Source: Oscillospiraceae bacterium
GTDB lineage: Bacteria > Bacillota > Clostridia > Oscillospirales > CAG-272
Length of the DNA stretch: 64,000 nucleotides
Assembly: GCA_015063625.1 (NCBI GenBank)
Contig: SVTT01000001.1
Coordinates: 1 to 64,000, forward strand
Direction: 5' to 3'
Shown piece after piece: positions 1 to 64,000 of this stretch (its first letter is position 1; every line of letters begins with the position of its first letter). The position numbers and the translations under genes were made by a program. The notes below the pieces were generated by a model. The model had not been told where the DNA came from. It worked only from the letters and a program-made list of their open reading frames with translations, and searched no databases.

Positions 1-800
1 CCGAGACCCTGCTTGGCGACAACGGGGATCTCACGACCGACCAAGGGCAGGATCAGGGTTTTACCCACCGCATCTCGGTAGCGCTCATCGCTCGGGTTAA
101 CGGCAACGGCGGTGTCGCCAAGCAGGGTCTCGGGACGGGTGGTGGCAAGCTCAAGATAGCCGGAGCCGTCGGCAAAGGGGTAGCGGATATGCCAGAAATG
201 CCCCGCCTTTTCCTCGTATTCGACCTCTGCGTCCGAGATCGACGTCAGGCATTTCGGGCACCAGTTGATGATGCGCTCGCCGCGGTAGATGAGTCCCTTT
301 TCATAGAGGCGAACAAACACCTCCTTGACCGCCTCCGAGCAGCCCTCGTCCATGGTAAAGCGCTCGCGAGACCAGTCGCAGGAGGAGCCCATGCGCTTGA
401 GCTGCGAAACGATGCGACCACCGTACTGCTCCTTCCATGCCCATGCGCGCTTGAGGAAGCCATCTCTGCCAAGGTCGTCCTTGGTCACGCCCTCCTTGCG
501 CATCGCCTCCACGATCTTTGCCTCGGTGGCGATCGATGCGTGGTCGGTTCCGGGCAGCCAGAGCGTGCAGAAGCCACTCATGCGCTTGTAGCGGATCAGA
601 ATGTCCTGAAGAGTATTGTCGAGTGCGTGACCCATGTGCAGCTGTCCCGTAATATTTGGCGGGGGAATGACGATGGTATAGGGCTTCTTTTTCTTGTCGA
701 TCTTGGGGGTGAAGTAGCCCTTTTCGCACCAATTTTTATAAATGCGCTCCTCAAACTCACCGGGGGCATAGGTTTTCGGAAGCTCGTGATATTCGGCCAT
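1..800 (-). CDS. valS: Valine--tRNA ligase, N-terminal part (cut by window edge)
   Basis: Charges tRNA-Val with valine in the cytoplasm. The reverse frame from the ATG at 800 begins [11 protein letters not shown] and stays open to base 1, so about 266 residues are visible and the C-terminal part lies outside the window. The class I synthetase signature is clear: [13 protein letters not shown], containing the HIGH-type motif, near residue 45, followed by [12 protein letters not shown], typical of ValRS. A zinc-knuckle-like pair of cysteines (NWCPKC) appears near residue 185. A GAGGTG ribosome binding site sits just before the ATG, and a consensus promoter lies about 30 bases upstream, leaving no room for a T-box leader. 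It is absent from the ORF track only because it runs off the edge. Confidence 0.97.
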
Positions 801-830
801 AGTGCACCTCAAAACAAATAATGATATTAT

Positions 831-859
831 AGTATAACATTAAAAAGTGGGAATGTCAA
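831..859 (-). promoter_or_regulatory. Sigma-A promoter of valS
   Basis: On the minus strand TTGACA (859-854) and TATACT (836-831) are separated by exactly 17 bases. The predicted leader is only about 25 nt, so valS does not appear to be preceded by a T-box riboswitch. Confidence 0.85.
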
Positions 860-972
860 GCAACACAGAGATTTATCGGGGACACAAATACGCTTTTTTC
901 GCAAAAAATGAGTGAATTGCTTTTCTTTTTGCAAAAGCCGCGAAAAAAGTGAAAAATATTTGTGAAAAGCAC

Positions 973-1001
973 TTGACAAGCGGCGTTTCATTTGCTATAA
1001 T
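973..1001 (+). promoter_or_regulatory. Sigma-A promoter of the tRNA-Thr gene
   Basis: TTGACA (973-978), 17-base spacer, TATAAT (996-1001): a perfect consensus, about 25 bases before the mature tRNA 5' end. It diverges from the valS promoter. Confidence 0.92.
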
Positions 1002-1026
1002 AGCATCCGTTGCGAGTGAGCAACAT

Positions 1027-1102
1027 GCTGCTATAGCTCAGTCGGTAGAGCACGTCATTGGTAATGACGAGGTCATCGGTCCGAATCCGATTAGCAGCTC
1101 CA
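1027..1102 (+). tRNA. tRNA-Thr (anticodon GGT)
   Basis: A full cloverleaf can be drawn by eye. The acceptor stem GCTGCTA pairs with TAGCAGC, the D arm contains TAGCTCAGTCGGTAGAGC, the anticodon stem CGTCA/TGACG encloses the loop TTGGTAA with anticodon GGT, and the T arm is ATCGG/CCGAT. The discriminator is T and CCA is encoded. It is a single-gene transcription unit with its own promoter and terminator. Confidence 0.96.
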
Positions 1103-1104
1103 TA

Positions 1105-1140
1105 AAAAAGAACCGCCCCAATCGGGGCGGTTCTTTTTTA
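1105..1140 (+). terminator. Rho-independent terminator of tRNA-Thr
   Basis: AAGAACCGCCCC, loop AATC, GGGGCGGTTCTT, followed by a T-run. The A-tract on the left could make it work in both directions. Confidence 0.93.
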
Positions 1141-1297
1141 TGCAATTGTACTCCGATAGGATCGATGACAAGGTGCAAAGGAATGCTGACGCCTCACAGC
1201 GCACAAGCGTGCACCTTGTCCTGTCGCCGCAGGCGACAGAGGTGGTCACGAATCCGATGAAAGCCCCAATCGGGGCGGTTCTTTTTATGCAACTTGT
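1141..1297 (+). repeat. Spacer with a degenerate second copy of the tRNA 3' end plus terminator
   Basis: Bases 1248-1290 repeat the T-arm motif CGAATCCGAT and the GCCCCAATCGGGGCGG terminator core of the tRNA-Thr unit, in a worn form (AAAGCCCC instead of AACCGCCCC). Between the two copies lie an 11-bp inverted repeat (GACAAGGTGCA at 1167, TGCACCTTGTC at 1210) and a perfect 8-bp hairpin (CTGTCGCC/GGCGACAG, 1221-1239). No gene is supported here. Confidence 0.6.
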
Positions 1298-1328
1298 TTG
1301 TCATCGTCATTAAATTGCAGAAAAGTGA

Positions 1329-1357
1329 TTGTATTATTTCTTGCTTTGCGCTATAAT
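1329..1357 (+). promoter_or_regulatory. Sigma-A promoter of the AAA_28-type ATPase gene
   Basis: TTGTAT (1329-1334), 17 bases, TATAAT (1352-1357), about 35 bases before the ATG at 1392. Confidence 0.75.
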
Positions 1358-1391
1358 GTAGTTGAAGAAAAACGGTCACAGGGGTGCGATC

Positions 1392-2036
1392 ATGAAAAAC
1401 GAGAGAGAAATTCTGACGGTTGCCGTCACGGGCGGTCCCTGTGGAGGCAAAAGCACGGCACTTTCCCGTATTCGCGAATTTGGAGAGCTTGCGGGCTTTG
1501 GTGTGGTGGTGATTCCCGAAACGGCAACCGAACTGATCGGTGCGGGCATCTCGCCGCAGTCGCTTGACAGCAATGAGGCGTATCAGCGCTGCCAGATGAA
1601 GCTTCAGCTTGAAAAGGAGCGCATCTACCTTGAAGGGGCTGCCCGTCTGGCAAATGCCCATCGTGTGCTGGTGGTGTGTGACAGGGGGCTTCTTGACAAT
1701 CGGGCGTATATGACCGAGGAGGAATTTGAGCGTGTGCTTGCACTGCTCGGGATCGGCAGAGAACAGGCGCTTTCGCGCTACGATGCGGTCTTTCACCTGG
1801 TCAGTGCCGCGAAGGGTGCACAGGCCTTCTATACACTTGACAATAACGGTGCGAGGACAGAGGGGCTGTCGCGTGCGGCAGAGCTTGACGATGCGCTTCT
1901 CGCAGCGTGGTCAGGACATCCGTATCACCGTGTGATCGACAACAGCACTGACTTTGCGGGGAAAATGGATCGGCTTCTTATGCACATCTCGGCGTTCCTT
2001 GAATGGCGCTTAGATGTGCACGATGCGGAGGATTGA
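1392..2036 (+). CDS. Small P-loop ATPase, AAA_28/NadR-like family
   Basis: The protein begins MKNEREILTVAVTGGP and carries a P-loop GGPCGGKST at residues 14-22. CDRGLLDNRAYM near residue 98 resembles the lid/LID-Asp region of NadR- and Ttd14-like AAA_28 ATPases, which bind nucleotides or phosphoinositides. The exact substrate is not known for the bacterial members. The ORF track starts at 1362, but the ATG at 1392 has a GGGGTG site eight bases upstream and lies just behind a promoter, so I prefer it (214 aa). It is followed after 47 bases by the membrane protein at 2084 and may share its transcript. Confidence 0.8.
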   Translation: MKNEREILTVAVTGGPCGGKSTALSRIREFGELAGFGVVVIPETATELIGAGISPQSLDSNEAYQRCQMKLQLEKERIYLEGAARLANAHRVLVVCDRGLLDNRAYMTEEEFERVLALLGIGREQALSRYDAVFHLVSAAKGAQAFYTLDNNGARTEGLSRAAELDDALLAAWSGHPYHRVIDNSTDFAGKMDRLLMHISAFLEWRLDVHDAED

Positions 2037-2083
2037 TCATTACGCTGCAATGATACCGAAAAGCTTGACAAGGAGGTGTGGGA

Positions 2084-3493
2084 ATGATCTGTAAGCAGTG
2101 CGGAACCGAATATACGGGTTCTTATTGCGTGCACTGTGCCGAGAGGGAGCAAAGGGGCGCCGCGCAGCCGAAGCGGCAGCGTGTGGGGCGGCGCATGCAA
2201 GATCGTAAGGGGCACACAAGGCTGTCGCTTCCTATGGTGATCCGAGATGCGTGCCTCTTCTTTTTGCCGCTGTTTTATATTTTTTCGGAGGTGTTCGTTG
2301 CCTATTCGCCCGGACTCTACGGCGAGGCGGGGGGCGGCAATCTGCTTTCGCTGCTGATCGAACGCCTTGCGGATGCGGGGCTTGCCTCCAATCCGACCTC
2401 CGATATTTTTTCCGCCACCTATGAAACGGGCGTCCTGTACGAAACGGTGTCGCTTGCCGAGCTATCGACTCGGATCGATTTTGTCCCCGCACTGACGGTG
2501 ATCGCGATCCTCGCATTGCTCGGTGCGGCGGCAGGCTCGCTGTTGCTTGTCACGGGCGGGCGCATTCTTTACCGCCGCCTGTTTGCCGATCTGATCGTTT
2601 TTGCGGGGGGCGCGGGTGCTCTCTCGCCGTTGGTCGGCATGCTGGTGCTCCGCCTTTCATATCTGCCACACGGGGGCTTTGTCGAAGCTGATCGGGAGGC
2701 GCTTTTCGTGGGCTTTACCGTCGAGGCGTATCTCGGTGCGGCGGTGCTGCTGTGCTTGACCCTCTTTTCGGTGCGGTCGGTTGCCCTGCTTGCCGCACGT
2801 GTGCACGGCGAGGAATCAGGGCATCTTTGGGTGTTCTTTAAGCTCCTTCCCACAAAGCGCTACAATGTTTTGCGTTGGGGCGCTTTCGTTCTCTCGCTTT
2901 TCGCGGTGCTGCTCGGTGCACTCACGGCACTTTCTCCCGTGCTTTCGATCGGCAATGCCTTCCGTGCACGATTCGATTTCAGCGAGGTGCTCGGTCACCT
3001 TGGCAACGACATCGCAAGCTGCTTTTCTCAAGGAGAAACCGCCCCCGACGTCCTTTCGCGCCTTGGCTTTGCTCTGCAATGTCTGGTTTGCGCGGTCACG
3101 CTGCTGTCTGCGCTGTTGCTCTGCTGGCGTCTGATGCTGGCAAAAAAGAATACGCTCTCTCGCCAACGGCGTGCCGATGCCCTGATGAGGGGAGGGAGGA
3201 CCCTGCGCGCTTCCACGTTTGCCTTTTTTGGTATTTCGATTGCCACGCAGCTTGCCATTGCGTGCTGCCTGCTCTTCAACACGGGAATGACAGCCCGTCT
3301 TGACGTTTCCTCGGTCGAGGGGGTGCTCTCGCTCGTCTATCCCGTGCTTTCCTATGCAAGATCGCTTGTGCCGATCACCTCGGCATCGTTGCTGACAGGT
3401 GTCGGCTCGCTCCTCCTTGCGGGTGTCGTCGGCGGTATCTCACGTCGGCTGGTCGAGATCTCGCGCTCGGAGCAGGTGCGCGAGCATCTTTGA
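2084..3493 (+). CDS. Zinc-ribbon multi-pass membrane protein of unknown function
   Basis: I do not recognise a family. The N-terminus MICKQCGTEYTGSYCVHC contains two CxxC pairs (zinc ribbon). A basic linker follows, then about seven to eight hydrophobic segments spread from residue 50 to 460, for example FFLPLFYIFSEVFVAY and ALTVIAILALLGAAAGSLLLV. The track begins at GTG 2078, which overlaps the AGGAGG (2071-2076). ATG 2084, seven bases after that site, is the better start (469 aa). The domain layout, zinc ribbon then membrane segments, is common in Clostridia proteins of unknown role. It ends at a strong bidirectional terminator. Confidence 0.75.
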   Translation: MICKQCGTEYTGSYCVHCAEREQRGAAQPKRQRVGRRMQDRKGHTRLSLPMVIRDACLFFLPLFYIFSEVFVAYSPGLYGEAGGGNLLSLLIERLADAGLASNPTSDIFSATYETGVLYETVSLAELSTRIDFVPALTVIAILALLGAAAGSLLLVTGGRILYRRLFADLIVFAGGAGALSPLVGMLVLRLSYLPHGGFVEADREALFVGFTVEAYLGAAVLLCLTLFSVRSVALLAARVHGEESGHLWVFFKLLPTKRYNVLRWGAFVLSLFAVLLGALTALSPVLSIGNAFRARFDFSEVLGHLGNDIASCFSQGETAPDVLSRLGFALQCLVCAVTLLSALLLCWRLMLAKKNTLSRQRRADALMRGGRTLRASTFAFFGISIATQLAIACCLLFNTGMTARLDVSSVEGVLSLVYPVLSYARSLVPITSASLLTGVGSLLLAGVVGGISRRLVEISRSEQVREHL

Positions 3494-3504
3494 TCGGCTT
3501 TCCA

Positions 3505-3548
3505 ATCAAAAATACCGCAGATCCGTACGGATCTGCGGTATTTTTGAT
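3505..3548. terminator. Bidirectional terminator between convergent genes
   Basis: A perfect 20-bp stem, ATCAAAAATACCGCAGATCC with its reverse complement around GTAC, is flanked by A and T tracts on either side. It serves the membrane protein (+) and the TIM-barrel gene (-). Confidence 0.92.
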
Positions 3549-3591
3549 ATGTCACGTGTTTTTGCGGCAAAAGCGGCATTGCGTTTGGATC

Positions 3592-4458
3592 TTATGCCTT
3601 TTCAAACATCTGAGCAAGGCGGCGTGCGGCGGCAGCCATCTCCTTCACGCCCTCAAACACGTTTTCTGCGGTACGACCGCCGAGATAGGCGTCGGCTTCA
3701 AGGGTAAGCTCTCCCTGATAGTCGATCTCCTTGAGCGCCTTGATCACGGCATCGAAGTCGATCTGCATCGAAAAGGGAAGCTGATGAGAATCCTTCCACA
3801 GGTCGTTGTCGTGGATGTGGAGCGCCTGCAGGCTGTCCCCGAGGGTGCGGATCATGGTGGGGGCGTCGGTGTCAAGGCCGCGCATCTCGGCATGACCGAT
3901 GTCAAGGCAGGCAACGAGATACGGATCGTTCACCGCCTTGATATGCGCCGCAAAATCCTCATGATGGGAGCAGGCAGCCTTGGAGGCACAGTTTTTTTCC
4001 TTGTCCCAGTTCCACATATTCTCGGTGGCGATCTTCACGCCGTGCTCCTTGGCAAACGGGAGCAGCTCGAAATACATCTCGGCGTTCTCCTCGGCGGACT
4101 TGTTGTTGTCGGGATGAATGATGCAGATCTTGCCGCCTGCCTCGGCGGTGCATTCGATGGCTCTCTTCAAAAGACCTCTGATCTCGGGGCAGATAACGGG
4201 GAAGGGAGCGTGCGATTGGTTGCACTCAATGCCGTTGTCAAGACCGACCTGCTTCAGCCTTCTCGCGAAGGAGAGGTAATTCTGCCCTGTCAGCGGATGA
4301 CCGGTGGGGATCACGCGGTTGTTACCCCAGTCGTATTTTGCCATAGCGAACATCGAAAAGTCCCAGGCGTCAAAGCCTGCTTTGGCGACGTATTCAACGG
4401 CCTTCTCCTCGCCAACGATCCTTGCGATCGAGCTGATCTCGGTTGATGTTTTTTTCAT
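3592..4458 (-). CDS. Sugar phosphate isomerase/epimerase-type TIM barrel protein
   Basis: Belongs by eye to the xylose isomerase-like TIM barrel (AP_endonuc_2) superfamily, which uses a divalent metal to isomerise or epimerise sugars. Candidate metal ligands occur in order: Glu in ATENMWNWD (about residue 145), Asp and His in CLDIGHAE (about 187), His in ALHIHDND (about 213) and Glu in LTLEADAY (about 252). The length, 288 aa, is usual for the family. GGAGGT lies before the ATG. It is a single-gene unit, transcribed towards the terminator at 3505-3548. The substrate cannot be inferred from its neighbours. Confidence 0.87.
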   Translation of the reverse strand: MKKTSTEISSIARIVGEEKAVEYVAKAGFDAWDFSMFAMAKYDWGNNRVIPTGHPLTGQNYLSFARRLKQVGLDNGIECNQSHAPFPVICPEIRGLLKRAIECTAEAGGKICIIHPDNNKSAEENAEMYFELLPFAKEHGVKIATENMWNWDKEKNCASKAACSHHEDFAAHIKAVNDPYLVACLDIGHAEMRGLDTDAPTMIRTLGDSLQALHIHDNDLWKDSHQLPFSMQIDFDAVIKALKEIDYQGELTLEADAYLGGRTAENVFEGVKEMAAAARRLAQMFEKA

Positions 4459-4488
4459 CGTACGACCTCCGTATGATTTGTCATTTAC

Positions 4489-4518
4489 ATTTTACTGCGA
4501 GACCCCCCCGATTGTCAA
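4489..4518 (-). promoter_or_regulatory. Sigma-A promoter of the TIM-barrel gene
   Basis: On the minus strand TTGACA (4518-4513), 18-base spacer containing a run of seven G, then TAAAAT (4494-4489), about 30 bases before the ATG. Confidence 0.75.
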
Positions 4519-4591
4519 GCGGCTTTGTGAAAAATGAGCGTTCTCGCTCGGACGAAATCTCCTTGCTTGGTGGGAAGGGTGGCTGTGCTGT

Positions 4592-7500
4592 TCAGCTCGG
4601 ATCCTCCAGCGCCTCTCCGAAGGGGAGAGAATAGATCAGAGTCCTCCTCGGATAGCGTCCGCAGATATCGTAAAGCGCCTCGCGGTAGTAATGGAGCTGA
4701 TCGCCGTGCCTTGCAAAGAGAAAGCTTGCTGCGGCACGTGCATCTCGCCTCGCCTCGGGGGGCAGACGGTCGGTCTTGTAATCACAAAGCACAAGCTCGC
4801 CGTTTTTGTCGGTGAAAAAGAGGTCGATCACGCCCTGTACCAAAAGCTGCTCATCCTTGATCTGCTCGCGGAAATCGGGGTCTGCCGTGAAGCGTTCTGC
4901 ATCCATCAGAACGTGAAAGCGCGTTTCGCGGTGGAGCTCGGTTGCATCGCGCAGCTCCTTGTAAAAGCGGCTTTTAAAGAATGCCTCCAGCTCGTTCTGG
5001 CGCACAGCGTCGGCAGTGCCACCCGAGAGAAAGCCCAGCTCCACCAGGCGTGTCAGCTCGTCGCGGACGCCATGTTGTTCGGCGCGCCCGAAATCGCAGA
5101 ACTGCAAAAATTCATGTGTTGCCGTGCCCCTTTGTGCGGCGGACGGCTCCTCGCTGCCATATCCAAGCAGGGGCTCTCGCTCAAAGGTGTGCAAAAGCTG
5201 TTCGGCATCGGGGGTCAGCAGCTCGCTCGGGGAAGGGGCAGGCTCTGTGTCAAATACGTCGAGGATCTCGGGCGTGAGGCGGGAGACCGAGAGCTTTGCG
5301 GGCAGACGCGTAAGATGCGCAAAGGGATAGGTGAAGGCAAAGCGCTCGCGCAAAAGCGCCTCCGCGCGCTCGGTGTCCTCAAGAGGAGCAGTCGGTGTCG
5401 GCTCAAGGATACTTGCGGGATCCCTTTCAAAGATGTCAAGCTCGCTTTCCCGTATCACGTGAATGCGGCAGAATTCCTCGTAGGGCGCGCGTAAAAGTGC
5501 GGAGAGGATCCACTCAAGATAGCAGCTGCCGTCGGTGGCAAAGGCACGCGAGAGGGCGCTTCCGTAGAGCGACGCGCGCTCAAACAGGAGATCCTTGTTG
5601 GGGGTGCGTCCCGAAATGTAAAGGCGCTCCTTTGCTCGCGTCATTGCAACGTACAGCACGCGCATCTCCTCCTCCTTGTCAAGGCGTAGCAGCTCGGTGG
5701 AGATTGCGGCGCGGTAAAAGGTGTTGGCGCGCGAGAAGGCGCCTGCGTTGGGCAGGCGGATGCCGCACCCCAGCCGTTCGTCACAGAGCAGCGGCGGCTG
5801 CGTGTCCGAAAGATTGAAGCGCGAGCCCGTGCCGAAGATAAAGCAAACGGGGAATTCAAGGCCCTTGGAGTGATGAATGGTGATCAGCGAAACAGCGTTT
5901 TCCGGCCCCTCGGGTGTGGGCATCTCGGTGTCGTTGCTCATGATCTCGTCCACGTAGCGGACAAAGGAGTAAAGGCCCTTGAAGCCCCCTGCCTCAAAGC
6001 TCCTTGCGTATTCAAACAAGCGCAGGAGATTGGCGCGACGCGCTTTGCCGCCGTCTGCGGGGTCACGCTCCACGCCTGCAAAGGAGAGCACGGCGGTATC
6101 GCGGTAAAGATAGCGCAGCAGCTTGTCCACGGGCAGAATCCTTGCCTTTTCGCGGTAGCGATCAAGGCGTGCCAGCGCGCGCGCACATTTGTCCGCAAGC
6201 GTGCGGTTGGTCAGCTTCTCGGGTGCGGCTTTCATTGCCTCAAAGAGGGAAAATGCGTCGGGAAGTGCGGCACGCACGCTGATAAGCTCCTCCAGCGTAA
6301 AGCCGAAGAAGGGAGAGCGAAGCGTGGCGGCAAAATAGATGTCGCGCATGGGGTTATCGATGCTGGCAAGGAGGCTGTACATGCAAAGCACCTCGGGATT
6401 TTCAAAAAAGCTCTGCCTTGCCGTGTTGTTGGTCGGGATCCCCTCTGCCTCCAGCATCTCTGCGATCCGACTGAAATGCGTCGTGCTGCGAGAGAGAATG
6501 GCAATGTCGCCGTAGCGGATGGGGGTGCCGTCTGCCTTTTTTTCGCCGCCGAGGAGGCGCTTGATCTCTGCGACCACCGCACGTGCCTCCGCATCGGCAC
6601 CGACGCGGTCGCCAGAGCTGCGCTCCTTTTTTTCTGCCTCGCAGATGAGGAGATGGCAGAGTGCCGACGGAGCGTCGGGAGAGGGCTTTTGCTTGCTGAA
6701 AACGAGGTCGTCGGCATCGGTATAGCCAATGCTTTTCGCCGCATTTTTGAAAAGATACGAGGAAACGGTGTTGGAAAAGCGGATCACGTTCTCGTCGCAT
6801 CGGAAGCAGCTTGACATCAGCACCGAGGCGGCAGGGTCATTGTCCCCTGCGTTCTCAAGGAGGGGGAACTGCCTTTTGTAGGAGGCGAATACGGCGGGTG
6901 CCGCACCGCGGAAGCGATAGATGCTTTGCTTGATATCTCCCACCATAAAGCGGTTTTTTTCGGTGGAGATGGCACGGAAGGTGGCATCCTGCATGGCGTT
7001 GACGTCCTGGTACTCGTCAATGTAAATGGCGTCAAAGGAGCAGGAGAGCGCCCTCGCGATCGCTGTCGGGCTGCCGTCCCTTTCCACCAGAAGCTGATAG
7101 GCGGCACGGGAGATATCCGAAAATTCGGCGATCTCCTTGTTCCTTTTGGCGGCGGCGTATTCCTCCAGATAAAGCGTGAGCGTTTTGTGCAGCAGTCGGA
7201 GCAGCAGGGCTGCCTCCTCGCCTCCCTCGCGGATCTCCTTTCGATCAAACACCCCGAAAACGGGGGCGGTTTTTTTCCATTTTTCGCGGAAAAGGTCGCA
7301 AAGACGGATCGCCTCCAGTGTGGAGAAGGAGATCTCGGGCATTTTTTGCCTGCCGATCGATGCGCTGAGAGGATCGCTCAGTGCGGCACAGACGGCATCC
7401 GCATCCTCCCCTTCGAGTGCTGCAAGCAATGCGCGGCAGCGTGTCAGCAGCTCAGTGTAAACCGACGCAAATTTCCGTTGCAGTGCTGCCGCCGGTGCCT

Positions 7501-8212
7501 CGGCGTCGATTTGTCGGATCGCCTCCTCGATCAGACAGATCCCGTTTTCAGCAAGGTCCCACAGCATATCCTTGATGACCTTGCCGTGTGGGGTGGAGAA
7601 GGGCTGTTCGGTGTCAGTTGCCATTCTTGCCGAGCGAAGCAGAATGTCGGGACCCTCGACAAGGGTGTCGGTTTTTTTCACGATCTCCAGCAGCGCTTCG
7701 GTCAGGGACGCCTCGTCGCGCACGGTGGAAAAGAGATCCGCCACGGCAGAAAAGCCCGCTTCCTCGGCGTACATGCGGTCGATCACGCGATTCATGATCT
7801 CGCGGCGTGTGGCATAAAGCTCGGTGTCGTCGGCGAGTCGAAAGGTCGGGGAAAAGCCCACCTTTTCAAAATTGGCACGGACGAGATCAAGATAAAAGGA
7901 GTCAATGGTCGAGATCCTCGCGCCGCCCAGCAGCATCAGCTGTCTTGTCAGATGTCGGTTGCCGGGATCGACGGCGAGTGCCGAGGATAGGGCGCTTGAA
8001 ATGCGCTTGCGCAGCTCTCCTGCGGCGGCACGGGTGAAGGTAACGACCAGAATGCGCGAGATGTCGATGGGGTTTTCCGGGTCGGTGAGTGAGGCAATGA
8101 TGCGCTCGGTGAGCACGGCGGTCTTGCCGGAGCCTGCGGCGGCGGATACCAGCAGAGTACGGCTTCGTTCGTCTATCGCGGCACGCTGTGCCGCAGTCCA
8201 CTGTCTTGACAT
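4592..8212 (-). CDS. addA: ATP-dependent helicase/nuclease subunit A
   Basis: Large subunit of the AddAB complex, the Gram-positive counterpart of RecBCD, which resects double-strand breaks to load RecA. The 1,206 aa length fits the family. The UvrD-like SF1A helicase begins at the N-terminus with Q-motif WTAAQRAAI and Walker A SAAAGSGKTAVL (about residue 24). Walker B is YIDEYQDVN (about 400), and helicase motifs continue with VGDIKQSIYRFRGA and HHSKGLEFPVCF. The C-terminal RecB-family nuclease shows GVIDLFFTD and VLCDYKTDRL. It lies 12 bases downstream of addB in the same minus-strand operon. Confidence 0.97.
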   Translation of the reverse strand: MSRQWTAAQRAAIDERSRTLLVSAAAGSGKTAVLTERIIASLTDPENPIDISRILVVTFTRAAAGELRKRISSALSSALAVDPGNRHLTRQLMLLGGARISTIDSFYLDLVRANFEKVGFSPTFRLADDTELYATRREIMNRVIDRMYAEEAGFSAVADLFSTVRDEASLTEALLEIVKKTDTLVEGPDILLRSARMATDTEQPFSTPHGKVIKDMLWDLAENGICLIEEAIRQIDAEAPAAALQRKFASVYTELLTRCRALLAALEGEDADAVCAALSDPLSASIGRQKMPEISFSTLEAIRLCDLFREKWKKTAPVFGVFDRKEIREGGEEAALLLRLLHKTLTLYLEEYAAAKRNKEIAEFSDISRAAYQLLVERDGSPTAIARALSCSFDAIYIDEYQDVNAMQDATFRAISTEKNRFMVGDIKQSIYRFRGAAPAVFASYKRQFPLLENAGDNDPAASVLMSSCFRCDENVIRFSNTVSSYLFKNAAKSIGYTDADDLVFSKQKPSPDAPSALCHLLICEAEKKERSSGDRVGADAEARAVVAEIKRLLGGEKKADGTPIRYGDIAILSRSTTHFSRIAEMLEAEGIPTNNTARQSFFENPEVLCMYSLLASIDNPMRDIYFAATLRSPFFGFTLEELISVRAALPDAFSLFEAMKAAPEKLTNRTLADKCARALARLDRYREKARILPVDKLLRYLYRDTAVLSFAGVERDPADGGKARRANLLRLFEYARSFEAGGFKGLYSFVRYVDEIMSNDTEMPTPEGPENAVSLITIHHSKGLEFPVCFIFGTGSRFNLSDTQPPLLCDERLGCGIRLPNAGAFSRANTFYRAAISTELLRLDKEEEMRVLYVAMTRAKERLYISGRTPNKDLLFERASLYGSALSRAFATDGSCYLEWILSALLRAPYEEFCRIHVIRESELDIFERDPASILEPTPTAPLEDTERAEALLRERFAFTYPFAHLTRLPAKLSVSRLTPEILDVFDTEPAPSPSELLTPDAEQLLHTFEREPLLGYGSEEPSAAQRGTATHEFLQFCDFGRAEQHGVRDELTRLVELGFLSGGTADAVRQNELEAFFKSRFYKELRDATELHRETRFHVLMDAERFTADPDFREQIKDEQLLVQGVIDLFFTDKNGELVLCDYKTDRLPPEARRDARAAASFLFARHGDQLHYYREALYDICGRYPRRTLIYSLPFGEALEDPS

Positions 8213-8224
8213 GGTATCCTCCCT

Positions 8225-11200
8225 TCAGGCTTTCTTTTTTTCTTTTTGCGCCGCACGGCAGATCGGTGCAAAGGCGCAGTAATTACAGGGTGAGGTGCCG
8301 CCGTTTTTGCGAGGGGCAATGGTTGCCGTGCCGCTTTTCATTTCGGCGGATATACGTGATACGGTGCTCGACAGCTCTTCAAAAAGCTCGTCAAAGCCCG
8401 CCGCGGATACAGTCTGCTTGGAGCTGCCTCTGCCCCCGATGATGGCAGTGCTTCCCGAAAGGGACATGGCGCGTAGGATCTCCTTGTCATCCAGTAAAAG
8501 TCCCTCGCGGTGGATGCGCTTGGCGGCTGCACTCAGCGCTTCCCCTCGGTCCTCGCGCGCAGGCGTGTTGTCGGTGGTGATGGCAGTAGAGAGATAGGTG
8601 ACGCCGGCAGGGTGAAACACGGTGTCCCTGTCAAGTCCGAGCTGCTCGGCAAGCTCGGGGTGGCGTCCGCGGCAGAGGGCGAACAGGTAAAGGGGCATTT
8701 GCAGGCAGAAGCCGTCGGGAATATCCTTGGCACGAAAGCTTTTTCTTCCGGTCTTGTAGTCGGCAACGCGCAAATAGACCTTGCCGTCCTCGGCGCGGTA
8801 TACGTCCACGCGGTCTGCCTTGCCCGAAAGAGGGATCTCCCCCCCGTTTCGGAGCAGGACCGAGGCGCGCTCTCGCTCCCCCGTCAGATCCAATTCGAGA
8901 AATGCGGGGACAAACAAGCTGTCCGCGAACTCGGCAAAGAGCGAGGAGATCACGAGGCGCGCAAGCTCTGTAAGGCGCGAGATCAGTGCCTCGGCACGCG
9001 GCGTAAGCTTGCCGCCCGCACGGAGGAGGTGCTCGCGGTAATCGGCAACGGTGCTCTGTACCAGAGCCTCTGTGCGTTCTTCGGAGATCCTGTCGAATGC
9101 GCCGCCGTTGCGGTTAACGGCGTCAAAAATGTGCTCCAGGATATAGTGCATGAATATGCCGACGGCGGCAGAGCCGAGGGTGTCGATCGGCTCCTCGCGC
9201 AGCCGAAGGATCTTGCTGCAATAATAAGCAAATCGGCAGGTGGCGTATTTTTCGAGTCCCGTTGGGTTGAAGGCATTTTTCCCAAAGAGGGTGGAGGCGC
9301 GTTCGGGAGAAACGGTAGCGTTGATCTCTGTCACCGGGGTGGAAAGCGCCGCGATCTGCTCGGCGCGCGCCTCATTCTCTGAGAGCAACGCCAGCACGCG
9401 CCTGCGCAGTGCGGGTGAAAGCTCGGGCAGGTGCTCCATGGCACCGTTCGGCGTATAGATCTTGGAGAGGGGATCCAAGGCATCAAAGTGGGCGACACGC
9501 AGCTTCGGGAAAAGGGCGCGGATGCGCTCCACGGCAAGTGACGGTGCGAGAACACGTCCGTCCGCACTGCTTTCCGCGTAGGAAAGGAAGAGCTTCTCGC
9601 GCGGCAGCGTCAGGGCGCGGTGAACGTAAAACAGCTCGTCCGAGGCAGAGGTCGCGGTGTCGGCGGAAAGCTCGATGCCAAGCTCGGCAAGCCGTTGCTT
9701 TTCGGCGTCGCTGATCAGCCCGTCGTCCCCGACCGCGCGTGGAAAAATGCCCTCGTTGAGTCCCAGTACGACGGCATAGCGCGTGCGCTCGGCACGGAGC
9801 GTGGAGGCGGAGCCCACCGTGACCTCGTCGGCAGAGGTGGGGATGGTGCCGATATCGGTCCTTTCAAAGACCAGCCTCAGTGCATCCAGCAGCTCACTTG
9901 CAGAAAATGCTTCCTCGCCGACTGTGGAGCAGATGGCGTCGATCGCCTCCACGGTGATGTCCCAAAGACGGGAAAGCTCCTGTGCCTCACGGCGCTCACC
10001 TGCGGCAAGTCGGCGCCCCGCCTCCCGCTTCAAGGACTCGGGAACCGAAAGGGCTTGCAGAAATCGGTAAAGGGCACGGCACATGTCGGCGGCGCATGCA
10101 GCGTCGTCAAGCTCATCAAAGAAGGTTCCAAGCAACGGCACGATTGCCTCGCGCACACGGTTTGCGGCAGGAAGGATGCGCTCTCCTCGTGCCGATACAC
10201 GCTCGGCATAGCCGTCAGGGTTCATGGTAAAGGTGGCTTCAAAGGCGGATCTTCCGTGTAGCCTCCACACACCGCAGTACTGCTCAAAGCAGTTGATATC
10301 GTCGGTATCGACGCCGCAAAGCCCGGTCTTCAGAAACCCCACGATGTCGTCGCCTTGCCAATTGTGGATGCGGATGCGCAGAGCAAACAGGATCAGCTTG
10401 ATCAGAGGGCTCGTGGTGATATCGGTTTTTTCTGAAAGAAAATAAGGAATGCCGTCGCGCTCGAGCGCCGCACCGATGATGCCGCTGCTTGCGGCGGCAT
10501 CGCGCAGAATGACGGTGATGTCGCGGTAGCGGCAGCCTTCCCGTACCAGGCGGGAGATGGTAGCAGCGGCGTATTCCGCTTCGGCAAAGGGGGAGGAGCA
10601 CACCGTCATCTCAAGCTCCCCCGACTCTGCTGCGGAAAGGGGAGCCGGCTCGGCACTCATATCAAACAGATGACGGGAAAGATAGGCAAGGACGCTGCTC
10701 GTCGCCCCCCGATGAGTCAAGTCCTCGGTCGGCTCGAGGAAAATGCGCCGTTCCGCTTCCTTCGCAAGGCGAAGAATGCGGCGATGCGTAGTGCTCGCCG
10801 AGGCGAGATGGATCGCTTCGTCCCTGCCCGAGCGCAAAGGGGAGGTCATCGTGAGGGAGGGCGCCGTTTTCATCAGCACCTCAAGCAGGCGGAGCTCCTG
10901 TGCGGTAAAATCGGTAAAGGAGTCCACGTAAACGTGTGTGTCCGAAAAAAGCCCGTGACGCAGAATGAGCTCGGTGGCGCGGGAGATGTCGTCTGCGCTG
11001 TCGGCAAAGGCAGCCCCAAGCGCGCGGTCGTAGGTGGAGATCACAAGACCGAGGTCCGAGAGCTTGTCCCTCAAGGGGTCCTCCTTTTCAAGGCGATCTG
11101 CGGCGTCAAGTAGCATATCGGGTGAGACGCAATACGCCTTGAACTGTGCCGCTGCCGAGAGCATACGGTCGGTCAGACGGGGGTCGAGCGCGGCACCTGC

Positions 11201-11521
11201 GGAATAGCAGGAAAGCGCGCCGGCAAGACTGTGCAGCGTGCGCCACATAAAGAGCGCGGAAACGGCAGGGGAGGCATAGCGCTTGGCGAGTCCGCCGACC
11301 GTGCGGAACACACGGTTGGCAAGTCTTGTGAAATTCAGGACCTCAAATCGCAGCTGCGAGGAGGGGGGGAGAGCGTGCAGCAGTCGGCGCTCCGCACTGA
11401 CCGCCTCCTGCTCGGGCACCAGCAGGATCGCCCTTTTGCCCGTATCGATGTCCTGCCTGATGGCGTCAAGCAAAGTGCGGGCGGTGCTGTCGCTGCCCGC
11501 ACCGTAGAGAATACGGATCAT
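8225..11521 (-). CDS. addB: ATP-dependent nuclease subunit B (AddB)
   Basis: Second subunit of the AddAB recombinational repair complex; 1,098 aa. The start MIRILYGAGSDSTAR is in the place of the family's P-loop but lacks the lysine of GxGKT, so this site is probably not a working ATPase. The C-terminal nuclease shows GKADRVDVYR and RVADYKTGRK (about residues 885-915). The family's [4Fe-4S] ligands are all visible: one cysteine upstream in EKYATCRFAYYC and three in the C-terminal SPCNYCAFAPICRA. Its ATG overlaps the stop of the QueG-like gene (ATGA), so translation is coupled. Confidence 0.95.
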   Translation of the reverse strand: MIRILYGAGSDSTARTLLDAIRQDIDTGKRAILLVPEQEAVSAERRLLHALPPSSQLRFEVLNFTRLANRVFRTVGGLAKRYASPAVSALFMWRTLHSLAGALSCYSAGAALDPRLTDRMLSAAAQFKAYCVSPDMLLDAADRLEKEDPLRDKLSDLGLVISTYDRALGAAFADSADDISRATELILRHGLFSDTHVYVDSFTDFTAQELRLLEVLMKTAPSLTMTSPLRSGRDEAIHLASASTTHRRILRLAKEAERRIFLEPTEDLTHRGATSSVLAYLSRHLFDMSAEPAPLSAAESGELEMTVCSSPFAEAEYAAATISRLVREGCRYRDITVILRDAAASSGIIGAALERDGIPYFLSEKTDITTSPLIKLILFALRIRIHNWQGDDIVGFLKTGLCGVDTDDINCFEQYCGVWRLHGRSAFEATFTMNPDGYAERVSARGERILPAANRVREAIVPLLGTFFDELDDAACAADMCRALYRFLQALSVPESLKREAGRRLAAGERREAQELSRLWDITVEAIDAICSTVGEEAFSASELLDALRLVFERTDIGTIPTSADEVTVGSASTLRAERTRYAVVLGLNEGIFPRAVGDDGLISDAEKQRLAELGIELSADTATSASDELFYVHRALTLPREKLFLSYAESSADGRVLAPSLAVERIRALFPKLRVAHFDALDPLSKIYTPNGAMEHLPELSPALRRRVLALLSENEARAEQIAALSTPVTEINATVSPERASTLFGKNAFNPTGLEKYATCRFAYYCSKILRLREEPIDTLGSAAVGIFMHYILEHIFDAVNRNGGAFDRISEERTEALVQSTVADYREHLLRAGGKLTPRAEALISRLTELARLVISSLFAEFADSLFVPAFLELDLTGERERASVLLRNGGEIPLSGKADRVDVYRAEDGKVYLRVADYKTGRKSFRAKDIPDGFCLQMPLYLFALCRGRHPELAEQLGLDRDTVFHPAGVTYLSTAITTDNTPAREDRGEALSAAAKRIHREGLLLDDKEILRAMSLSGSTAIIGGRGSSKQTVSAAGFDELFEELSSTVSRISAEMKSGTATIAPRKNGGTSPCNYCAFAPICRAAQKEKKKA

Positions 11522-12342
11522 CGGAGGTCCTCCTTTTCAAGCAATTTGATGTTGCGGGCGATGACAGCCCTGCCGCGCCAGGCAAAGGCGCGTTTTGAAA
11601 ATTCCTCGTCGCTCATGGAAAAAAGGGTGCCGGAATCGAGATGGGGAAGGGTGGCTTCGGCAAAAAAGGGAACGTTGGAATAAAGCGTTCCCGCATCGCG
11701 TGCCGCCTTGGTCACGGGACAGACCTCCTGACAGCGGTCGCAGCCCCAGAGCGAGCCTCCTTTTCGTATGGCATCGCACTCCTCCTCGGACAGCGTGCCC
11801 TTCTTCTGAGTCAGCGCTGAAAGACAACGCGACACGTCCAGCCCCACGGGACAGGCGTGGAGGCATGCGCCGCAGTCAGTGCAAAGCGAAAGCTCCTTTG
11901 CCTCGCAGGGGAGCACGGCGTCGGTGATCAGCTCGCCGAGAAAAACGAAGGAGGAGTGCTCCTTGGTGAGAAACAGATGATTTTTGCCAAATACGCCAAG
12001 TCCCGCCTTCACGGCAGCCTCCGCCTCGCTGATGGGCGAGTGATCCGAAAAGCCCGCAAAGCGGTTTTTCGGGAATGCATCTTGCAAAAGGGGGAGAAGA
12101 TCGTCAAAAAGCTGTGAAAAAAACAGATGGTAATCACGGGAAACGGCGTATGCCGAAATATTTCTTGAAATATCGTCGTGCAGTGTGGTATAATAAGGAA
12201 CAGCAAAGACAAAGACGGTGCCGTCCGTGATGCCCGCGCGCTCCAGAAGATAGGGACGCGTGATCCTGCATTGTGCAATCGGGAGGGGTGCGCAAAGCAA
12301 AATTCCGCGCTCCCGAAGCAAAGATATGACCGTGTTCCTCAT
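11518..12342 (-). CDS. QueG-like double [4Fe-4S] protein, short form
   Basis: Resembles epoxyqueuosine reductase (QueG), the cobalamin-dependent iron-sulfur enzyme that makes the last step of tRNA queuosine synthesis. Conserved features are VPYYTT near residue 50, AGLGVFGKNHLFL near 118, FLGELITD, and two ferredoxin-type cysteine clusters: CTDCGACLHACPVG and CDRCQEVCPVTK. At 274 aa it is about 100 residues shorter than typical QueG and seems to lack the C-terminal HEAT-repeat part used for tRNA binding, so the substrate is open. The track start (12450) is upstream of the promoter; ATG 12342 has GAGGCGGTG before it. First gene of the addBA operon. Confidence 0.8.
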   Translation of the reverse strand: MRNTVISLLRERGILLCAPLPIAQCRITRPYLLERAGITDGTVFVFAVPYYTTLHDDISRNISAYAVSRDYHLFFSQLFDDLLPLLQDAFPKNRFAGFSDHSPISEAEAAVKAGLGVFGKNHLFLTKEHSSFVFLGELITDAVLPCEAKELSLCTDCGACLHACPVGLDVSRCLSALTQKKGTLSEEECDAIRKGGSLWGCDRCQEVCPVTKAARDAGTLYSNVPFFAEATLPHLDSGTLFSMSDEEFSKRAFAWRGRAVIARNIKLLEKEDLR

Positions 12343-12373
12343 CGTGCACCGCCTCAAAAAATACTTTACTTTT

Positions 12374-12402
12374 ATTATAGCAAACCGGACGGTCTTTTTC
12401 AA
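12374..12402 (-). promoter_or_regulatory. Sigma-A promoter of the QueG-like/addB/addA operon
   Basis: Minus strand TTGAAA (12402-12397), 17 bases, TATAAT (12379-12374), about 30 bases upstream of the ATG at 12342. Confidence 0.83.
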
Positions 12403-12452
12403 TGCCGAAAGCTGCGGATTTTTGCTTTTCAACTTATTTTTGCGGCACAATC

Positions 12453-12481
12453 ATCAAATCGTCACAATTTGCAGCTATAAT
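12453..12481 (+). promoter_or_regulatory. Possible promoter of the htrA operon
   Basis: TATAAT at 12476-12481 is a perfect -10, but the -35 at the right distance (ATCAAA) is poor, which suggests an activator-dependent promoter. It may be controlled by the response regulator of the operon itself. Confidence 0.5.
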
Positions 12482-12515
12482 AAACATGTAAAAATACGGA
12501 AGGAGTGTGAATTGT

Positions 12516-13922
12516 ATGAACGATAATGGTCATTTCAATGAGCGTGAAAGAGAGTACGAGGCTTCCGAAACAGAGGGCCGCCCCGTAGGCGGCGAGGAGT
12601 ATCGACAGGAGCCTGCGCATGAGGAGAGCGAGCCCCAATGGTACGGCGTTTCTTATGACAGAGAGAAGGGTAACACCTATACACATCCTGTGCAGGAGAA
12701 AGAACAGGAGGGCTTTTTTTCTCGCATGAGAAGAAAGCGCCTTGCCGTGCTGGCGCTCGGACTTGCCTTTTTTGCACTCGTCAGTTTTTTTGCGGGGAGC
12801 TTTGGCTATGCGCTGGCAAAAAACATGATCGAGCTTGAGGAGCAGAACGACACAGGCATCATGCCGAGTGGGGCGAACGGTTTACCGGGCACTGCCGACG
12901 TTTATGAGAATACCGACAACGGGCAATACGATTTCAGCTCGGTCACGATCGGCAAAAACGACGGCTCCACGCTGGTCGGATCGGACAACGGCTCTGCGGG
13001 CGACGCTGCCATGAGCCGCATTGAGGCAATTGCCGCTGTGCATCACTCGGTGGTCGAGATCGCCACCACAACGGTGTCCTCCCGCGGTCAGATCAACGCC
13101 GGCGCGGGAAGCGGTGTCATCATTCACGCCGACGGTGTCATCGTGACCAATAACCACGTTATCGACGGCGTCGATACGATCTACGTGCGCCTGACCAACG
13201 GGAACACCTATGAGGCGGTCCTGCGGGGCACGGACGAGGAGAACGATATTGCGATCTTAAAGATCACGCCGCAGGAAACGCTGACTGTGGCAAGGCTTGG
13301 CTGCAGTGCGGCGCTCGCACTTGGTGAGGAGGTCATTGCCATCGGCAATCCGCTTGGCGAGCTTGGCGGCACGGTGACCAACGGTATCATCAGCGCGCTG
13401 GAGCGCGAGGTCCTGATCGATAATATCACCATGACGCTGTTGCAGACCAATGCCGCCATCAACTCGGGCAACTCGGGCGGCGGTCTGTTCAACCTGGCGG
13501 GAGAGCTGGTCGGTGTTGTCAATGCCAAATATTCGGCATCGGGCGTGGAGGGGCTTGGCTTTGCCATCCCGATCGATACGGCGATCCTTTCGATCAATGC
13601 GTTGCTGGAGCACGGCTACATGCCGGGGCGCGCCGATCTGGGTGTAACGGTTGCCGAGAAGAACGTTTTCTTCAACGGTAGACTGACCTCGATGCCCTAT
13701 ATTTACGCGGCATCCGAGGACTCCCCCCTTAAGGTGGGTGATCTGATCTATAAGATCGGAGAGAAGGAGGTCTTTACCGCCAGTGAGCTGAAGCGTGCTG
13801 TGCGCGCCTATGCGGTCGGAGATACCGTTGCGGTAACGGTTTACCGCGACAACGGCTGGCTGACTGTCAATGTCACGCTTTGCGAATATGTCCCGGAGAA
13901 TTCCAGCGTTGACTTTCAGTGA
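12516..13922 (+). CDS. htrA: Membrane-anchored HtrA-type serine protease
   Basis: A trypsin-like DegP/HtrA protease that acts on misfolded proteins outside the membrane. It has a charged cytoplasmic N-terminus (about 75 residues), one membrane segment (LAVLALGLAFFALVSFFAG), then the protease domain with the catalytic triad: His in TNNHVIDG, Asp in ENDIAILKI and Ser in NSGNSGGGLFN. A PDZ domain follows (LGVTVAEKN to YVPENSSV). Its 468 aa are normal for Gram-positive HtrA. The start is ATG 12516, ten bases after AAGGAG; the GTG at 12507 is too close to that site. It overlaps the regulator ORF and so is linked with a two-component system. Confidence 0.95.
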   Translation: MNDNGHFNEREREYEASETEGRPVGGEEYRQEPAHEESEPQWYGVSYDREKGNTYTHPVQEKEQEGFFSRMRRKRLAVLALGLAFFALVSFFAGSFGYALAKNMIELEEQNDTGIMPSGANGLPGTADVYENTDNGQYDFSSVTIGKNDGSTLVGSDNGSAGDAAMSRIEAIAAVHHSVVEIATTTVSSRGQINAGAGSGVIIHADGVIVTNNHVIDGVDTIYVRLTNGNTYEAVLRGTDEENDIAILKITPQETLTVARLGCSAALALGEEVIAIGNPLGELGGTVTNGIISALEREVLIDNITMTLLQTNAAINSGNSGGGLFNLAGELVGVVNAKYSASGVEGLGFAIPIDTAILSINALLEHGYMPGRADLGVTVAEKNVFFNGRLTSMPYIYAASEDSPLKVGDLIYKIGEKEVFTASELKRAVRAYAVGDTVAVTVYRDNGWLTVNVTLCEYVPENSSVDFQ

Positions 13923-13945
13923 GCGACGGGGAGGAGGATGACAGT

Positions 13946-14638
13946 ATGTATCATATTCTGATCGTGGATGATGAGATCCGCATTCGCTCCATGATCCGCA
14001 AGTACGCCGAGTTTGAGGGGCACACCGTGACCGAGGCGGGAGATGGCATGGAGGCAGTGCGCCTTGCGCGCAAAGAGGATTTTGATATCATCATTCTGGA
14101 TATCATGATGCCCGAGCTTGACGGCTTCTCGGCATGCCGCGAGATCCGCAAGGTCAAAAGCACGCCCATCATCATGCTTTCGGCAAGGGGAGAGGAATAC
14201 GATAAGATCAATGGCTTTGAATCGGGAGTAGACGATTATGTGGTCAAGCCCTTTTCACCGCGCGAGCTGATGCTGCGCGTGGAGGCGGTGATGAAGCGCG
14301 TCAGACGGGCGAGCGAGGAGAGCCGAGCCGAAAATCAGATCATGGAGTTTGACGGCGGTGGGCTTCGCGTGGACCTGACGGCGCGGATCGTCTATGTGGA
14401 TGGTGCACGCGTCGAGATGTCCCCCAAGGAGTATGATCTCTTCTTCTACCTGCTCCGCAACCGAAACGTGGCACTGACGCGTGAGCGCCTGATCAGCGAG
14501 GTGTGGGGCTATGATTTCTTTGGCGATGCGCGCACGCTGGATACGCATATCAAGCTGTTGCGCAAAAGCCTTGGCAGATACAGCGAATATATCGTCACCC
14601 TGCGCGGCGTGGGATATCGCTTTGAGGAGCAAAAATGA
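13946..14638 (+). CDS. OmpR/PhoB-family response regulator
   Basis: DNA-binding partner of the histidine kinase at 14635. The receiver domain begins MYHILIVDDE; the phosphorylated Asp is in IIILDIMMP (about residue 52), the conserved Ser and Lys are in IIMLSARG and VVKPFSP. The C-terminal winged helix includes MSPKEYDLFFYLL and TLDTHIKLLRKSL. The track uses GTG 13919, inside the end of htrA; ATG 13946 has GGAGGAGG seven bases upstream and gives the usual receiver start (230 aa). Its stop overlaps the kinase start as ATGA. Confidence 0.95.
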   Translation: MYHILIVDDEIRIRSMIRKYAEFEGHTVTEAGDGMEAVRLARKEDFDIIILDIMMPELDGFSACREIRKVKSTPIIMLSARGEEYDKINGFESGVDDYVVKPFSPRELMLRVEAVMKRVRRASEESRAENQIMEFDGGGLRVDLTARIVYVDGARVEMSPKEYDLFFYLLRNRNVALTRERLISEVWGYDFFGDARTLDTHIKLLRKSLGRYSEYIVTLRGVGYRFEEQK

Positions 14639-16128
14639 TCTTCAAAAAAACGAAGAATACCGACAAAAAGGGGCATGTCGGGCTTCGGTGGAAGCTGTTT
14701 GCCTATCTTGCGGCGTTCACGCTGCTGATCCTGCTGGCACTCTGGGTCCTGCAGATCCGTCTGCTTGGGTATTTTTACGAGCGTGAAAAGTTTTCCGAGC
14801 TGGAGGATGCGGCAGACGTGATCGGTAAAAGTATGGGTAACGGGCTTGACGGACAGGTATCGTCGATCTCGGCGAGCAAGAACATGTGCATTCGCATTTT
14901 CCTGATCGAGGACGGCGCGGCGCACCAGGTGGCGGATGCCGAGGCAAGCGTGGATTGTATGATCCACCATCTTCCGAGCGAGCTGCTTGCCGATCTTTAC
15001 GACAGTGCCAACGAGGGGGGCGGAACCTATCACAAGAAGGTCAGCTTCAACCACGATCCGGGCGAGTCGGAGGATGATTTTCGTCTGCCCGGTATGCACC
15101 ATCCTGCCAATATCTCCAATGCCATCTACGTGCGATTGATCGAGCATGAGGGACGGCGTTATATGGCGGTCTTTGACAGCGAGCTGACACCCGTCACCGC
15201 CACAGTCAATACACTTCAGGTGCAATTTCTTTGGATATCGGCATTTTTGCTGTTTGCGGCATTTTTGCTGGCGCTGGTGCTCTCGCGCGTGATCGCAACG
15301 CCCCTTGCGGCGGTCACGGCAAAGGCAAGAAAGCTGGCGGCGGGGAATTACGAGGCGGATTTTGAAGGAATCGGCTATCGCGAGATCGAGGAGCTTGCCT
15401 CCACCCTGAATTTTGCCGCCAATGAGATCGGAGCCACCGACCGCCTGCAAAAGGAGCTGATCGCGAATATTTCGCATGATCTGCGCACGCCCTTGACCAT
15501 GATCAAGGGCTACAGCGAGCTGATGCGTGATCTGCCGGGCGAGAACAATGCCGCCAATGCGCAGATCATCATTGACGAAACGACCAGGCTTTCCGAGCTT
15601 GTCAATGATCTTCTTGATATTTCCAAGCTGCAAGCGGGAACAAAAAAGCCCGAATACAGTGTGTTCGATCTTGCGGCGCTGGTGGAGGAAACCATGCTGC
15701 GCTACGAGGCGTTGATCCGTCATCACGGCTACCGCATCGAGCTGAAGGTTGCCGAAAAGGCGTTCGTGCGTGCCGATCGCACCATGATCTTGCAGGTGAT
15801 CTATAACCTGATCAATAATGCGGTCAACTATACGGGAGATTCCTTACGTGTTGGCGTGGATATGAAGATCCTGGAGGACCGTGTCAGACTATCTGTGACC
15901 GATGACGGAGAGGGCATATCTCCCGAGCGTATCAAGGATATCTGGGAGCGCTATTACCGCGTAGACAAGGTGCACAAGCGTGCCGTGATGGGTACGGGAC
16001 TGGGGCTCTCGATCGTCAAGGGCATTTTGGAGGCGCACGGTGCGAGATACGGTGTGGACAGTGCCGTCGGCGTGGGGAGCGTGTTCTGGTTTGAGTTGCC
16101 GCTGGTCGGCGAGGGAGGATCCATATAA
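14635..16128 (+). CDS. Membrane sensor histidine kinase
   Basis: Senses an external or envelope signal and phosphorylates the regulator upstream. It has a membrane segment at about residues 24-46, an extracytoplasmic sensor of roughly 140 residues, a second membrane segment (ISAFLLFAAFLLALVLS), a HAMP-like linker (TPLAAVTAKARKLAAG), the dimerisation/phosphoacceptor helix NISHDLRTPLTMIKG (about residue 280) and the ATPase domain with N box NLINNAVNYTG, VTDDGEGI and GTGLGLSIVKG. Its length of 497 aa is typical. Being co-transcribed with htrA suggests a protein-quality or cell-envelope stress role. The true signal cannot be read from sequence. Confidence 0.95.
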   Translation: MIFKKTKNTDKKGHVGLRWKLFAYLAAFTLLILLALWVLQIRLLGYFYEREKFSELEDAADVIGKSMGNGLDGQVSSISASKNMCIRIFLIEDGAAHQVADAEASVDCMIHHLPSELLADLYDSANEGGGTYHKKVSFNHDPGESEDDFRLPGMHHPANISNAIYVRLIEHEGRRYMAVFDSELTPVTATVNTLQVQFLWISAFLLFAAFLLALVLSRVIATPLAAVTAKARKLAAGNYEADFEGIGYREIEELASTLNFAANEIGATDRLQKELIANISHDLRTPLTMIKGYSELMRDLPGENNAANAQIIIDETTRLSELVNDLLDISKLQAGTKKPEYSVFDLAALVEETMLRYEALIRHHGYRIELKVAEKAFVRADRTMILQVIYNLINNAVNYTGDSLRVGVDMKILEDRVRLSVTDDGEGISPERIKDIWERYYRVDKVHKRAVMGTGLGLSIVKGILEAHGARYGVDSAVGVGSVFWFELPLVGEGGSI

Positions 16129-16154
16129 ATTGCGTGCTTGCCCGCACGTATCAA

Positions 16155-16190
16155 GCCGCCATCGACCCGAAAGGGTGGATGGCGGCTTTT
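16155..16190 (+). terminator. Terminator of the htrA/two-component operon
   Basis: GCCGCCATCGACCC, loop GAAA, GGGTGGATGGCGGC then TTTT: a 14-bp stem with one mismatch. Confidence 0.88.
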
Positions 16191-16212
16191 CGCTTTGCGC
16201 TTGTCGTGATAC

Positions 16213-16241
16213 TTGCTATTTCTTCCAAAACGTGCTACAAT
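16213..16241 (+). promoter_or_regulatory. Sigma-A promoter of rlmA
   Basis: TTGCTA (16213-16218), 17 bases, TACAAT (16236-16241), about 35 bases before the TTG start. Confidence 0.72.
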
Positions 16242-16276
16242 AAAAGGGATAGAAAGCTTTAACGGAGGAACTTACC

Positions 16277-17092
16277 TTGTGGTGGCAGTATAGCTTGAAA
16301 TGCCCGATCTGCGGCAGCGAAATGAAGCGGGAGGAAAAGAGCCTTATTTGTGTTGGAGGAAAGCGCCATTGCTTTGATCTTGCGGCACAGGGGTATGTCA
16401 ACCTTGCCTCCTCGCGTGCGGCGGGTGGCGGCGACGACGCGGCACTGATCCGCGCCAGAACGGCATTCTTGTCGGCAGGGCACTATGCCCCCTTTGCCGA
16501 GCGCATTGTGGCGCTGTTGAAGGAGCATGCAAAGGGGGATCGTGTGGTGGATGCAGGCTGCGGTGAGGGATATTATACCTGCCGTGTTGCACAAAGCGGA
16601 TTTTATGTATACGGCTTTGATCTTTCCAAGCGTGGCGTGCGCGAGGGGGCGAAAAACGCTACCCGTATAGGGGCAAATGCCTTTTTTGGCGTGGCAGGGA
16701 TCTTTGATCTGCCCTTGAAGGACGAATCGGCAGATGCGGTGATCTCGCTGTTTGCGCCCATTGCGGAGCATGAATTTTTGCGCGTGCTAAGACCGGGTGG
16801 CATTCTCATCGCGGCAGGCGCGGGAGAGGATCACCTGCTTTCCCTCAAACGGGTCCTCTATGATACTCCCCGTAAAAACGATCTGCGTGCCGACCTGCCT
16901 CACGGCATGGAGCCGCTTCATTCCGAAACGCTTGCCTTCACCATGCACCTTTCAAGGGAGGATGCGGCAAATCTGTTTGCCATGACTCCATATTATTACC
17001 GTACGTCGCTTCTGGGCAAGGAAGCGCTGGCAGCGCTTCCGTCACTCGAATGCGAGGCGGAAATGGATATCCGCGTGTACCGAAAGGGGTAA
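16277..17092 (+). CDS. rlmA: 23S rRNA (guanine-N1)-methyltransferase, RlmA family
   Basis: Methylates a guanine in the 745/748 hairpin of 23S rRNA with S-adenosylmethionine. The family's N-terminal zinc site is present: CPICGS (residues 8-13), then a further Cys and His-Cys in SLICVGGKRHCFD. LAAQGYVNL follows. The methyltransferase fold shows VVDAGCGEGYYT (about residue 93), FDLSKRGVREGAK and LRPGGILIAAGAGEDHL. The protein is 271 aa, which is standard. The start is TTG, with GGAGGA eight bases upstream; no ATG or GTG lies suitably in frame. RlmA(I) and RlmA(II) cannot be told apart by eye. Confidence 0.88.
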   Translation: MWWQYSLKCPICGSEMKREEKSLICVGGKRHCFDLAAQGYVNLASSRAAGGGDDAALIRARTAFLSAGHYAPFAERIVALLKEHAKGDRVVDAGCGEGYYTCRVAQSGFYVYGFDLSKRGVREGAKNATRIGANAFFGVAGIFDLPLKDESADAVISLFAPIAEHEFLRVLRPGGILIAAGAGEDHLLSLKRVLYDTPRKNDLRADLPHGMEPLHSETLAFTMHLSREDAANLFAMTPYYYRTSLLGKEALAALPSLECEAEMDIRVYRKG

Positions 17093-17188
17093 AAGCTCTT
17101 GTTTTGATGACCTAAAAGGCTTGCTTGTTGTCTTTGGCGAAAAAGGCATCAAAACCAGGCGCGTTAAGAGCCGTTTTTTGCTTTTTTC

Positions 17189-17217
17189 TTGACACCTCGG
17201 GGAAAATATGGTAAAAT
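17189..17217 (+). promoter_or_regulatory. Strong sigma-A promoter of the RHS locus
   Basis: TTGACA (17189-17194), 17 bases, TAAAAT (17212-17217). It is the only strong promoter I find for the whole plus-strand RHS locus to 34.5 kb, and it lies about 110 bases before the ATG, leaving a long leader. Confidence 0.87.
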
Positions 17218-17254
17218 GAAATAAAAGAAAGAGAGCCACGAGGCGAGAGGAATT

Positions 17255-17285
17255 CCGCCCCCGACGGAAATTCCGTCGGGGGCGG
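17255..17285 (+). promoter_or_regulatory. GC-rich hairpin in the RHS mRNA leader
   Basis: CCGCCCCCGACGG, loop AAATT, CCGTCGGGGGCGG: a perfect 13-bp stem followed by only TTT. It lies between promoter and start codon. It could be a weak attenuator, an RNA stabiliser or a protein binding site. Confidence 0.6.
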
Positions 17286-17331
17286 TTTGCATGGAGGAAA
17301 CTCAGTAGAGAAAAGAAGAAAGGAGCAGAAG

Positions 17332-20300
17332 ATGGAGCAGACGAGAAGGAGCATGTGGTTCAAGCTGTTGTCGGTCGTGATGACGGTTGCCATCCTGGCG
17401 GTGTCGTTGCCGCTGACGGTATTTGGCATGGAGAGCCTTGATGCGGCAGAAGCCGAGGCGCCGACGGGAGAGGCACCCGAGGTGTGGGAGGTTGTGGAGC
17501 TGCGCGGGGAGAACGTGAAGCATTTTCGCCTCTCGGACGGCTCGTACGTAGCGGCGCGGTACAGCGGCGCGGTGCATGAGCTTGACGGGGAGGGCAAATG
17601 GCAGGACATCGATAACACCCTGACAGAAACGCTGACGGGCTACAAGACCGAGAATGCACGCGTGAAATTTGCTAAGAATTCAAACGCCTCCAAGCTGTTC
17701 AGCCTCAAGGATGGGGAGTATGGCGTGTCCTTCGGTCTTGCGGATGCGGCAAGGTCAAGGGGCGTGGTGAAAAACGGCAGTAACGAGAGTGGGCTCACGG
17801 GCTACGAGGCGCTCTCCACGCTTTCGCACCTGGTGTCAAGCGTCAGGTATGCTGACGTGTATGAAAGCACGGACCTGGAATACGTGGTGAGGGGCAGGAG
17901 CGTAAAGGAGAACATCATCCTAAAATCGGGCGGGAGTGCATCCTATTCTTATACCTTCGAGATGAAGGTGAAGGGTCTGACCCCGACGCTAGGCGAGGAT
18001 GGCTCTGTCACGCTTGCCGACAGCGACACGGGCAAGGGCGTGTATCGGATCCCTGCACCCTATATGTACGATGCGGCGGGCAAGCGCTCCGAGGCGGTTT
18101 CCTATACGCTGACGGGCAGCGGCAACAAATACAAGCTAACGGTGACGGCAGATGCGGCATGGATCAATGCCGCCGACCGCGCGTTTCCCGTCACGATCGA
18201 CCCGACGGTCTCGCGGTTGGACTTCTCGCTCGATTTCGTACACATTGAATCTTCGCGGGGCAACTGCTTTTCGGAGGATGCGGAGCTGAAGATCGGGTAC
18301 TCGGGAGATACCATGATACTCGGCAAGATCACGGACATGAGCTTTCTTCCCGATGAAAGCGTGATCGTTTCTGCAAAGCTGCAGCTTTCGGGAAGGTTTT
18401 ACTATGCCTGTGAGAGCATGACGGTGCAGGTAGGCAATATCATACCGACAGAATACAGCAATAGCACGGGCGATCTGTGGAATTTCAGAAGCGTTAAGCA
18501 CAGTGATTACCGATATAGCTTCGATATCGATCGGGAGAATGTAATCGACTATGCCTATCTTGCTTATGGAGATCATGGCGTAGCCTCAATGACACTTGAT
18601 ATCACCGAGCTGGTTATGGGATGGGCAGAGGGCTCGATCGATAACCAGGGCTTTGCCGTTTATCCCGTTGCGCAAAGCGGAGAGGAGCCGGCTTATCTGG
18701 GGATCCAGAAGACCGAGGAATCTCCCATGTTGGAGATCACCTACCGCGATGCGAAGGGGATCGAGGAATATTACGATTATTTTACCGCGTCGGCAGGGAG
18801 TGCGGGCACGGGCTACGTGAATGCCTATACGGGACAGCTGCAATTTTTGCATGATCTCCTCAGCACCACCGATTCGTTGCTGCCCTACACGCTGGGTCTT
18901 GCCTATAACGGACATCTGTCGGGGCGCTTCTATACCTCGGAAAATGCCGAAACCGCGCTGATCTCGGCGTTCGCGGGCAAGGGCATGAAGCTTTACTGTG
19001 ATGAAACCGTCACGGTAAAGCTCATCAAGGATAGCAGCTTGTTTATCTGGTCGGATGCCGATGGCACCGAGCATCATTTCCCGTATCTCGGATATTTTAG
19101 CCCCTCTGACGAGCAAAGCCTTACGGTGGAGGATGAAGATGATCTCCACCTCACCCTGAAGGTGGAAAAGCCCGAGGACGGTGCGCTTTTCTTTGAGATC
19201 TCGGACGAGGTCGGCAATAAAAAGCACTTTGATACCAACGGATATCTGGTGTATATCGAGGATGCGGTGGGCAATCGCCGCGTATTCACGCGAGATGCCA
19301 ACCACCGTGTCACCGCCATCTCGCTGGTCCCCAAGGGTCACAGTGAGATCAGCCAGCTGACGCTGACCTACAGTGGCGGCTTGCTTTCCGGCGTCACCAA
19401 TATTGTGGCGGGGATCTCGGCGGCGCTCTCCTACAATACCGATGGGTATCTGACGGCGATCACCTATACCTATCCCCCCGACGGGAGTGCAACGGTCACC
19501 TTTGCCTACGACGGTGCGGGCCGCCTGACCCTTGCCAAGGACGAAAAGGGCTGCCGTGCGCTCGGTTACAGCTATGATGACTCGGGCAGAGTGATCGAGG
19601 TCACCGAATATGCCTTTGCGGATGCGAGCAGCGAAATGACGGCAGGTCAGCGCGCGGGCATCTCCTATGCGACGCGGCAGACCGTGTACCGCACGGCGGG
19701 CAAGGACGATGTCTTTGGCAACGGTGATGATGTTTATGCCGTATACGGCTTCAATATGTCAGGCAAGCTTGTCAGTGCCTATACCACTGACGGAGCAACC
19801 GTTTACGGTGCGGGCAATTATGAATATGACGGAGAAAGCAACCGCATCTCCTCTGTGATGTCCACGGGGGGCATGACGGTCAACCATCTTGCCAACCCCG
19901 GCTTTGATAGCGTGGTGGGTGTAATGCCTCTGCTGTGGGAAACGAGTGGAACTGTCTATTCCCGTTTTTCGGTTACCGATTTCAGCGAAAACCGTGTCGC
20001 GGCATTGTCCGCATCGGGAAATGGCAGCTCCACTGCTGCCATCAAGCAAAAATTCCATCTTGCCGAGGGCACCTATACCTTCTCGGCTCGCCTTGATATG
20101 CACGCTATGTATACCGCACAGGGCGGCGTGCGCCTTGTGATCTATCGGGAGGATGGCAGTGCGATCTCGGAGGGCTACGTGAGAAACCGTATGGTCAACC
20201 AAGGCGGACAGGAAACCTACAGCTGGGAAACGGTGCACGTCACCTTCGCGGTAACGGGCACTGCCTGTGAGGCGCAGGGCTGGTATGCGGCGATCGAGCT

Positions 20301-23300
20301 GTATCATCCCGAGGCAGGCTCCTCCTCGGCGGTCTACGTGGATTCCGCGATGCTCGAAACGGGCAGCGTGGTCAGTGCTTACAGCAGCGTTCACGGCAGC
20401 TTTGACAGCGGCGCTTCAGATTGGACAGGCGGCACGGTCGTGTCGGGTGAATCGCTTGACGGCACGCGCGCCCTGTGCGTGACGGGCAACGTCCTTCAGG
20501 CGCGGAGAGCCTCGATCACCGTGCACCTGGAGCACGGATTGAGAATAGAGTCGGACTCGGATACGGGCAGAACGCAAAAGCCTGCCACACTGGTGCTATC
20601 GGGATGGGCAAAGGCAAATGCGGTGCCAAACGGCGCACGCGCGGGTCATGAGGGAGGCTCCTTGTTTGGCTTGCGTGCCGTGGTGCATTATTATGACACC
20701 AACGCCACCACCACGCATGAGGCGACCTTCACAACGAGCGTGGAGGACTGGCAGTTCATCTCACTGGATATCTGCCCGATGTACGATACCGTAAAGCACG
20801 GCTTTTATGGCATCACCTCCATCGATATCTACTGCGTGTACGACTACAACGTGGGCAACGCCTATTTCGATAACATCTCGCTGATCCGCGATTCGGATTG
20901 CGTGGTGAACTATTTCTATAATGCCGACGGTAAGATCGTGGGCACCTCGACCTCGGATAGCAACAGCGAAAGCTATACCTATGCCGAGAACGGTGTGGAC
21001 GTCGAAAGGGTGACCGATGAGCTTGGCAACGAGTATGACTACGGCTATGACGGCCAGCACCGCGTGGAGACCTCGGTCAACGCAAGCGGCAATGTGGTGT
21101 ATGATCCGGACGTAGAGTACAGTGGGATCTATTCGATCGACTACACCAATTACACCGTTTACAGTGTTTATGACGACGAGGGCAACTACGGCAATCTGAT
21201 GAAGACCTATCAGATCGGAAAGTATAACAGAACCATGCTGGAAAGCAGCGTCACCTACAATTACAGTGATGCGGCATTTTCCGCCGTCGCCACCGAGACC
21301 GACGCGGCAGGCGGTGTGACCCGTTATTTCTATCGGAATAACGGACTGCTGCACGGCATGTGCGATCCGAACGGCAACGGGCTTGTGTATAGCTATAACG
21401 CCTTCGGTCAGCTCACGCGCGCCGTAGCCGCGACCTATGACGCTGCCACCAATACCTTGGTCGTACCCGAGCAGGGGGAGGAGCAGCATGACGTTACGTA
21501 TAGCTATGACGGCAAGGGTCAGCTGACGGGCATTGACAGTGATGGGGCACTCTATACCTTCCTTTATGACGTATTCGGCAATGCCACCGAGGTCAGGCTG
21601 GGCAGTGACGTGCTTGCCACCTACGAGTATGCTGCCAATAACGGCAAGCTCAAAAGGATGAGCTATGGCAACGGTACGTACGTGCTGTATGAGTATGATG
21701 CCGTTGACAGGGTAGTGGGTATCTGTTATAATGGAAGAGAAACAGCCGTTTACAGCTATTTCTATAATGCCAACGGTCAGGTTGCCGAGCATACCGATCT
21801 TGCTACGGGTATTTGTTATGAATACAATTACGATGCAAGTGGCAGAATGCTGCAAGAAACGGCAAAAAAGAGCAACGCATCCGATCTGCTTTATTTCAGA
21901 GAGCTGGAATATGATATTTACGGCAGAATCGTATCGCACTACGTGTATTTCCTTGATACCCCTGCCGCCCCGCTGTCGCTCACTGAGTATGCTTATAACG
22001 CACAGGGAAACATTGGGGAGGTCAATCTTGCCAATATTTCAAAGCTGCTCACCTACTCCTATGACGAGCATGGGCGCGTTTCAAGTAAATATTTGACAAA
22101 TTGGACGGATCATGAAAATCGCACCGTGTATTTGGGGCAGAGCTTCACCTATGAGCGTGGCAGAACCGTGCAGTCACCGGTTGATAACGGAAATGCGTAT
22201 ACCAATACGGGGCATTTAAAGATGCATACGATCGAGGATGCGGACGGACCAATCTTTATTTCCCAAGACTATGATGCGGCGGGGAATATTACCGAGATTC
22301 GTACGGCAACGCTTGGTGTGTTGCATGCAAAAGCTCATTTCCACTATGACAAATTGGGTCAGCTGGTGCGCGAGGATCAATGGTTTGCAGACACCTCCAC
22401 CGCCTCCTTCACCATGGTCTATACCTATGACAAGGCAGGCAATATGACCTCAAAGAAGCAGTATGCCTATACTGCTTCGGATACCGCCGTCAGCGGTGCA
22501 CCTGTATCGACCACCACGTTCACCTACGTGGGGAATATGCTGACCGCGATCAACGGCTCGCCGCTTCGGTATGATGCGATCGGCAATTTGTGCGAATGTA
22601 ACGGAGTCACCTATAAGTGGAATGGCAGACGGTTTACGGAATACGATGCTTTGGGACTCTCTGTCTATTACACGTATAACGCCGACGGTGTACGGACTGT
22701 GAAAACGGTGAATAACGTGCGGCATGAGTACGTGTTAGACGGAATCAAGGTCATGCGCGAGGCGATCTATGATCCCTCGAGGTATCTTGCCACCGATCTG
22801 CGCTTCAGCTATGATGCCGAGGGCAACCCCGTGGGTATGCGGTGCTTCCAAATGAATGCGGCAGGCACGGTGATCTCGGACAATGCCTATTTCTATGCCA
22901 CCAATGCCCAGGGCGACGTCATTGCTATTTACAGTAACACAGGCACCAAGCTTTATACTTATACCTACGATGCCTGGGGCAACCTCATCGAGGGGAGAGA
23001 AGTCGCCGCAGGCGGCGCTGCCGTCGGCGCACTCAATCCCCTCCGTTACCGCGGTTACTACTACGATGCCGAAACAGGACTTTACTATCTCAATTCCCGT
23101 TACTATAACCCCCAGTGGGGTAGATTCCTCAATGCGGATGATGCTACCGTCATCACTGCAACCCCCGGTGCACTTACCGATAAGAATCTGTATATCTACT
23201 GCGACAATAACCCCGTCATGCGTGCAGATGACGGAGGGCATTTCTGGGATACTGTATTTGACGTTGTTTCGCTTTGCTTTAGTGTGGTAGACGTCATCCA

Positions 23301-23751
23301 AAATCCAGATGATCCGTGGGCATGGGTAGGGCTTGCTGCCGATGTTGCATCACTGGTTATTCCGTGCGTATCTGGCGGTAGTTCGGTTGTTAAAGCTGCG
23401 ACGAAGGCGGATGATGCGGTAGATGCGGTTAAGGCGATTGATAGGGTTGACGATGCAGTAGATACTGTAAAAACGGGATGGCATGTTGGAGACGATATTA
23501 CAAATTTGACTAAAGCGGGTAATAATCCCAGTTGGTCAACAGTACGCCAGCGCTACTGGAAGAATGAGGCTCTTAATCACCCTGAGCGCTATTCTAGCGA
23601 TTTGGATCGACTTAAAAAGGGGTTGGCACCTATTGGAAAAGATGGATTTTCAATGGAACTTCACCATCCCATGGGAAGGACCGGAAAGAATTTTTTTAAC
23701 TTTGAACCATTAACGCAAACAGCGCACAGGTTGGTTCATTGGGGAGGTTGA
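17332..23751 (+). CDS. Full-length secreted RHS/YD-repeat toxin with HNH-type nuclease tip
   Basis: A very large exported toxin (about 2,139 aa). It has a signal peptide (KLLSVVMTVAILAVSLPL, residues 11-28), a DNRLRE-like adhesion region (about 270-480, ending LDITELVMGWAEG), YD repeats (about 600-840), two jelly-roll-like modules (about 846-1186, each ending in a DNISLI or PGFDS-type motif), more YD repeats (1190-1830) and the RHS core (LRYRGYYYDAETGLYYLN, residues 1832-1936). After the core come a hydrophobic pre-toxin region and a C-terminal domain with ELHHPMGR and TAHRLVHWGG, which resembles the LHH-type HNH/EndoVII nucleases of polymorphic toxins. The ATG at 17332 follows AGGAG by six bases; the track's TTG 17287 has none. 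Confidence 0.9.
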   Translation: MEQTRRSMWFKLLSVVMTVAILAVSLPLTVFGMESLDAAEAEAPTGEAPEVWEVVELRGENVKHFRLSDGSYVAARYSGAVHELDGEGKWQDIDNTLTETLTGYKTENARVKFAKNSNASKLFSLKDGEYGVSFGLADAARSRGVVKNGSNESGLTGYEALSTLSHLVSSVRYADVYESTDLEYVVRGRSVKENIILKSGGSASYSYTFEMKVKGLTPTLGEDGSVTLADSDTGKGVYRIPAPYMYDAAGKRSEAVSYTLTGSGNKYKLTVTADAAWINAADRAFPVTIDPTVSRLDFSLDFVHIESSRGNCFSEDAELKIGYSGDTMILGKITDMSFLPDESVIVSAKLQLSGRFYYACESMTVQVGNIIPTEYSNSTGDLWNFRSVKHSDYRYSFDIDRENVIDYAYLAYGDHGVASMTLDITELVMGWAEGSIDNQGFAVYPVAQSGEEPAYLGIQKTEESPMLEITYRDAKGIEEYYDYFTASAGSAGTGYVNAYTGQLQFLHDLLSTTDSLLPYTLGLAYNGHLSGRFYTSENAETALISAFAGKGMKLYCDETVTVKLIKDSSLFIWSDADGTEHHFPYLGYFSPSDEQSLTVEDEDDLHLTLKVEKPEDGALFFEISDEVGNKKHFDTNGYLVYIEDAVGNRRVFTRDANHRVTAISLVPKGHSEISQLTLTYSGGLLSGVTNIVAGISAALSYNTDGYLTAITYTYPPDGSATVTFAYDGAGRLTLAKDEKGCRALGYSYDDSGRVIEVTEYAFADASSEMTAGQRAGISYATRQTVYRTAGKDDVFGNGDDVYAVYGFNMSGKLVSAYTTDGATVYGAGNYEYDGESNRISSVMSTGGMTVNHLANPGFDSVVGVMPLLWETSGTVYSRFSVTDFSENRVAALSASGNGSSTAAIKQKFHLAEGTYTFSARLDMHAMYTAQGGVRLVIYREDGSAISEGYVRNRMVNQGGQETYSWETVHVTFAVTGTACEAQGWYAAIELYHPEAGSSSAVYVDSAMLETGSVVSAYSSVHGSFDSGASDWTGGTVVSGESLDGTRALCVTGNVLQARRASITVHLEHGLRIESDSDTGRTQKPATLVLSGWAKANAVPNGARAGHEGGSLFGLRAVVHYYDTNATTTHEATFTTSVEDWQFISLDICPMYDTVKHGFYGITSIDIYCVYDYNVGNAYFDNISLIRDSDCVVNYFYNADGKIVGTSTSDSNSESYTYAENGVDVERVTDELGNEYDYGYDGQHRVETSVNASGNVVYDPDVEYSGIYSIDYTNYTVYSVYDDEGNYGNLMKTYQIGKYNRTMLESSVTYNYSDAAFSAVATETDAAGGVTRYFYRNNGLLHGMCDPNGNGLVYSYNAFGQLTRAVAATYDAATNTLVVPEQGEEQHDVTYSYDGKGQLTGIDSDGALYTFLYDVFGNATEVRLGSDVLATYEYAANNGKLKRMSYGNGTYVLYEYDAVDRVVGICYNGRETAVYSYFYNANGQVAEHTDLATGICYEYNYDASGRMLQETAKKSNASDLLYFRELEYDIYGRIVSHYVYFLDTPAAPLSLTEYAYNAQGNIGEVNLANISKLLTYSYDEHGRVSSKYLTNWTDHENRTVYLGQSFTYERGRTVQSPVDNGNAYTNTGHLKMHTIEDADGPIFISQDYDAAGNITEIRTATLGVLHAKAHFHYDKLGQLVREDQWFADTSTASFTMVYTYDKAGNMTSKKQYAYTASDTAVSGAPVSTTTFTYVGNMLTAINGSPLRYDAIGNLCECNGVTYKWNGRRFTEYDALGLSVYYTYNADGVRTVKTVNNVRHEYVLDGIKVMREAIYDPSRYLATDLRFSYDAEGNPVGMRCFQMNAAGTVISDNAYFYATNAQGDVIAIYSNTGTKLYTYTYDAWGNLIEGREVAAGGAAVGALNPLRYRGYYYDAETGLYYLNSRYYNPQWGRFLNADDATVITATPGALTDKNLYIYCDNNPVMRADDGGHFWDTVFDVVSLCFSVVDVIQNPDDPWAWVGLAADVASLVIPCVSGGSSVVKAATKADDAVDAVKAIDRVDDAVDTVKTGWHVGDDITNLTKAGNNPSWSTVRQRYWKNEALNHPERYSSDLDRLKKGLAPIGKDGFSMELHHPMGRTGKNFFNFEPLTQTAHRLVHWGG
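22825..23139 (+). repeat. RHS-core repeat, copy 0 (in the active gene)
   Basis: 315 bp from AACCCCGTGGGTATGCGG to the codon for Asp in FLNAD. It is the reference copy for the orphan cassettes. It carries the alleles NAAGTVISDN, SNTGTKLYTYTY and VGALNPL. Identity with the cassette at 26016 continues a further 90 bases past this end. Confidence 0.95.
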
Positions 23752-23754
23752 TAT

Positions 23755-24354
23755 ATGGATTTCAAAGAAGAGATAAGATGTCGAGATGAAATAATGTCTC
23801 GGATACGCAATGGCGAAAAAGTCGCTCCTGAAGATCGACTATGGCTCGTAACACATCCGTTGTATAATTGGTTTTTGGGATATCCTTACTTGAACTCAGA
23901 TATCATTTATTTACATTCGAAAGTGAGTTATTGCATTCGTGTTAAGGTGGAAACTCTCATATATCCGAGGCTAATTCTTCCGGTTATTACGGTTCCGGGA
24001 GGCAAGGGCGCGATTGTTACAAGCTATCCCTTGATTAACTATAGAGGAAATGTGACAATAGGGAAACCCGTTAAGATGTTAGCGGTTCCAGTTTATTTGA
24101 ATCAAGATGAAACAGAATTCACTTATCGGTCGAGTCTAGGCTTACTTGGGGTAAGCTTTTTGTGTGACTATTTTGATGATAAACAACGCTTAACAATTCG
24201 TAAGGATTCCGACGTGGGGGATCCTGATTTTGCAATGCAAAAAGAGGTTTTGTCGGATAGCAAAGTGCTGTATAGGTGTAAGACTCCCGGTAGTGAAAAT
24301 TTTGGTAGCTATGCTTTTTCAATCGAATGGAAGCCCTTGGAAAAGAAGAAATAA
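23755..24354 (+). CDS. Candidate immunity protein for the active HNH tip
   Basis: No function can be assigned from motifs. It lies four bases after the toxin stop, with GGGGAGG seven bases before its ATG, which is the standard place of an immunity gene. The 199 aa product has no signal peptide or membrane segment, as expected for a protein that neutralises a cytoplasmic nuclease. A short opening helix (FKEEIRCRDEIMSRI) is followed by WLVTHPLYNWFLGYPYLN and a beta-rich remainder with VPGGKG. The base composition is more AT-rich than the RHS body, as for other imported immunity genes. Confidence 0.75.
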   Translation: MDFKEEIRCRDEIMSRIRNGEKVAPEDRLWLVTHPLYNWFLGYPYLNSDIIYLHSKVSYCIRVKVETLIYPRLILPVITVPGGKGAIVTSYPLINYRGNVTIGKPVKMLAVPVYLNQDETEFTYRSSLGLLGVSFLCDYFDDKQRLTIRKDSDVGDPDFAMQKEVLSDSKVLYRCKTPGSENFGSYAFSIEWKPLEKKK

Positions 24355-24428
24355 TTGCTCTTTGAGGATTTCTGTAACACTCGTTTCTACAGGTGACCTG
24401 ATCGCGCTTCAGCTATGATGCCGAGGGC

Positions 24429-24743
24429 AACCCCGTGGGTATGCGGTGCTTCCAAATGAATGCGGCAGGCACGGTGATCTCGGACAATGCCTATTTCTAT
24501 GCCACCAACGCCCAGGGCGACGTCATTGCTATTTACAGTAACACAGGCACCAAGCTTTATACTTATACCTACGATGCCTGGGGCAACCTCATTGAGGGTA
24601 GAGAAGTCGCCGCAGGCGGCGCTGCCGTCGGCGCACTCAATCCCCTCCGTTACCGCGGTTACTACTACGATGCCGAAACAGGGCTTTACTACCTCAATTC
24701 CCGTTACTATAATCCCCAGTGGGGCAGATTCCTCAATGCGGAT
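24429..24743 (+). repeat. RHS-core repeat, copy 1
   Basis: 315 bp, the same ends as copy 0. Homology extends left to about 24405 (CGCTTCAGCTATGATGCC). It has alleles A-A-A at the three diagnostic sites (same as copy 0). Confidence 0.95.
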
Positions 24744-25436
24744 GGGTATGTTTCTACAGGGCAAGGTGTATTGGGGAATAATATGTTTGCCTACTGTGGT
24801 AACAATCCTGTTAACCGAAAAGACCCTGCAGGTCAGTTTTGGATTACTGCTCTAATAGTTACAGCCGTTGTTGCGGTTTGTACCGTAACTCTTTCGGGTT
24901 GTTCAGCGAAACCTGATCCCGCACCACTACCATATAAAACCGCAGATGAAGCGGCTATGGCTTTTGCAAATTCTACGTATAGTTCAAGCAGTTATATTCG
25001 TCATGAATATGGAACTGTGATATATTCAAGAACTACTAATGGGACTACAACTTATGATTTCGCAACGCCTGTTGCAGGTAGTCCTCATAGCGTGGCGTAT
25101 GGGAATGTTAAAATTCCATCGGGAACAACAAAAGTAGCAACTGCTCATACACATCCAAATAGCAATAGTTTCTCAGGACTAACACCGGGAGCTACAAGCG
25201 GAGACATTCCTAATGCTGTTAGACGAGGACTTGACAGCTATGTTATTGGTCCCAACTTAAATTTGCAAAAATATAGTATATCCTCTGGCACTGTTTCTGT
25301 TGTCGGTGTTGCTTCTCCTGTCTCTCTAACAAGTCAGCAAAAAACCGCACTTATTTCACAATTTCAAATATCTTGGGATAACCATTTAGGGACATGTGCA
25401 TTTGGCTGTGAGCATATGTCTTGGCCAGCGCCTTGA
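24435..25436 (+). CDS. Orphan RHS tip, cassette 1: DUF4329-type toxin
   Basis: A 5'-truncated RHS end. The first 103 codons copy the RHS core; then the sequence changes to a new tip. The toxin domain begins YKTADEAAMAFAN and has EYGTVIYSR, HSVAYGNVKIPSGT, ATAHTHPNS and SGDIPNAV, the pattern of DUF4329, a JAB-like HTH[PG] fold found at RHS C-termini. The open frame starts without an ATG and ribosome binding site and is closed by TGA at 24399, so it is probably silent unless recombined into the full gene. The GTG used by the track is not a credible start. Biochemical activity of DUF4329 is unknown to me. Confidence 0.82.
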   Translation: MGMRCFQMNAAGTVISDNAYFYATNAQGDVIAIYSNTGTKLYTYTYDAWGNLIEGREVAAGGAAVGALNPLRYRGYYYDAETGLYYLNSRYYNPQWGRFLNADGYVSTGQGVLGNNMFAYCGNNPVNRKDPAGQFWITALIVTAVVAVCTVTLSGCSAKPDPAPLPYKTADEAAMAFANSTYSSSSYIRHEYGTVIYSRTTNGTTTYDFATPVAGSPHSVAYGNVKIPSGTTKVATAHTHPNSNSFSGLTPGATSGDIPNAVRRGLDSYVIGPNLNLQKYSISSGTVSVVGVASPVSLTSQQKTALISQFQISWDNHLGTCAFGCEHMSWPAP

Positions 25437-25449
25437 AGGAGGGAAAACA

Positions 25450-25875
25450 ATGAGAAAAATATTCCCCTTGATACTTTTATTATTTTTGCTTTTGGGATGT
25501 AGCAATCCAAGGGAGGATGATATTGTGGAGGATATTGATATTACCGAAATAGAGTGGTGCGGTATAGAGTGGAATCAAATTCAGTTTCCTATTGATTTGA
25601 GTGAAGATGTTTTGAAAGGAATAATACCAATAGACACAAACCAAATTGCGGTAGATATTGGGAAAAACATAATAGCAGAACTTCATAGGGAGGGGAAACT
25701 ATCCGAATATACTTTGATTTCTATTACTCATTCGACAGAAGATAATGTGTGGTGCTTCGAATATTCAATAGATCAACGAAGCGTGGATGTTGATAACTTA
25801 ATTGATTGTGGATGCTTGTATGTTGCAATTGATGGAAACAAGGGGGCATTAATTAAAGCCTGGCTTGAAGAGTAA
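25450..25875 (+). CDS. Candidate lipoprotein immunity protein of cassette 1
   Basis: The product is 141 aa from ATG 25450, with GGAGGG six bases upstream (the track start at 25396 lies inside the toxin). It begins with a lipoprotein signal, FPLILLLFLLLGCSN, where the Cys would be lipidated. It is therefore anchored outside the membrane, which implies that the DUF4329 toxin acts there. The C-terminal pattern VWCFEYSID, CGCLYVAIDG and LIKAWLEE resembles small beta-rich immunity proteins, but I cannot name a family. It is 13 bases after the toxin stop. Confidence 0.72.
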   Translation: MRKIFPLILLLFLLLGCSNPREDDIVEDIDITEIEWCGIEWNQIQFPIDLSEDVLKGIIPIDTNQIAVDIGKNIIAELHREGKLSEYTLISITHSTEDNVWCFEYSIDQRSVDVDNLIDCGCLYVAIDGNKGALIKAWLEE

Positions 25876-25887
25876 AAGAGTCATACT

Positions 25888-26004
25888 AGCAAGCATCGCC
25901 TTTTGGGGACAAAAGGCAGCTTGTTGGGATAGTCCCAAGCCCTTAAAGGTTTCAGGAATATTCCTGACAAGTCTGTGTTTGGGTGACCAAACGCGATGCT
26001 TGCT
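25888..26004 (+). other. 117-nt folded intercassette element, copy A
   Basis: Ends are a 12-bp inverted repeat, AGCAAGCATCGC and GCGATGCTTGCT. Inside are four more hairpins: GCCTTTT/AAAAGGC, TTGGGA-TAG-TCCCAA, TCAGGA-ATAT-TCCTGA and GTTTGG-GTGA-CCAAAC (a GNRA tetraloop if transcribed). It lies 12 bases after an immunity gene and 11 bases before an RHS-core repeat. It has no T-run, so it is not a plain terminator. Copy B at 32640 has the same length and the same position relative to its neighbours. Confidence 0.8.
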
Positions 26005-26015
26005 GATAGAGGTCA

Positions 26016-26330
26016 AACCCCGTGGGTATGCGGTGCTTCCAAATGAATGCGGCAGGCACGGTGATCTCGGACAATGCCTATTTCTATGCCACCAATGCCC
26101 AGGGCGACGTCATTGCTATTTACAGTAACACAGGCACCAAGCTTTATACTTATACCTACGATGCCTGGGGGAACCTCATCGAGGGCAGAGAAGTCGCCGC
26201 AGGCGGCGCTGCCATTGGCGCACTCAACCCTCTCCGCTACCGCGGTTATTACTTCGATGCCGAAACAGGGCTTTACTACCTCAATTCCCGTTACTATAAC
26301 CCCCAGTGGGGCAGATTCCTCAATGCGGAT
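26016..26330 (+). repeat. RHS-core repeat, copy 2
   Basis: 315 bp with alleles A-A-A (VGAL changed to IGAL). The identity to copy 0 continues to about 26420, through the segment coding ATVITATPGALTDKN. The left edge is abrupt at TCAAACCCC. Confidence 0.95.
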
Positions 26331-26981
26331 GATGCTACCGTCATCACTGCAACCCCCGGTGCACTTACCGATAAGAATCTGTATATCTACTGCGACAATA
26401 ACCCCGTCATGCGTGCAGATGAAGATGGGGAGTTTTGGAATGTCATTGTTGGTGCAGTTGTTGGTGCTGTTGCGGGTGGTTTAATTGCAGCTTTGAATGG
26501 TGAAGACACAGCTGGCATTGTTATAGGAGCCTTGTCTGGAGCTGCTTCTGGTGCTGTTGCAGCTACCGGATTGGGATGGGTGGCACAAGCAGGAATTAGC
26601 GCAGCGATAAGTGCAACTGCTGATATGGCGAATCAAACAATTGATATTGTCCAGTCTGGTGGCACTATTTCAGATTACGATGTATTTCAAACTGTGACAG
26701 AGGCAGGATTGGGATTTGCAACTTCTGCTGCGGGTTCGGCACTAGGTAAGTTCGCAGGGAAAAAGGTGACAAAAACCGCGGTAAAGGCTGACCAACTATA
26801 TGATCGGTATTTAGGGAAGACTTTTACAGCAGGTTTGCGGAAAGAGGCCGGAAAATCCTCAACGGCGTTGCTGCGACAGGCAAATAATTTTTTGACGCAA
26901 TCCAACTTTTTCCAAAATGTTTCCAATGGAGTATCTTCTGTTATAGGCTCAGGTATTTCCTTTTGGAATATAGCGAGGTAG
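26022..26981 (+). CDS. Orphan RHS tip, cassette 2: glycine/alanine-rich hydrophobic tip
   Basis: The RHS core is followed by the same 30 residues as in the active gene (ADDATVITATPGALT), then a new tip: a long Gly/Ala-rich hydrophobic stretch (VIVGAVVGAVAGGLIAALNG, GALSGAASGAVAATG) and a basic end (YLGKTFTAGLRKEAGK). I recognise no catalytic motif; it may be a membrane-acting toxin or a truncated one. The frame is closed by TAG just upstream of the core (TAGAGGTCAAACCCC), and there is no ribosome binding site, so it should be silent in this arrangement. Confidence 0.75.
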   Translation: MGMRCFQMNAAGTVISDNAYFYATNAQGDVIAIYSNTGTKLYTYTYDAWGNLIEGREVAAGGAAIGALNPLRYRGYYFDAETGLYYLNSRYYNPQWGRFLNADDATVITATPGALTDKNLYIYCDNNPVMRADEDGEFWNVIVGAVVGAVAGGLIAALNGEDTAGIVIGALSGAASGAVAATGLGWVAQAGISAAISATADMANQTIDIVQSGGTISDYDVFQTVTEAGLGFATSAAGSALGKFAGKKVTKTAVKADQLYDRYLGKTFTAGLRKEAGKSSTALLRQANNFLTQSNFFQNVSNGVSSVIGSGISFWNIAR

Positions 26982-26986
26982 TATGC

Positions 26987-27496
26987 ATGAAGAAGCAAAG
27001 AAAAATGTCTGCTTGCCTAAAAAAATTTCAAAGGGATCCGCAAAAGCAATATATAAAAAGATTTCGCGTGTATCCGAGTTTTATGTATGCGCATCTTGAC
27101 TGGTGGTTGAAAACGATGAGCTTGTCTGGGTGGCACATTGTGCACTGTGGATTATTTATCTTTTACTTTGAAAAGGGAGCACCTTCCGAAAAAGAGTATT
27201 TCACCTACAGTGATCCTGTAAATGAAGGATATTATTCGATCCAACTGCGCCACCCGTTTTTGGAGAAGAACTATGGTGTAAAAAAGAAGAAGTCCAAAAT
27301 TAACGCCAACGAAGCCAAAGCCCATCAAATTGTTGAAATTGATCTGCAAAAAATTGATGTCCAGAAAGATGTGGGCTATAAGGAAATGGTGAGCGACAGA
27401 AATCGCCTTTATTTGCGATTTTTCATAAGAAATATCAGCATGATATTAATTGGTCTAGCCATCGCCTTTGGTTTTGGAAAATTAATTACTAATTAA
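26987..27496 (+). CDS. DUF2812-like membrane protein, candidate immunity of cassette 2
   Basis: A 169 aa protein from ATG 26987, five bases after the cassette 2 stop, with GAGGT seven bases upstream. The N-terminal half, RFRVYPSFMYAHLDWWLK, SGWHIVHCGLFIFYFEKG, resembles DUF2812 proteins, in which a W-x-x-x-M-x-x-x-G-W motif precedes a FxFxKG strand. A C-terminal membrane segment (ISMILIGLAIAFGFGKL) would anchor it. Position and size suit an immunity protein, and the membrane anchor fits the hydrophobic tip. DUF2812 genes elsewhere often pair with PadR regulators, so an unrelated cargo gene is possible. Confidence 0.65.
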   Translation: MKKQRKMSACLKKFQRDPQKQYIKRFRVYPSFMYAHLDWWLKTMSLSGWHIVHCGLFIFYFEKGAPSEKEYFTYSDPVNEGYYSIQLRHPFLEKNYGVKKKKSKINANEAKAHQIVEIDLQKIDVQKDVGYKEMVSDRNRLYLRFFIRNISMILIGLAIAFGFGKLITN

Positions 27497-27622
27497 GAAG
27501 AAAAGGGACAAAGGATAAGTTAAAAGTTCTTTTGTCCCCTCGGCACAATTATGCCTAAGCAGGTAATCTTCCGATCTCAGCAAATGGTACGACGACACAT
27601 GTTTCTTTGCCCGACGCCGAAG

Positions 27623-27694
27623 GTGTCATTCTGAGCGAGCGAAGCGACTCGAACTGATTTGCCCGAGATCCGTTCGACTTCGCTCAGGATGATG
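27623..27694. repeat. REP-like imperfect palindrome between cassettes 2 and 3
   Basis: GTCATTCTGAGCGAGCGAAGCGA and TTCGACTTCGCTCAGGATGAT form two inverted arms around a short centre. Similar TCATTCTGAGCG/CGCTCAGGATGA palindromes are common as dispersed intergenic repeats in Clostridia. The flanks GGTACGACGAC (27587) and GTCGTAC (27694) add an outer inverted pair. The whole 27497-27700 interval holds no gene. Confidence 0.65.
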
Positions 27695-27700
27695 TCGTAC

Positions 27701-27926
27701 AAATCAGCGCTGATGGTACGGTCGTGTCCGACCAGTCCTATTTCTATGCCACCAATGTCCAGGGCGACGTCATTGCTATTTACAGTAACACAGGCACCAA
27801 GCTTTATACTTATACCTACGATGCCTGGGGGAACCTCATCGAGGGCAGAGAGGTCGCCGCAGGCGGCGCTGCCGTCGGCGCACTCAATCCTCTCCGCTAC
27901 CGCGGCTACTACTACGATGCCGAAAC
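27701..27926 (+). repeat. Partial RHS-core repeat, copy 3
   Basis: About 226 bp, starting inside the core at AAATCAGCGCTGATGG and ending at GATGCCGAAAC, after which it becomes AT-rich. Alleles B-A-A (SADGTVVSDQ, SNTGTK, VGALNPL). Confidence 0.9.
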
Positions 27927-28713
27927 TCAGCTTTATTGGGTATCCTCACGTTACTATTCGCCTGAATTATGTAGATTCATTCAACCAGCAGATGTATCAA
28001 GTTTAAATCCATCAAGTATTAATGGACTTAACTTATATAGTTACGCTAATAACGATCCTATTAATATTCAATATAATACAGCACTAGCTAGTGCTGGAAT
28101 TATTGGAGGAGGAATGATAAGTTCTATTGGTTCATCCGTTGGCGGAGGAGCAGTGTCTGGTAGTGGAGGTGGAGGCTTATCCTCTCCATCAAGAAATTTA
28201 CCTCCTGTACCCGGATGGTTAGGAACATTATCAACAGGACTAGACCATGGATTTACAATGATTAATCCTATTAGAAGTGCAATTGCTTGTTTGCAATTTA
28301 CAGATCTATGGGATTTAATGAGATTAGATGGTGTAACAGAATTACCAGGAATTTTATCTAAAGTTGCAACTGGAATTGGTTGGGGACTTTCTATTGCCGG
28401 TGGTGTAGTTGCAGGATATGAGAAATATGCATCAAGTGCAAATATAAGTAGTTCTATTGCTGGTGGATTAATTAATGCTGGCATTAGTATTGGTGGTATG
28501 TACGCTTCAACAGCTATTGCTACGGCTGCTATGGGAGCTTTAGCTGCCTCTTCATTAGCTATACCAGGTGGCGCAATTATTGCAGGAGGAGCAATTATAG
28601 CTGTCGCTACAGGTATTTCAATCAACCACTTGTTTACAAAATTAGAAATTGGCGGAAATACGATAGAAGGGCATTTAAATGATTTTGTGGATCGGTTAAT
28701 TTTTTGGGATTAG
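27724..28713 (+). CDS. Orphan RHS tip, cassette 3: AT-rich foreign tip
   Basis: The first 67 codons are RHS core; from ETQLYWVSSRYYSPELCRF onward the DNA becomes strongly AT-rich and codon use shifts (many AGA, ATA, TTA), unlike the rest of the window. The tip has its own core end (NLYSYANNDPINI), a glycine-rich linker, LPPVPGWLGTLSTGLDHGF, and several Ala/Gly hydrophobic stretches (SIAGGLINAGISIGGMYA, AIIAGGAIIAVATG). No catalytic motif is visible; a membrane-active toxin is a guess. It appears to come from a low-GC donor. There is no ribosome binding site for the GTG chosen by the track. Confidence 0.75.
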   Translation: MSDQSYFYATNVQGDVIAIYSNTGTKLYTYTYDAWGNLIEGREVAAGGAAVGALNPLRYRGYYYDAETQLYWVSSRYYSPELCRFIQPADVSSLNPSSINGLNLYSYANNDPINIQYNTALASAGIIGGGMISSIGSSVGGGAVSGSGGGGLSSPSRNLPPVPGWLGTLSTGLDHGFTMINPIRSAIACLQFTDLWDLMRLDGVTELPGILSKVATGIGWGLSIAGGVVAGYEKYASSANISSSIAGGLINAGISIGGMYASTAIATAAMGALAASSLAIPGGAIIAGGAIIAVATGISINHLFTKLEIGGNTIEGHLNDFVDRLIFWD

Positions 28714-28737
28714 TATAAAATGAAAGGAGATATAAAA

Positions 28738-29280
28738 ATGGGATTTAAAAGAAACATAACTATTACTTTGGCTTGTGTTATTACAGAATGCTTAATAAGT
28801 TTAATACCAATGATATTTATGATTTATTTCTTTTTTATGATGGATAAGATAAGTGAAATATTCTCTACATTATTGATAGTTCCATATTTTATATTAATAG
28901 TAAATGTTATTCTAATCATAATTTCTTTTATTGCACAAATATTTATTAAAACAAAATACTATGTAAACGATCGATGTTTAGTTATTAAAACTAAAACAAA
29001 AAATAAGGAAATAAATTATAACGAAATAGGTGGTATTACATATGATTATGGAGATTTAACTAAATTTAATACCAAACCATCACAATTGGTGTTATTTGAT
29101 AAAGATTATAAACAACTATTATCTATTAATAATCCATCAATTATGATGGTACATTTGATAAGAAAAAGGTGTAAACATGTTGAATTTAGTTATTATCATA
29201 ATAAAAGATTCTTATATTTATTATCATTAATTAATGGTATAGTTTTACTTGTTTCTATATTAGTTAAATTATTTTCTTGA
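28738..29280 (+). CDS. Four-segment membrane protein, candidate immunity of cassette 3
   Basis: The 180 aa product starts at ATG 28738, after AAAGGAGA; the track's ATG 28720 precedes that site. Two N-terminal membrane segments (ITLACVITECLISLIPMIFMIYFFF and IVPYFILIVNVILIIISFIA) and one C-terminal (YLLSLINGIVLLVSILVKLF) enclose a soluble beta-rich part (YYVNDRCLVIKTKTKNK, YNEIGGITYDYGDL) that looks like a PH-like domain of small bacterial membrane proteins. As AT-rich as the toxin before it, so the pair moved together. A membrane immunity protein fits a toxin with a membrane target. Confidence 0.7.
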   Translation: MGFKRNITITLACVITECLISLIPMIFMIYFFFMMDKISEIFSTLLIVPYFILIVNVILIIISFIAQIFIKTKYYVNDRCLVIKTKTKNKEINYNEIGGITYDYGDLTKFNTKPSQLVLFDKDYKQLLSINNPSIMMVHLIRKRCKHVEFSYYHNKRFLYLLSLINGIVLLVSILVKLFS

Positions 29281-29323
29281 TAACAAAAAATATAAAAATC
29301 CAATGGACTTTTGACATTGAATT

Positions 29324-29638
29324 AACCCCGTGGGTATGCGGTGCTTCCAAATCAGCGCTGATGGTACGGTCGTGTCCGACCAGTCCTATTTCTATGCCAC
29401 CAACGCCCAGGGCGACGTCATTGCTATTTACGACGAAAACGGTGTTAAAATTTACACCTATGCCTACGATGCCTGGGGGAACCTGATCGAGGGGAGAGAA
29501 GTCGCCGCAGGCGGCGCTGCCGCAGCGGCAGTAAACCCCCTCCGCTACCGCGGCTATTACTTCGATGCGGAAACTGGTCTTTACTACCTCAATTCCCGCT
29601 ACTATAATCCCCAGTGGGGTAGATTCCTCAATGCGGAC
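29324..29638 (+). repeat. RHS-core repeat, copy 4
   Basis: 315 bp with the same left edge (AACCCCGTGGG) after unrelated AT-rich sequence. Alleles B-B-B (SADGTVVSDQ, DENGVKIYTYAY, AAAVNPL). Confidence 0.95.
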
Positions 29639-30208
29639 ACGTATATCAGTACGGGGACAGGATTGATTGGATACAATATGTATGCGTATTGTAACAATAA
29701 TCCGGTTATGTACATCGATCCAACCGGTGACATTTCCAAAGAGCAAGTAGGTGCAATTGTGGGGATGTTTTTTGGTCCTCTCCCGCAAATTTTAGTGTAT
29801 GTGTTTATGCCGGATGAAGAAGAGCACTATGCTAGAAATGAGAACAATACAATTGCTATACCTAAAACAAGGGATGAGGTGCCAGGAGATTGGAAAGCAT
29901 CAAATGGCGAAGGCAATCGTGAAGTTGGGCCGAAAGCCAATGCACATCAATTTACATCTCCCGATCATTCAAATGTAAAATATACTTCTCCTGACGGAAC
30001 AATGGAGGCAATCTATGATAAGAATGGCGACCTTGTAACGGATCCGCGTGATGTGGGCACTTACAATTTCTATCCATCGGAAAAGATATTTGGCTTTTTT
30101 GGTCATGGGGTGATGGACATATTGCCTTGGATTATATGGGGGAATTCTGATACGGACACCACAACGCCGTTACAACGTGTGAAAGGATTGGTAGGCATTT
30201 ATGGTTAA
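29330..30208 (+). CDS. Orphan RHS tip, cassette 4: unknown soluble toxin
   Basis: RHS core, then TGTGLIGYNMYAYCNNNPVM and a 160-residue tip. A hydrophobic segment (IVGMFFGPLPQILVYVFM) is followed by a polar region: DEVPGDWKASNGEGN, ANAHQFTSPDHSNVKY, DGTMEAIYDKNGDLV, DPRDVGTYNF. The latter strand-turn pattern is often seen at RHS ends, but I cannot name the family or its active residues. Its stop overlaps the start of the ankyrin gene by eight bases. The frame lacks a usable start, so it is a silent cassette. Confidence 0.74.
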   Translation: MGMRCFQISADGTVVSDQSYFYATNAQGDVIAIYDENGVKIYTYAYDAWGNLIEGREVAAGGAAAAAVNPLRYRGYYFDAETGLYYLNSRYYNPQWGRFLNADTYISTGTGLIGYNMYAYCNNNPVMYIDPTGDISKEQVGAIVGMFFGPLPQILVYVFMPDEEEHYARNENNTIAIPKTRDEVPGDWKASNGEGNREVGPKANAHQFTSPDHSNVKYTSPDGTMEAIYDKNGDLVTDPRDVGTYNFYPSEKIFGFFGHGVMDILPWIIWGNSDTDTTTPLQRVKGLVGIYG

Positions 30209-31043
30209 AAAACGCTTAATCAAGTACGGCGTTCTAGTTGTTGCCGTAGTAATTGCTTTTGTCGGTATTTTTGCCATCAGTCGAACGGCTTTTTCCAGAA
30301 AAATAGTCAAGCTGATTCGTGAAAGGGATTATGTTCACTTGGAGAAGATGTGTGAAGCACACCCAGGTTCCATCGATCACGTGCCATGGATCCATCAATT
30401 TTTTGGAGCACTGGCGGAGAAGCCCGAAATACTGACGCCTTTGCAAGAAGCTTGCCTTCGAAACGATATGATGGCGGTTGAAATTTTGGTGGAGCATGGT
30501 GCCGATCCGAATGTTAACAGTCATTTTGCCTCTGAATATCCACTGTCTTATGCTGTTTCAAAGGGGAATCTTCCCATGACCAAGCTGCTTGTCGATCATG
30601 GTGCAGATATAGCACTTTGCCGTGAAAAGCTGTGCTACAATCTGGCAGTGTACGCGCGTAATGAGCATGCGAATATGTGCATCGAGGAGTATATAGAAAT
30701 GGTTGAGTTATTGGAACAGAACGGCATGGATTTTTTGGAAGGAGATTCGTCTTCCTCGTGCAATATTTTTTTGAATACCGCATTATTAAATGATCTTGAA
30801 GCGGCAAGCTATTGGCTGGACTGCAAAAACGTATTGGTCGATCAGACCGATTCAAAGGGTAGAAACGCCCTTCATTTGGCTGTCCTTACGGGACATATAC
30901 GTCCGAAACTGCAATTTGTTCAATTTTTGGTGGATCGTGGAATTGATCCCTGTGCAATGGATTATGACGGAAAAACCGCTTACGATCATGCTGTGGAACG
31001 GGGATGTACCGAAATCGCGGAATATCTAAAGGAGAGAATGTAG
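30201..31043 (+). CDS. Membrane-anchored ankyrin-repeat protein, candidate immunity of cassette 4
   Basis: 280 aa. One N-terminal membrane segment (GVLVVAVVIAFVGIFAISRTAF) is followed by about six ankyrin repeats: LTPLQEACLRNDMMAVEILVEHGADPN, YPLSYAVSKGNLPMTKLLVDHGAD, and RNALHLAVLTGH near the end with YDHAVERGCTEIAEYL. Ankyrin proteins are known immunity partners in polymorphic toxin systems, and the eight-base overlap with the toxin supports this. Orientation of the anchor would decide on which side the toxin is bound. The ribosome binding site is weak (GGTAGG), consistent with coupling to the toxin frame. Confidence 0.78.
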   Translation: MVKKRLIKYGVLVVAVVIAFVGIFAISRTAFSRKIVKLIRERDYVHLEKMCEAHPGSIDHVPWIHQFFGALAEKPEILTPLQEACLRNDMMAVEILVEHGADPNVNSHFASEYPLSYAVSKGNLPMTKLLVDHGADIALCREKLCYNLAVYARNEHANMCIEEYIEMVELLEQNGMDFLEGDSSSSCNIFLNTALLNDLEAASYWLDCKNVLVDQTDSKGRNALHLAVLTGHIRPKLQFVQFLVDRGIDPCAMDYDGKTAYDHAVERGCTEIAEYLKERM

Positions 31044-31083
31044 GATAGAACAAGGTTTTCTATCTTACGAAATCAAACCAAAT

Positions 31084-31141
31084 GAGGCAGACGATATGCA
31101 AGTAAAGATCAATCAGATCTTACTGTATGTTTGCCTGCCTC
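31084..31141 (+). other. Long imperfect hairpin between cassettes 4 and 5
   Basis: GAGGCAG and CTGCCTC close a stem that continues with GTAAAGATC, loop AATCA, GATCTTAC, and has some bulges: about 26 bases on each arm. A second small hairpin, GATAGAA/TTCTATC, lies at 31046-31066. It is unrelated in sequence to the 117-nt element. Confidence 0.6.
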
Positions 31142-32181
31142 CTGTATTTGTAATTTTCCATGATGCCTGGGGCAACCCCGTGGGTATGCGGTGCTTCCAA
31201 ATGAATGCGGCAGGCACGGTGATCTCGGACAATGCATATTTCTATGCCACCAACGCCCAGGGCGACGTCATTGCTATTTACGACGAAAACGGTGTTAAAA
31301 TTTACACCTATGCCTACGATGCCTGGGGGAACCTCATCGAGGGCAGAGAAGTCGCCGCAGGCGGCGCTGCCGTCGGCGCACTCAATCCCCTCCGTTACCG
31401 CGGTTACTACTACGATGCCGAAACAGGGCTCTACTATGTATCCAGCCGTTATTATGACCCTGAGATCTGCCGGTGGATAAATGCGGATAATCAGCTCTCA
31501 GCAGGTAGTGATTTAACAGGAATGAATTTGTTTGCTTACTGTGGCAACAATCCTGTTAATCGAATTGATCCTACTGGAGAAGCGTGGTGGCATTGGGCGC
31601 TTGGTGCAGCAGTTGTGGCCGTAGCCGCAGTTGCCACAGTTGTTACTTGCGGTGGTTTTGCTGCCGCAGCAACAGCAGTGTGTATGGTCGGTAGTGGCGT
31701 TGCAGCTGCTACGACCGCATCTACAGTTGCCGCCGGAGCATTTATAGGGTCGGCAACTGTTTATGGCATGGCAGTTTTGTTTGCTGCTTCTACTTCAAGT
31801 TCTGCGCAAGAGTTCAACGACCAAGGAAATTGGGGTACGGTTGCGGCAACAGCTTTTGGTGGGCTAACGGGTGGATACGCTGGATATACAATGTCCAAAG
31901 CACAAACGCCGACAAGCACTCCAACCAACACTTCACGTGGTTCAACTGGAAGAACCGAACCAGCCAATTTGAGGGAACAATTAGCCATGGAACAAGTAAA
32001 GTCCAATCCATCGGCAGGCACACAGTTAACAAGAATCACGTTGAATGACCCACGCTGGCCTTCATCTGAGGGGTGGGTAAAAATGCAACAGATAGTACCT
32101 ACATCTCAGGGAGATATTAACATTCATTATGTTTATAACCAAACCTTAAAAATATTTGATGATTTTAAGTTTAAGTCGTAG
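31096..32181 (+). CDS. Orphan RHS tip, cassette 5: BECR-like nuclease toxin
   Basis: RHS core up to AETGLYYVSSRYYDPEIC, then an alternative core end (WINADNQLSAGSDLTG), an alanine-rich hydrophobic stretch and a compact C-terminal domain: LREQLAMEQVKSNP, LNDPRWPSSEGWVKM, INIHYVYN, DDFKFK. The DPRWP-x-x-GWVKM and terminal DFKFK pattern matches, as I recall it, RNase-like tips of the BECR type in RHS and CdiA proteins. Unlike other orphans, this frame has an ATG (31096) with GAGG eight bases upstream and a short hydrophobic lead (IL-LYVCLPPVFVIF), but it lies inside a hairpin, so expression is doubtful. Confidence 0.78.
   Translation: MQVKINQILLYVCLPPVFVIFHDAWGNPVGMRCFQMNAAGTVISDNAYFYATNAQGDVIAIYDENGVKIYTYAYDAWGNLIEGREVAAGGAAVGALNPLRYRGYYYDAETGLYYVSSRYYDPEICRWINADNQLSAGSDLTGMNLFAYCGNNPVNRIDPTGEAWWHWALGAAVVAVAAVATVVTCGGFAAAATAVCMVGSGVAAATTASTVAAGAFIGSATVYGMAVLFAASTSSSAQEFNDQGNWGTVAATAFGGLTGGYAGYTMSKAQTPTSTPTNTSRGSTGRTEPANLREQLAMEQVKSNPSAGTQLTRITLNDPRWPSSEGWVKMQQIVPTSQGDINIHYVYNQTLKIFDDFKFKS
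31174..31438 (+). repeat. RHS-core repeat, copy 5 (right part replaced)
   Basis: Shares the left edge AACCCCGTGGG; similarity stops around 31438, where LNSRYYNPQWGRFLNAD is replaced by SSRYYDPEICRWINAD. Just before it, GATGCCTGGGGC (31162-31173) repeats a later part of the core. Alleles A-B-A. Confidence 0.9.
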
Positions 32182-32201
32182 TTTGAAGAAGGAGTGATAC
32201 A

Positions 32202-32627
32202 GTGAAGGACAATATTATATTTAGCAAGATATGGCAAGATGATGATGTAATAGAATTAAAAGTTACGTGTTCCTCTTCTGTGGCAACTATCACATCAAAA
32301 ATATATGTTTCGGATCCTTTAATTGATGAATTGATTTGCCAAATTAAGCAATTCCTAGATGGAAATAACGAAGAAGGTTTATGGGCGAATGAAGATAAAG
32401 GAAATGATTCAACAGCGTGTGTATCATTACGATTTTTTAGAAAAGATAAGTTAGGACATATCGTTATAGAAGTGTTTGCGGAAATAGACGACGGAGGGGA
32501 CTACAGCGAACACAATTGTTGCTTTTATGTTAGTACGGAATATGGTTTATTAATGAGTTTTTGTGAAAGTTTAGTTCAATTAAAGAAAAATCCAGTAGGA
32601 TATGAAATTCAATTAAACTGTTCTTAA
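32202..32627 (+). CDS. Candidate immunity protein of cassette 5
   Basis: The 141 aa product starts at GTG 32202 with AAGGAG seven bases upstream, 20 bases after the toxin stop. It is acidic and soluble, beta-rich with an internal helix: IIFSKIWQDDDVIELKV, IDELICQIKQFLDG, CVSLRFFRKDKLGHIVIEV, NCCFYVSTEYGLLMSFCESL. This alternation matches small DUF-type immunity proteins that bind nuclease tips in the cytoplasm. No specific family is recognised. The placing agrees with a cytoplasmic RNase toxin. Confidence 0.72.
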   Translation: MKDNIIFSKIWQDDDVIELKVTCSSSVATITSKIYVSDPLIDELICQIKQFLDGNNEEGLWANEDKGNDSTACVSLRFFRKDKLGHIVIEVFAEIDDGGDYSEHNCCFYVSTEYGLLMSFCESLVQLKKNPVGYEIQLNCS

Positions 32628-32639
32628 ATGACATATGCC

Positions 32640-32756
32640 AGCAAGCATCACCTTTTGGGGACAAAAGGCAGCTTGTTGGGATACTCCCAAGCCCTTAAAG
32701 GTTTCGGGAATATTCTTGATAAGACTGTGTTTGGGTGACCAAACGCGATGCTTGCT
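32640..32756 (+). other. 117-nt folded intercassette element, copy B
   Basis: Same length and helix plan as copy A with about seven substitutions. Two of them fall in the fourth hairpin and change A-T to G-T and G-C to G-T, so pairing is kept; one (G to A at 32650) breaks a pair in the outer stem; the others lie in loops or linkers. Downstream, TAGAGATCAAACCCC again puts a stop codon in front of the RHS core. Confidence 0.8.
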
Positions 32757-32767
32757 GATAGAGATCA

Positions 32768-33082
32768 AACCCCGTGGGTATGCGGTGCTTCCAAATGAAT
32801 GCGGCAGGCACGGTAATCTCGGACAATGCATATTTCTATGCCACCAATGTCCAGGGCGACGTCATTGCTATTTACGACGAAAACGGTGTTAAAATTTACA
32901 CCTATGCCTACGATGCCTGGGGGAACCTCATCGAGGGCAGAGAAGTCGCCGCAGGCGGCGCTGCCGCAGCGGCAGTAAACCCCCTCCGCTACCGCGGCTA
33001 CTACTACGATGCCGAAACAGGACTTTACTATCTCAATTCCCGTTACTATAACCCCCAGTGGGGTAGATTCCTCAATGCGGAT
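32768..33082 (+). repeat. RHS-core repeat, copy 6
   Basis: 315 bp with the standard ends. Alleles A-B-B (NAAGTVISDN, DENGVK, AAAVNPL), and NVQGDV as in copy 3. Confidence 0.95.
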
Positions 33083-33700
33083 TCACAATTAAGTATTTCT
33101 TTAGGTGTTTTAGGCTGTAACATGTATGCCTATTGCCTAAACAATCCAATAAACAAAGTGGATCGCAGAGGTAATAAGCCCGGTGATTTGTTTGATACGG
33201 CGGATGAAGCTGCAATAGATTTTGCAGAATATATCAATGAAAAGTCCATAAATGTAGATCGTGAATATGGTTCTTTTATATATTCAAAAACCGTCTGGGA
33301 AACTAAAATGGCAGTATGTTATTATCCTCGCGTGCCTGGTAATAACTTTTTGTCACGCTTTTGGAATGATAACATTGCCGGCAGAATTTCTAAGATGACG
33401 AGAATATGGGTTAGAGTTACCAAATACTCGTATGTTGAGCCCGTAAAAGGAACTGCACATAGTGTGTCTATTCCCGCTAATCAATCTCGTACGAGAATAA
33501 AGGTTGCCGAAATCCACACTCATGGTGCTTATAGTCCTGGCTATCATAATGATGTTTTTTCTTCTGCAGATATAAATAATTATGTCAATTACTTGGTAAC
33601 ACCGTTAGGAACTGTAAGAAAATACGATCCTGCCGATAAAAGTGACATAATAATTTACTATGATGCACCTTTCGATCCAAAGCATCCAGGGAGGAAATAG
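32774..33700 (+). CDS. Orphan RHS tip, cassette 6: second DUF4329-type toxin
   Basis: RHS core, then LGVLGCNMYAYCLNNPIN and a DUF4329-like domain distinct from that of cassette 1: FDTADEAAIDFAEYIN, REYGSFIYSK, GTAHSVSIPANQ, VAEIHTHGAYSPG, FSSADINNYVNYL. The HTHG with a downstream SxxD is the most conserved part and may be a metal site of JAB type. It is about 65% AT after the core. The frame has no start of its own and TAG closes it 15 bases before the GTG, so it should be silent. It is followed by a different immunity gene from that of cassette 1. Confidence 0.82.
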   Translation: MGMRCFQMNAAGTVISDNAYFYATNVQGDVIAIYDENGVKIYTYAYDAWGNLIEGREVAAGGAAAAAVNPLRYRGYYYDAETGLYYLNSRYYNPQWGRFLNADSQLSISLGVLGCNMYAYCLNNPINKVDRRGNKPGDLFDTADEAAIDFAEYINEKSINVDREYGSFIYSKTVWETKMAVCYYPRVPGNNFLSRFWNDNIAGRISKMTRIWVRVTKYSYVEPVKGTAHSVSIPANQSRTRIKVAEIHTHGAYSPGYHNDVFSSADINNYVNYLVTPLGTVRKYDPADKSDIIIYYDAPFDPKHPGRK

Positions 33701-33706
33701 ACAATA

Positions 33707-34111
33707 ATGAAAAAAAGAATATATTTGCTTGTGTTTATCTTAATAATATTGGGAGGAGTCCTAATGATAGTCATTCAAAAAGATTTTCATAATATAAAAT
33801 ATCAAAATAATCCTTCTAATGTTAAAAGTTTTGAATTCAGTGACTATCAATATCATATTGAAAATTTTTCTTCGGATGAAGATGTTGGTCCCATTATTGA
33901 TGCGGAAGAAGCTGTTGCAAAAGCGGAAGAAGTTTGGAAAAAAGTGTATGGAGAGAGCGTAGAGGAGGAAAAACCATATCAAGTATTCTATGATGAAAAA
34001 AATGAAATTTGGTTAGTACATGGAACACTAGAGCCTAATATGAAGGGCGGTGTGGCATACATATTGATAGAAAGTACCGGCAAAGTGTTAGCCGTATGGC
34101 ACGAAAAATAG
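33707..34111 (+). CDS. NTF2-fold immunity protein, membrane anchored (cassette 6)
   Basis: 134 aa. An N-terminal membrane segment (YLLVFILIILGGVLMIVI) is followed by a domain with GPIIDAEEAVAKAEEVWKK, VYGESVEEEKPYQVFYD, WLVHGTLEPNMKGGVAYI and GKVLAVWHEK, which matches the NTF2-fold immunity family seen next to DUF4329 and other RHS tips. The anchor would place it outside the membrane, as for the lipoprotein of cassette 1. It begins six bases after the toxin stop, with GGAGG about 11 bases upstream of the ATG. Confidence 0.83.
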   Translation: MKKRIYLLVFILIILGGVLMIVIQKDFHNIKYQNNPSNVKSFEFSDYQYHIENFSSDEDVGPIIDAEEAVAKAEEVWKKVYGESVEEEKPYQVFYDEKNEIWLVHGTLEPNMKGGVAYILIESTGKVLAVWHEK

Positions 34112-34119
34112 ATCATATA

Positions 34120-34157
34120 AGCAGCATCGTCTTTTTGTGTCAAAAGGCGATGCTTGC
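34120..34157 (+). other. Shortened relative of the intercassette element
   Basis: GCATCG-TCTTTT, loop TGTGTC, AAAAGG-CGATGC-TTGC: the outer stem and the first inner hairpin of the 117-nt element joined directly, with the other three hairpins missing. It lies eight bases after an immunity gene, the same place as the complete copies. Confidence 0.65.
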
Positions 34158-34161
34158 AGTG

Positions 34162-34364
34162 AACAGGCACCAAGCTTTATACTTATACCTACGATGCCTG
34201 GGACAACCTCATCGAGGGCAGAGAAGTCGCCGCAGGCGGCGCTGCCGCAGCGGCAGTAAACCCCCTCCGCTACCGCGGTTATTACTTCGATGCCGAAACA
34301 GGGCTTTACTACCTCAATTCCCGTTACTATTAACTCCCAGTGGGGTAGATTCCTCAATGCGGAT
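34162..34364 (+). repeat. RHS-core repeat, copy 7 (right part only)
   Basis: About 203 bp, starting in the middle of the core at ACAGGCACCAAGC. One inserted T (CGTTACTATTAACTCCC against CGTTACTATAACCCCC) creates an in-frame TAA. Alleles at sites 2 and 3 are A and B. Confidence 0.92.
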
Positions 34365-34470
34365 GACATTCAATATCTTGGCGCAAACGGTGATCTGGAA
34401 GGTTTTAATCTCCACATTTATTGTTCTAACAATCCGGTTAATTGTATCGATCCAACAGGGCATAGTATGC
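34162..34470 (+). pseudogene. Broken RHS tip remnant, cassette 7
   Basis: The RHS core is interrupted by TAA after SRYY through a one-base insertion, then continues in another frame as FLNADDIQYLGANGDLEG, LHIYCSNNPVNCIDPTGHS. Where a toxin should begin, the sequence runs after about 30 bases into a terminator; toxin and immunity are gone. It marks the distal, decayed end of the cassette array. The ORF at 34290-34709 on the track crosses the terminator and is not a gene. Confidence 0.85.
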
Positions 34471-34516
34471 AAGTGAACGGAAGGGCTCTACTTGTGCATT
34501 TGTCTACCTTTCTGAG

Positions 34517-34555
34517 AAAAAGCGCGGAAAGACTGTCAGTCTTTCCGCGCTTTTT
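34517..34555. terminator. Bidirectional terminator closing the RHS locus
   Basis: Perfect 18-bp stem AAAAAGCGCGGAAAGACT, loop GTC, and its reverse complement ending in TTTTT. It separates the plus-strand array from the minus-strand yajC operon. Confidence 0.95.
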
Positions 34556-34562
34556 GGCGCTG

Positions 34563-35033
34563 TTATCTCCGATGACGGCGGACTCTTTTTTTCTCGCGTG
34601 TTGCAAGGAAAGCGCCTGCCATGCAAAAGGGAAAAAGCAGGGCATGAAGCCCGACGGACAGCGGGTGAGAGAGCTGATTGCCCGAGTCGGGGAGGACGAG
34701 AGAGAATAGAAAAAGAGCAACCAGCAGCAGTGCTCCCGAGGCGATACCGCAAAAGAGGGGCGCGCGCTTTTTTTGCAGACGCGCGGTCAAGGAGCCTAAG
34801 AAGAGTGCCGCGGTATAAAGAAGAACCGTGCCTGCTGCGACACCGTAGCGGTCGGGGTCCTCGGTGGTCAGCAGGAGTGCCGTGATCGCTGCGATCAGCA
34901 ACAAAAATACGCCTGTCGTGATCACAAATGCCAATGCTGTGTTTTTAATGAGTGTGGGGAAAAGAGCTTCATGCTCGCCTTGCGCACTGCTGCGCCTGCG
35001 CTTGCTGCTTGCCTTCCGTTTTGGGGTAGACAT
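34563..35033 (-). CDS. TIGR04086-family membrane protein (YrzE-like)
   Basis: A 156 aa membrane protein with a basic N-terminus (MSTPKRKASSKRRRSS) and four membrane segments, for example ALAFVITTGVFLLLIAAITAL and GVAAGTVLLYTAALFLGSL. This size, plan and the place directly downstream of yajC match the TIGR04086/YrzE family, whose role is not known. ATG 35033 has GAAGGAGG; the track's start at 35084 lies before that site. The ribosome binding site is inside a strong hairpin (35038-35081), so translation probably depends on ribosomes finishing yajC. Confidence 0.82.
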   Translation of the reverse strand: MSTPKRKASSKRRRSSAQGEHEALFPTLIKNTALAFVITTGVFLLLIAAITALLLTTEDPDRYGVAAGTVLLYTAALFLGSLTARLQKKRAPLFCGIASGALLLVALFLFSLVLPDSGNQLSHPLSVGLHALLFPFCMAGAFLATREKKRVRRHRR

Positions 35034-35037
35034 AAAA

Positions 35038-35081
35038 ATTCCTCCTTCAAGCGTACTTGGTACACTATATGAAGGAGGAAT
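35038..35081 (-). promoter_or_regulatory. Hairpin sequestering the ribosome binding site of the YrzE-like gene
   Basis: In the mRNA, ATTCCTCCTTCA (35081-35070) is a perfect 12-bp complement of TGAAGGAGGAAT (35049-35038), the Shine-Dalgarno region of the gene at 35033; the loop is 20 nt. The 5' arm begins six bases after the yajC stop codon, where a terminating ribosome would open it. Confidence 0.72.
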
Positions 35082-35086
35082 CAAAA

Positions 35087-35368
35087 TTAGTCCTGTGCGT
35101 CCTCGGCGTGAACGTCCACATTACGGACAGCGCTCTTCAAAAGGCGCATACGGGTGTGATCGCGACCGGTTTCGATGATCATGGTTTCTTCCTTGATGCT
35201 GACGATCTTGCCGATGATGCCGCCGATGGTGGTGATCTCGTCACCCACCTTCAGATTGTTACGCATTTCGGCTGCTGCCTGCTCCTGCTTCTTTTGCGGA
35301 CGGATGCCAAAGAAGTAGAATACGACCACGACGACTGCGATCATACCAACTGTTACCCAAATATCCAT
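35087..35368 (-). CDS. yajC: Preprotein translocase subunit YajC
   Basis: Accessory membrane subunit of the Sec translocon. The 93 aa product has one N-terminal membrane segment (VTVGMIAVVVVVFYFFGI) followed by the family signature RPQKKQ and the soluble YajC domain: LKVGDEITTIGGIIGKIVSI, which includes the conserved GxxVxTxGGxxGxV pattern. GGAGGAACAGC precedes the ATG. It is the first gene of a two-gene minus-strand operon with a good promoter upstream. Confidence 0.96.
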   Translation of the reverse strand: MDIWVTVGMIAVVVVVFYFFGIRPQKKQEQAAAEMRNNLKVGDEITTIGGIIGKIVSIKEETMIIETGRDHTRMRLLKSAVRNVDVHAEDAQD

Positions 35369-35443
35369 GCTGTTCCTCCATTTTTATCGTGATGTGGTAA
35401 AACTCCGACCGCACGAGGGGGGAACGGAGCACTCATGTCCTAT

Positions 35444-35472
35444 ATTATAACATCAGAATATTTGTTTTACAA
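35444..35472 (-). promoter_or_regulatory. Sigma-A promoter of the yajC operon
   Basis: Minus strand TTGTAA (35472-35467), 17 bases, TATAAT (35449-35444). Confidence 0.75.
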
Positions 35473-35532
35473 GTCCCCAAATGTAAATAATTTCATAAAA
35501 CGGGTCATGAATGGGATTTTTTATTTTCTGTG

Positions 35533-35561
35533 TTGAAAAAAAGATAAAAATATGATATATT
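35533..35561 (+). promoter_or_regulatory. Sigma-A promoter of rimM-trmD
   Basis: TTGAAA (35533-35538), 17 bases, TATATT (35556-35561), about 55 bases before the rimM ATG. Confidence 0.7.
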
Positions 35562-35615
35562 AAAATGTAGAATGGCAGATTGTATGTTTGCCGCGTGACA
35601 TGAAAGGAACAGATT

Positions 35616-36122
35616 ATGCCTTACATCGAATATCCCGAATGCGGAAAGATCATCAATACCCACGGGTGTCACGGTGCGCTCAAGATCGAGTCGTGGTGCG
35701 ACAGCCCCACCGTTCTTGCCGCGCTGCCTTTTGTATATCTCAAAAAAGGGGAAATGCTTCAGCCCCTTCGTGTTCTGCGCGCATCGGTGTTTCGCAATTT
35801 CGTATTTGCGGAGCTTGAGGGTGTGGATTCGATGGAGGCGGCAGATGCAATGCGCAACACCGTGCTCTATGCAAGGCGTGCCGACCTGCACATTCCCGAG
35901 GGCACGCTACTGATCGCGGAAATGATCGGACTGCCCGTCATTCACGCCGAAACGGGAGAGCGTCTTGGCACGCTCAAGGATGTGATCCATCCCGCTATGA
36001 CCGATATTTACGTGATCGCCACCGAAAAGGGCGAAGCGATGGTTCCCGTGGTGGAGGAGTTTGTTCGCTCGGTGGATATCGAAAAGGGGATCTGCCTTGC
36101 TCCCATAGAAGGGATGTTCTGA
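35616..36122 (+). CDS. rimM: Ribosome maturation factor RimM
   Basis: Assists maturation of the head of the 30S subunit by binding S19. The 168 aa product shows the RimM domain (GKIINTHGCHGALKIESW, the conserved GxIxxxHGxxGxxK pattern, residues 10-27) and the PRC-barrel (LIAEMIGLPVIHAETGERLG, DIYVIATEKGEAMVPVVEEFV). It stands in the common arrangement directly before trmD, whose ATG follows two bases after its stop. An AAAGGA site lies before its ATG. Confidence 0.95.
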   Translation: MPYIEYPECGKIINTHGCHGALKIESWCDSPTVLAALPFVYLKKGEMLQPLRVLRASVFRNFVFAELEGVDSMEAADAMRNTVLYARRADLHIPEGTLLIAEMIGLPVIHAETGERLGTLKDVIHPAMTDIYVIATEKGEAMVPVVEEFVRSVDIEKGICLAPIEGMF

Positions 36123-36124
36123 CC

Positions 36125-36835
36125 ATGCGATTTGATATCATGACGCTGTTTCCTGAATTCGTGACCCGTGTGCTGGAGGAAAGCATCATCGGCAGAGCAC
36201 AGAAAAGCGGACATATTACAGTCACGGCGCGCAATATCAGGGATTATTCAAAGGATAAGCATCGTCGCGTCGACGATACCCCCTACGGCGGTGGAAAGGG
36301 AATGCTGATGATGGCGCCCCCTATTTACGATTGCTATGCCTCGATCGTCGAGGAAACGCCCGAGATCGGGAAGCGCCGTGTGATCTACATGTCGCCGCGC
36401 GGCAAGGTTCTTGACCAGAGCAAGGCGAGAGAGCTGACCGCATACGATCAGCTGATCATTCTTTGCGGTCACTATGAGGGCGTTGATGCACGCATCATCG
36501 AGGAGATCGTGGACGAGGAGATCTCCATCGGAGATTTTGTGCTGACGGGCGGGGAGCTGCCTGCGTGTATTCTGATTGACGCCGTGGCGCGGCTGGTTGA
36601 CGGTGTGCTCGCCGCCCCCGAGTGTCACGAGAACGAGAGCTTGACGAACGGGCTTGTCGAATATCCTCAATATACGCGTCCTGTTTCCTTTCACGGTATG
36701 GATGTGCCCGAGGTGCTTTTGTCGGGACATCACGCCAACATTGAAAAATGGCGAGCAAAGGAGTCGTTGGCGGCAACTGAGCGCTTGCGCCCCGATCTTC
36801 TGAAACGCTCCTCGGAGAAGGGAGAAGAGAAGTGA
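36125..36835 (+). CDS. trmD: tRNA (guanine(37)-N1)-methyltransferase
   Basis: Transfers a methyl group from S-adenosylmethionine to G37 of tRNAs with G36, preventing +1 frameshifts. The SPOUT-type sequence is typical: FDIMTLFPEFV at the start, DDTPYGGGKGMLM (about residue 53), LCGHYEGVDARI (about 118), EISIGDFVLTGGELPA (about 137), and the C-terminal LLSGHHANIEKWR. Length is 236 aa. Its stop overlaps the GTG of the next gene (GTGA), so all of rimM, trmD and the ligase-like gene are probably one operon. Confidence 0.97.
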   Translation: MRFDIMTLFPEFVTRVLEESIIGRAQKSGHITVTARNIRDYSKDKHRRVDDTPYGGGKGMLMMAPPIYDCYASIVEETPEIGKRRVIYMSPRGKVLDQSKARELTAYDQLIILCGHYEGVDARIIEEIVDEEISIGDFVLTGGELPACILIDAVARLVDGVLAAPECHENESLTNGLVEYPQYTRPVSFHGMDVPEVLLSGHHANIEKWRAKESLAATERLRPDLLKRSSEKGEEK

Positions 36836-38817
36836 AAAAAGAGAAAAACATTGTCCTGCGGTTCTTCTCCCGCATGACAAAATTTGTCTATCATGCGATA
36901 GCTGTCAGCCCTGTAGGACGGCTTTTCGGAGCATATGATGCCTCAAATGCCATTTTAGAGGGCTCTGTGGTCGGCCGTGTGGGCAAGAACAAGCGCGCGG
37001 GTCTTTTCGGTCATCACCGCTTGCGGAGAACCGTAGCGTGTGTGATGGAGGAAAACGTACTGCTGCGCCTCTGGCGTAGGTTGACCGTTGGCATTTCCAC
37101 TTGCAGCCTGCGTACGGTCGGTGTTTTTTTGCTCGCATACGGTATTTTTTCCGCCTCGGCGTTTTGGTTGGATGATCCTGTCTTTCATATCACGCTTGCG
37201 AGCTGGATGCATCCGATGATGGGGCTTTGTGCCTGCCTGCTCGGTGTGATTGCTCTTTGCTCGGATCGCTCGGTTGGGCATCTGGTGAAGAAGGGGATCT
37301 TCGGAGCCTTTCTTTCCGTAGCCTTCGGTATGGGGGACGATGCGCAGACGGAGTGGGAGGAACGCGGCAAAAACCGTTACGCGCTTGCGGTGCTGTTCGG
37401 TTTGCTTTCCGGCGTCATCGGTCTTTTCGTCTATCCGCTTGCTCTGTTGATCATCATCGACGGCGTGCTGCTGCTCGGCTTGATTCTTTCGGTGCCGGAA
37501 TCGGGCGTGCTGCTGCTCTTGTTTTTCACTCCCTTGACGGGGCTTCTTCCGTACGGTACCGTTCTCCTCTCTATTTTGTTGGGGGTGTCATTGGCAGGGT
37601 ATCTCGGCAAGCTGATCAGAGGTAACCGCGTCTTTCGTCTGGATGCACAGGATATTCCCGTGCTCCTCTTGATCCTGTTGTTTGTCTTTTCCTCCTTCTC
37701 GGTTGCAGACGGGGCTGTGAAGACTGCTTTTTTCCGTGTCTTCTTGCTCTTGTTTTATCTCCTGGTCGTCAATACGATTGCCACCGAACGCTGGTTTTTG
37801 CGTTGTCGCGCCGTAATGACGGTATCGGGAGTTCTCGCCTCGGTGATCGGTATTTTACAGTTTGTGATGGCAGTGATCGCCTCCCCCGCCAAGACCGATC
37901 TTGATGTGGCGCGCTTCGGCAGTGCCGTTAAGGCGGGCTTTGCCGACCATATTGCACTTGCTTATTTTCTGGTGATCTCGTTTGCCTTTACCTTTCCCGC
38001 TATTTGGTATGTCAAAAAGCGGACTCGCCCGATCCTGGTCATTTCCTGCGGCTTGATCGCGGGGGCGATTGCCCTGACGTGGGTGCAGAGTGCCTGGTTG
38101 GCGCTGGCAGTGATGATCGGCATCTTTTTACTGATCTTCGAGCACAGGAGCTTTCCGTTTTTGCTGTTTGGAGGCGTTGGTGCCACGGGAGCATTTTTTC
38201 TGCTGTCGGGCAATATCCGTACCCGTATCACCGATCTTTTGCGTGCAGTCGCAGATGCCGCCGTGGCGAGAAGGGCTGCAATGACGCACGCTGCATCGGC
38301 GATCCTTTTCGGCTCCTCCGAGAGCGCCTTCGGCAATGCCGCCGGTGTTCGGGGCTTCTTGTTCGGTGTAGGCACGGGTGGCTTTGCCAAGCTCTTTCCG
38401 CTTTACGCCGCACAGGATGCCGCGTTTATTCCCTGCGCCTGCAATTTCTTCGTCTATCTCATGACCGAGCTTGGGATTGTCGGCTTGTTGGTTTATGCAA
38501 TGCTGCTGTTTCTGGTGCTTCAGAACTGCTATTCGGCGCTTCGTGTGGCAGAGGAGCATCACCGCCCCATCTTTTCGTTTATCGGGATCACCATGGTGGC
38601 GGGCGTGCTGCTGCTCAATTTCTTCAGCTATTCCTTTTATGATCCTGCCGCCTTTCTGATGTTCTTTGCGGGGCTTGCACTGGTCGGTGCGGGGCTTCGC
38701 CACGAGCGTCGACATCAGAACAGCAAATCCGCTATGATGACACAAAATGAATCCTCGGCAGAGCTCTCTTACCGCGGCCGTTTTGTGGCGAAATCCAAAA
38801 AAGGAGGTACTGTATGA
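36832..38817 (+). CDS. O-antigen ligase/polymerase-like membrane protein
   Basis: 661 aa with about a dozen membrane segments. A periplasm-side loop region around VARFGSAVKAGFADHIALAY and VQSAWLALAVMIG, then RGFLFGVGTGGFAKLFP and FVYLMTELGIVGLLVY, fits the Wzy_C (O-antigen ligase) domain of proteins that polymerise or transfer polysaccharides. The N-terminal 100 residues are soluble and basic, unusual for the family. GTG 36832 overlaps the trmD stop and is preceded by GGAGAAG. It is followed by two small anchored proteins in the same operon; together they suggest an envelope polysaccharide function. Confidence 0.78.
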   Translation: MKKEKNIVLRFFSRMTKFVYHAIAVSPVGRLFGAYDASNAILEGSVVGRVGKNKRAGLFGHHRLRRTVACVMEENVLLRLWRRLTVGISTCSLRTVGVFLLAYGIFSASAFWLDDPVFHITLASWMHPMMGLCACLLGVIALCSDRSVGHLVKKGIFGAFLSVAFGMGDDAQTEWEERGKNRYALAVLFGLLSGVIGLFVYPLALLIIIDGVLLLGLILSVPESGVLLLLFFTPLTGLLPYGTVLLSILLGVSLAGYLGKLIRGNRVFRLDAQDIPVLLLILLFVFSSFSVADGAVKTAFFRVFLLLFYLLVVNTIATERWFLRCRAVMTVSGVLASVIGILQFVMAVIASPAKTDLDVARFGSAVKAGFADHIALAYFLVISFAFTFPAIWYVKKRTRPILVISCGLIAGAIALTWVQSAWLALAVMIGIFLLIFEHRSFPFLLFGGVGATGAFFLLSGNIRTRITDLLRAVADAAVARRAAMTHAASAILFGSSESAFGNAAGVRGFLFGVGTGGFAKLFPLYAAQDAAFIPCACNFFVYLMTELGIVGLLVYAMLLFLVLQNCYSALRVAEEHHRPIFSFIGITMVAGVLLLNFFSYSFYDPAAFLMFFAGLALVGAGLRHERRHQNSKSAMMTQNESSAELSYRGRFVAKSKKGGTV

Positions 38818-39404
38818 ATCGCGAAAGACCGGATCTGAATGCCTCGGATTCCAAAAAATCTAAATTTTCCTCGTTTGATAAGCACGGCGTCTTGTTTGAT
38901 AAAAGTGATAAGCCGCGTTGGCTGGTCATCACCGTGGATGTGCTGCTGCTTCTGTTGATCGCCAGTGCCGTGTTATTCGTGGTGTCGCTGTTTACCCCGT
39001 TTTCGCCCTTTGTTCTGGCAAGCCGCAACGACAAAACCGTGACCTATACGCTGGAGCTTGAGGATCTTGACGATGCCACCTTTGCCGCACTGTCGGTCGG
39101 GCAAATCCTGCTTGATTTTGAAAGCGGAGCAACCATCGGCACGGTGGTTGCGGTTGATAGCCGCGCCTACGAAACCTATACCGCCAATCCGACTGATGAC
39201 AAGGATCCCGAGCTTGACAGCTTTTTGGTTGAAACCTTGACGCATTCCACGCATACCGCCATCGTTACCGTGACGCTGGATGCCGATTACGAGGAGGGCG
39301 TCGGTTATACCACTGATGATATTCGTATTGCCGTGGGACGCACCTATTGCATCGCGTTCGGCGAGTATATGGCACAGGGCGTCTGCGTGACGCTGCTCGG
39401 ATAG
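38814..39404 (+). CDS. Membrane-anchored DUF4330-like protein, first copy
   Basis: 196 aa; its ATG overlaps the previous stop (ATGA). A charged N-terminus of about 35 residues is followed by one membrane segment (WLVITVDVLLLLLIASAVLFVV) and an external beta-rich domain (VTYTLELEDLDDATFAAL, GQILLDFESGATIGTVVAV, IRIAVGRTYCIAFGEYMA). The layout matches DUF4330 proteins found in polysaccharide operons, though I give the family tentatively. A related protein follows directly. Confidence 0.65.
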   Translation: MNRERPDLNASDSKKSKFSSFDKHGVLFDKSDKPRWLVITVDVLLLLLIASAVLFVVSLFTPFSPFVLASRNDKTVTYTLELEDLDDATFAALSVGQILLDFESGATIGTVVAVDSRAYETYTANPTDDKDPELDSFLVETLTHSTHTAIVTVTLDADYEEGVGYTTDDIRIAVGRTYCIAFGEYMAQGVCVTLLG

Positions 39405-39420
39405 GCAGGAGGGAAAAGAG

Positions 39421-39942
39421 ATGAACGAAGAAAAGAAAAAGAATCACTCCCGCACGCGCATCAACTGCCTTGACGTCTTTCTCATCTTGCTGTTGGTGCT
39501 GTGTGTCGTGAGCGTTTGGCAAAGAAATAATCTCAAAAACCTGTTTGAATCCGAGGATACGCTACAGGACCATACGATCTCCTTTGAAATCAAGGCATTG
39601 CGCGCCACGACCGCCGTTTTGTTGACCAAGGATGCCGTGCTCTACCTCGGCGGGGAGGGCGAGCATCATTTGCTCGGTAGGCTTCTTGAGGACAGCGTCG
39701 CAGCTCCCGCCTCGGTGGAGCTTTCCGATGGCGCGGGGAATACGATTCAGGCAGTTTATCCGCAGGATGATGCACGTTCGCTCAAGGATGTGACGGGAAC
39801 GCTTGTGTGTAGCGGGTTTTCCCGTGACGGCGCCTTTTTCCTTGGCGGTACGATACGCCTTGCCGTCAACCAAACTGTGTCTGTCTGCACGGAACGCGTG
39901 GATTTGGAGATCAGAATCATCGATATCAACGAAAAAACCTGA
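39421..39942 (+). CDS. Membrane-anchored DUF4330-like protein, second copy
   Basis: 173 aa with a short charged N-terminus, a membrane segment (CLDVFLILLLVLCVVSVW) and an external domain like that of the gene before it: TISFEIKALRATTAVLL, SGFSRDGAFFLGGTIRLAVNQTVSV. The two share the order membrane helix, FEI/YTLEL strand, and a terminal RLAVNQ/RIAVGR strand, so they look like diverged duplicates. It starts 16 bases after the first copy, behind AGGAGGG. No enzyme motif is visible. Confidence 0.62.
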   Translation: MNEEKKKNHSRTRINCLDVFLILLLVLCVVSVWQRNNLKNLFESEDTLQDHTISFEIKALRATTAVLLTKDAVLYLGGEGEHHLLGRLLEDSVAAPASVELSDGAGNTIQAVYPQDDARSLKDVTGTLVCSGFSRDGAFFLGGTIRLAVNQTVSVCTERVDLEIRIIDINEKT

Positions 39943-40005
39943 TTTTGTGGTCAAAATATACAGAGTTTGTGACTCTATGATGGCAAAATACCAAAAAAAT
40001 GCCCA

Positions 40006-40034
40006 TTGATTTTTAAGGCGTATTTTGTTATACT
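40006..40034 (+). promoter_or_regulatory. Sigma-A promoter of the HPr gene
   Basis: TTGATT (40006-40011), 17 bases, TATACT (40029-40034). A small hairpin (ACCAAAGGGGTTGT region) lies in the leader. Confidence 0.68.
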
Positions 40035-40108
40035 ATCATAAAGAGACAACCAAAGGGGTTGTCCCGCCGTTTTTGCGGCAGGTATGAAGAAATGGAGCGT
40101 TGACTGAC

Positions 40109-40372
40109 ATGATCTCTCGTGAAGTTACCATTACAAATGCAATCGGCTTGCACGCACGGCCTGCCACGTTTTTCATCCAGAAGGCAAATGGCTTCAAGTG
40201 CTCCGTTTGGGTTGAAAAAGAGGATCGCAAGGTCAATGCCAAAAGCTTGCTCGGCGTTCTTTCTCTCGGTGTGGCGCAGGGCGCGACGATCAAGCTGATC
40301 GCCGATGGCTCGGACGAGGAGGAGGCGCTTGCGGCTCTTCAGCAGTTGGTCGACAACGGGTTTCAGGATTAA
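40109..40372 (+). CDS. ptsH: HPr family phosphocarrier protein
   Basis: Relays phosphate from enzyme I to sugar-specific PTS permeases and, in Firmicutes, takes part in catabolite control. The 87 aa product begins MISREVTITNAIGLHARPAT; the histidine of GLHARPA (His16) is the phosphoacceptor, so this is HPr rather than Crh, which lacks it. The regulatory serine lies in NAKSLLGVLSLG (about residue 47). ATG 40109 gives the family's normal start, 11 bases after GGAG; the TTG at 40100 used by the track is too close. It stands alone with promoter and terminator; no ptsI follows. Confidence 0.93.
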   Translation: MISREVTITNAIGLHARPATFFIQKANGFKCSVWVEKEDRKVNAKSLLGVLSLGVAQGATIKLIADGSDEEEALAALQQLVDNGFQD

Positions 40373-40406
40373 TTAAATTGGGCGGAGCTTTCCGCCGTGA
40401 TGAAAC

Positions 40407-40436
40407 GGGGCGCCCTGGTGGCGCCCCTGCTTTTTT
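40407..40436 (+). terminator. Terminator of ptsH
   Basis: GGGGCGCC, loop CTGGT, GGCGCCCC, then a short gap and six T. It lies immediately before the AGGAGG of uvrC. Confidence 0.9.
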
Positions 40437-40451
40437 GAGGAGGTGAAGCGA

Positions 40452-42305
40452 GTGCAAAGTGAAGAAACGCGCAAGCGACTGCTTGAAAAGGCAAACAGTC
40501 TGCCTCTTTCTCCCGGTGTGTATCTGATGCGCGACCGTGACGACCGTATTATCTACGTTGGAAAATCGCGCAAGCTGAAGAACCGTGTTTCACAGTATTT
40601 CCGCAACGGGGAAAAGAATCTCAAGACCGTACACATGGCCTCCCGTGTTGAGAATTTCGACTATTTTCTTTGCAATACCGAAATGGAGGCGTTGGCGCTT
40701 GAGAATACGCTGATCAAGCAGCATGCTCCCAAATATAATATTCGTTTAAAGGACGCGAAGTCCTATCCGTATATCAAGATCACGCACGAGGAGTATCCGC
40801 GCCTTGAGTTTACGCGTCGGCGCATATCGGATAAGGCGCGCTATTACGGGCCCTATTCGGGCGCCTCTGTGGCGGGATCCGTTTTGCGCACCCTGCAAAA
40901 AATATTGCGCTTGCCAACCTGTAAGCGTCGCTTTCCGCAGGATATCGGAAAGCAGCGCCCCTGCCTTTATCATCAGCTGGGGCAGTGCTGCGGTGTCTGT
41001 ATCGGAAGGGTTTCAAGGGATGAGTACGGAGAGCTGATCCGTCTTGCCGCGGATATTCTTCGGGGCAACAGCGCGTCGGCGCGGCGCAACATCCGCGAGC
41101 AGATGACGGCGGCTGCCGAGGAAGAGCGCTTTGAGAAGGCTGCGGCATTGCGCGATGCACTCTTTGCATTGGAAAAGCTGTCCGAGAAGCAACGCGTCGT
41201 GGCATCTCCCGATGCCTTTGCGGACGTGTTCGGCTTTTACCGCGCCGAGCATTTTGCCGTCATATCGGTTTTTTATGTGCGTGAGGGTGCGCTGATCGAT
41301 AAATCCGAGACCGTGATCTCGGCAGATGAGCTGCTGGACGAGCAGGAAGCGCTGATCAGCTTTATCTACGATCATTACCGTCGCCGTTCGGATATTCCGC
41401 CCCGCGTGCTGCTCTCCTTTTCGCTGGGTGAGGAGGATGTCTCCTTGCTTTTGGCGTCGCTTTGCGAGCTTGCCGGCTCGCGCGTGCAGATCCATACCCC
41501 CGAACGGGGCGATCTTCGTGTGCTATCGGAGCTGGCGGTCAAAAATGCGCGAGAGTATGCCGAGGCACAGCTGCGTGAATCCGAGAAAAACGATGAAACC
41601 GCCGTCAGGCTTGCCGCATTGCTGGCGCTTGAGGTGGTCCCGTCACGCATCGAGGCATACGATATTTCCAATCTCGGCACAGAGCACAAAACCTGTGGCA
41701 TGATCGTGCTGGAGGACGGAAAATGGAAAAAAAGCGACTACCGCACCTTTCACATCAAAACCGTGGAGGGCACCGATGATTATGCCTCTATGCGTGAGGC
41801 GCTTTCCAGAAGGTTCACCAATCTATTGGAGGACCGCGGAGGCTCGTTTTCGGCGATCCCCGATCTGATCCTGCTGGACGGCGGTAAAACGCACGTGGCG
41901 GCAGTGCGCGGCGTTGCAGCGGAGCTTGGCATCAGCATACCGATCTTCGGCATGGTCAAGGATGAATTTCACAAAACACGTGCACTTTGCACCGATGTCG
42001 AGGAGATCTCCATCGCGCTCGATCAGGGCATCTATCACCTGATCTACCGTATTCAGGAGGAGGTGCACCGTTTTTCGGTCAAGCGAATGAGCGAGGCAAA
42101 GAGCAAGACGTTAAAGACCTCGTCGCTTGAAAAAATACCGGGTGTCGGAAAGCAGAAGGCAAAGCTGCTGCTGGCACATTTTGGTGGACTTTCGGCTGTG
42201 GCACGCGCAGACGAGAGAGAATTGACCGGCGCGCCCGGTATTGGGCCTGCCCTTGCGAGGGAGATCTACCGATATTTTCACGAAAAGAACGGAGGGCTTG
42301 TATGA
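40452..42305 (+). CDS. uvrC: Excinuclease ABC subunit C
   Basis: Makes both incisions around DNA lesions in nucleotide excision repair. It has the GIY-YIG nuclease at the N-terminus (SPGVYLMRDRDDRIIYVGKS, residues 15-34), a UVR motif (EERFEKAAALRDALFALEKL, about 220), the RNase H-like domain (IEAYDISNL, ILLDGGKTHVAAV) and a C-terminal helix-hairpin-helix pair (LEKIPGVGKQKAKLLLAHF, ELTGAPGIGPALAREIY). The length is typical at 617 aa. The track begins at GTG 40443, inside the AGGAGG; GTG 40452, eight bases after it, is the likely start. It opens an operon with rsmD and coaD. Confidence 0.96.
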   Translation: MQSEETRKRLLEKANSLPLSPGVYLMRDRDDRIIYVGKSRKLKNRVSQYFRNGEKNLKTVHMASRVENFDYFLCNTEMEALALENTLIKQHAPKYNIRLKDAKSYPYIKITHEEYPRLEFTRRRISDKARYYGPYSGASVAGSVLRTLQKILRLPTCKRRFPQDIGKQRPCLYHQLGQCCGVCIGRVSRDEYGELIRLAADILRGNSASARRNIREQMTAAAEEERFEKAAALRDALFALEKLSEKQRVVASPDAFADVFGFYRAEHFAVISVFYVREGALIDKSETVISADELLDEQEALISFIYDHYRRRSDIPPRVLLSFSLGEEDVSLLLASLCELAGSRVQIHTPERGDLRVLSELAVKNAREYAEAQLRESEKNDETAVRLAALLALEVVPSRIEAYDISNLGTEHKTCGMIVLEDGKWKKSDYRTFHIKTVEGTDDYASMREALSRRFTNLLEDRGGSFSAIPDLILLDGGKTHVAAVRGVAAELGISIPIFGMVKDEFHKTRALCTDVEEISIALDQGIYHLIYRIQEEVHRFSVKRMSEAKSKTLKTSSLEKIPGVGKQKAKLLLAHFGGLSAVARADERELTGAPGIGPALAREIYRYFHEKNGGLV

Positions 42306-42880
42306 TGCGCATTATTACGGGTAGTGCAAGGGGAACAAGGCTGATTGCTCCCGTGGGTGAGCACACACGCCCTACGGCGGAGCGCACCAAGGAGGCGATC
42401 TTCTCCATGCTGCAATTTGAGCTTGAGGGGCGCCGTGTGCTGGATCTGTTTGGAGGCTCGGGGCAATTGGCATTAGAGGCGCTCAGCCGCGGTGCGTCGC
42501 GTGCGGTGATCTTAGACGATTCGCCTGATGCGATCCGTGCCATCACACAAAATGTTGCCAAAACACGCCTTGCCGATCGCGCTGAAATCCTGAAGCGTGA
42601 TGCGCTTTCCTTTTTGCGCTCGTATACGGGAGCGCCCTTCCATCTTGTCTTTTTGGATCCTCCCTATGCGCTGGGAATGATCCCCCAATGCCTCTCCTTG
42701 CTCAAGGTGCGCAGCATGCTGACGGCAGGGGCGGTGGTGGTCTGTGAAAGCCGAAGCGAGCAGGATGTTTTTGCAGGCAATGATGCGCTGGAGGCGGGCT
42801 TTCTCACTCTGAAAAGCACGCGGTACGGTGTGGCATTTGTTCGGATCCTGCAAAATCAGTCAAACGGAGAGCATCTATGA
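42302..42880 (+). CDS. rsmD: 16S rRNA (guanine(966)-N2)-methyltransferase
   Basis: Methylates G966 of 16S rRNA in the assembled small subunit. The 192 aa product shows the RsmD start RIITGSARGTRLIAP, RPTAERTKEAIFSML, the SAM-binding LDLFGGSGQLALEALSRGA and the catalytic-type LDPPYALGM motif. The start codon overlaps the uvrC stop (TATGATG, two ATG in a row). It is directly followed by coaD with another overlap, as in B. subtilis ylbH-ylbI. Confidence 0.94.
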   Translation: MMRIITGSARGTRLIAPVGEHTRPTAERTKEAIFSMLQFELEGRRVLDLFGGSGQLALEALSRGASRAVILDDSPDAIRAITQNVAKTRLADRAEILKRDALSFLRSYTGAPFHLVFLDPPYALGMIPQCLSLLKVRSMLTAGAVVVCESRSEQDVFAGNDALEAGFLTLKSTRYGVAFVRILQNQSNGEHL

Positions 42881-43356
42881 GCTGTGCAATTTTACCCGGT
42901 AGCTATGATCCCATCACCACAGGGCATCTGGATATCGTCAAACGGGCGACAGAGCTTTATGACGAGGTCATCGTTGCCGTGATGAATAATGACCAAAAGA
43001 AATATCTTTATAATATGGAACAAAGAGAGCATATGGTGCGTCTTGCCACTCACGGTCTGGAGCGCGTGCGCGTGCTTTCGGATGCAGGAATGCTGATCGA
43101 TCTCTTTGACCGCGTGGGAGCCGACGTGATCGTGAAGGGCGTGCGAAACGACCGTGACCGCGTTTATGAGGAGCAGATGGCGGCTTGGAATCTGTCCCAC
43201 AATCCGCGCGCCAAAACCGTGCTTTTGGAGGCGTCCGAGGATCTGATCGATGTTTCCTCCACCGCCGTGCGGGAAATGCTGAAGCGCGGCGAAAGCCCAG
43301 AGGAGATCCTGCCATCGGTAGTATTTGCCTATATGAAGGAATTGGAGCGAGCATGA
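42877..43356 (+). CDS. coaD: Phosphopantetheine adenylyltransferase
   Basis: Fourth step of coenzyme A synthesis: adenylates 4'-phosphopantetheine to dephospho-CoA. The nucleotidyltransferase signature is complete: ILPGSYDPITTGHLDIV (residues 4-20, with the T/HxGH motif), KGVRNDRDRVYEEQMA and DVSSTAVREMLKRGE near the end. Length 159 aa is exactly usual. Its ATG overlaps the rsmD stop, and its own stop overlaps the transporter start. Confidence 0.97.
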   Translation: MSCAILPGSYDPITTGHLDIVKRATELYDEVIVAVMNNDQKKYLYNMEQREHMVRLATHGLERVRVLSDAGMLIDLFDRVGADVIVKGVRNDRDRVYEEQMAAWNLSHNPRAKTVLLEASEDLIDVSSTAVREMLKRGESPEEILPSVVFAYMKELERA

Positions 43357-44267
43357 AGCAGGGAAAACAAACCGCTTTGCTCGGTTCGGTTGCCGTTCTC
43401 GGCGCGGGTGCGCTTTGGGGGAGTATGGGCGTTTTTGCCAATCGGCTTTACGATCTTGGCTACTCGCCCCTTGGCGTGTGCTTTTTGCGCTCCTTTTTTG
43501 CCCTGCTGCTGTTCGGTGTTTGGCTGCTGCTATTCAATCGGACTGCCTTTTTGGTCAGGATAAAGGATCTTTGGTGCTTTTTGGGCACGGGCATCGCAAG
43601 CCTCGCCTTCTTCAATATCTGTTATTTTACCGCCATTGACCGCACCACCATGGCGATCGCGGCAATTCTGCTTTATACCTCTCCTGTGTTCGTGCTGTTG
43701 ATCTCTCGCGTCCTGTTTGCCGAAAAAATGACCCCACAAAAGCTGGTGGCGATCCTGCTGGTGCTTGGAGGATGCGTGCTCATTTCGGGCGTGCTCGGAA
43801 ATGACGCCTCGCTCGGTGCGGTCGATCTTTTGATCGGCTTGGGCGCAGGACTCGGATATGCACTTTACAGCATCTTCGGACGGTTTGCCATACGGCGCGG
43901 ATACGGAAGCGCGACCATCAATTTTTACACCTTTCTGTTTTCCTCACTGGGGCTGTTCCCACTGGCAGATCTTTCTCGTGTGACAAGTATGACCTCCTCA
44001 CACCCGCAAAACGTGCTCACCGTGCTGCTGCTTGCTCTTGTGGCAACGCTGTTACCTTATTTGCTCTATACGTGGGGGCTTTTACATACCGAAAACGGAA
44101 TTGCCTCTATTCTTGCGGGGATCGAGCCTGTGGTTGCGGCGTTGTTCGGTGTTCTCCTGCTGGGTGAGCCGTTGCCAAAAGGGGTTTCCTTGCTTGGTAT
44201 GCTGTTCATCCTGGTTGCTATCATAATTCCCAATCTCGGTCAAAGAAAAGGGGGAGCTGATCGATGA
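43353..44267 (+). CDS. EamA/DMT-family transporter
   Basis: A drug/metabolite transporter of 304 aa with ten membrane segments in two EamA halves: VAVLGAGALWGSMGVFAN and FFNICYFTAIDRTTMAIAAIL in the first, LLIGLGAGLGYALYSIFGRF and ENGIASILAGIEPVVAALFGVLLLGE in the second; the last is the classic pattern of the family. The track's start at 43185 lies deep in coaD; ATG 43353, overlapping the coaD stop, gives the right N-terminus. The substrate cannot be told. Confidence 0.9.
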   Translation: MKQGKQTALLGSVAVLGAGALWGSMGVFANRLYDLGYSPLGVCFLRSFFALLLFGVWLLLFNRTAFLVRIKDLWCFLGTGIASLAFFNICYFTAIDRTTMAIAAILLYTSPVFVLLISRVLFAEKMTPQKLVAILLVLGGCVLISGVLGNDASLGAVDLLIGLGAGLGYALYSIFGRFAIRRGYGSATINFYTFLFSSLGLFPLADLSRVTSMTSSHPQNVLTVLLLALVATLLPYLLYTWGLLHTENGIASILAGIEPVVAALFGVLLLGEPLPKGVSLLGMLFILVAIIIPNLGQRKGGADR

Positions 44268-44791
44268 ATCAATTGAAGAAATATTACATTTTGCGCGTCG
44301 TCGTTTCGGCGCTGTTCGGTATCGGCTTTGGCGTGGCGCTGCTGCTTCTGCGGCCTTATGCCATTGAGATCTTTGATATATTGATCATTGCGCTCGGATT
44401 GCTGACTGCGGTCATGAATCTGCCGGGACTTTATCTTGCTGTAAAAAACATCCGCAGGCGCGGAGAGTGGATCAACTGTATCATTTCCTTATTGGTCGTT
44501 CTGCTCGGCTTTGCTCTGATGCTGATGCAAAAGGACTACCTGCTGTTGCTCTTGGGCATCTATTCGGTGATCCTTCCTGCCGTTCGCGTCATGCTGGTGG
44601 AACGGCATGCCGTTCAGCTGAAGCGCGAATTGCCTCACTTTTTCACGGGTCTTGTTATGGTCGTGATCTTCATTGCCGAGGTAGAGGAGCTGATCTTCTT
44701 ATTTGGTGCAATGGCTGCGTTTTCCATCTCGGTGATCTACCTGGTCTATCACCTGGTCGCAGCCCACTTTATCTTCTCTGAAAAACAATAA
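44264..44791 (+). CDS. Small integral membrane protein (HdeD/DUF308-like)
   Basis: 175 aa with six hydrophobic segments arranged as pairs: ILRVVVSALFGIGFGVALLLL, IFDILIIALGLLTAVMNL, CIISLLVVLLGFALMLM, LLLLLGIYSVILPAVRVML, and two near the C-terminus. The paired helices resemble HdeD/DUF308 membrane proteins, but the match is weak by eye. ATG overlaps the transporter stop; it is the last gene of the uvrC operon, followed by a terminator. Confidence 0.7.
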   Translation: MNQLKKYYILRVVVSALFGIGFGVALLLLRPYAIEIFDILIIALGLLTAVMNLPGLYLAVKNIRRRGEWINCIISLLVVLLGFALMLMQKDYLLLLLGIYSVILPAVRVMLVERHAVQLKRELPHFFTGLVMVVIFIAEVEELIFLFGAMAAFSISVIYLVYHLVAAHFIFSEKQ

Positions 44792-44830
44792 AAAACGCGG
44801 TGCTTGCTTGATTTGCAGGCACCGCGTTTT
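44792..44830. terminator. Terminator at the end of the uvrC operon
   Basis: AAAACGCGGTGCTTGC, loop TTGATTT, GCAGGCACCGCGTTTT: a 16-bp stem with one mismatch, usable in both directions; nnr converges from the other side. Confidence 0.9.
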
Positions 44831-44914
44831 ATATTTTGAAAATCAAAGATCTTTTGTAATAGAAACTTGGAATTTTAAAAAAAGGAATTGGAAAATCAAG
44901 CGAGAAATGTGGAA

Positions 44915-46399
44915 TCAGTCGAGAATCTCGCAAATGCCGTCGATGATATCGCTTGCCATCAGTCCGTGGCGTCCGCGCCGCTTTGCCGCTGCATCGCCTG
45001 CCAGTGCATGCACCAGCACACCGTGCACGGCTGCGTCAAGGGGGAGCTCGGTTGCGGCAAGGGCGGCGATCGTGCCTGCCAGCACATCCCCGCTCCCGGC
45101 GGTTGACATGCCATTGTTTCCAAAGGGGTTCAGATAGCAGCACTTGCCATCCGAGATCACGGTTCGTGCGTCCTTGAGCACCGTGACAGTGCCGCTGGCG
45201 GCGGCAAAGGAGCGTGCATGCTCGGGAAGATCGCGCATCAGCTCAGCCACGCTTTTTCCCGCAAGACGACTCATCTCGCCGAGGTGCGGCGTAAGGACGG
45301 TTGGTGCGGTACGCGCGTAAAGCAGCGCGAGCAGTGCGGGGTCGGCGGCAATGGCGTTGAGCGCGTCGGCATCCACCACCAGTGGCACGGTTGTCAGCTC
45401 CAGTGCGGTGCGAACCAGCTCTTTGGCGGTTTCGCTCACCGAAAGTCCCATGCCGATGGCGACCGCGTCGGCACGCCGAAGGGCATCGGCAAGTGCCTCT
45501 CTCGCACGGTCGGCACTATAAAGTGTAAGGACTGCTTCGGGCAGCGCGATCTGGTAGATCTCACGATTCTCATAGGGCGTGAAGATTTCGACCAAGCCTG
45601 CCCCTGCACGGTATGCCGCTTTGGCGGCAAGAAGGGCAGCTCCACTCATGCCGATCGAGCCCCCGATGGTCAGAATGCGTCCAAAGGTACCCTTGTGTGA
45701 GCGCTCCGGGCGCTTCGGCAATGTGTCAAGATCGGTTCTTTCAAGCAAAAAAGCATTGGCACTCTCCACCTCGATCCCGATATCGGTAACCTCAACGCTG
45801 CCGCAGAGGGAAAGACCGGGGTAGAGCACGTGCCCGCGCTTTTTGGCGGCGATGGCAAGCGTTTTGGTGGCACGGACCGCGCAGCCGTGCAGCATGCCGC
45901 TGTCGGCGCAAACCCCTGTGGGGATGTCGATGGAAAGCACGGGTACGCCGCTTTTCGCCAAGGCCGCGATAGCCTCGACAAAGGGAGAGGAAAGGGGACG
46001 GGAAAGCCCGATGCCGAGCATTGCGTCAACAGCAACGGTGACATCCTTCAGATCAGGATAACTGATGATCGGGATCTGCGGAGGAAGCAGGGAGAACTGA
46101 TAGGCGCACTCCTTGCTCATGGCACGGGGGTCGGGTGCTCCCTGCTCGGTGAGCTTGCCGAGATAGCAGAGTCTGCAGACGCCGCCCTGCTCGGCAAAAA
46201 GCCTTGCCATCGCAACGCCGTCCCCACCGTTGTTTCCGCCTCCGCAGAGAAAAAGAACCAGCGAGGTGTCAAAATTTTGCATCAGGTATCGAAGTGCGTT
46301 GCGTGCGGCACGCTCCATCAGGCGGGTTGCCGTAAGACCTCGGTTGACGGTGCGCTCATCGGCACAACGCATTTCGGCGGCAGTCAGAATGGGTTGCAT
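44915..46399 (-). CDS. nnr: Bifunctional NAD(P)H-hydrate repair enzyme
   Basis: Repairs damaged NAD(P)H: the N-terminal half is the epimerase (YjeF_N), the C-terminal half the ADP-dependent dehydratase. The N-domain shows LTAAEMRCADERTV, LCGGGNNGGDGVAMARLF (about residue 50) and DAMLGIGLSRPL. The C-domain shows KGTFGRILTIGGSIGMSGAALLAA, PLVVDADALNA, TVLTPHLGEMSRL and NPFGNNGMSTAGSGDVLAGTIAAL, with the catalytic Asp in GSGD. The length (494 aa) is right for the fused enzyme. Monocistronic, with AAGGAGCC before the ATG. Confidence 0.96.
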   Translation of the reverse strand: MQPILTAAEMRCADERTVNRGLTATRLMERAARNALRYLMQNFDTSLVLFLCGGGNNGGDGVAMARLFAEQGGVCRLCYLGKLTEQGAPDPRAMSKECAYQFSLLPPQIPIISYPDLKDVTVAVDAMLGIGLSRPLSSPFVEAIAALAKSGVPVLSIDIPTGVCADSGMLHGCAVRATKTLAIAAKKRGHVLYPGLSLCGSVEVTDIGIEVESANAFLLERTDLDTLPKRPERSHKGTFGRILTIGGSIGMSGAALLAAKAAYRAGAGLVEIFTPYENREIYQIALPEAVLTLYSADRAREALADALRRADAVAIGMGLSVSETAKELVRTALELTTVPLVVDADALNAIAADPALLALLYARTAPTVLTPHLGEMSRLAGKSVAELMRDLPEHARSFAAASGTVTVLKDARTVISDGKCCYLNPFGNNGMSTAGSGDVLAGTIAALAATELPLDAAVHGVLVHALAGDAAAKRRGRHGLMASDIIDGICEILD

Positions 46400-46440
46400 A
46401 GCAGGCTCCTTTTTTATGCTTTTTTCGGTGTGCTACGCTC

Positions 46441-46469
46441 ATTATACACTAAAAAATGCATGGTGGCAA
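46441..46469 (-). promoter_or_regulatory. Sigma-A promoter of nnr
   Basis: Minus strand TTGCCA (46469-46464), 17 bases, TATAAT (46446-46441). Confidence 0.8.
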
Positions 46470-46540
46470 GGGAGATGAGCGAAGATTGAGAACTCTTTGG
46501 GAAAACAAAAAATTAATCGCAAAAAAAATCAAAAAATCTC

Positions 46541-46569
46541 TTGACAAGCGCCCCTTTCATCAGTATAAT
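46541..46569 (+). promoter_or_regulatory. Consensus sigma-A promoter of the DUF177-rpmF operon
   Basis: TTGACA (46541-46546), exactly 17 bases, TATAAT (46564-46569). With the upstream A-rich tract it should be a very strong promoter, as expected for a ribosomal protein gene. Confidence 0.93.
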
Positions 46570-46631
46570 ATATCTGTTGCTTTTTTGGCAGTAGGCGTTT
46601 TGTGCCGCTTTTTGCAAAGGAGAAGGTGCGT

Positions 46632-47147
46632 ATGGTCATTAATATGGGTCCTATCTTGCGCGGAGAGATCACACGCATGGAGATCGAGTACGATCTCGCA
46701 CCGGAGCCTGTTCTTGACGTCACCTTTCCGCAAAATGCGAGTGTTAAGGGCGTTTTGACCGATGATGCGGGCTATATGCGTCTTTCCTTGCGTGCCACCT
46801 TGCCCTATCGCGGACAGTGTGCACGCTGCCTTGATCCCGTTGAGGGAGTTTTTACGTTGGACTTTGAACGTACCGTGGCAGCCGAGGGGTCGATCTCTGA
46901 GGAGCGTCTTGCTGAAATGGACGATTCCTACGTGATGATCCGTGACGGAAGGCTGGATGTCGACGAACCGCTGAGAGAGGAGCTTTTGATGTGCTTCCCC
47001 ATGCGCTTGCTCTGCGATGAGGATTGTCCCGGTCTTTGTCCTAAGTGCGGAAAGCCCTTGCGCGACGGTGATTGCGGTTGCCCCAAAAAAGAAATTGACC
47101 CACGTCTTGCAGTTTTGCAAAAATGGGTTGACAAACAGGAAAAATAA
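46632..47147 (+). CDS. DUF177 (YceD/YlbN) family protein
   Basis: 171 aa from ATG 46632 with GGAGAAGG upstream; the track's start (46602) precedes that site. DUF177 proteins are linked to 23S rRNA synthesis and ribosome assembly and almost always precede rpmF. The family pattern RGQCARCLDPVEG (about residue 65) and the C-terminal zinc-ribbon-like cysteines DCPGLCPKCGKPL and DGDCGCP are visible. It is followed 54 bases later by rpmF on the same transcript. Confidence 0.92.
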   Translation: MVINMGPILRGEITRMEIEYDLAPEPVLDVTFPQNASVKGVLTDDAGYMRLSLRATLPYRGQCARCLDPVEGVFTLDFERTVAAEGSISEERLAEMDDSYVMIRDGRLDVDEPLREELLMCFPMRLLCDEDCPGLCPKCGKPLRDGDCGCPKKEIDPRLAVLQKWVDKQEK

Positions 47148-47201
47148 ATATATAATATATAACGATGTGTTCAACACAAGCCCAAGGAGGTGTAGATAGA
47201 A

Positions 47202-47384
47202 ATGGCAGTTCCGAAGAAAAAAGTATCGAAAGCGCGCAGAGATAAGAGACGTTCCAACAACTCGAAGCTCGATATGCCCGGTATGGTCAAGTGCGCAAAG
47301 TGCGGTGAGTACGTTTTGGCTCATCGTGTGTGCAAGGCCTGCGGTTCTTACGACGGTAAAGAAGTCGTTAAGCAGGATGCCTGA
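47202..47384 (+). CDS. rpmF: 50S ribosomal protein L32
   Basis: 60 aa. Begins MAVPKKKVSKARRDKRRS, the classic L32 start, and has a CxxC...CxxC zinc ribbon (VKCAKCGEYV, HRVCKACGSY). AAGGAGGTG lies before the ATG. It is followed directly by a strong terminator. Confidence 0.98.
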   Translation: MAVPKKKVSKARRDKRRSNNSKLDMPGMVKCAKCGEYVLAHRVCKACGSYDGKEVVKQDA

Positions 47385-47394
47385 TGCACCCATC

Positions 47395-47430
47395 AAAAAA
47401 GGAGAGGAACTTTGGTTCCTCTCCTTTTTT
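47395..47430. terminator. Bidirectional terminator between rpmF and ylbJ
   Basis: AAAAAAGGAGAGGAAC, loop TTTG, GTTCCTCTCCTTTTTT: a perfect 16-bp stem with A and T tracts. Confidence 0.95.
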
Positions 47431-47437
47431 GTGCCGT

Positions 47438-48541
47438 TCACGCCTTTGCTTTTTTGAAAGCGAACAGCAGGGCGGTGGCAAGGAGGAGCAGGAGGAGTGG
47501 AAGGAGCGCGCCGCACGGCAACGGTAGGGAGCCGACGTGTTCCTTGAAGGAATCGCCGAAAACGCTGATCCCTTCAAGGAAGCTCGGACGTGCCAGCCGT
47601 AAATATAGCTTCGCAAGCAGTGCGGAGAAGCCACCCTGCAGGAGCTTTGACAGCAGATAGGGAGAAATGGGTGGGTTTTCTTTTTCAAGGATCGAAAAGA
47701 TCTGAAAAAAGACCGATATTCCAGAGAAACCGGCGAGAAAGGCGCAGACGCAAAAGGCGGTGCCCACAGGGAGTGAGGTGACGGCGGTGCTGATCCCGGA
47801 GGTCATTTCCAGTATGCCGCACAGGATCACGCGAATCACAGTGGGGGGCGAGAGCGCTTCGGCAAGCTCGCTGAGACATTCCGAAAGACAGGAAAAAAAG
47901 AGCACGAATGCGATGACCTGCAAAAGATTTTGCAGCGCGCGGGAAACTCCGTTGGTAAAATCGGTCAGACTTTGGCTGTTTTTCGTCACGTAAAGGGGGA
48001 TATTTGACATTTCAGGCAGACTTCCGCCAAGGAGGTGAAGGAGGATTCCCGCAAAAATCGACGTGCTCGCTATGATGCAAAAGAGCGCAATGCCCGCACG
48101 GGCGTCGCCAAAGAGCGCACTGCCGACTCCGCCGATCAGAAAGCCCGATCCCGGGATGTTGGCAAACAGAAGAATCCTTTGAAGCTCTCTTTTTCCGATC
48201 TTTCCCTGTTCGTAAAGTGTGCGTGCCGCGGCACTTCCCACGGGCATACCGCACAAAAAGCCGATCACGATGGCGACAGACCCTGCGCGCGTCGTTCCGA
48301 ACATCCTTCGCAGGGGACGGGAAAGCGGTACCGCAATTCGCTCTCCCACCCGAAAACGCACGACAAGCTCGGACAGAACCAGAAAGGGAAACAGGGACGG
48401 GATCAGCGTTTCAAGTACGAGAGAAAGCCCTTTTCGCACACCGTTCATGGCCGTTTCCGAATCGGTCAGGAGCAGGCAGAGCAGGCAGAGCAACAGTCCT
48501 GTCGGCATCATGTCCATCAGCGTATGCACCGGCTTTTTCAC
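47438..48541 (-). CDS. ylbJ: Sporulation integral membrane protein YlbJ (SpoVV-like)
   Basis: Membrane protein of the nucleoside-recognition (Gate) type. In B. subtilis, YlbJ (SpoVV) is made in the mother cell and is needed for passing dipicolinic acid to the forespore. The product is 367 aa with about eight membrane segments; motifs include LIPSLFPFLVLSELV, GFLCGMPVGSAAARTLYEQGKI (about 92), ANIPGSGFLIGGVGSALFG (about 126) and ILEMTSGISTAV. The start is GTG 48541 with GAAAGGAAGG. Proximity to rpmF and coaD copies the Bacillus neighbourhood. A mother-cell sigma-E type promoter is visible. Confidence 0.9.
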   Translation of the reverse strand: MKKPVHTLMDMMPTGLLLCLLCLLLTDSETAMNGVRKGLSLVLETLIPSLFPFLVLSELVVRFRVGERIAVPLSRPLRRMFGTTRAGSVAIVIGFLCGMPVGSAAARTLYEQGKIGKRELQRILLFANIPGSGFLIGGVGSALFGDARAGIALFCIIASTSIFAGILLHLLGGSLPEMSNIPLYVTKNSQSLTDFTNGVSRALQNLLQVIAFVLFFSCLSECLSELAEALSPPTVIRVILCGILEMTSGISTAVTSLPVGTAFCVCAFLAGFSGISVFFQIFSILEKENPPISPYLLSKLLQGGFSALLAKLYLRLARPSFLEGISVFGDSFKEHVGSLPLPCGALLPLLLLLLATALLFAFKKAKA

Positions 48542-48542
48542 G

Positions 48543-48571
48543 GAATAATCCTTCCTTTCACATCATAAGAT
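48543..48571 (+). promoter_or_regulatory. Possible sigma-E promoter of yqfC
   Basis: GAATAAT (48543-48549), 14 bases, CATAAGAT (48564-48571), close to the sigma-E pattern (ATA-rich -35, CATAnnnT -10). It overlaps the leader of the divergent ylbJ. Confidence 0.55.
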
Positions 48572-48605
48572 AGGGCACATGCGGCACTGGAATGTCGTGT
48601 GTTTT

Positions 48606-48634
48606 ATGCTATGTGAAAGGGATTTTTATTATGC
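48606..48634 (-). promoter_or_regulatory. Possible sigma-E promoter of ylbJ
   Basis: Minus strand GCATAAT (48634-48628), 14 bases, CATAGCAT (48613-48606). The -35 lies in the first codons of yqfC, so the two divergent promoters face each other across about 90 bases. Confidence 0.52.
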
Positions 48635-48915
48635 CAAGGTCAAGAGATCTGTTATCAAATTTCAGCAAGCGGCTGGATATTCCGCGTGAAGCCCTGCCGG
48701 GAGGCTTCGGGCTGACGCTGTCGGGAGAAAGTGAGCTGACCGTGCGCGGCTGTAAGCGTATTCTGTCATACGGCAGTGAGCTGATCTGTCTTCGTGTGGG
48801 AAAAACAAGGCTGTTCGTACGGGGCAAGGGATTGTTTTGTACATCCTTCGGCGCAGGCTGCGTCACGGTCAGCGGCAGGATCATGTCGCTGGCGCTGGGG
48901 GAGGAACCGACATGA
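48631..48915 (+). CDS. yqfC: Sporulation protein YqfC
   Basis: 94 aa from ATG 48631 (AAAGGGA upstream; the track's GTG-type start at 48592 lies in the promoter region). YabP/YqfC family protein: LDIPREALPGGFGLTLSGESEL, VRGCKRILSYGSELICLRVG, LFCTSFGAGCVTVSGRIMSL. YqfC is a mother-cell protein of unknown biochemical role and always pairs with YqfD, which here overlaps it (ATGA). Confidence 0.9.
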   Translation: MPRSRDLLSNFSKRLDIPREALPGGFGLTLSGESELTVRGCKRILSYGSELICLRVGKTRLFVRGKGLFCTSFGAGCVTVSGRIMSLALGEEPT

Positions 48916-50087
48916 GGCTATTTCTTTTCCTTTGCGGTGCGACCGATCTTTCCGTGGCTGCCGATGACGTGACCGAATTTACCGAGCTGTGCCGTGTACA
49001 TCACGTAACGCCAAACCGCGTGTGGCGAGAAAAGGGGAGTGATGATCTTCATCTGACGCTGGAAACGCGTGCTGCGGGGCGTCTGCTCTCGCTTTGTGGG
49101 GAGCTTGAGGGAGTCCGTGTCATCAAAACGTCGGGGCTTCCGCATATTCTGGGTAAGGCGGCACGCCGTCCCGGGCTCTTGCTTGGCTGTATTTTCGCGC
49201 TGTTACTCATCACGTTGTCCCACTTGTTTGTCTGGGAGATCCGTGTGGAGGGGTGTGAGAGCATCCCGACGGAGGAGCTTTTCGGGGAGCTGTCGGCGGT
49301 CGGGCTTCGTGAGGGGAGCTTTATCCCTCTGCTGGATGGCGATTCGCTTGCCGCCGCCCTTCGCGCAGGCGACGCGCGCATTGCGTACGCCTCGGTGCAC
49401 GTGAAGGGCACGGTGGCACGGGTGCAGGTTCGGGAAAGCAATGTGCCCGAAAAGGAAAGAGAGCTGCTGCCTGCCAATCTGGTGGCGCGCTGCGATGGCG
49501 TGATCACCGCCCCTCTTGTCTTTGAGGGAGAGGTTCTGGTCAGGGAGGGGGAAACGGTACGTGCGGGGCAGCTGCTTGCGGGAGGGCTGATCGATACCGA
49601 GGCGGGAGGCATTCGCATGACCCGTGCGGCAGGGCAGGTCTTTGCACGTACCGTGCACACCTACGAGGTCCGTGTTCCGTTTGCATACGAGAAAAAGAGC
49701 TATACGGGAAGGAAGGGCAGGGAGGTGTCGCTTTTTTTCTTCTCGTTTGACCGAAAAGTTTTCAAAACCACTGGAAATTTATCGGGTAATTGTGATATAA
49801 TAGAAAAAGTAAATCGGTTTCGGGTGAGTGATGGACGGTATCTTCCCTTCGGCTATGCCGAAACCGTGCTTGAGGAGTATACGCTTGAGGCGGCTTACTA
49901 TACCGCCGAGGAGGCGCTTGCCAAGGCAAACGCAGAGCTGGATGCTCTATTGGAGGCAGAGAGCGGTGAGCGAATGCTCCTGCAAAAAAACGTGGAGGTC
50001 GCCGTGGACGGGGAGGGTATCACCCTCTTTTGTACGGTGATCGCCGAGGAGGATATTGCCAGGGTGGTGGAATTTACGGTGAGCTGA
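48912..50087 (+). CDS. yqfD: Sporulation protein YqfD
   Basis: 391 aa from ATG 48912, overlapping the yqfC stop and preceded by GGGGAGG. One membrane segment (PGLLLGCIFALLLITLSHLFVW, about residues 85-106) follows a cytoplasmic N-domain; the outer part contains the family's VEGCESIPTEELFGEL, SVHVKGTVARVQVRE and CDGVITAPLVFEGEVLVREGETV, a lipoyl-like hairpin. YqfD is a sigma-E-dependent membrane protein needed for efficient sporulation in B. subtilis, with some likeness to engulfment proteins. The track's start at 48837 lies inside yqfC. Confidence 0.92.
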   Translation: MRLFLFLCGATDLSVAADDVTEFTELCRVHHVTPNRVWREKGSDDLHLTLETRAAGRLLSLCGELEGVRVIKTSGLPHILGKAARRPGLLLGCIFALLLITLSHLFVWEIRVEGCESIPTEELFGELSAVGLREGSFIPLLDGDSLAAALRAGDARIAYASVHVKGTVARVQVRESNVPEKERELLPANLVARCDGVITAPLVFEGEVLVREGETVRAGQLLAGGLIDTEAGGIRMTRAAGQVFARTVHTYEVRVPFAYEKKSYTGRKGREVSLFFFSFDRKVFKTTGNLSGNCDIIEKVNRFRVSDGRYLPFGYAETVLEEYTLEAAYYTAEEALAKANAELDALLEAESGERMLLQKNVEVAVDGEGITLFCTVIAEEDIARVVEFTVS

Positions 50088-50125
50088 TACCGTATGCCGC
50101 GTTCTGTGCCCTGCAGGAGGTTGAT

Positions 50126-51136
50126 ATGGAGAAAGAGATCGTTCGTACCGAGAGCAGCGACGTCACCGCGCGTGTTTTCGGTGTGTGTGATGCCTATGCA
50201 CACGAGGTGGAGCAGGCGTTCGGGGTGGACATCCGTAATCGCTCCGAGGGGGGCGGCGACGCCATCGTGATCACGGGTGAGGATGGTGCGGATGTACGGC
50301 TTGCCGCCACCGTGATCGAGCGATTGCGCGATGAGGCGCGCGCGGTGAGCGAGCTCTCGGAGCAGCGTGTTTCTTATATCATCAACATGGTACGGGACGG
50401 GCAGAGTGAGGATCTGGCGGCGCTGGATGGCGGCACTGTGTGCCTGACAGGGCGCGGGAAGCCGGTAAAGGCAAAGACCGTGGGGCAGAAGCGGTACGTG
50501 GATGCCATTGCAAAAAACACCGTGGTACTGGGCGTGGGTCCTGCCGGTACGGGCAAGACCTTTCTTGCCGTTGCCATGGCGGTCAAGGCACTGCGCAACA
50601 AGGAGGTCAGCCGTATCGTGCTGACCCGCCCTGCCATCGAGGCGGGCGAAAAGCTCGGCTTTTTGCCGGGGGATCTGCAAAGCAAGATCGACCCTTATCT
50701 GCGTCCGCTTTACGATGCGCTTTACGAGATGATGGGCGCGGAGAATTATGCCAAGCACGTCGAGAAGCAGATCATTGAGATCGCCCCACTTGCCTACATG
50801 CGCGGGCGCACGCTTGATGATTCGTTCATCATCCTGGACGAGGCACAAAATGCCACTCCGGAGCAGATGAAGATGTTCCTGACCCGTCTCGGCTTCAATT
50901 CCAAGGCGGTCGTTACAGGCGATCTGACGCAGACTGATCTTCCGAATGGGCAAAAAAGCGGCCTTGCCGCGGCGGTCAAGATCCTTGCCGGTATCGAGGA
51001 CGTCAAGATCCATTATTTTACCGAGAAGGACGTGGTAAGGCACAAGCTTGTGCAGAAGATCATATTGGCATACGAGCGATATGAACGGGAGCAGCAGCGT
51101 CCCCGCAGTGTGAAAAAGGAGAGGACAGGCAAATGA
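50126..51136 (+). CDS. phoH: PhoH family ATPase (PhoH/YlaK type)
   Basis: A nucleotide-binding protein thought to act in RNA metabolism together with YbeY. The 336 aa product has an N-terminal KH-like region (EVEQAFGVDIRNRSEGG) and the PhoH ATPase with Walker A VGPAGTGKTFLAVA (about residue 137), RPAIEAGEKLGFLPGDL, Walker B FIILDEAQNATPEQMKMFLTR and the sensor VVTGDLTQTDLP. ATG 50126 with AGGAGG five bases before it is preferred to the track's start. It overlaps ybeY by four bases. Confidence 0.94.
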   Translation: MEKEIVRTESSDVTARVFGVCDAYAHEVEQAFGVDIRNRSEGGGDAIVITGEDGADVRLAATVIERLRDEARAVSELSEQRVSYIINMVRDGQSEDLAALDGGTVCLTGRGKPVKAKTVGQKRYVDAIAKNTVVLGVGPAGTGKTFLAVAMAVKALRNKEVSRIVLTRPAIEAGEKLGFLPGDLQSKIDPYLRPLYDALYEMMGAENYAKHVEKQIIEIAPLAYMRGRTLDDSFIILDEAQNATPEQMKMFLTRLGFNSKAVVTGDLTQTDLPNGQKSGLAAAVKILAGIEDVKIHYFTEKDVVRHKLVQKIILAYERYEREQQRPRSVKKERTGK

Positions 51137-51612
51137 AGCTGAAGATCTATTTCGAAAACGACCAGGAGCAGGTGGAGATCACCTATTCGCTGAAAATGCT
51201 GATCCGCCGTGCGGTGCTTGCCACACTTGCGGCGGAGGGAGTGACGGGGCACAGCGAGGTCTCGGTCACCTTCACCGATAACGAGGGGATCCGTGCGCTG
51301 AACCGACGATTTCGGGAGGTTGATGCGCCCACCGACGTTCTGTCCTTCCCACTGTTTGAGGATGGCTTTGCGGGGGCGGATTTCGGACATATGCTCGGTG
51401 ATATCGTGCTCTCACTTGAAAAATGCAGAGCGCAGGCGGAGGAATTCGGACATAGCTTTATGCGCGAGTGCGCCTTTTTGACGGTGCATTCCACGCTGCA
51501 TCTGTTGGGATACGATCATGAAACGAGCGAGGAGGACGATGCCGACATGCGCGCGCGTCAGACGGCGATCGTTGAGAGCATGGGACTTGGTGTAAAGGAG
51601 AGCAGCAAATGA
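51133..51612 (+). CDS. ybeY: Endoribonuclease YbeY
   Basis: Single-strand RNase that matures the 3' end of 16S rRNA and takes part in ribosome quality control. The 159 aa product shows DVLSFPLFE (about residue 70) and the zinc-binding HSTLHLLGYDHETSEEDDADM, which fits the H-x3-H-x5-H pattern; the usual Gly after the first His is Ser here. Start overlaps the phoH stop and its stop overlaps era, so the three are translationally linked. Confidence 0.94.
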   Translation: MKLKIYFENDQEQVEITYSLKMLIRRAVLATLAAEGVTGHSEVSVTFTDNEGIRALNRRFREVDAPTDVLSFPLFEDGFAGADFGHMLGDIVLSLEKCRAQAEEFGHSFMRECAFLTVHSTLHLLGYDHETSEEDDADMRARQTAIVESMGLGVKESSK

Positions 51613-52496
51613 AAAAAGCAGGATATATTGCCATCGTAGGTCGCCCCAATGTGGGCAAGTCGACCTTGCTGAACGCCATACTGGGAGAGAAGATCGCCAT
51701 CGTATCGAACAAGCCCCAGACCACCAGAAACCGCATTCTCGGCATTCTGACCAAGGGAGAAGCGCAGTTTATTTTCGTGGATACCCCGGGCATCCATAAG
51801 CCGCAGAACAGCCTTGGCGACTTTATGGTAGAAGCGGCAAACGCATCGATGCGCGAAGCGGACGGAGTGATCCTGATGGCGGATGCGGGCAGGGAACCCA
51901 CCAACGTCGAGGAGAACGTCATCCGTTATCTCAAGCAATCGGGCGTACCCGCCGTGCTGGCGCTCAATAAGACCGATCTTTACAACGCGCCCGAGATCGC
52001 GCAGACCATTCAGCGCTACGCGGCATTGCACGATTTTGCCGCCTTTGTGCCCCTTTGTGCCAAAAACGGCAAGCAGGTCACGGACGTGCTTGACGAGTGC
52101 GCCAAGCTGCTGCCCGAGTCCGAGTGGTTTTTCCCCGAGGATATGATCACCGATCAGCCCGAGCGTCAGATGGCGGCTGAGATCATTCGCGAAAAGCTTT
52201 TGCGCACCCTCAACAAGGAGGTGCCGCACGGTGTTGCCGTGGTGATCGAGGAGTTCAAGGATGAGGATACGCTTATCCGTATCCGCGCCGAGATCTTTTG
52301 CGAGAAGGCATCCCATAAGGGGATCATTGTGGGCAAAAACGGTGCCGAGCTGAAGATGGTGGGCACCTACGCGAGAGAGGATCTTGAAAAGCTTTTCGGC
52401 GTCAAGGTCTATCTCAATCTCTGGGTCAAGGTCAAGGAGAACTGGCGTGACAGCCGTGCCGCAGTCGGCAATTTCGGTTATCGGGAGGAGAAATAA
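51609..52496 (+). CDS. era: GTPase Era
   Basis: Essential GTPase that binds the 3' end of 16S rRNA and helps 30S assembly. The 295 aa product has all G motifs: G1 IVGRPNVGKSTLLN, the switch KPQTTRNRILGI, G3 FVDTPGIHKPQ, G4 LALNKTDL and G5 VPLCAKNG, then the KH domain (ETLIRIRAEIFCEKASHKGIIVGKNGA read in part as IIVGKNGAELKMVG). The era stop is three bases before the GTG of recO. HD-domain pgpH and dgkA, which sit between phoH and era in many Firmicutes, are missing here. Confidence 0.97.
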   Translation: MKKAGYIAIVGRPNVGKSTLLNAILGEKIAIVSNKPQTTRNRILGILTKGEAQFIFVDTPGIHKPQNSLGDFMVEAANASMREADGVILMADAGREPTNVEENVIRYLKQSGVPAVLALNKTDLYNAPEIAQTIQRYAALHDFAAFVPLCAKNGKQVTDVLDECAKLLPESEWFFPEDMITDQPERQMAAEIIREKLLRTLNKEVPHGVAVVIEEFKDEDTLIRIRAEIFCEKASHKGIIVGKNGAELKMVGTYAREDLEKLFGVKVYLNLWVKVKENWRDSRAAVGNFGYREEK

Positions 52497-52499
52497 GCG

Positions 52500-53333
52500 G
52501 TGCTCCATTTTTCTGCCGATGCGCTGGTCTTACGCGCTGTTGCGCGCGATGAGCACGATAAGCTGCTGACGCTGCTGACCGCCGATTACGGCAGGTTTTA
52601 TGCGGTGGTCAAGGGGGCACATTCGGCGCGCCGCCGCGAGATCGGCAGCTTTGAGCCTTATACCTTCGGCAATTTCGAGCTTGGAGGAGGGGGCAGCGTC
52701 AAGTGGGTGCGGAATGCGACCACGCTTGAGGCGTTCGGGGGGCTTCGCTATGACCCCGAGAAGCTGTTTTTGGCGGCGTATATCGCCGACGTGGCATACG
52801 ATCTTTCGGGCGAGCGAGAGCCCGCGCACGAGATGCTGTCGCTGACGCTCAATACTCTGCACAGGATCTCGGAGGCAAAGGGAAGTCTTGGTCTTATCAA
52901 GGCGGCGTTTGAAATGCGCGCTGCCGCCATTTCGGGCTTTTGCCCGGAGCTTTCAGGATGCGGCAGGTGCGGCGCTCCCGTGGGAGATTCGATCTGTCTT
53001 GACGTAATGAACGGCTCTTTTCTCTGCGGCGACTGCCTTCATAGGGCATCGCTTGCCTACAGCCGTGAGGTGGATGAGCTGGGGGAGCGCAACGTGCTCT
53101 GTCCTCTGGATGCCTCGGCTGCCGCGGCGCTTGCTTATGTCGTTCGTGCCGATGCCAAGCGCATCTTTTCCTTTAGCCTGACCGATCCTGTATCGGTCGA
53201 TCTCTTCTGCCGTGCGGCAGAGGCGTATCTTCTGCATCATCTTGAAAGGACCTTCGTCACACTTGAGAATTACAAGAAAATGCAGATCACCCATTCTTCA
53301 GTCACCAAAGAAAATACGGCGAGGGGGATCTGA
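52500..53333 (+). CDS. recO: DNA repair protein RecO
   Basis: Recombination mediator that helps RecA replace SSB at gaps and breaks. The 277 aa product has an OB-fold N-terminus (LHFSADALVLRAVARDEHDKL, FYAVVKGAHSAR) and a helical C-domain with a zinc site: CGRCGAPVG and FLCGDC. The GTG start at 52500 follows GGAGGAG by ten bases. It lies between era and mutS2, as in many Clostridia. Confidence 0.94.
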   Translation: MLHFSADALVLRAVARDEHDKLLTLLTADYGRFYAVVKGAHSARRREIGSFEPYTFGNFELGGGGSVKWVRNATTLEAFGGLRYDPEKLFLAAYIADVAYDLSGEREPAHEMLSLTLNTLHRISEAKGSLGLIKAAFEMRAAAISGFCPELSGCGRCGAPVGDSICLDVMNGSFLCGDCLHRASLAYSREVDELGERNVLCPLDASAAAALAYVVRADAKRIFSFSLTDPVSVDLFCRAAEAYLLHHLERTFVTLENYKKMQITHSSVTKENTARGI

Positions 53334-53356
53334 CCCTCTTGCGTACATGAGGTATC

Positions 53357-55747
53357 ATGCAGATCAATCAAAAAGCGCTCCAAACGCTGGAGTATGATAA
53401 AATACTGGCAATGCTTGCCGCCTGTGCGCCTACAGCGGGCTCACGCGAGATGGCGCTGGCGCTTCTGCCGGACGACGACGAATATACCGTCAACAAAAAA
53501 TTAAAGCGTACCGATGATGCGCGGAAGCTTCTTTCGGATAAGGGCATGCCCTCCTTTGGGCTTGTCAAGGATATTACCGATTCGCTTGCCCGTGCCGCAA
53601 AGGGGGCAACCCTGACAACGGGTGAGCTGCTTGATGTCGGCAACGTGCTGCGCACGGCGCGGGGGCTGCTTGAATACAGTCGGACGAACCGCCATTTTGA
53701 AACGGTTCTTGACGAGGTGTTTGAGCGTCTTTTGCCCGACAAGCGGCTTGAGGAACGAATTTATCGCGCCATTGTGTCGGAGGACGTCATTGCCGATGAG
53801 GCGAGCCCCGCGCTTTCGGATATCCGTCGGAAGATCCGCATTGCCAACAATCGAATTAAGGACACTCTGCAGCACTATATCACCACCAATACCTATGCCA
53901 GGCATCTGCAAGAGAGCATCGTGACCATGCGAAACGGTCGCTACGTCATTCCCGTGCGTGTGGAGAGCAAAAACGAGATCAAGGGACTCATTCATGACAC
54001 CTCCTCGTCGGGCTCGACCATCTTCGTCGAGCCGATGGCAGTGGTGGATGCCAACAACGAGCTGCGTATGCTGGAATCGAGGGAAAAGCATGAGATCGAG
54101 CGCGTGCTGCTTGAGCTTTCCTCTATGGTCGGCGGGTGTGCGGGTGCGCTTTCTCTCAATTATGCCAATATCAACGAGCTTGCCTTTGTGTTTGCGTGCG
54201 GCAAGCTTGCCGATCGCATGGATGCCGTGTTTCCCGTCATCACCGCCGATCGACGGATCGATCTTGTCAAGGCGCGTCATCCCCTGATCGACAAGGAGCG
54301 TGTAGTGCCCATTACGGTGTCACTCGGCAAGGCGTGGGATACCCTGATCATTACAGGCCCGAATACGGGCGGTAAGACTGTCACACTCAAGACGCTCGGA
54401 CTGTTTGCGTTGATGGCGCAGTCCGGCTTGCATATCCCGGCGGATGAGGGCTCTGAGCTTTGTCTTTTTGACCGTGTGCTGGTCGATCTCGGCGACGAGC
54501 AGAGCATCGAGCAGTCGCTTTCCACCTTCTCCTCACACATGGTGCATATCGTTTCGATCGTGAGCGAGGTGAGCGATCGGTCGTTGGTTCTTTTTGACGA
54601 GCTCGGTGCGGGCACCGACCCCGTCGAGGGCGCGGCGCTTGCGGTGGCGATCATTTCCCGTATGAGGGAATGCGGCGCGCTGACGGCGGCAACCACGCAC
54701 TATGCCGAGCTGAAGGCATTTGCGCTGGATACCGAGGGCGTGCAGAACGCTTCCTGCGAATTTGACGTCGGTACCCTGCGCCCGACCTACCGTCTGATCA
54801 TCGGTGCACCGGGAAAGTCCAATGCCTTTGCCATCTCGGAAAAGCTGGGGCTGCCTGCCGAGGTGGTGGCACGGGCGAGGGAATTGATCAGTGCCGAAAA
54901 CCGCCACTTTGAACGGGTGATCGAGCAGCTGGAGAAGGCGCGCCTTGAGGCAGACCGTGATCGGGAGGCGGCAGAGCGCCTGCGCGCGGATCTTGAGAGG
55001 CAGCGCGAAGCAGCGCAAAGGGAGGCAGAAGCCGCAAAAAAGGCGGCAAGCGCCGCATTGGATGCAGCACAGGCAAAGGCAACCGCTTTGGTCGAGAGTG
55101 CACGCGCGTCGAGCGAGTTTATTTTTGCCCAGCTGGAGGAGGTGCGCCGACAGCGCGAATCCGAGCGACTCGGCGAGGAGCTTGACAAGACCCGCCGCGC
55201 GGTGCGTGCGCATCTGCGCGAGAACGAGTCGCGCTTCAATCCCGTCGAGGAGCGAAACAACGAGGACTACCGTCTTCCCCGTCCCCTGAAGAAGGGGGAT
55301 GAGGTCTATCTGGTGGATATCGATAAAAAGGGCGTTCTTCTTTCCGATCCCGATCGCAGCGGTAACGTGCAGGTGCAGGCAGGCATTATCAAGACGCGCT
55401 CGAGGATCGAGAATCTGCGTCTGATCGAGAACACGCCGGGAGTGGGTGCTCCGGGTGAGAAGAAAACGGCGGCAAAGGATTACCGCGTCAGTGTATCAAG
55501 AGAATTTCGTGATGAGATCGATCTGCGCGGCTGCACGGGTGACGAGGCGTGGTTCATGGTGGATAAATACTTTGACACGGCTGCCATCGCCGGCTTCAAA
55601 ACGGTTCGCCTGATTCACGGCAAGGGTACTGGTGCGCTCCGAAATTCGCTCTGGGGTTATCTGAAGCGCGATCGTCGCGTTGCCACCTTCCGTATCGGCA
55701 GATACGGCGAGGGAGATGGGGGCGTCACTGTGGTGGAGCTGAAATAA
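53357..55747 (+). CDS. mutS2: Endonuclease MutS2
   Basis: MutS-like ATPase with an Smr nuclease end; in Firmicutes it limits recombination or splits collided ribosomes. The 796 aa product shows the core/lever region (LEYDKILAMLAACAPT; VKDITDSLARAAKG), Walker A ITGPNTGGKTVTLKTLG (about residue 335), Walker B VLFDELGAGTDPVEGAAL, the coiled-coil (long Ala/Glu/Arg stretch, about 520-620), a KOW-like linker (PLKKGDEVYLVDIDKKG) and the C-terminal Smr domain with IDLRGCTGDEA and RLIHGKGTGAL. A GAGG lies before the ATG. Confidence 0.96.
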   Translation: MQINQKALQTLEYDKILAMLAACAPTAGSREMALALLPDDDEYTVNKKLKRTDDARKLLSDKGMPSFGLVKDITDSLARAAKGATLTTGELLDVGNVLRTARGLLEYSRTNRHFETVLDEVFERLLPDKRLEERIYRAIVSEDVIADEASPALSDIRRKIRIANNRIKDTLQHYITTNTYARHLQESIVTMRNGRYVIPVRVESKNEIKGLIHDTSSSGSTIFVEPMAVVDANNELRMLESREKHEIERVLLELSSMVGGCAGALSLNYANINELAFVFACGKLADRMDAVFPVITADRRIDLVKARHPLIDKERVVPITVSLGKAWDTLIITGPNTGGKTVTLKTLGLFALMAQSGLHIPADEGSELCLFDRVLVDLGDEQSIEQSLSTFSSHMVHIVSIVSEVSDRSLVLFDELGAGTDPVEGAALAVAIISRMRECGALTAATTHYAELKAFALDTEGVQNASCEFDVGTLRPTYRLIIGAPGKSNAFAISEKLGLPAEVVARARELISAENRHFERVIEQLEKARLEADRDREAAERLRADLERQREAAQREAEAAKKAASAALDAAQAKATALVESARASSEFIFAQLEEVRRQRESERLGEELDKTRRAVRAHLRENESRFNPVEERNNEDYRLPRPLKKGDEVYLVDIDKKGVLLSDPDRSGNVQVQAGIIKTRSRIENLRLIENTPGVGAPGEKKTAAKDYRVSVSREFRDEIDLRGCTGDEAWFMVDKYFDTAAIAGFKTVRLIHGKGTGALRNSLWGYLKRDRRVATFRIGRYGEGDGGVTVVELK

Positions 55748-55863
55748 AGCCCTTCGTTTTGGGCAGTTTGTAAAAAAAATTGTGTACTTTTTTTGTTTTT
55801 AAAGCAAACCGACCGTAAAAAAATGACAAAACAACCGAATTCGATTTTTTTCACGCAAAAGGG

Positions 55864-55892
55864 TTTTCAAAGAAGACTTTATATGTTATAAT
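55864..55892 (+). promoter_or_regulatory. Sigma-A promoter of the PRPP synthetase homologue
   Basis: TTTTCA (55864-55869), 17 bases, TATAAT (55887-55892). The 55748-55946 interval holds no gene; there is a weak hairpin GCCC...GGGC just after mutS2. Confidence 0.68.
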
Positions 55893-55949
55893 ACTTTTAT
55901 ATTTGGGCTTGCCCGTATCCATCTTATATGTTTCATTTGGAGGTTTATG

Positions 55950-57101
55950 ATGAAGGAATCACTGTACGGAGAACTGAGTGTCATCGGTATGCGCGGCTGC
56001 GAGCAGTTTGTTGCTCAGGTCGACAACTATCTCAAGGAGTGGAGAAGACATGGCGGAGAGGAATCCTTCCTCGCGTCGATCGAGTGCCCTCGCTTCGGCA
56101 CCGGCGAAGGAAAGGGCCTTTTGCACGACTCCATGCGCGGTCATGACGTTTATATCATCTGTGATCCCTTTAACTACGGTGTCACCTACAAAATGTACGG
56201 CAAGGAGGTGCCCATGAGCCCCGATGATCACTACGCCGATCTTAAGCGCGTGATCGCCGCGATCGAGGGTAAGGCACGCCGCGTGTCGGTGATCATGCCG
56301 ATGCTTTACGAGGGACGTCAGCACAAGCGCTCCTCCCGCGAGTCGCTCGACTGTGCGCTGATGCTTCAGGAGTTGGATTCTATGGGTGTCAAGAATATCA
56401 TCACCTTTGATGCGCACGACCCCCGTGTGCAGAACGCTATTCCGCTTTGCGGCTTCGATGACGTTCGTCCCACCTATCAGATGATCAAGGCTCTGGTTCG
56501 TCAGTATCCCGATATTTCCATCGACAAGGAAAACCTGATGATCATCTCACCCGACGAGGGAGCCATGGGCCGTTGCATGTACTATTCCTCCATGCTGGGT
56601 CTTGATATCGGCATGTTCTATAAGCGCCGCGATTATTCCAAGATCGTCAACGGCAGAAACCCCATCGAGGCACACGAGTATCTCGGCAGAGATCTTACGG
56701 GCAAGGACGTGATCATCATTGACGATATGATCTCCTCGGGTGAATCACTGCTTGATGTGGCACTGCAGCTCAAGGAGAAGGGCGCAAAGCGCATCTTCAA
56801 CTTTGCCACCTTCGGTCTTTTCACCGATGGCTTTGACAAGTTTGACAAGGCATATGCCGATGGCGTCATTACCCGTATTTTCACAACCAACCTGGTCTAC
56901 CGCACTCCCGAGCTGCTCTCCAAGGAGTGGTACGTTGAGGTCAATATGTGCAAATACGTTTCCTACATCATCGACACGCTGAATCATGACGATACCATCA
57001 GCAATCTCCTCAATCCCGCCAAGCGAATCCAGAAGCTGCTTGATAAGCATAAGAAGGAGATGGGCGGTCAGCTGAAGATGGATTTTAAGAACAAGCGCTG
57101 A
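55950..57101 (+). CDS. prs: Ribose-phosphate pyrophosphokinase, long divergent form
   Basis: Makes PRPP from ribose 5-phosphate and ATP for nucleotide, His and Trp synthesis. At 383 aa it is longer than the usual 315 and belongs to a divergent clade: the flexible-loop motif reads MLYEGRQHKRSSRESLDCALM instead of ARQDRK..., the DAHDPRVQNAIP segment replaces DLHAxQIQGFF, and the PRPP loop is VIIIDDMISSGESLLD (about residue 256). The C-terminal extension ends in a basic helix. ATG 55950 is six bases after GGAGG; the ATG at 55947 is also possible. A closely related enzyme with a different substrate is conceivable. Confidence 0.88.
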   Translation: MKESLYGELSVIGMRGCEQFVAQVDNYLKEWRRHGGEESFLASIECPRFGTGEGKGLLHDSMRGHDVYIICDPFNYGVTYKMYGKEVPMSPDDHYADLKRVIAAIEGKARRVSVIMPMLYEGRQHKRSSRESLDCALMLQELDSMGVKNIITFDAHDPRVQNAIPLCGFDDVRPTYQMIKALVRQYPDISIDKENLMIISPDEGAMGRCMYYSSMLGLDIGMFYKRRDYSKIVNGRNPIEAHEYLGRDLTGKDVIIIDDMISSGESLLDVALQLKEKGAKRIFNFATFGLFTDGFDKFDKAYADGVITRIFTTNLVYRTPELLSKEWYVEVNMCKYVSYIIDTLNHDDTISNLLNPAKRIQKLLDKHKKEMGGQLKMDFKNKR

Positions 57102-57196
57102 CCAAAACGAAACACCGCCGGCATACATAGGCATATCATACGGATATGACGTTGTACCCGGCGGATCGTTTTATGCTACTTTTGAAAGGTCATTTT

Positions 57197-58249
57197 ATGA
57201 AAGATAAGAATTGCGCTCCCTGCAAAAAGACCTCGATCGGCGGACAGGCACTGATCGAGGGAATCATGATGCGAGGACCTCAAAAAAGCGCCATGGCGGT
57301 GCGCCGTCCGAACGGTGAGATCTATTTTGAGGAAAGTGATAACGAAAAAAGAAAGCGCCCCCGCATCTGCCGTCTGCCCTTTATCCGCGGTATTTTCGGG
57401 TTTGTGGATTCCATGATGATCGGCTATAAGGCGCTGATGCGCTCGGCAGAGATCTTCAGCGAGGAGGTCCCCGGGGAGTCGGCAAACGAAACGGAAAAGC
57501 CTGCTTCTGCTGAAAGCGTTACTCCCGATGCCGCAGAGCAGAAGGAGCCCGAGAGCATGTTTGGAAAGGCGACCATGGCAGTCATCATGGTGCTTGCTAC
57601 CGTGCTTGGTGTGGCGCTCGCACTCGGACTGTTTGTCTGGCTGCCCACGTTTATTTACAGCAAGCTCGCGTTGCTTTTGCCCGAGCACCTTGCGGCAAAT
57701 CGCCTGCTTCGGTCGAGCTTTGAGGGTGTTTTTAAGATCGTTTTGCTGGTGCTTTATATGGCGCTCGTGTCCTTGATGAAGGATATCAGACGCACCTTTA
57801 TGTACCACGGCGCCGAGCACAAGACGATCTTCTGCTATGAAAAGGGCATGGAGCTGACGATGGAAAACGTGAAAAGGCAACGCCGTTTTCACCCCCGTTG
57901 CGGCACTTCTTTCCTGATTTTGATGCTCTTGGTCAGTATTGTGGTGGGACTTTTTATCCCTGCGCAATTCGGCTCAGTGGGCGGTACCGCCGCAACGCTG
58001 CTTCGTGCTGCCGTCAAGCTGCTTTGCATCCCCGTGATCATGGGTATCGGATACGAGCTACTGAAGCTTGCTGGCAAGTATGACAATATTCTCACCCGTA
58101 TCATCTCTGCGCCCGGTATGTGGCTGCAGCGCATCACGGTTCGTGAGCCCACCGACGATATGATCGAGTGCGCCATTCGCGCGTTCGTCGCCGTGCTTCC
58201 CGAGGAGGAGTGCACCGCACCCGCCGATCGCCCCAAGTCCCCGTCATGA
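57197..58249 (+). CDS. DUF1385 (YqhQ-like) membrane protein
   Basis: 350 aa; start at ATG 57197 with GAAAGG, rather than the track's 57146. DUF1385 proteins are predicted metal-dependent membrane enzymes of unknown role. The family start SIGGQALIEGIMMRGP is followed by VRRPNGEIYFEE, RLPFIRGIFGFVDSMMIG, and a region with membrane segments (AVIMVLATVLGVALALGLFVW). The conserved core reads MYHGAEHKTIFCYEKG and RFHPRCGTSFL, giving candidate His/Glu/His ligands. Between prs and this gene a CCGCCGG/CCGGCGG pair with an inner CATATC/GATATG hairpin (57117-57167) may be a terminator-like structure. Confidence 0.88.
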   Translation: MKDKNCAPCKKTSIGGQALIEGIMMRGPQKSAMAVRRPNGEIYFEESDNEKRKRPRICRLPFIRGIFGFVDSMMIGYKALMRSAEIFSEEVPGESANETEKPASAESVTPDAAEQKEPESMFGKATMAVIMVLATVLGVALALGLFVWLPTFIYSKLALLLPEHLAANRLLRSSFEGVFKIVLLVLYMALVSLMKDIRRTFMYHGAEHKTIFCYEKGMELTMENVKRQRRFHPRCGTSFLILMLLVSIVVGLFIPAQFGSVGGTAATLLRAAVKLLCIPVIMGIGYELLKLAGKYDNILTRIISAPGMWLQRITVREPTDDMIECAIRAFVAVLPEEECTAPADRPKSPS

Positions 58250-58254
58250 TCTGC

Positions 58255-58300
58255 AAAGCCGTCAGGTCTGCCTCTTTCAGAGGTGGCTTGGCGGCTTTTT
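58255..58300 (+). terminator. Terminator of the DUF1385 gene
   Basis: AAAGCCGTC...GGCGGCTTTTT with an inner CCTCT/AGAGG hairpin; ends in a T-run. Confidence 0.82.
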
Positions 58301-58311
58301 GACGTTACCTC

Positions 58312-58340
58312 TTGACTTTGGGGCATCAATATTATACAAT
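58312..58340 (+). promoter_or_regulatory. Sigma-A promoter of the exopolysaccharide genes
   Basis: TTGACT (58312-58317), 17 bases, TACAAT (58335-58340), about 60 bases before the glycosyltransferase start. Confidence 0.72.
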
Positions 58341-58399
58341 TAATAAAATATGAACATCTCTTGCGCGCGAGGGATGTGCCGTGAAGGGAGGGGAAGGGC

Positions 58400-59491
58400 T
58401 TGGTTCGTGTCTTGCATGTCATTTCGGGCTTTGAGGGCGGCGGCGTGGAAACACTGATCGGCCGCTGGCAGGATGAGCTGAAGCAGGATGTGGAATTTCA
58501 CATTGCCGCACACGATCTTGCCGTGCCCGCCTGTGCCGAGGCGCTGAAGCAGGGAGGGGCGGTGCTCCACATGATCCCCTCGAGAAAGCACCTCCTCGGT
58601 CATACGCGTGCCTTGAAGCGCTTGCTTTCCTCGCTTTGCCCCGACGTCGTGCACGTCCATACCACCGAGTGGGGCTTTTTTGCCCTTCGCGCGGCAAAAG
58701 CAACGGGGGTCCCCGTTCGCATTCAGCATTCTCATGCAGCGCGGCGCACGGCAAACCCCTTTCGAAGGATCTTTTACCGCGTTTGCTTTTGGCTTGGCAA
58801 AAAGGCAGCCACTACGTATCTTGCGTGCGGCAGGGAGGCGGCGATCTTTGCTTTTGGCAAACGGGAAACCGAGCAGGGACTAGTCAAACTTCTCAAAAAC
58901 GGCATCGATACCGATCGCTTTGCCTTTTCGGCAAAGGCGCGCATCGGGATGCGTGCGGCACTCGGCATTGATGAGGACACCGAGGTGATCGGCATGGTCG
59001 CTCGCTTCAATCCGCAAAAAAATCACAAGGCGGCACTTCGCCTGTTTTCGGCATACCGCGCTTTGCACGAAAAGGCAGTTCTGCTCCTTGTCGGCGATGG
59101 GCGTCTGATGGGGCGCATCAAGCGGCGTGCAGCCGCCCTTCCCGATGGATCGGTGCGATTTCTCGGTGCGCGCAACGATGTTCCTGCGCTTTATGCAGCT
59201 ATGGACGTGTTTATCCTGACCTCGCGCTTCGAGGGACTGCCCATTTCGCTCATCGAGGCGCAGACCTCGGGGCTTCGCGCCTTAGTCACGGATCGCGTGG
59301 CACGGGAGGCGGCTTTTACTGAGCTCGTCAGCTTTTTACCGTTGCGTGATCGTGCGGCGTGGTGCCGTGCGCTCGCCTTACCCTCTGTCCGAGGACGGGA
59401 GGATTTTTATGCCGTGGCAAACAGGGCGGGGTATTCCCTTAAAGGTGCGGCGGCGGAGCTGCTGACCGTTTATCGGGGGAGCAGCTCTTAA
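58400..59491 (+). CDS. Glycosyltransferase family 4-type (GT-B fold)
   Basis: 363 aa. N-domain VLHVISGFEGGGVETLIGRW (the glycine-rich donor loop of GT4 enzymes) and VVHVHTTEWGFFAL; C-domain IGMVARFNPQKNHKAALRLF, LLLVGDGRLMGRIK, VRFLGARNDVPALYAAMDVFILTSRFEGLPISLIEAQ, with the EGLP-x-x-LIEA nucleotide-sugar signature. Resembles EpsF/CapM-type enzymes of exopolysaccharide operons. The start is TTG 58400, behind GGGAGGGGA. Followed by an EpsG-like polymerase and a flippase, so it probably builds the repeat unit of a secreted polysaccharide. Confidence 0.92.
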   Translation: MVRVLHVISGFEGGGVETLIGRWQDELKQDVEFHIAAHDLAVPACAEALKQGGAVLHMIPSRKHLLGHTRALKRLLSSLCPDVVHVHTTEWGFFALRAAKATGVPVRIQHSHAARRTANPFRRIFYRVCFWLGKKAATTYLACGREAAIFAFGKRETEQGLVKLLKNGIDTDRFAFSAKARIGMRAALGIDEDTEVIGMVARFNPQKNHKAALRLFSAYRALHEKAVLLLVGDGRLMGRIKRRAAALPDGSVRFLGARNDVPALYAAMDVFILTSRFEGLPISLIEAQTSGLRALVTDRVAREAAFTELVSFLPLRDRAAWCRALALPSVRGREDFYAVANRAGYSLKGAAAELLTVYRGSSS

Positions 59492-59516
59492 AGGATGCCG
59501 AAAAGGAGGTGTGGGT

Positions 59517-60623
59517 ATGGCATATGTTGGTGTGGTTGCCGCGATGGCGGTGCTGCGCTTGATCTTTGCGCGTGACACCGATCGGGATCGCCGTATTTTT
59601 TCCACCCTCACCCTTGTTCTGCTGCTGTTTTTTGCTGCCTGTCGCGCGCCGTCGGTGGGACGTGATACGGCCTCCTTCATCGATGTGTTTTTGAAGCTGC
59701 GCGGCAGAGGACTTCTTGATATTCTCCGGTTTTCCTCTTGGACCGAGCCCGGCTTCCGCCTGCTTTGTGCCCTTGTGGGACTGTTTACGGCGAATGGGCA
59801 GTGGCTGATCGCCGTGACAAGCCTTCTCATACATGGCTCTGTGGCACGCTTTATCTGCCGTCATTCAAGAAATATCTATCTCAGCTTTTTCCTTTACGTC
59901 ACGCTGATGATCTATCCCTTCTACTTCAGCATGATGCGGCAGGCACTTGCCGTGGCGGTATGGCTTTTTGCTTATGGATTTCTGAAAAAAAGAAAGCTTG
60001 TCCCATACCTTTTGTTGGTTTTGTTGGCGGCAAGCTTTCATACCAGTGCGCTGCTGTTTTTGGTCTGTCCGTTGCTTGCGCTTGTTCGCGTTGACCGTCA
60101 AGGCTTGCGCATTTTGCTGCCTCTCACGGTGGGGCTCTCCTTGGCAGGGGCACTTTTTGCCGAGCCGGCGGTGCATCTGGTCACGCGCCTCATTCCGCGC
60201 TATGCGAACTATGAGGTCACCACCTTTGACGCGCTTTACTGGTATTTTGCGGTGTTTGTGCTGATCACAGGCTACGGAATCTTCAAGCTGTATTACGTGA
60301 GATCCGATGTGCCGCCCGTTGCGACCGACGGCTTTGATGAAAAGAGCTTTCTCACCGTGATGATGCTGCTCGGCACGGTGGTGGCGGCGACCATGACCCG
60401 TTTCGGACAGCTGGAACGCCTTTTCAACTATTTTGAGGTGCTGTATCTTCTCTGGCTACCCATGGTGATCTCGCCCGCCTTTTATCGGAAGGGGGAGCGT
60501 CGGCTTGCTTTTCCCGTCGAGCTGATCGTGACACTGCTGTTGTCGCTTGCTTATTTTATTGTCATTTTGTTTTTCAGAAGCGGACTGTGGTACGATGCCA
60601 TGCCGTATACGTTTTTTTGGTAA
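59517..60623 (+). CDS. EpsG-family polysaccharide polymerase
   Basis: 368 aa, about ten membrane segments. The motif SVGRDTASFIDVF (about residue 46) corresponds to the GxDTxxY motif of EpsG/Wzy-like polymerases, and MRQALAVAVWLFAYGFLKKRK (about 140) is another family signature. HTSALLFLVCPLL follows. ATG 59517, seven bases after AGGAGG, is preferred to GTG 59511. Lies between the glycosyltransferase and the flippase, the usual order of Wzx/Wzy-dependent operons. Confidence 0.87.
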   Translation: MAYVGVVAAMAVLRLIFARDTDRDRRIFSTLTLVLLLFFAACRAPSVGRDTASFIDVFLKLRGRGLLDILRFSSWTEPGFRLLCALVGLFTANGQWLIAVTSLLIHGSVARFICRHSRNIYLSFFLYVTLMIYPFYFSMMRQALAVAVWLFAYGFLKKRKLVPYLLLVLLAASFHTSALLFLVCPLLALVRVDRQGLRILLPLTVGLSLAGALFAEPAVHLVTRLIPRYANYEVTTFDALYWYFAVFVLITGYGIFKLYYVRSDVPPVATDGFDEKSFLTVMMLLGTVVAATMTRFGQLERLFNYFEVLYLLWLPMVISPAFYRKGERRLAFPVELIVTLLLSLAYFIVILFFRSGLWYDAMPYTFFW

Positions 60624-60655
60624 TTTTTTAAGCTGTTGAAAGGGAGGTGAAGACC

Positions 60656-62092
60656 GTGACCGAAGAAAACAAAACGATGCCAAGGTTTTTCCGTTCCTCC
60701 TTTTCCTATCTGTTCGGGAACATCCTATCCAAGATCGCGGTGTTCTTCATGCTGCCTCTTTATACGGCGCGCATTCCCTCTGCCGACATGGGCTATTACG
60801 ATACCGCCACAGCGGTCGTTATTCTGGTTGCGTCGGTGCTGTTTCTTGACGTCGGTATCGGGCTGATGCGCTTTATGCTGGGTGCAAAAGACGAACGTGC
60901 ACGGGAGGAGATCCTTTCCTCGGGTCTTGTGATCGTCCTGCTGTCCTCGCTGCTGTATGTTGCCGTTGCACTCGCGGTAGCACTGCTTTTCGAAATTCCG
61001 TATTATCCCCTCATTGTGCTGTACGGACTTCTCAATGCCGTGATGACGGCGTTTGGCTACGTGGCAAGGGCACGGGGCTTTGTGATGTTTTACGCGTTGT
61101 CGGGGGCGGTTTCCACCCTCCTGCAGGTGATCCTCAATCTGGTCCTTATCCTGGTGTTTGATTGGGGCTATGCCTCGCTTTACGTGGCGTTTTGCTGCGG
61201 CGCGCTGGTTTCGATCGTGATGCTGACGGTTCGGTGCGGTGTTCGCTCCTTTTTTTCGCTTGGCAGTGCCAGGAGGGAAACGGTGGCGCGTCTGATCCGC
61301 TTTTCCTTGCCGCTTGGTATCAACTCCGCCGCCTTCTGGCTGCTCAATTCGCTCAACCGCGTGCTGGTCACGGTCTGCCTTGGCGCGGAGCAAAACGGCT
61401 ATTATGCCATTGCCATGAAATTCACCCAGATCCTGATTTTCTTTTCCACCTGCTTTCAATTTGCCTGGCAGGAGGTGTCCTTTGCCAAGGGCTTTGAGAA
61501 AAAGGAGGAGGACCGTTGCTACTATGCCGAAAAGACAGACCTGTTTTTGCGGATCTTTATGGCGGCACTGCTGCTGCTGATCCCGGGGGCAAGGGTCGGA
61601 CTGTGGCTCTTTCCGGGCTTTATCCATGAGTCCTACAGCGCGGCGATCGATCTGCTGCCCGTGGCACTGCTCGGAGCCTTTATGTCGGTGCTCGCCTCCT
61701 TTCTTGATCCCATTTTCAGTGCGGCACGGAAAAACGGTATGATCCTTCTCTCAACGGCGCTGGGCGCGGCAGTCAACGTGTCGCTGGTGCTTCTGCTGTT
61801 CCGACTCGGCACAGGTGTTATCGCTGCAAACATTGCGTTTCTTGCAGGCTATACCGTGACGGTGGCAGTGAGGATCATCGGTCTTCGCCGCACCTCGGGG
61901 CTGACTCTTCCGCTTTGTCGTTATCTTTGGTTTTTGCCTGCGGTTGCAGGTGTCACGGCGGCGTTTTATCTGCTGAAGCCCGCCCTGAACATCGCGCTGA
62001 TCCCCGTGGCAGCTCTCATCGCCTTCCTCCTGCTTCGGGAGGAGCTGGGTGTGATATTCAGACGCTCCATCGGCTCAAAGGACAATTCCTGA
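60656..62092 (+). CDS. Polysaccharide flippase (Wzx/MviN-like)
   Basis: 478 aa, about 12-14 membrane segments; moves lipid-linked repeat units across the membrane. The N-terminus FRSSFSYLFGNILSKIAVFFMLPLYTARIP and DMGYYDTATAVVILVASVLFLDVGIGLMRF are typical of the polysaccharide_synt family; LPLGINSAAFWLLNSLNRVLV and NGYYAIAMKFTQIL are in the second half. GTG 60656 has GGGAGGTGA; the GTG at 60647 used by the track lies within that site. The last gene of the EPS set; no clear terminator follows, and the 62093-62320 interval shows no gene. Confidence 0.9.
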   Translation: MTEENKTMPRFFRSSFSYLFGNILSKIAVFFMLPLYTARIPSADMGYYDTATAVVILVASVLFLDVGIGLMRFMLGAKDERAREEILSSGLVIVLLSSLLYVAVALAVALLFEIPYYPLIVLYGLLNAVMTAFGYVARARGFVMFYALSGAVSTLLQVILNLVLILVFDWGYASLYVAFCCGALVSIVMLTVRCGVRSFFSLGSARRETVARLIRFSLPLGINSAAFWLLNSLNRVLVTVCLGAEQNGYYAIAMKFTQILIFFSTCFQFAWQEVSFAKGFEKKEEDRCYYAEKTDLFLRIFMAALLLLIPGARVGLWLFPGFIHESYSAAIDLLPVALLGAFMSVLASFLDPIFSAARKNGMILLSTALGAAVNVSLVLLLFRLGTGVIAANIAFLAGYTVTVAVRIIGLRRTSGLTLPLCRYLWFLPAVAGVTAAFYLLKPALNIALIPVAALIAFLLLREELGVIFRRSIGSKDNS

Positions 62093-62320
62093 AGCCCAAA
62101 TATCGTGTTATAAAACCGCAAGCTCCTTCGTTGACGGCGCTCCCCCCTCGTAATGATGCAGAATAATATTCGCAAATTTTACTAAGGAGATGGATGAAAG
62201 GAATTCGCAAGAATTTCTGCCGAGAAAAATATCCGCATCGTTATCTTGGGATAGAAACGTCATCCTTGTATGATGTCGTTTTTCAGTTTTGGCTCTGCAC
62301 AGAATGAGGAGATCCTTTTT

Positions 62321-62998
62321 TTAACAAAGCTCACGGAGTGTATCAAGCGCACCCTTTTCGATACGGCTGACGTAGGAGCGCGAGATGCCGAGCAGCTCTG
62401 CCACCTCGCGCTGGGTGCGCGGCTCTGTGCCGTCCAGTCCGTAGCGGAGCACGACGATCTGTCGCTCCCGTTCCCCTAACACCGTGCCGACCAGTCTTCT
62501 GATACGCAGAGATTTGATATGCGTGTCAACCTCCTCCTCCACATTGTCCTCGGTGGAGATGACGTCCATGTAGGTCAGCGGGTTCCCGTCGCGGTCAACG
62601 TCAATGGTTTCGTGGATCGAAACCTCGGCTGACAGCTTTTTCTGCGAGCGAAAATGCATAAGGATCTCGTTTTGAATGCACTTGGCAGCGTAGGTGGCAA
62701 ATCGCGCACCGTTGGTGGGGTTAAAGGTGTCCACCGCCTTGACCAGACCGATCGTGCCGATCGAAACGAGATCCTCTTGGTTTTTTGCCGTTCCGTAGTA
62801 TTTTCTTACGATGTGCGATACGAGGCGCAGATTGTGAAGGATCAGCTTTTCTCGCGCCTGCATATTGCCCGCCGCCTTTGCGACAAAAGCCTCGCGCTCC
62901 TCGCCCGCCTCCAGCGGCGGTGGGAAGCTCTGGGGGGAGCCGATGCCGAGTAAAAGGTGCACAGCGTTCAAGAGCAGTGAAATGAGCATGGAAAGCAT
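62321..62998 (-). CDS. sigK: RNA polymerase sporulation sigma factor SigK (pro-form)
   Basis: Late mother-cell sigma factor. The 225 aa product begins with a hydrophobic pro-sequence (MLSMLISLLLNAVHLLLG), which in other species is removed by SpoIVFB, then the sigma-2 region (HNLRLVSHIVRKYYGT, EDLVSIGTIGLVKAVDTF, RFATYAAKCIQNEILMHFR) and sigma-4 helix-turn-helix (TQREVAELLGISRSYVSRIEKGAL). The gene is continuous: no skin element splits it. GGAGGTGATACAAT precedes the ATG. Confidence 0.95.
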   Translation of the reverse strand: MLSMLISLLLNAVHLLLGIGSPQSFPPPLEAGEEREAFVAKAAGNMQAREKLILHNLRLVSHIVRKYYGTAKNQEDLVSIGTIGLVKAVDTFNPTNGARFATYAAKCIQNEILMHFRSQKKLSAEVSIHETIDVDRDGNPLTYMDVISTEDNVEEEVDTHIKSLRIRRLVGTVLGERERQIVVLRYGLDGTEPRTQREVAELLGISRSYVSRIEKGALDTLRELC

Positions 62999-63020
62999 AT
63001 TGTATCACCTCCAAAGAAAT

Positions 63021-63044
63021 CATACTATGTATATGTTCTCTCGC
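63021..63044 (-). promoter_or_regulatory. Possible sporulation-type promoter of sigK
   Basis: On the minus strand CATAGTAT lies about 30 bases before the ATG, fitting the CATAnnnT -10 of sigma-E/sigma-K. An AC 17 bases upstream might be the sigma-K -35, but no ATA-type -35 is seen. Weak. Confidence 0.3.
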
Positions 63045-63340
63045 CTGTCCGACATGACGCATTGCTCCACAGCTTTATATTTCCGACCTTCCATCGACAA
63101 AATCCCTCAGAGGCAGCGTGTTCTCCTTGAGGAGAGCACACCAAAGCCATGATCGTTTTGACGGGCAAGCTACGATAAGCTTCGCATCGTGATGGTTGGA
63201 TTTGTGGGGCTTGAGGTTAGATGGGCGATCATACCATAACATCTGCACAGCAAATTCATCACGGCACGCGCCGGCGAGCCTTATAACGCTGTGCTGAAAA
63301 ATGCGCAAAAATAGCAGGAATGTTCGATATGGTATAAATT
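63045..63340. other. Intergenic region between sigK and the phosphofructokinase gene
   Basis: About 300 bases without a supported gene. It has small hairpins (GGAGA/TCTCC around 63118-63136 and AAGCTACGATAAGCTTCGCATCGT), but none with a T-run. ORFs listed here are shadows. Confidence 0.6.
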
Positions 63341-63342
63341 TC

Positions 63343-63371
63343 TTGACAGTGCGAAAAATATTTGATATACT
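63343..63371 (+). promoter_or_regulatory. Sigma-A promoter of the phosphofructokinase gene
   Basis: TTGACA (63343-63348), 17 bases, TATACT (63366-63371), about 38 bases before the ATG. Confidence 0.9.
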
Positions 63372-63409
63372 TTCATCAAGCGCTTACTTTTTGCGGAGGT
63401 CAGTTGTCT

Positions 63410-64000
63410 ATGAAAAAGCTTTACGGAAACGCGGTCGTCGGTCAGTCGGGCGGTCCCACCGCCGCCATCAACGCCACGCTTGCGGGCGTGATCCGCGGTG
63501 TGCTGGAGGACGTGGGCGAGGGGGCGATCAAGACGCTTTACGGCATGAGAAACGGTGTGGAGGGGCTTCTTGAGGAGCGCCTTGTCAATTTGAATGAGCT
63601 CTTTGCAAGGGAAGAGAATATTGAAATGCTGGAGCACACGCCTGCGGCGGCGCTCGGCTCCTGCCGCAAAAAGCTGCCCAAGCCCGGTGAGAACGACGCG
63701 GTTTATGAGAAGCTGCTTTCGATCTTTCAAAAATACGATATCCGCTATTTCTTCTATATCGGCGGCAACGATTCGATGGATACGGTTGCCAAGCTCTCTG
63801 CTTATACCAAGGAGCACGACTATGAGATGTGTATTATGGGCGTGCCAAAGACCATCGATAACGATCTTGTGGTGACCGACCATACCCCTGGCTTCGGCTC
63901 TGCCGCGAAGTATATCGCGGTCACGGTGCAGGAGATCATCCGTGACTGTGCCGTATATACCGTGCCTGCCGTGACCATTGTGGAGATCATGGGACGTGAT
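63410..64000 (+). CDS. pfp: 6-phosphofructokinase, probably PPi-dependent, N-terminal part
   Basis: Phosphorylates fructose 6-phosphate in glycolysis. 197 residues are visible before the window ends; the frame is open to the edge. The start MKKLYGNAVVGQSGGPTAAINATLAG carries the GGP-type donor loop. Where ATP-enzymes read GGDGS and PGTIDND, this one has GGNDSMDT and PKTIDND; Asp and Lys at these places are the known marks of the PPi-dependent form, which works reversibly. GGAGG lies ten bases before the ATG. It is missing from the ORF track because it runs off the end. Confidence 0.88.
   Translation, partial: MKKLYGNAVVGQSGGPTAAINATLAGVIRGVLEDVGEGAIKTLYGMRNGVEGLLEERLVNLNELFAREENIEMLEHTPAAALGSCRKKLPKPGENDAVYEKLLSIFQKYDIRYFFYIGGNDSMDTVAKLSAYTKEHDYEMCIMGVPKTIDNDLVVTDHTPGFGSAAKYIAVTVQEIIRDCAVYTVPAVTIVEIMGRD

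Follow-up and report, generated by a model that had tools for sequence, protein, structure and literature searches.

In the insertion sequences IS10 and IS50, the inverted repeat at the end of the element folds only in read-through RNA, where it hides the start of the transposase gene, and the element's own promoter starts inside it. In phage T4, long early transcripts of gene e, the lysozyme gene, fold into an inhibitory structure that brings synthesis down 100-fold, and transcripts from the late promoter are made without the 5′ portion of this structure; soc and 49 behave in the same way (PMC3014915).

Here we describe a hairpin between yajC and a gene of the TIGR04086 family that we consider likely to be a lock against read-through, with a bypass promoter within it. 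Its resemblance to T4 gene e lies in a Shine-Dalgarno (SD) sequence that would be buried only in the long mRNA started upstream, and in a predicted stage-specific promoter placed in the region of the 5′ strand. With predicted folds and an inferred start site, we find an SD sequestered in the long transcript, a promoter transcript without the 5′ arm and a covarying pairing. The differences are that the gene is chromosomal, that its hosts are endospore formers, that the promoter is of a sporulation type, that conservation reaches the level of the order and partly of the class, and that repression is predicted. IS10 and IS50 guard a mobile element from its neighbours, whereas here the two partners are adjacent host genes of one operon. 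The logic of gene e is known; its setting at a chromosomal sporulation gene would, to our knowledge, be new. If true, a phage trick would find a place in the development of bacteria, and it would become simple to see how a housekeeping operon can hold a stage-specific gene without leakage.

A hairpin over the Shine-Dalgarno sequence

All coordinates refer to the window, the whole 64,000-nucleotide stretch of DNA that was analysed; the features of the locus lie on its minus strand. The upstream gene, yajC (35087-35368, stop codon TAA at 35089-35087), encodes an accessory subunit of Sec, as judged from matches to TIGR00739 (E 6e-23) and PF02699. A consensus scan places a σA-type promoter, TTGTAA-17-TATAAT, in front of it (35444-35472, 10/12 matches). 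The downstream gene (34563-35033, start codon ATG at 35033-35031) encodes a YrzE-like membrane protein of 156 aa, assigned to TIGR04086/DUF3792 with E-values of 4e-7 and 3e-8. It is followed by a 39-base palindrome, nearly perfect and carrying A- and T-runs (34517-34555), visible in the sequence and as an opposite-strand self-match, which we take as the downstream intrinsic terminator. A literature search, with most subscription papers outside it, found no paper linking TIGR04086 or yrzE to sporulation and none on TIGR04086/DUF3792 in bacteria, the single DUF3792 match being unrelated.

Read along the minus strand, yajC and its TAA are followed by TTTTG, ATTCCTCCTTCA, a 20-base middle, TGAAGGAGGAAT, TTTT and the ATG of TIGR04086. 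The two arms, ATTCCTCCTTCA (35070-35081) and TGAAGGAGGAAT (35038-35049), are perfectly complementary over 12 bp, 35081-35070 pairing with 35049-35038, which confirms the arm claimed in the original prediction; that it covers the whole ribosome-binding site is equally correct, the SD GGAGG (35045-35041) lying within the 3′ arm. The start of the 5′ arm, given as six bases past the yajC stop, is at the sixth base, with the five bases TTTTG in between. The stem can be extended by one further G-T pair, and the predicted fold adds an upper helix of 7 bp, AGTGTAC/GTACGCT, closed by a CAA loop (35050-35066).

The minimum free energy of the hairpin is −30.2 kcal/mol, against −12.0 for shuffled sequences (z = −6.3; 0/200 shuffles as good). 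As a background we used stretches of the same genome, about 460 kb or roughly a quarter of it: among 337 called SD-bearing starts, the yajC-TIGR04086 helix is the strongest perfect helix covering an SD. Opening this SD costs 15.6 kcal/mol, the highest value among 288 sampled starts (runner-up 10.9, 95th percentile 7.5, median 2.9 kcal/mol). With both the fold energy and the opening rank as outliers, the hairpin is well beyond chance, as had been supposed for its complementarity. No curated Rfam family matches at 35031-35093, so that Rfam offers no known riboswitch or leader for it; the downstream palindrome gives sub-threshold matches only.

Relatives were compared through 97 distinct loci in which the sequence following yajC could be read. 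They were retrieved with a YajC query, a TIGR04086 protein query against genome contigs having given no matches, and come from uncultured organisms, metagenome-assembled genomes included, whose hairpins are predicted from DNA. All 18 loci read in the genus of the window (18/18) have an SD-covering hairpin, with letters that differ between species and compensatory changes between the arms; the pairs include TCCCTCCC/GGGAGGGA, CCCCTCCC/GGGAGGGG, CTCTCC/GGAGAG, TTCTCC/GGAGAA and others. Since MAFFT misaligned the 3′ arm when given whole intergenic regions, we tested covariation by swapping partners. The duplex of a species' own 5′ spacer and SD reaches −15.0 kcal against −10.3 with swapped partners (16 species of the genus; 0/20000 permutations, kinship ignored), and at the level of the order −16.9 against −10.4 kcal (71 loci; 0/5000 permutations, kinship ignored); shuffled spacers pair with the SD region at −9.1 kcal on average. 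In 54/71 loci the spacer pairs with at least four of the five bases of the SD, and the SD is incompletely paired in about a quarter. Own-partner duplexes being stronger than swapped ones, complementarity has been kept while the sequence drifts: the covariation set beforehand as a check is found in both genus and order, and the loss of the complement in close relatives, named as the refuting outcome, did not turn up. This supports the 5′ arm as a genuine, selected anti-SD sequence.

In other families of the class, TIGR04086 adjoins yajC in 20/35 readable loci. Seven of these 20 (L271, L283, L286, L288, L295, L307 and L310) have a clear SD-burying hairpin, with an opening energy of 10-13 kcal, and several of the remaining ones show either a long gap or a terminator that stands apart. 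Such an occurrence suggests that the arrangement is old or has arisen repeatedly. There is perhaps an even chance that it reflects a design common to Clostridia and new to description, in which developmental promoters sit inside hairpins whose arms covary and which shield a sporulation gene from its housekeeping neighbour, and lineages switch on one scaffold between SD burial and transcription termination with the promoter fixed.

A predicted promoter in register with the hairpin

Three elements of a putative mother-cell promoter overlap the end of yajC and the hairpin. The −35 element GGACTAA (35087-35093), proposed from conservation in the genus, alignment with spoIVA and a de novo motif, overlaps the final yajC codon and its stop. 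The −10 element is CATATAGT (35064-35071), with an order consensus of [CG]ATA or CATAnnAT supported by alignment, a position weight matrix (PWM) and expectation maximization (EM). Transcription would start at a conserved A in a nearly invariant column (35058), 13 nt past the C of CATA.

The register of both blocks with the hairpin is constant, the order being −35 TCATAA (GGACTAA in the genus), 16 nt, then −10 CATAnnAT. The first 10 bases of the ATTCCTCCTTCA arm fall within the spacer between them, and the −10 element lies where the arm faces the loop. The genus pattern GGACTAA-N14-CATAnnATG lies outside the pairing, and its CATA is invariant in 17 aligned sequences. Where yajC ends further upstream, GGACTAA is non-coding yet kept (L013, L014, L017, L022 and L027; GTACTAA in L018).

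The −35 element of TIGR04086 aligns with the TCATA of spoIVA at equal spacing. A PWM built from spoIVA promoters alone (16 sequences of the genus) finds its best site at the TIGR04086 promoter, with the same 16-nt spacing, in 18/18 genus loci; over the 64-kb window its two highest scores fall on the promoters of ylbJ and of yqfC-yqfD, which diverge from each other. Within its own genome, the TIGR04086 promoter ranks 11th of 352 upstream regions by this PWM. This score alone is unremarkable; the case for the promoter rests on conservation and register.

We also ran an unsupervised two-block EM from random starts on the 78 loci in which the start of TIGR04086 could be identified, using the 95% level of shuffles as threshold. 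The resulting motif is GTCATAA-N12-CCGCATATG, with a single spacing in 95% of the weight. It passes in 71/78 loci with TIGR04086, as opposed to 1/18 yajC loci without an adjacent TIGR04086, most of which have ordinary terminators in place of the element. The element thus belongs to TIGR04086 and not to yajC.

Compared with the σE promoters of spoIVA, ylbJ and yqfC, the −10 CATAnnAT and the spacing are the same, and the −35 contains ATA in most of the order; the differences are the −35 ACTA in the genus of the window and the fusion of the TIGR04086 promoter to an anti-SD hairpin. The gain in spacer-SD pairing over shuffles is 7.9 kcal at TIGR04086, against 1.5 kcal at spoIVA. As a separate observation, the −35 (GAATATTC) upstream of spoIVA in L154, L161-L163 and L168 shares bases with a hairpin further upstream that resembles a terminator, namely with its 3′ arm and T-run; here, too, an insulator is fused to a sporulation promoter.

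The inverted repeat has its centre a little downstream of a σE-like −10, and its DNA might itself serve as an operator, bound by a dimer such as that of SpoIIID, which represses many σE genes (PMC517825, PMC3789822), the RNA fold then being incidental. An operator would keep its sequence; the arms conserve complementarity instead, the 3′ arm tracking the SD. On these grounds we reject a protein operator, a reading with scarcely any probability left.

The register with the promoter bears on translational coupling, the function first proposed for the hairpin. On that view the 5′ arm would be melted by a ribosome that ends translation at the yajC stop; the SD would be freed, and output of the second protein would follow that of YajC. 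A terminating ribosome covers roughly 12-15 nt, and the arm in the window, 5 nt past the stop, is inside this footprint, as would be the arm in about half of the relatives (gap of 15 nt or less). As in operon coupling hairpins, the downstream SD is covered by an arm right after the upstream stop. However, stop and arm keep no constant distance here: the gap spans −3 to 73 nt, being longer than 15 nt in 28/52 loci with a sequestered SD, and what the arm keeps is its register with the promoter, not with the yajC stop. Moreover, a transcript from the predicted promoter needs no coupling. With arms this far from the stop, a terminating ribosome could open the hairpin in the species of the window, not generally. 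We therefore reject coupling as the conserved function, and the idea of a fixed protein ratio is likewise not supported; a role as the main explanation is quite improbable. In the species of the window coupling is physically possible, and might let some expression through the lock. An anti-SD arm that follows a stop codon, however perfect, need not imply translational coupling.

Predicted read-through and promoter transcripts

With the anti-SD arm inside the promoter spacer, a transcript started at the promoter would be without it. Across the genus, the predicted mean cost of opening the SD is 12.9 kcal in the read-through transcript and 2.5 kcal in the promoter transcript, opening being more than 3 kcal harder in the former in 18/18 loci. 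In 50 other loci the predicted values are 9.7 and 3.2 kcal, respectively, with a gap above 3 kcal in 36/50.

These values are consistent with the following scheme. In growing cells, messages from the σA promoter of yajC would extend into TIGR04086 and fold, burying its SD, and little protein would be made. During sporulation, a mother-cell sigma factor would start transcription at the promoter whose spacer is the anti-SD arm; the shorter mRNA, devoid of that arm, would leave the SD open and allow synthesis of the TIGR04086 protein. Given a promoter with the −10 and spacing of spoIVA, TIGR04086 is probably switched on independently of yajC, when the cell sporulates. A predicted time of expression in the mother cell, across Clostridia, would make the function of this uncharacterised TIGR04086/DUF3792 protein, with its putative role in sporulation, open to test.

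It is also conceivable that the hairpin is mainly the intrinsic terminator of yajC, the SD of the next gene happening to form its 3′ arm, and that insulation occurs by termination. Many loci have a T-run after the stem, the window itself has TTTTT ahead of the ATG, and yajC loci without TIGR04086 mostly carry ordinary terminators at this place. Eight loci of the order (L026, L067, L086, L096, L100, L110, L111 and L115) have a strong stem, in most cases followed by a T-run, and a separate SD that the stem leaves free. Against this, the T-run is missing in about half of the genus (L004, L009, L013-L017, L022 and L027) with the SD pairing still compensated; that of the window is short, and a terminator scan made no call at the hairpin. 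Termination as the main function is thus unlikely, if less so than coupling. Where relatives have the same hairpin before a T-run and a separate SD, the lock would probably act through transcription termination. A single DNA segment would serve at once as promoter spacer and anti-SD arm and, in some species, as terminator.

Three loci (L085, L093 and L103) have the hairpin in spite of a separate upstream terminator. Behind a normal terminator, a lock against read-through offers residual protection only, and blocking read-through from yajC may not be the whole reason for the hairpin. The simplest common denominator across loci is that expression by read-through is blocked, either by SD burial or by termination, and that the internal promoter avoids the block.

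Candidate sigma factors and neighbouring loci

The genome of the window contains sigK, identified by family match, as well as spoIVA and spoIIID; from their sequences, we take further genes to be sigA, sigH, sigF, sigE and sigG. Within the window, a sigK-like gene (62321-62998, minus strand; best match NF004471/TIGR02846) is intact, with a frame free of a skin element.

In C. difficile, spoIVA, ylbJ and yqfC are σE genes, and the −35 elements contain ATA in σE promoters and AC in σK promoters (PMC3789822). The order consensus TCATAA fits the ATA of σE. In the genus of the window, GGACTAA has ACTA, that is, CTA for ATA, and also contains the AC resembling σK; the −10 CATAnnAT expected of a σE promoter is present at the spacing of spoIVA in 18/18 loci. 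We infer a mother-cell promoter read by σE in most of the order, and by σE or σK in the genus of the window. Two genes were sought to separate these sigma factors: the upstream regions of dpaA show no clear promoter near the start, and the genus yielded no yabG. Upstream of dpaA, a GACATAatctGt-like site is conserved in L250, L253, L254, L256, L258 and L267; a hairpin resembling a terminator often follows it ahead of the dpaA start, and the whole may be an attenuated sporulation leader.

Two other regions of the window deserve mention. The 90-bp divergent intergenic region at 48541-48631, between ylbJ (47438-48541, minus strand) and the yqfC-like gene with yqfD (plus strand), contains the two best σE-like sites of the window and is a near palindrome: the SD of each gene is complementary to the promoter spacer of the opposite gene. 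On the other side of TIGR04086, an array on the plus strand (29330-34476) consists of RHS/YD-repeat C-terminal modules in series, with repeated cores and differing tails. Small genes stand between the modules (an ankyrin-like one at 30201-31043, and others), and the whole resembles an array of cassettes that hold RHS tips and their partner genes. The palindrome at 34517-34555 sits between this array and TIGR04086, and is likely a bidirectional terminator for the convergent genes.
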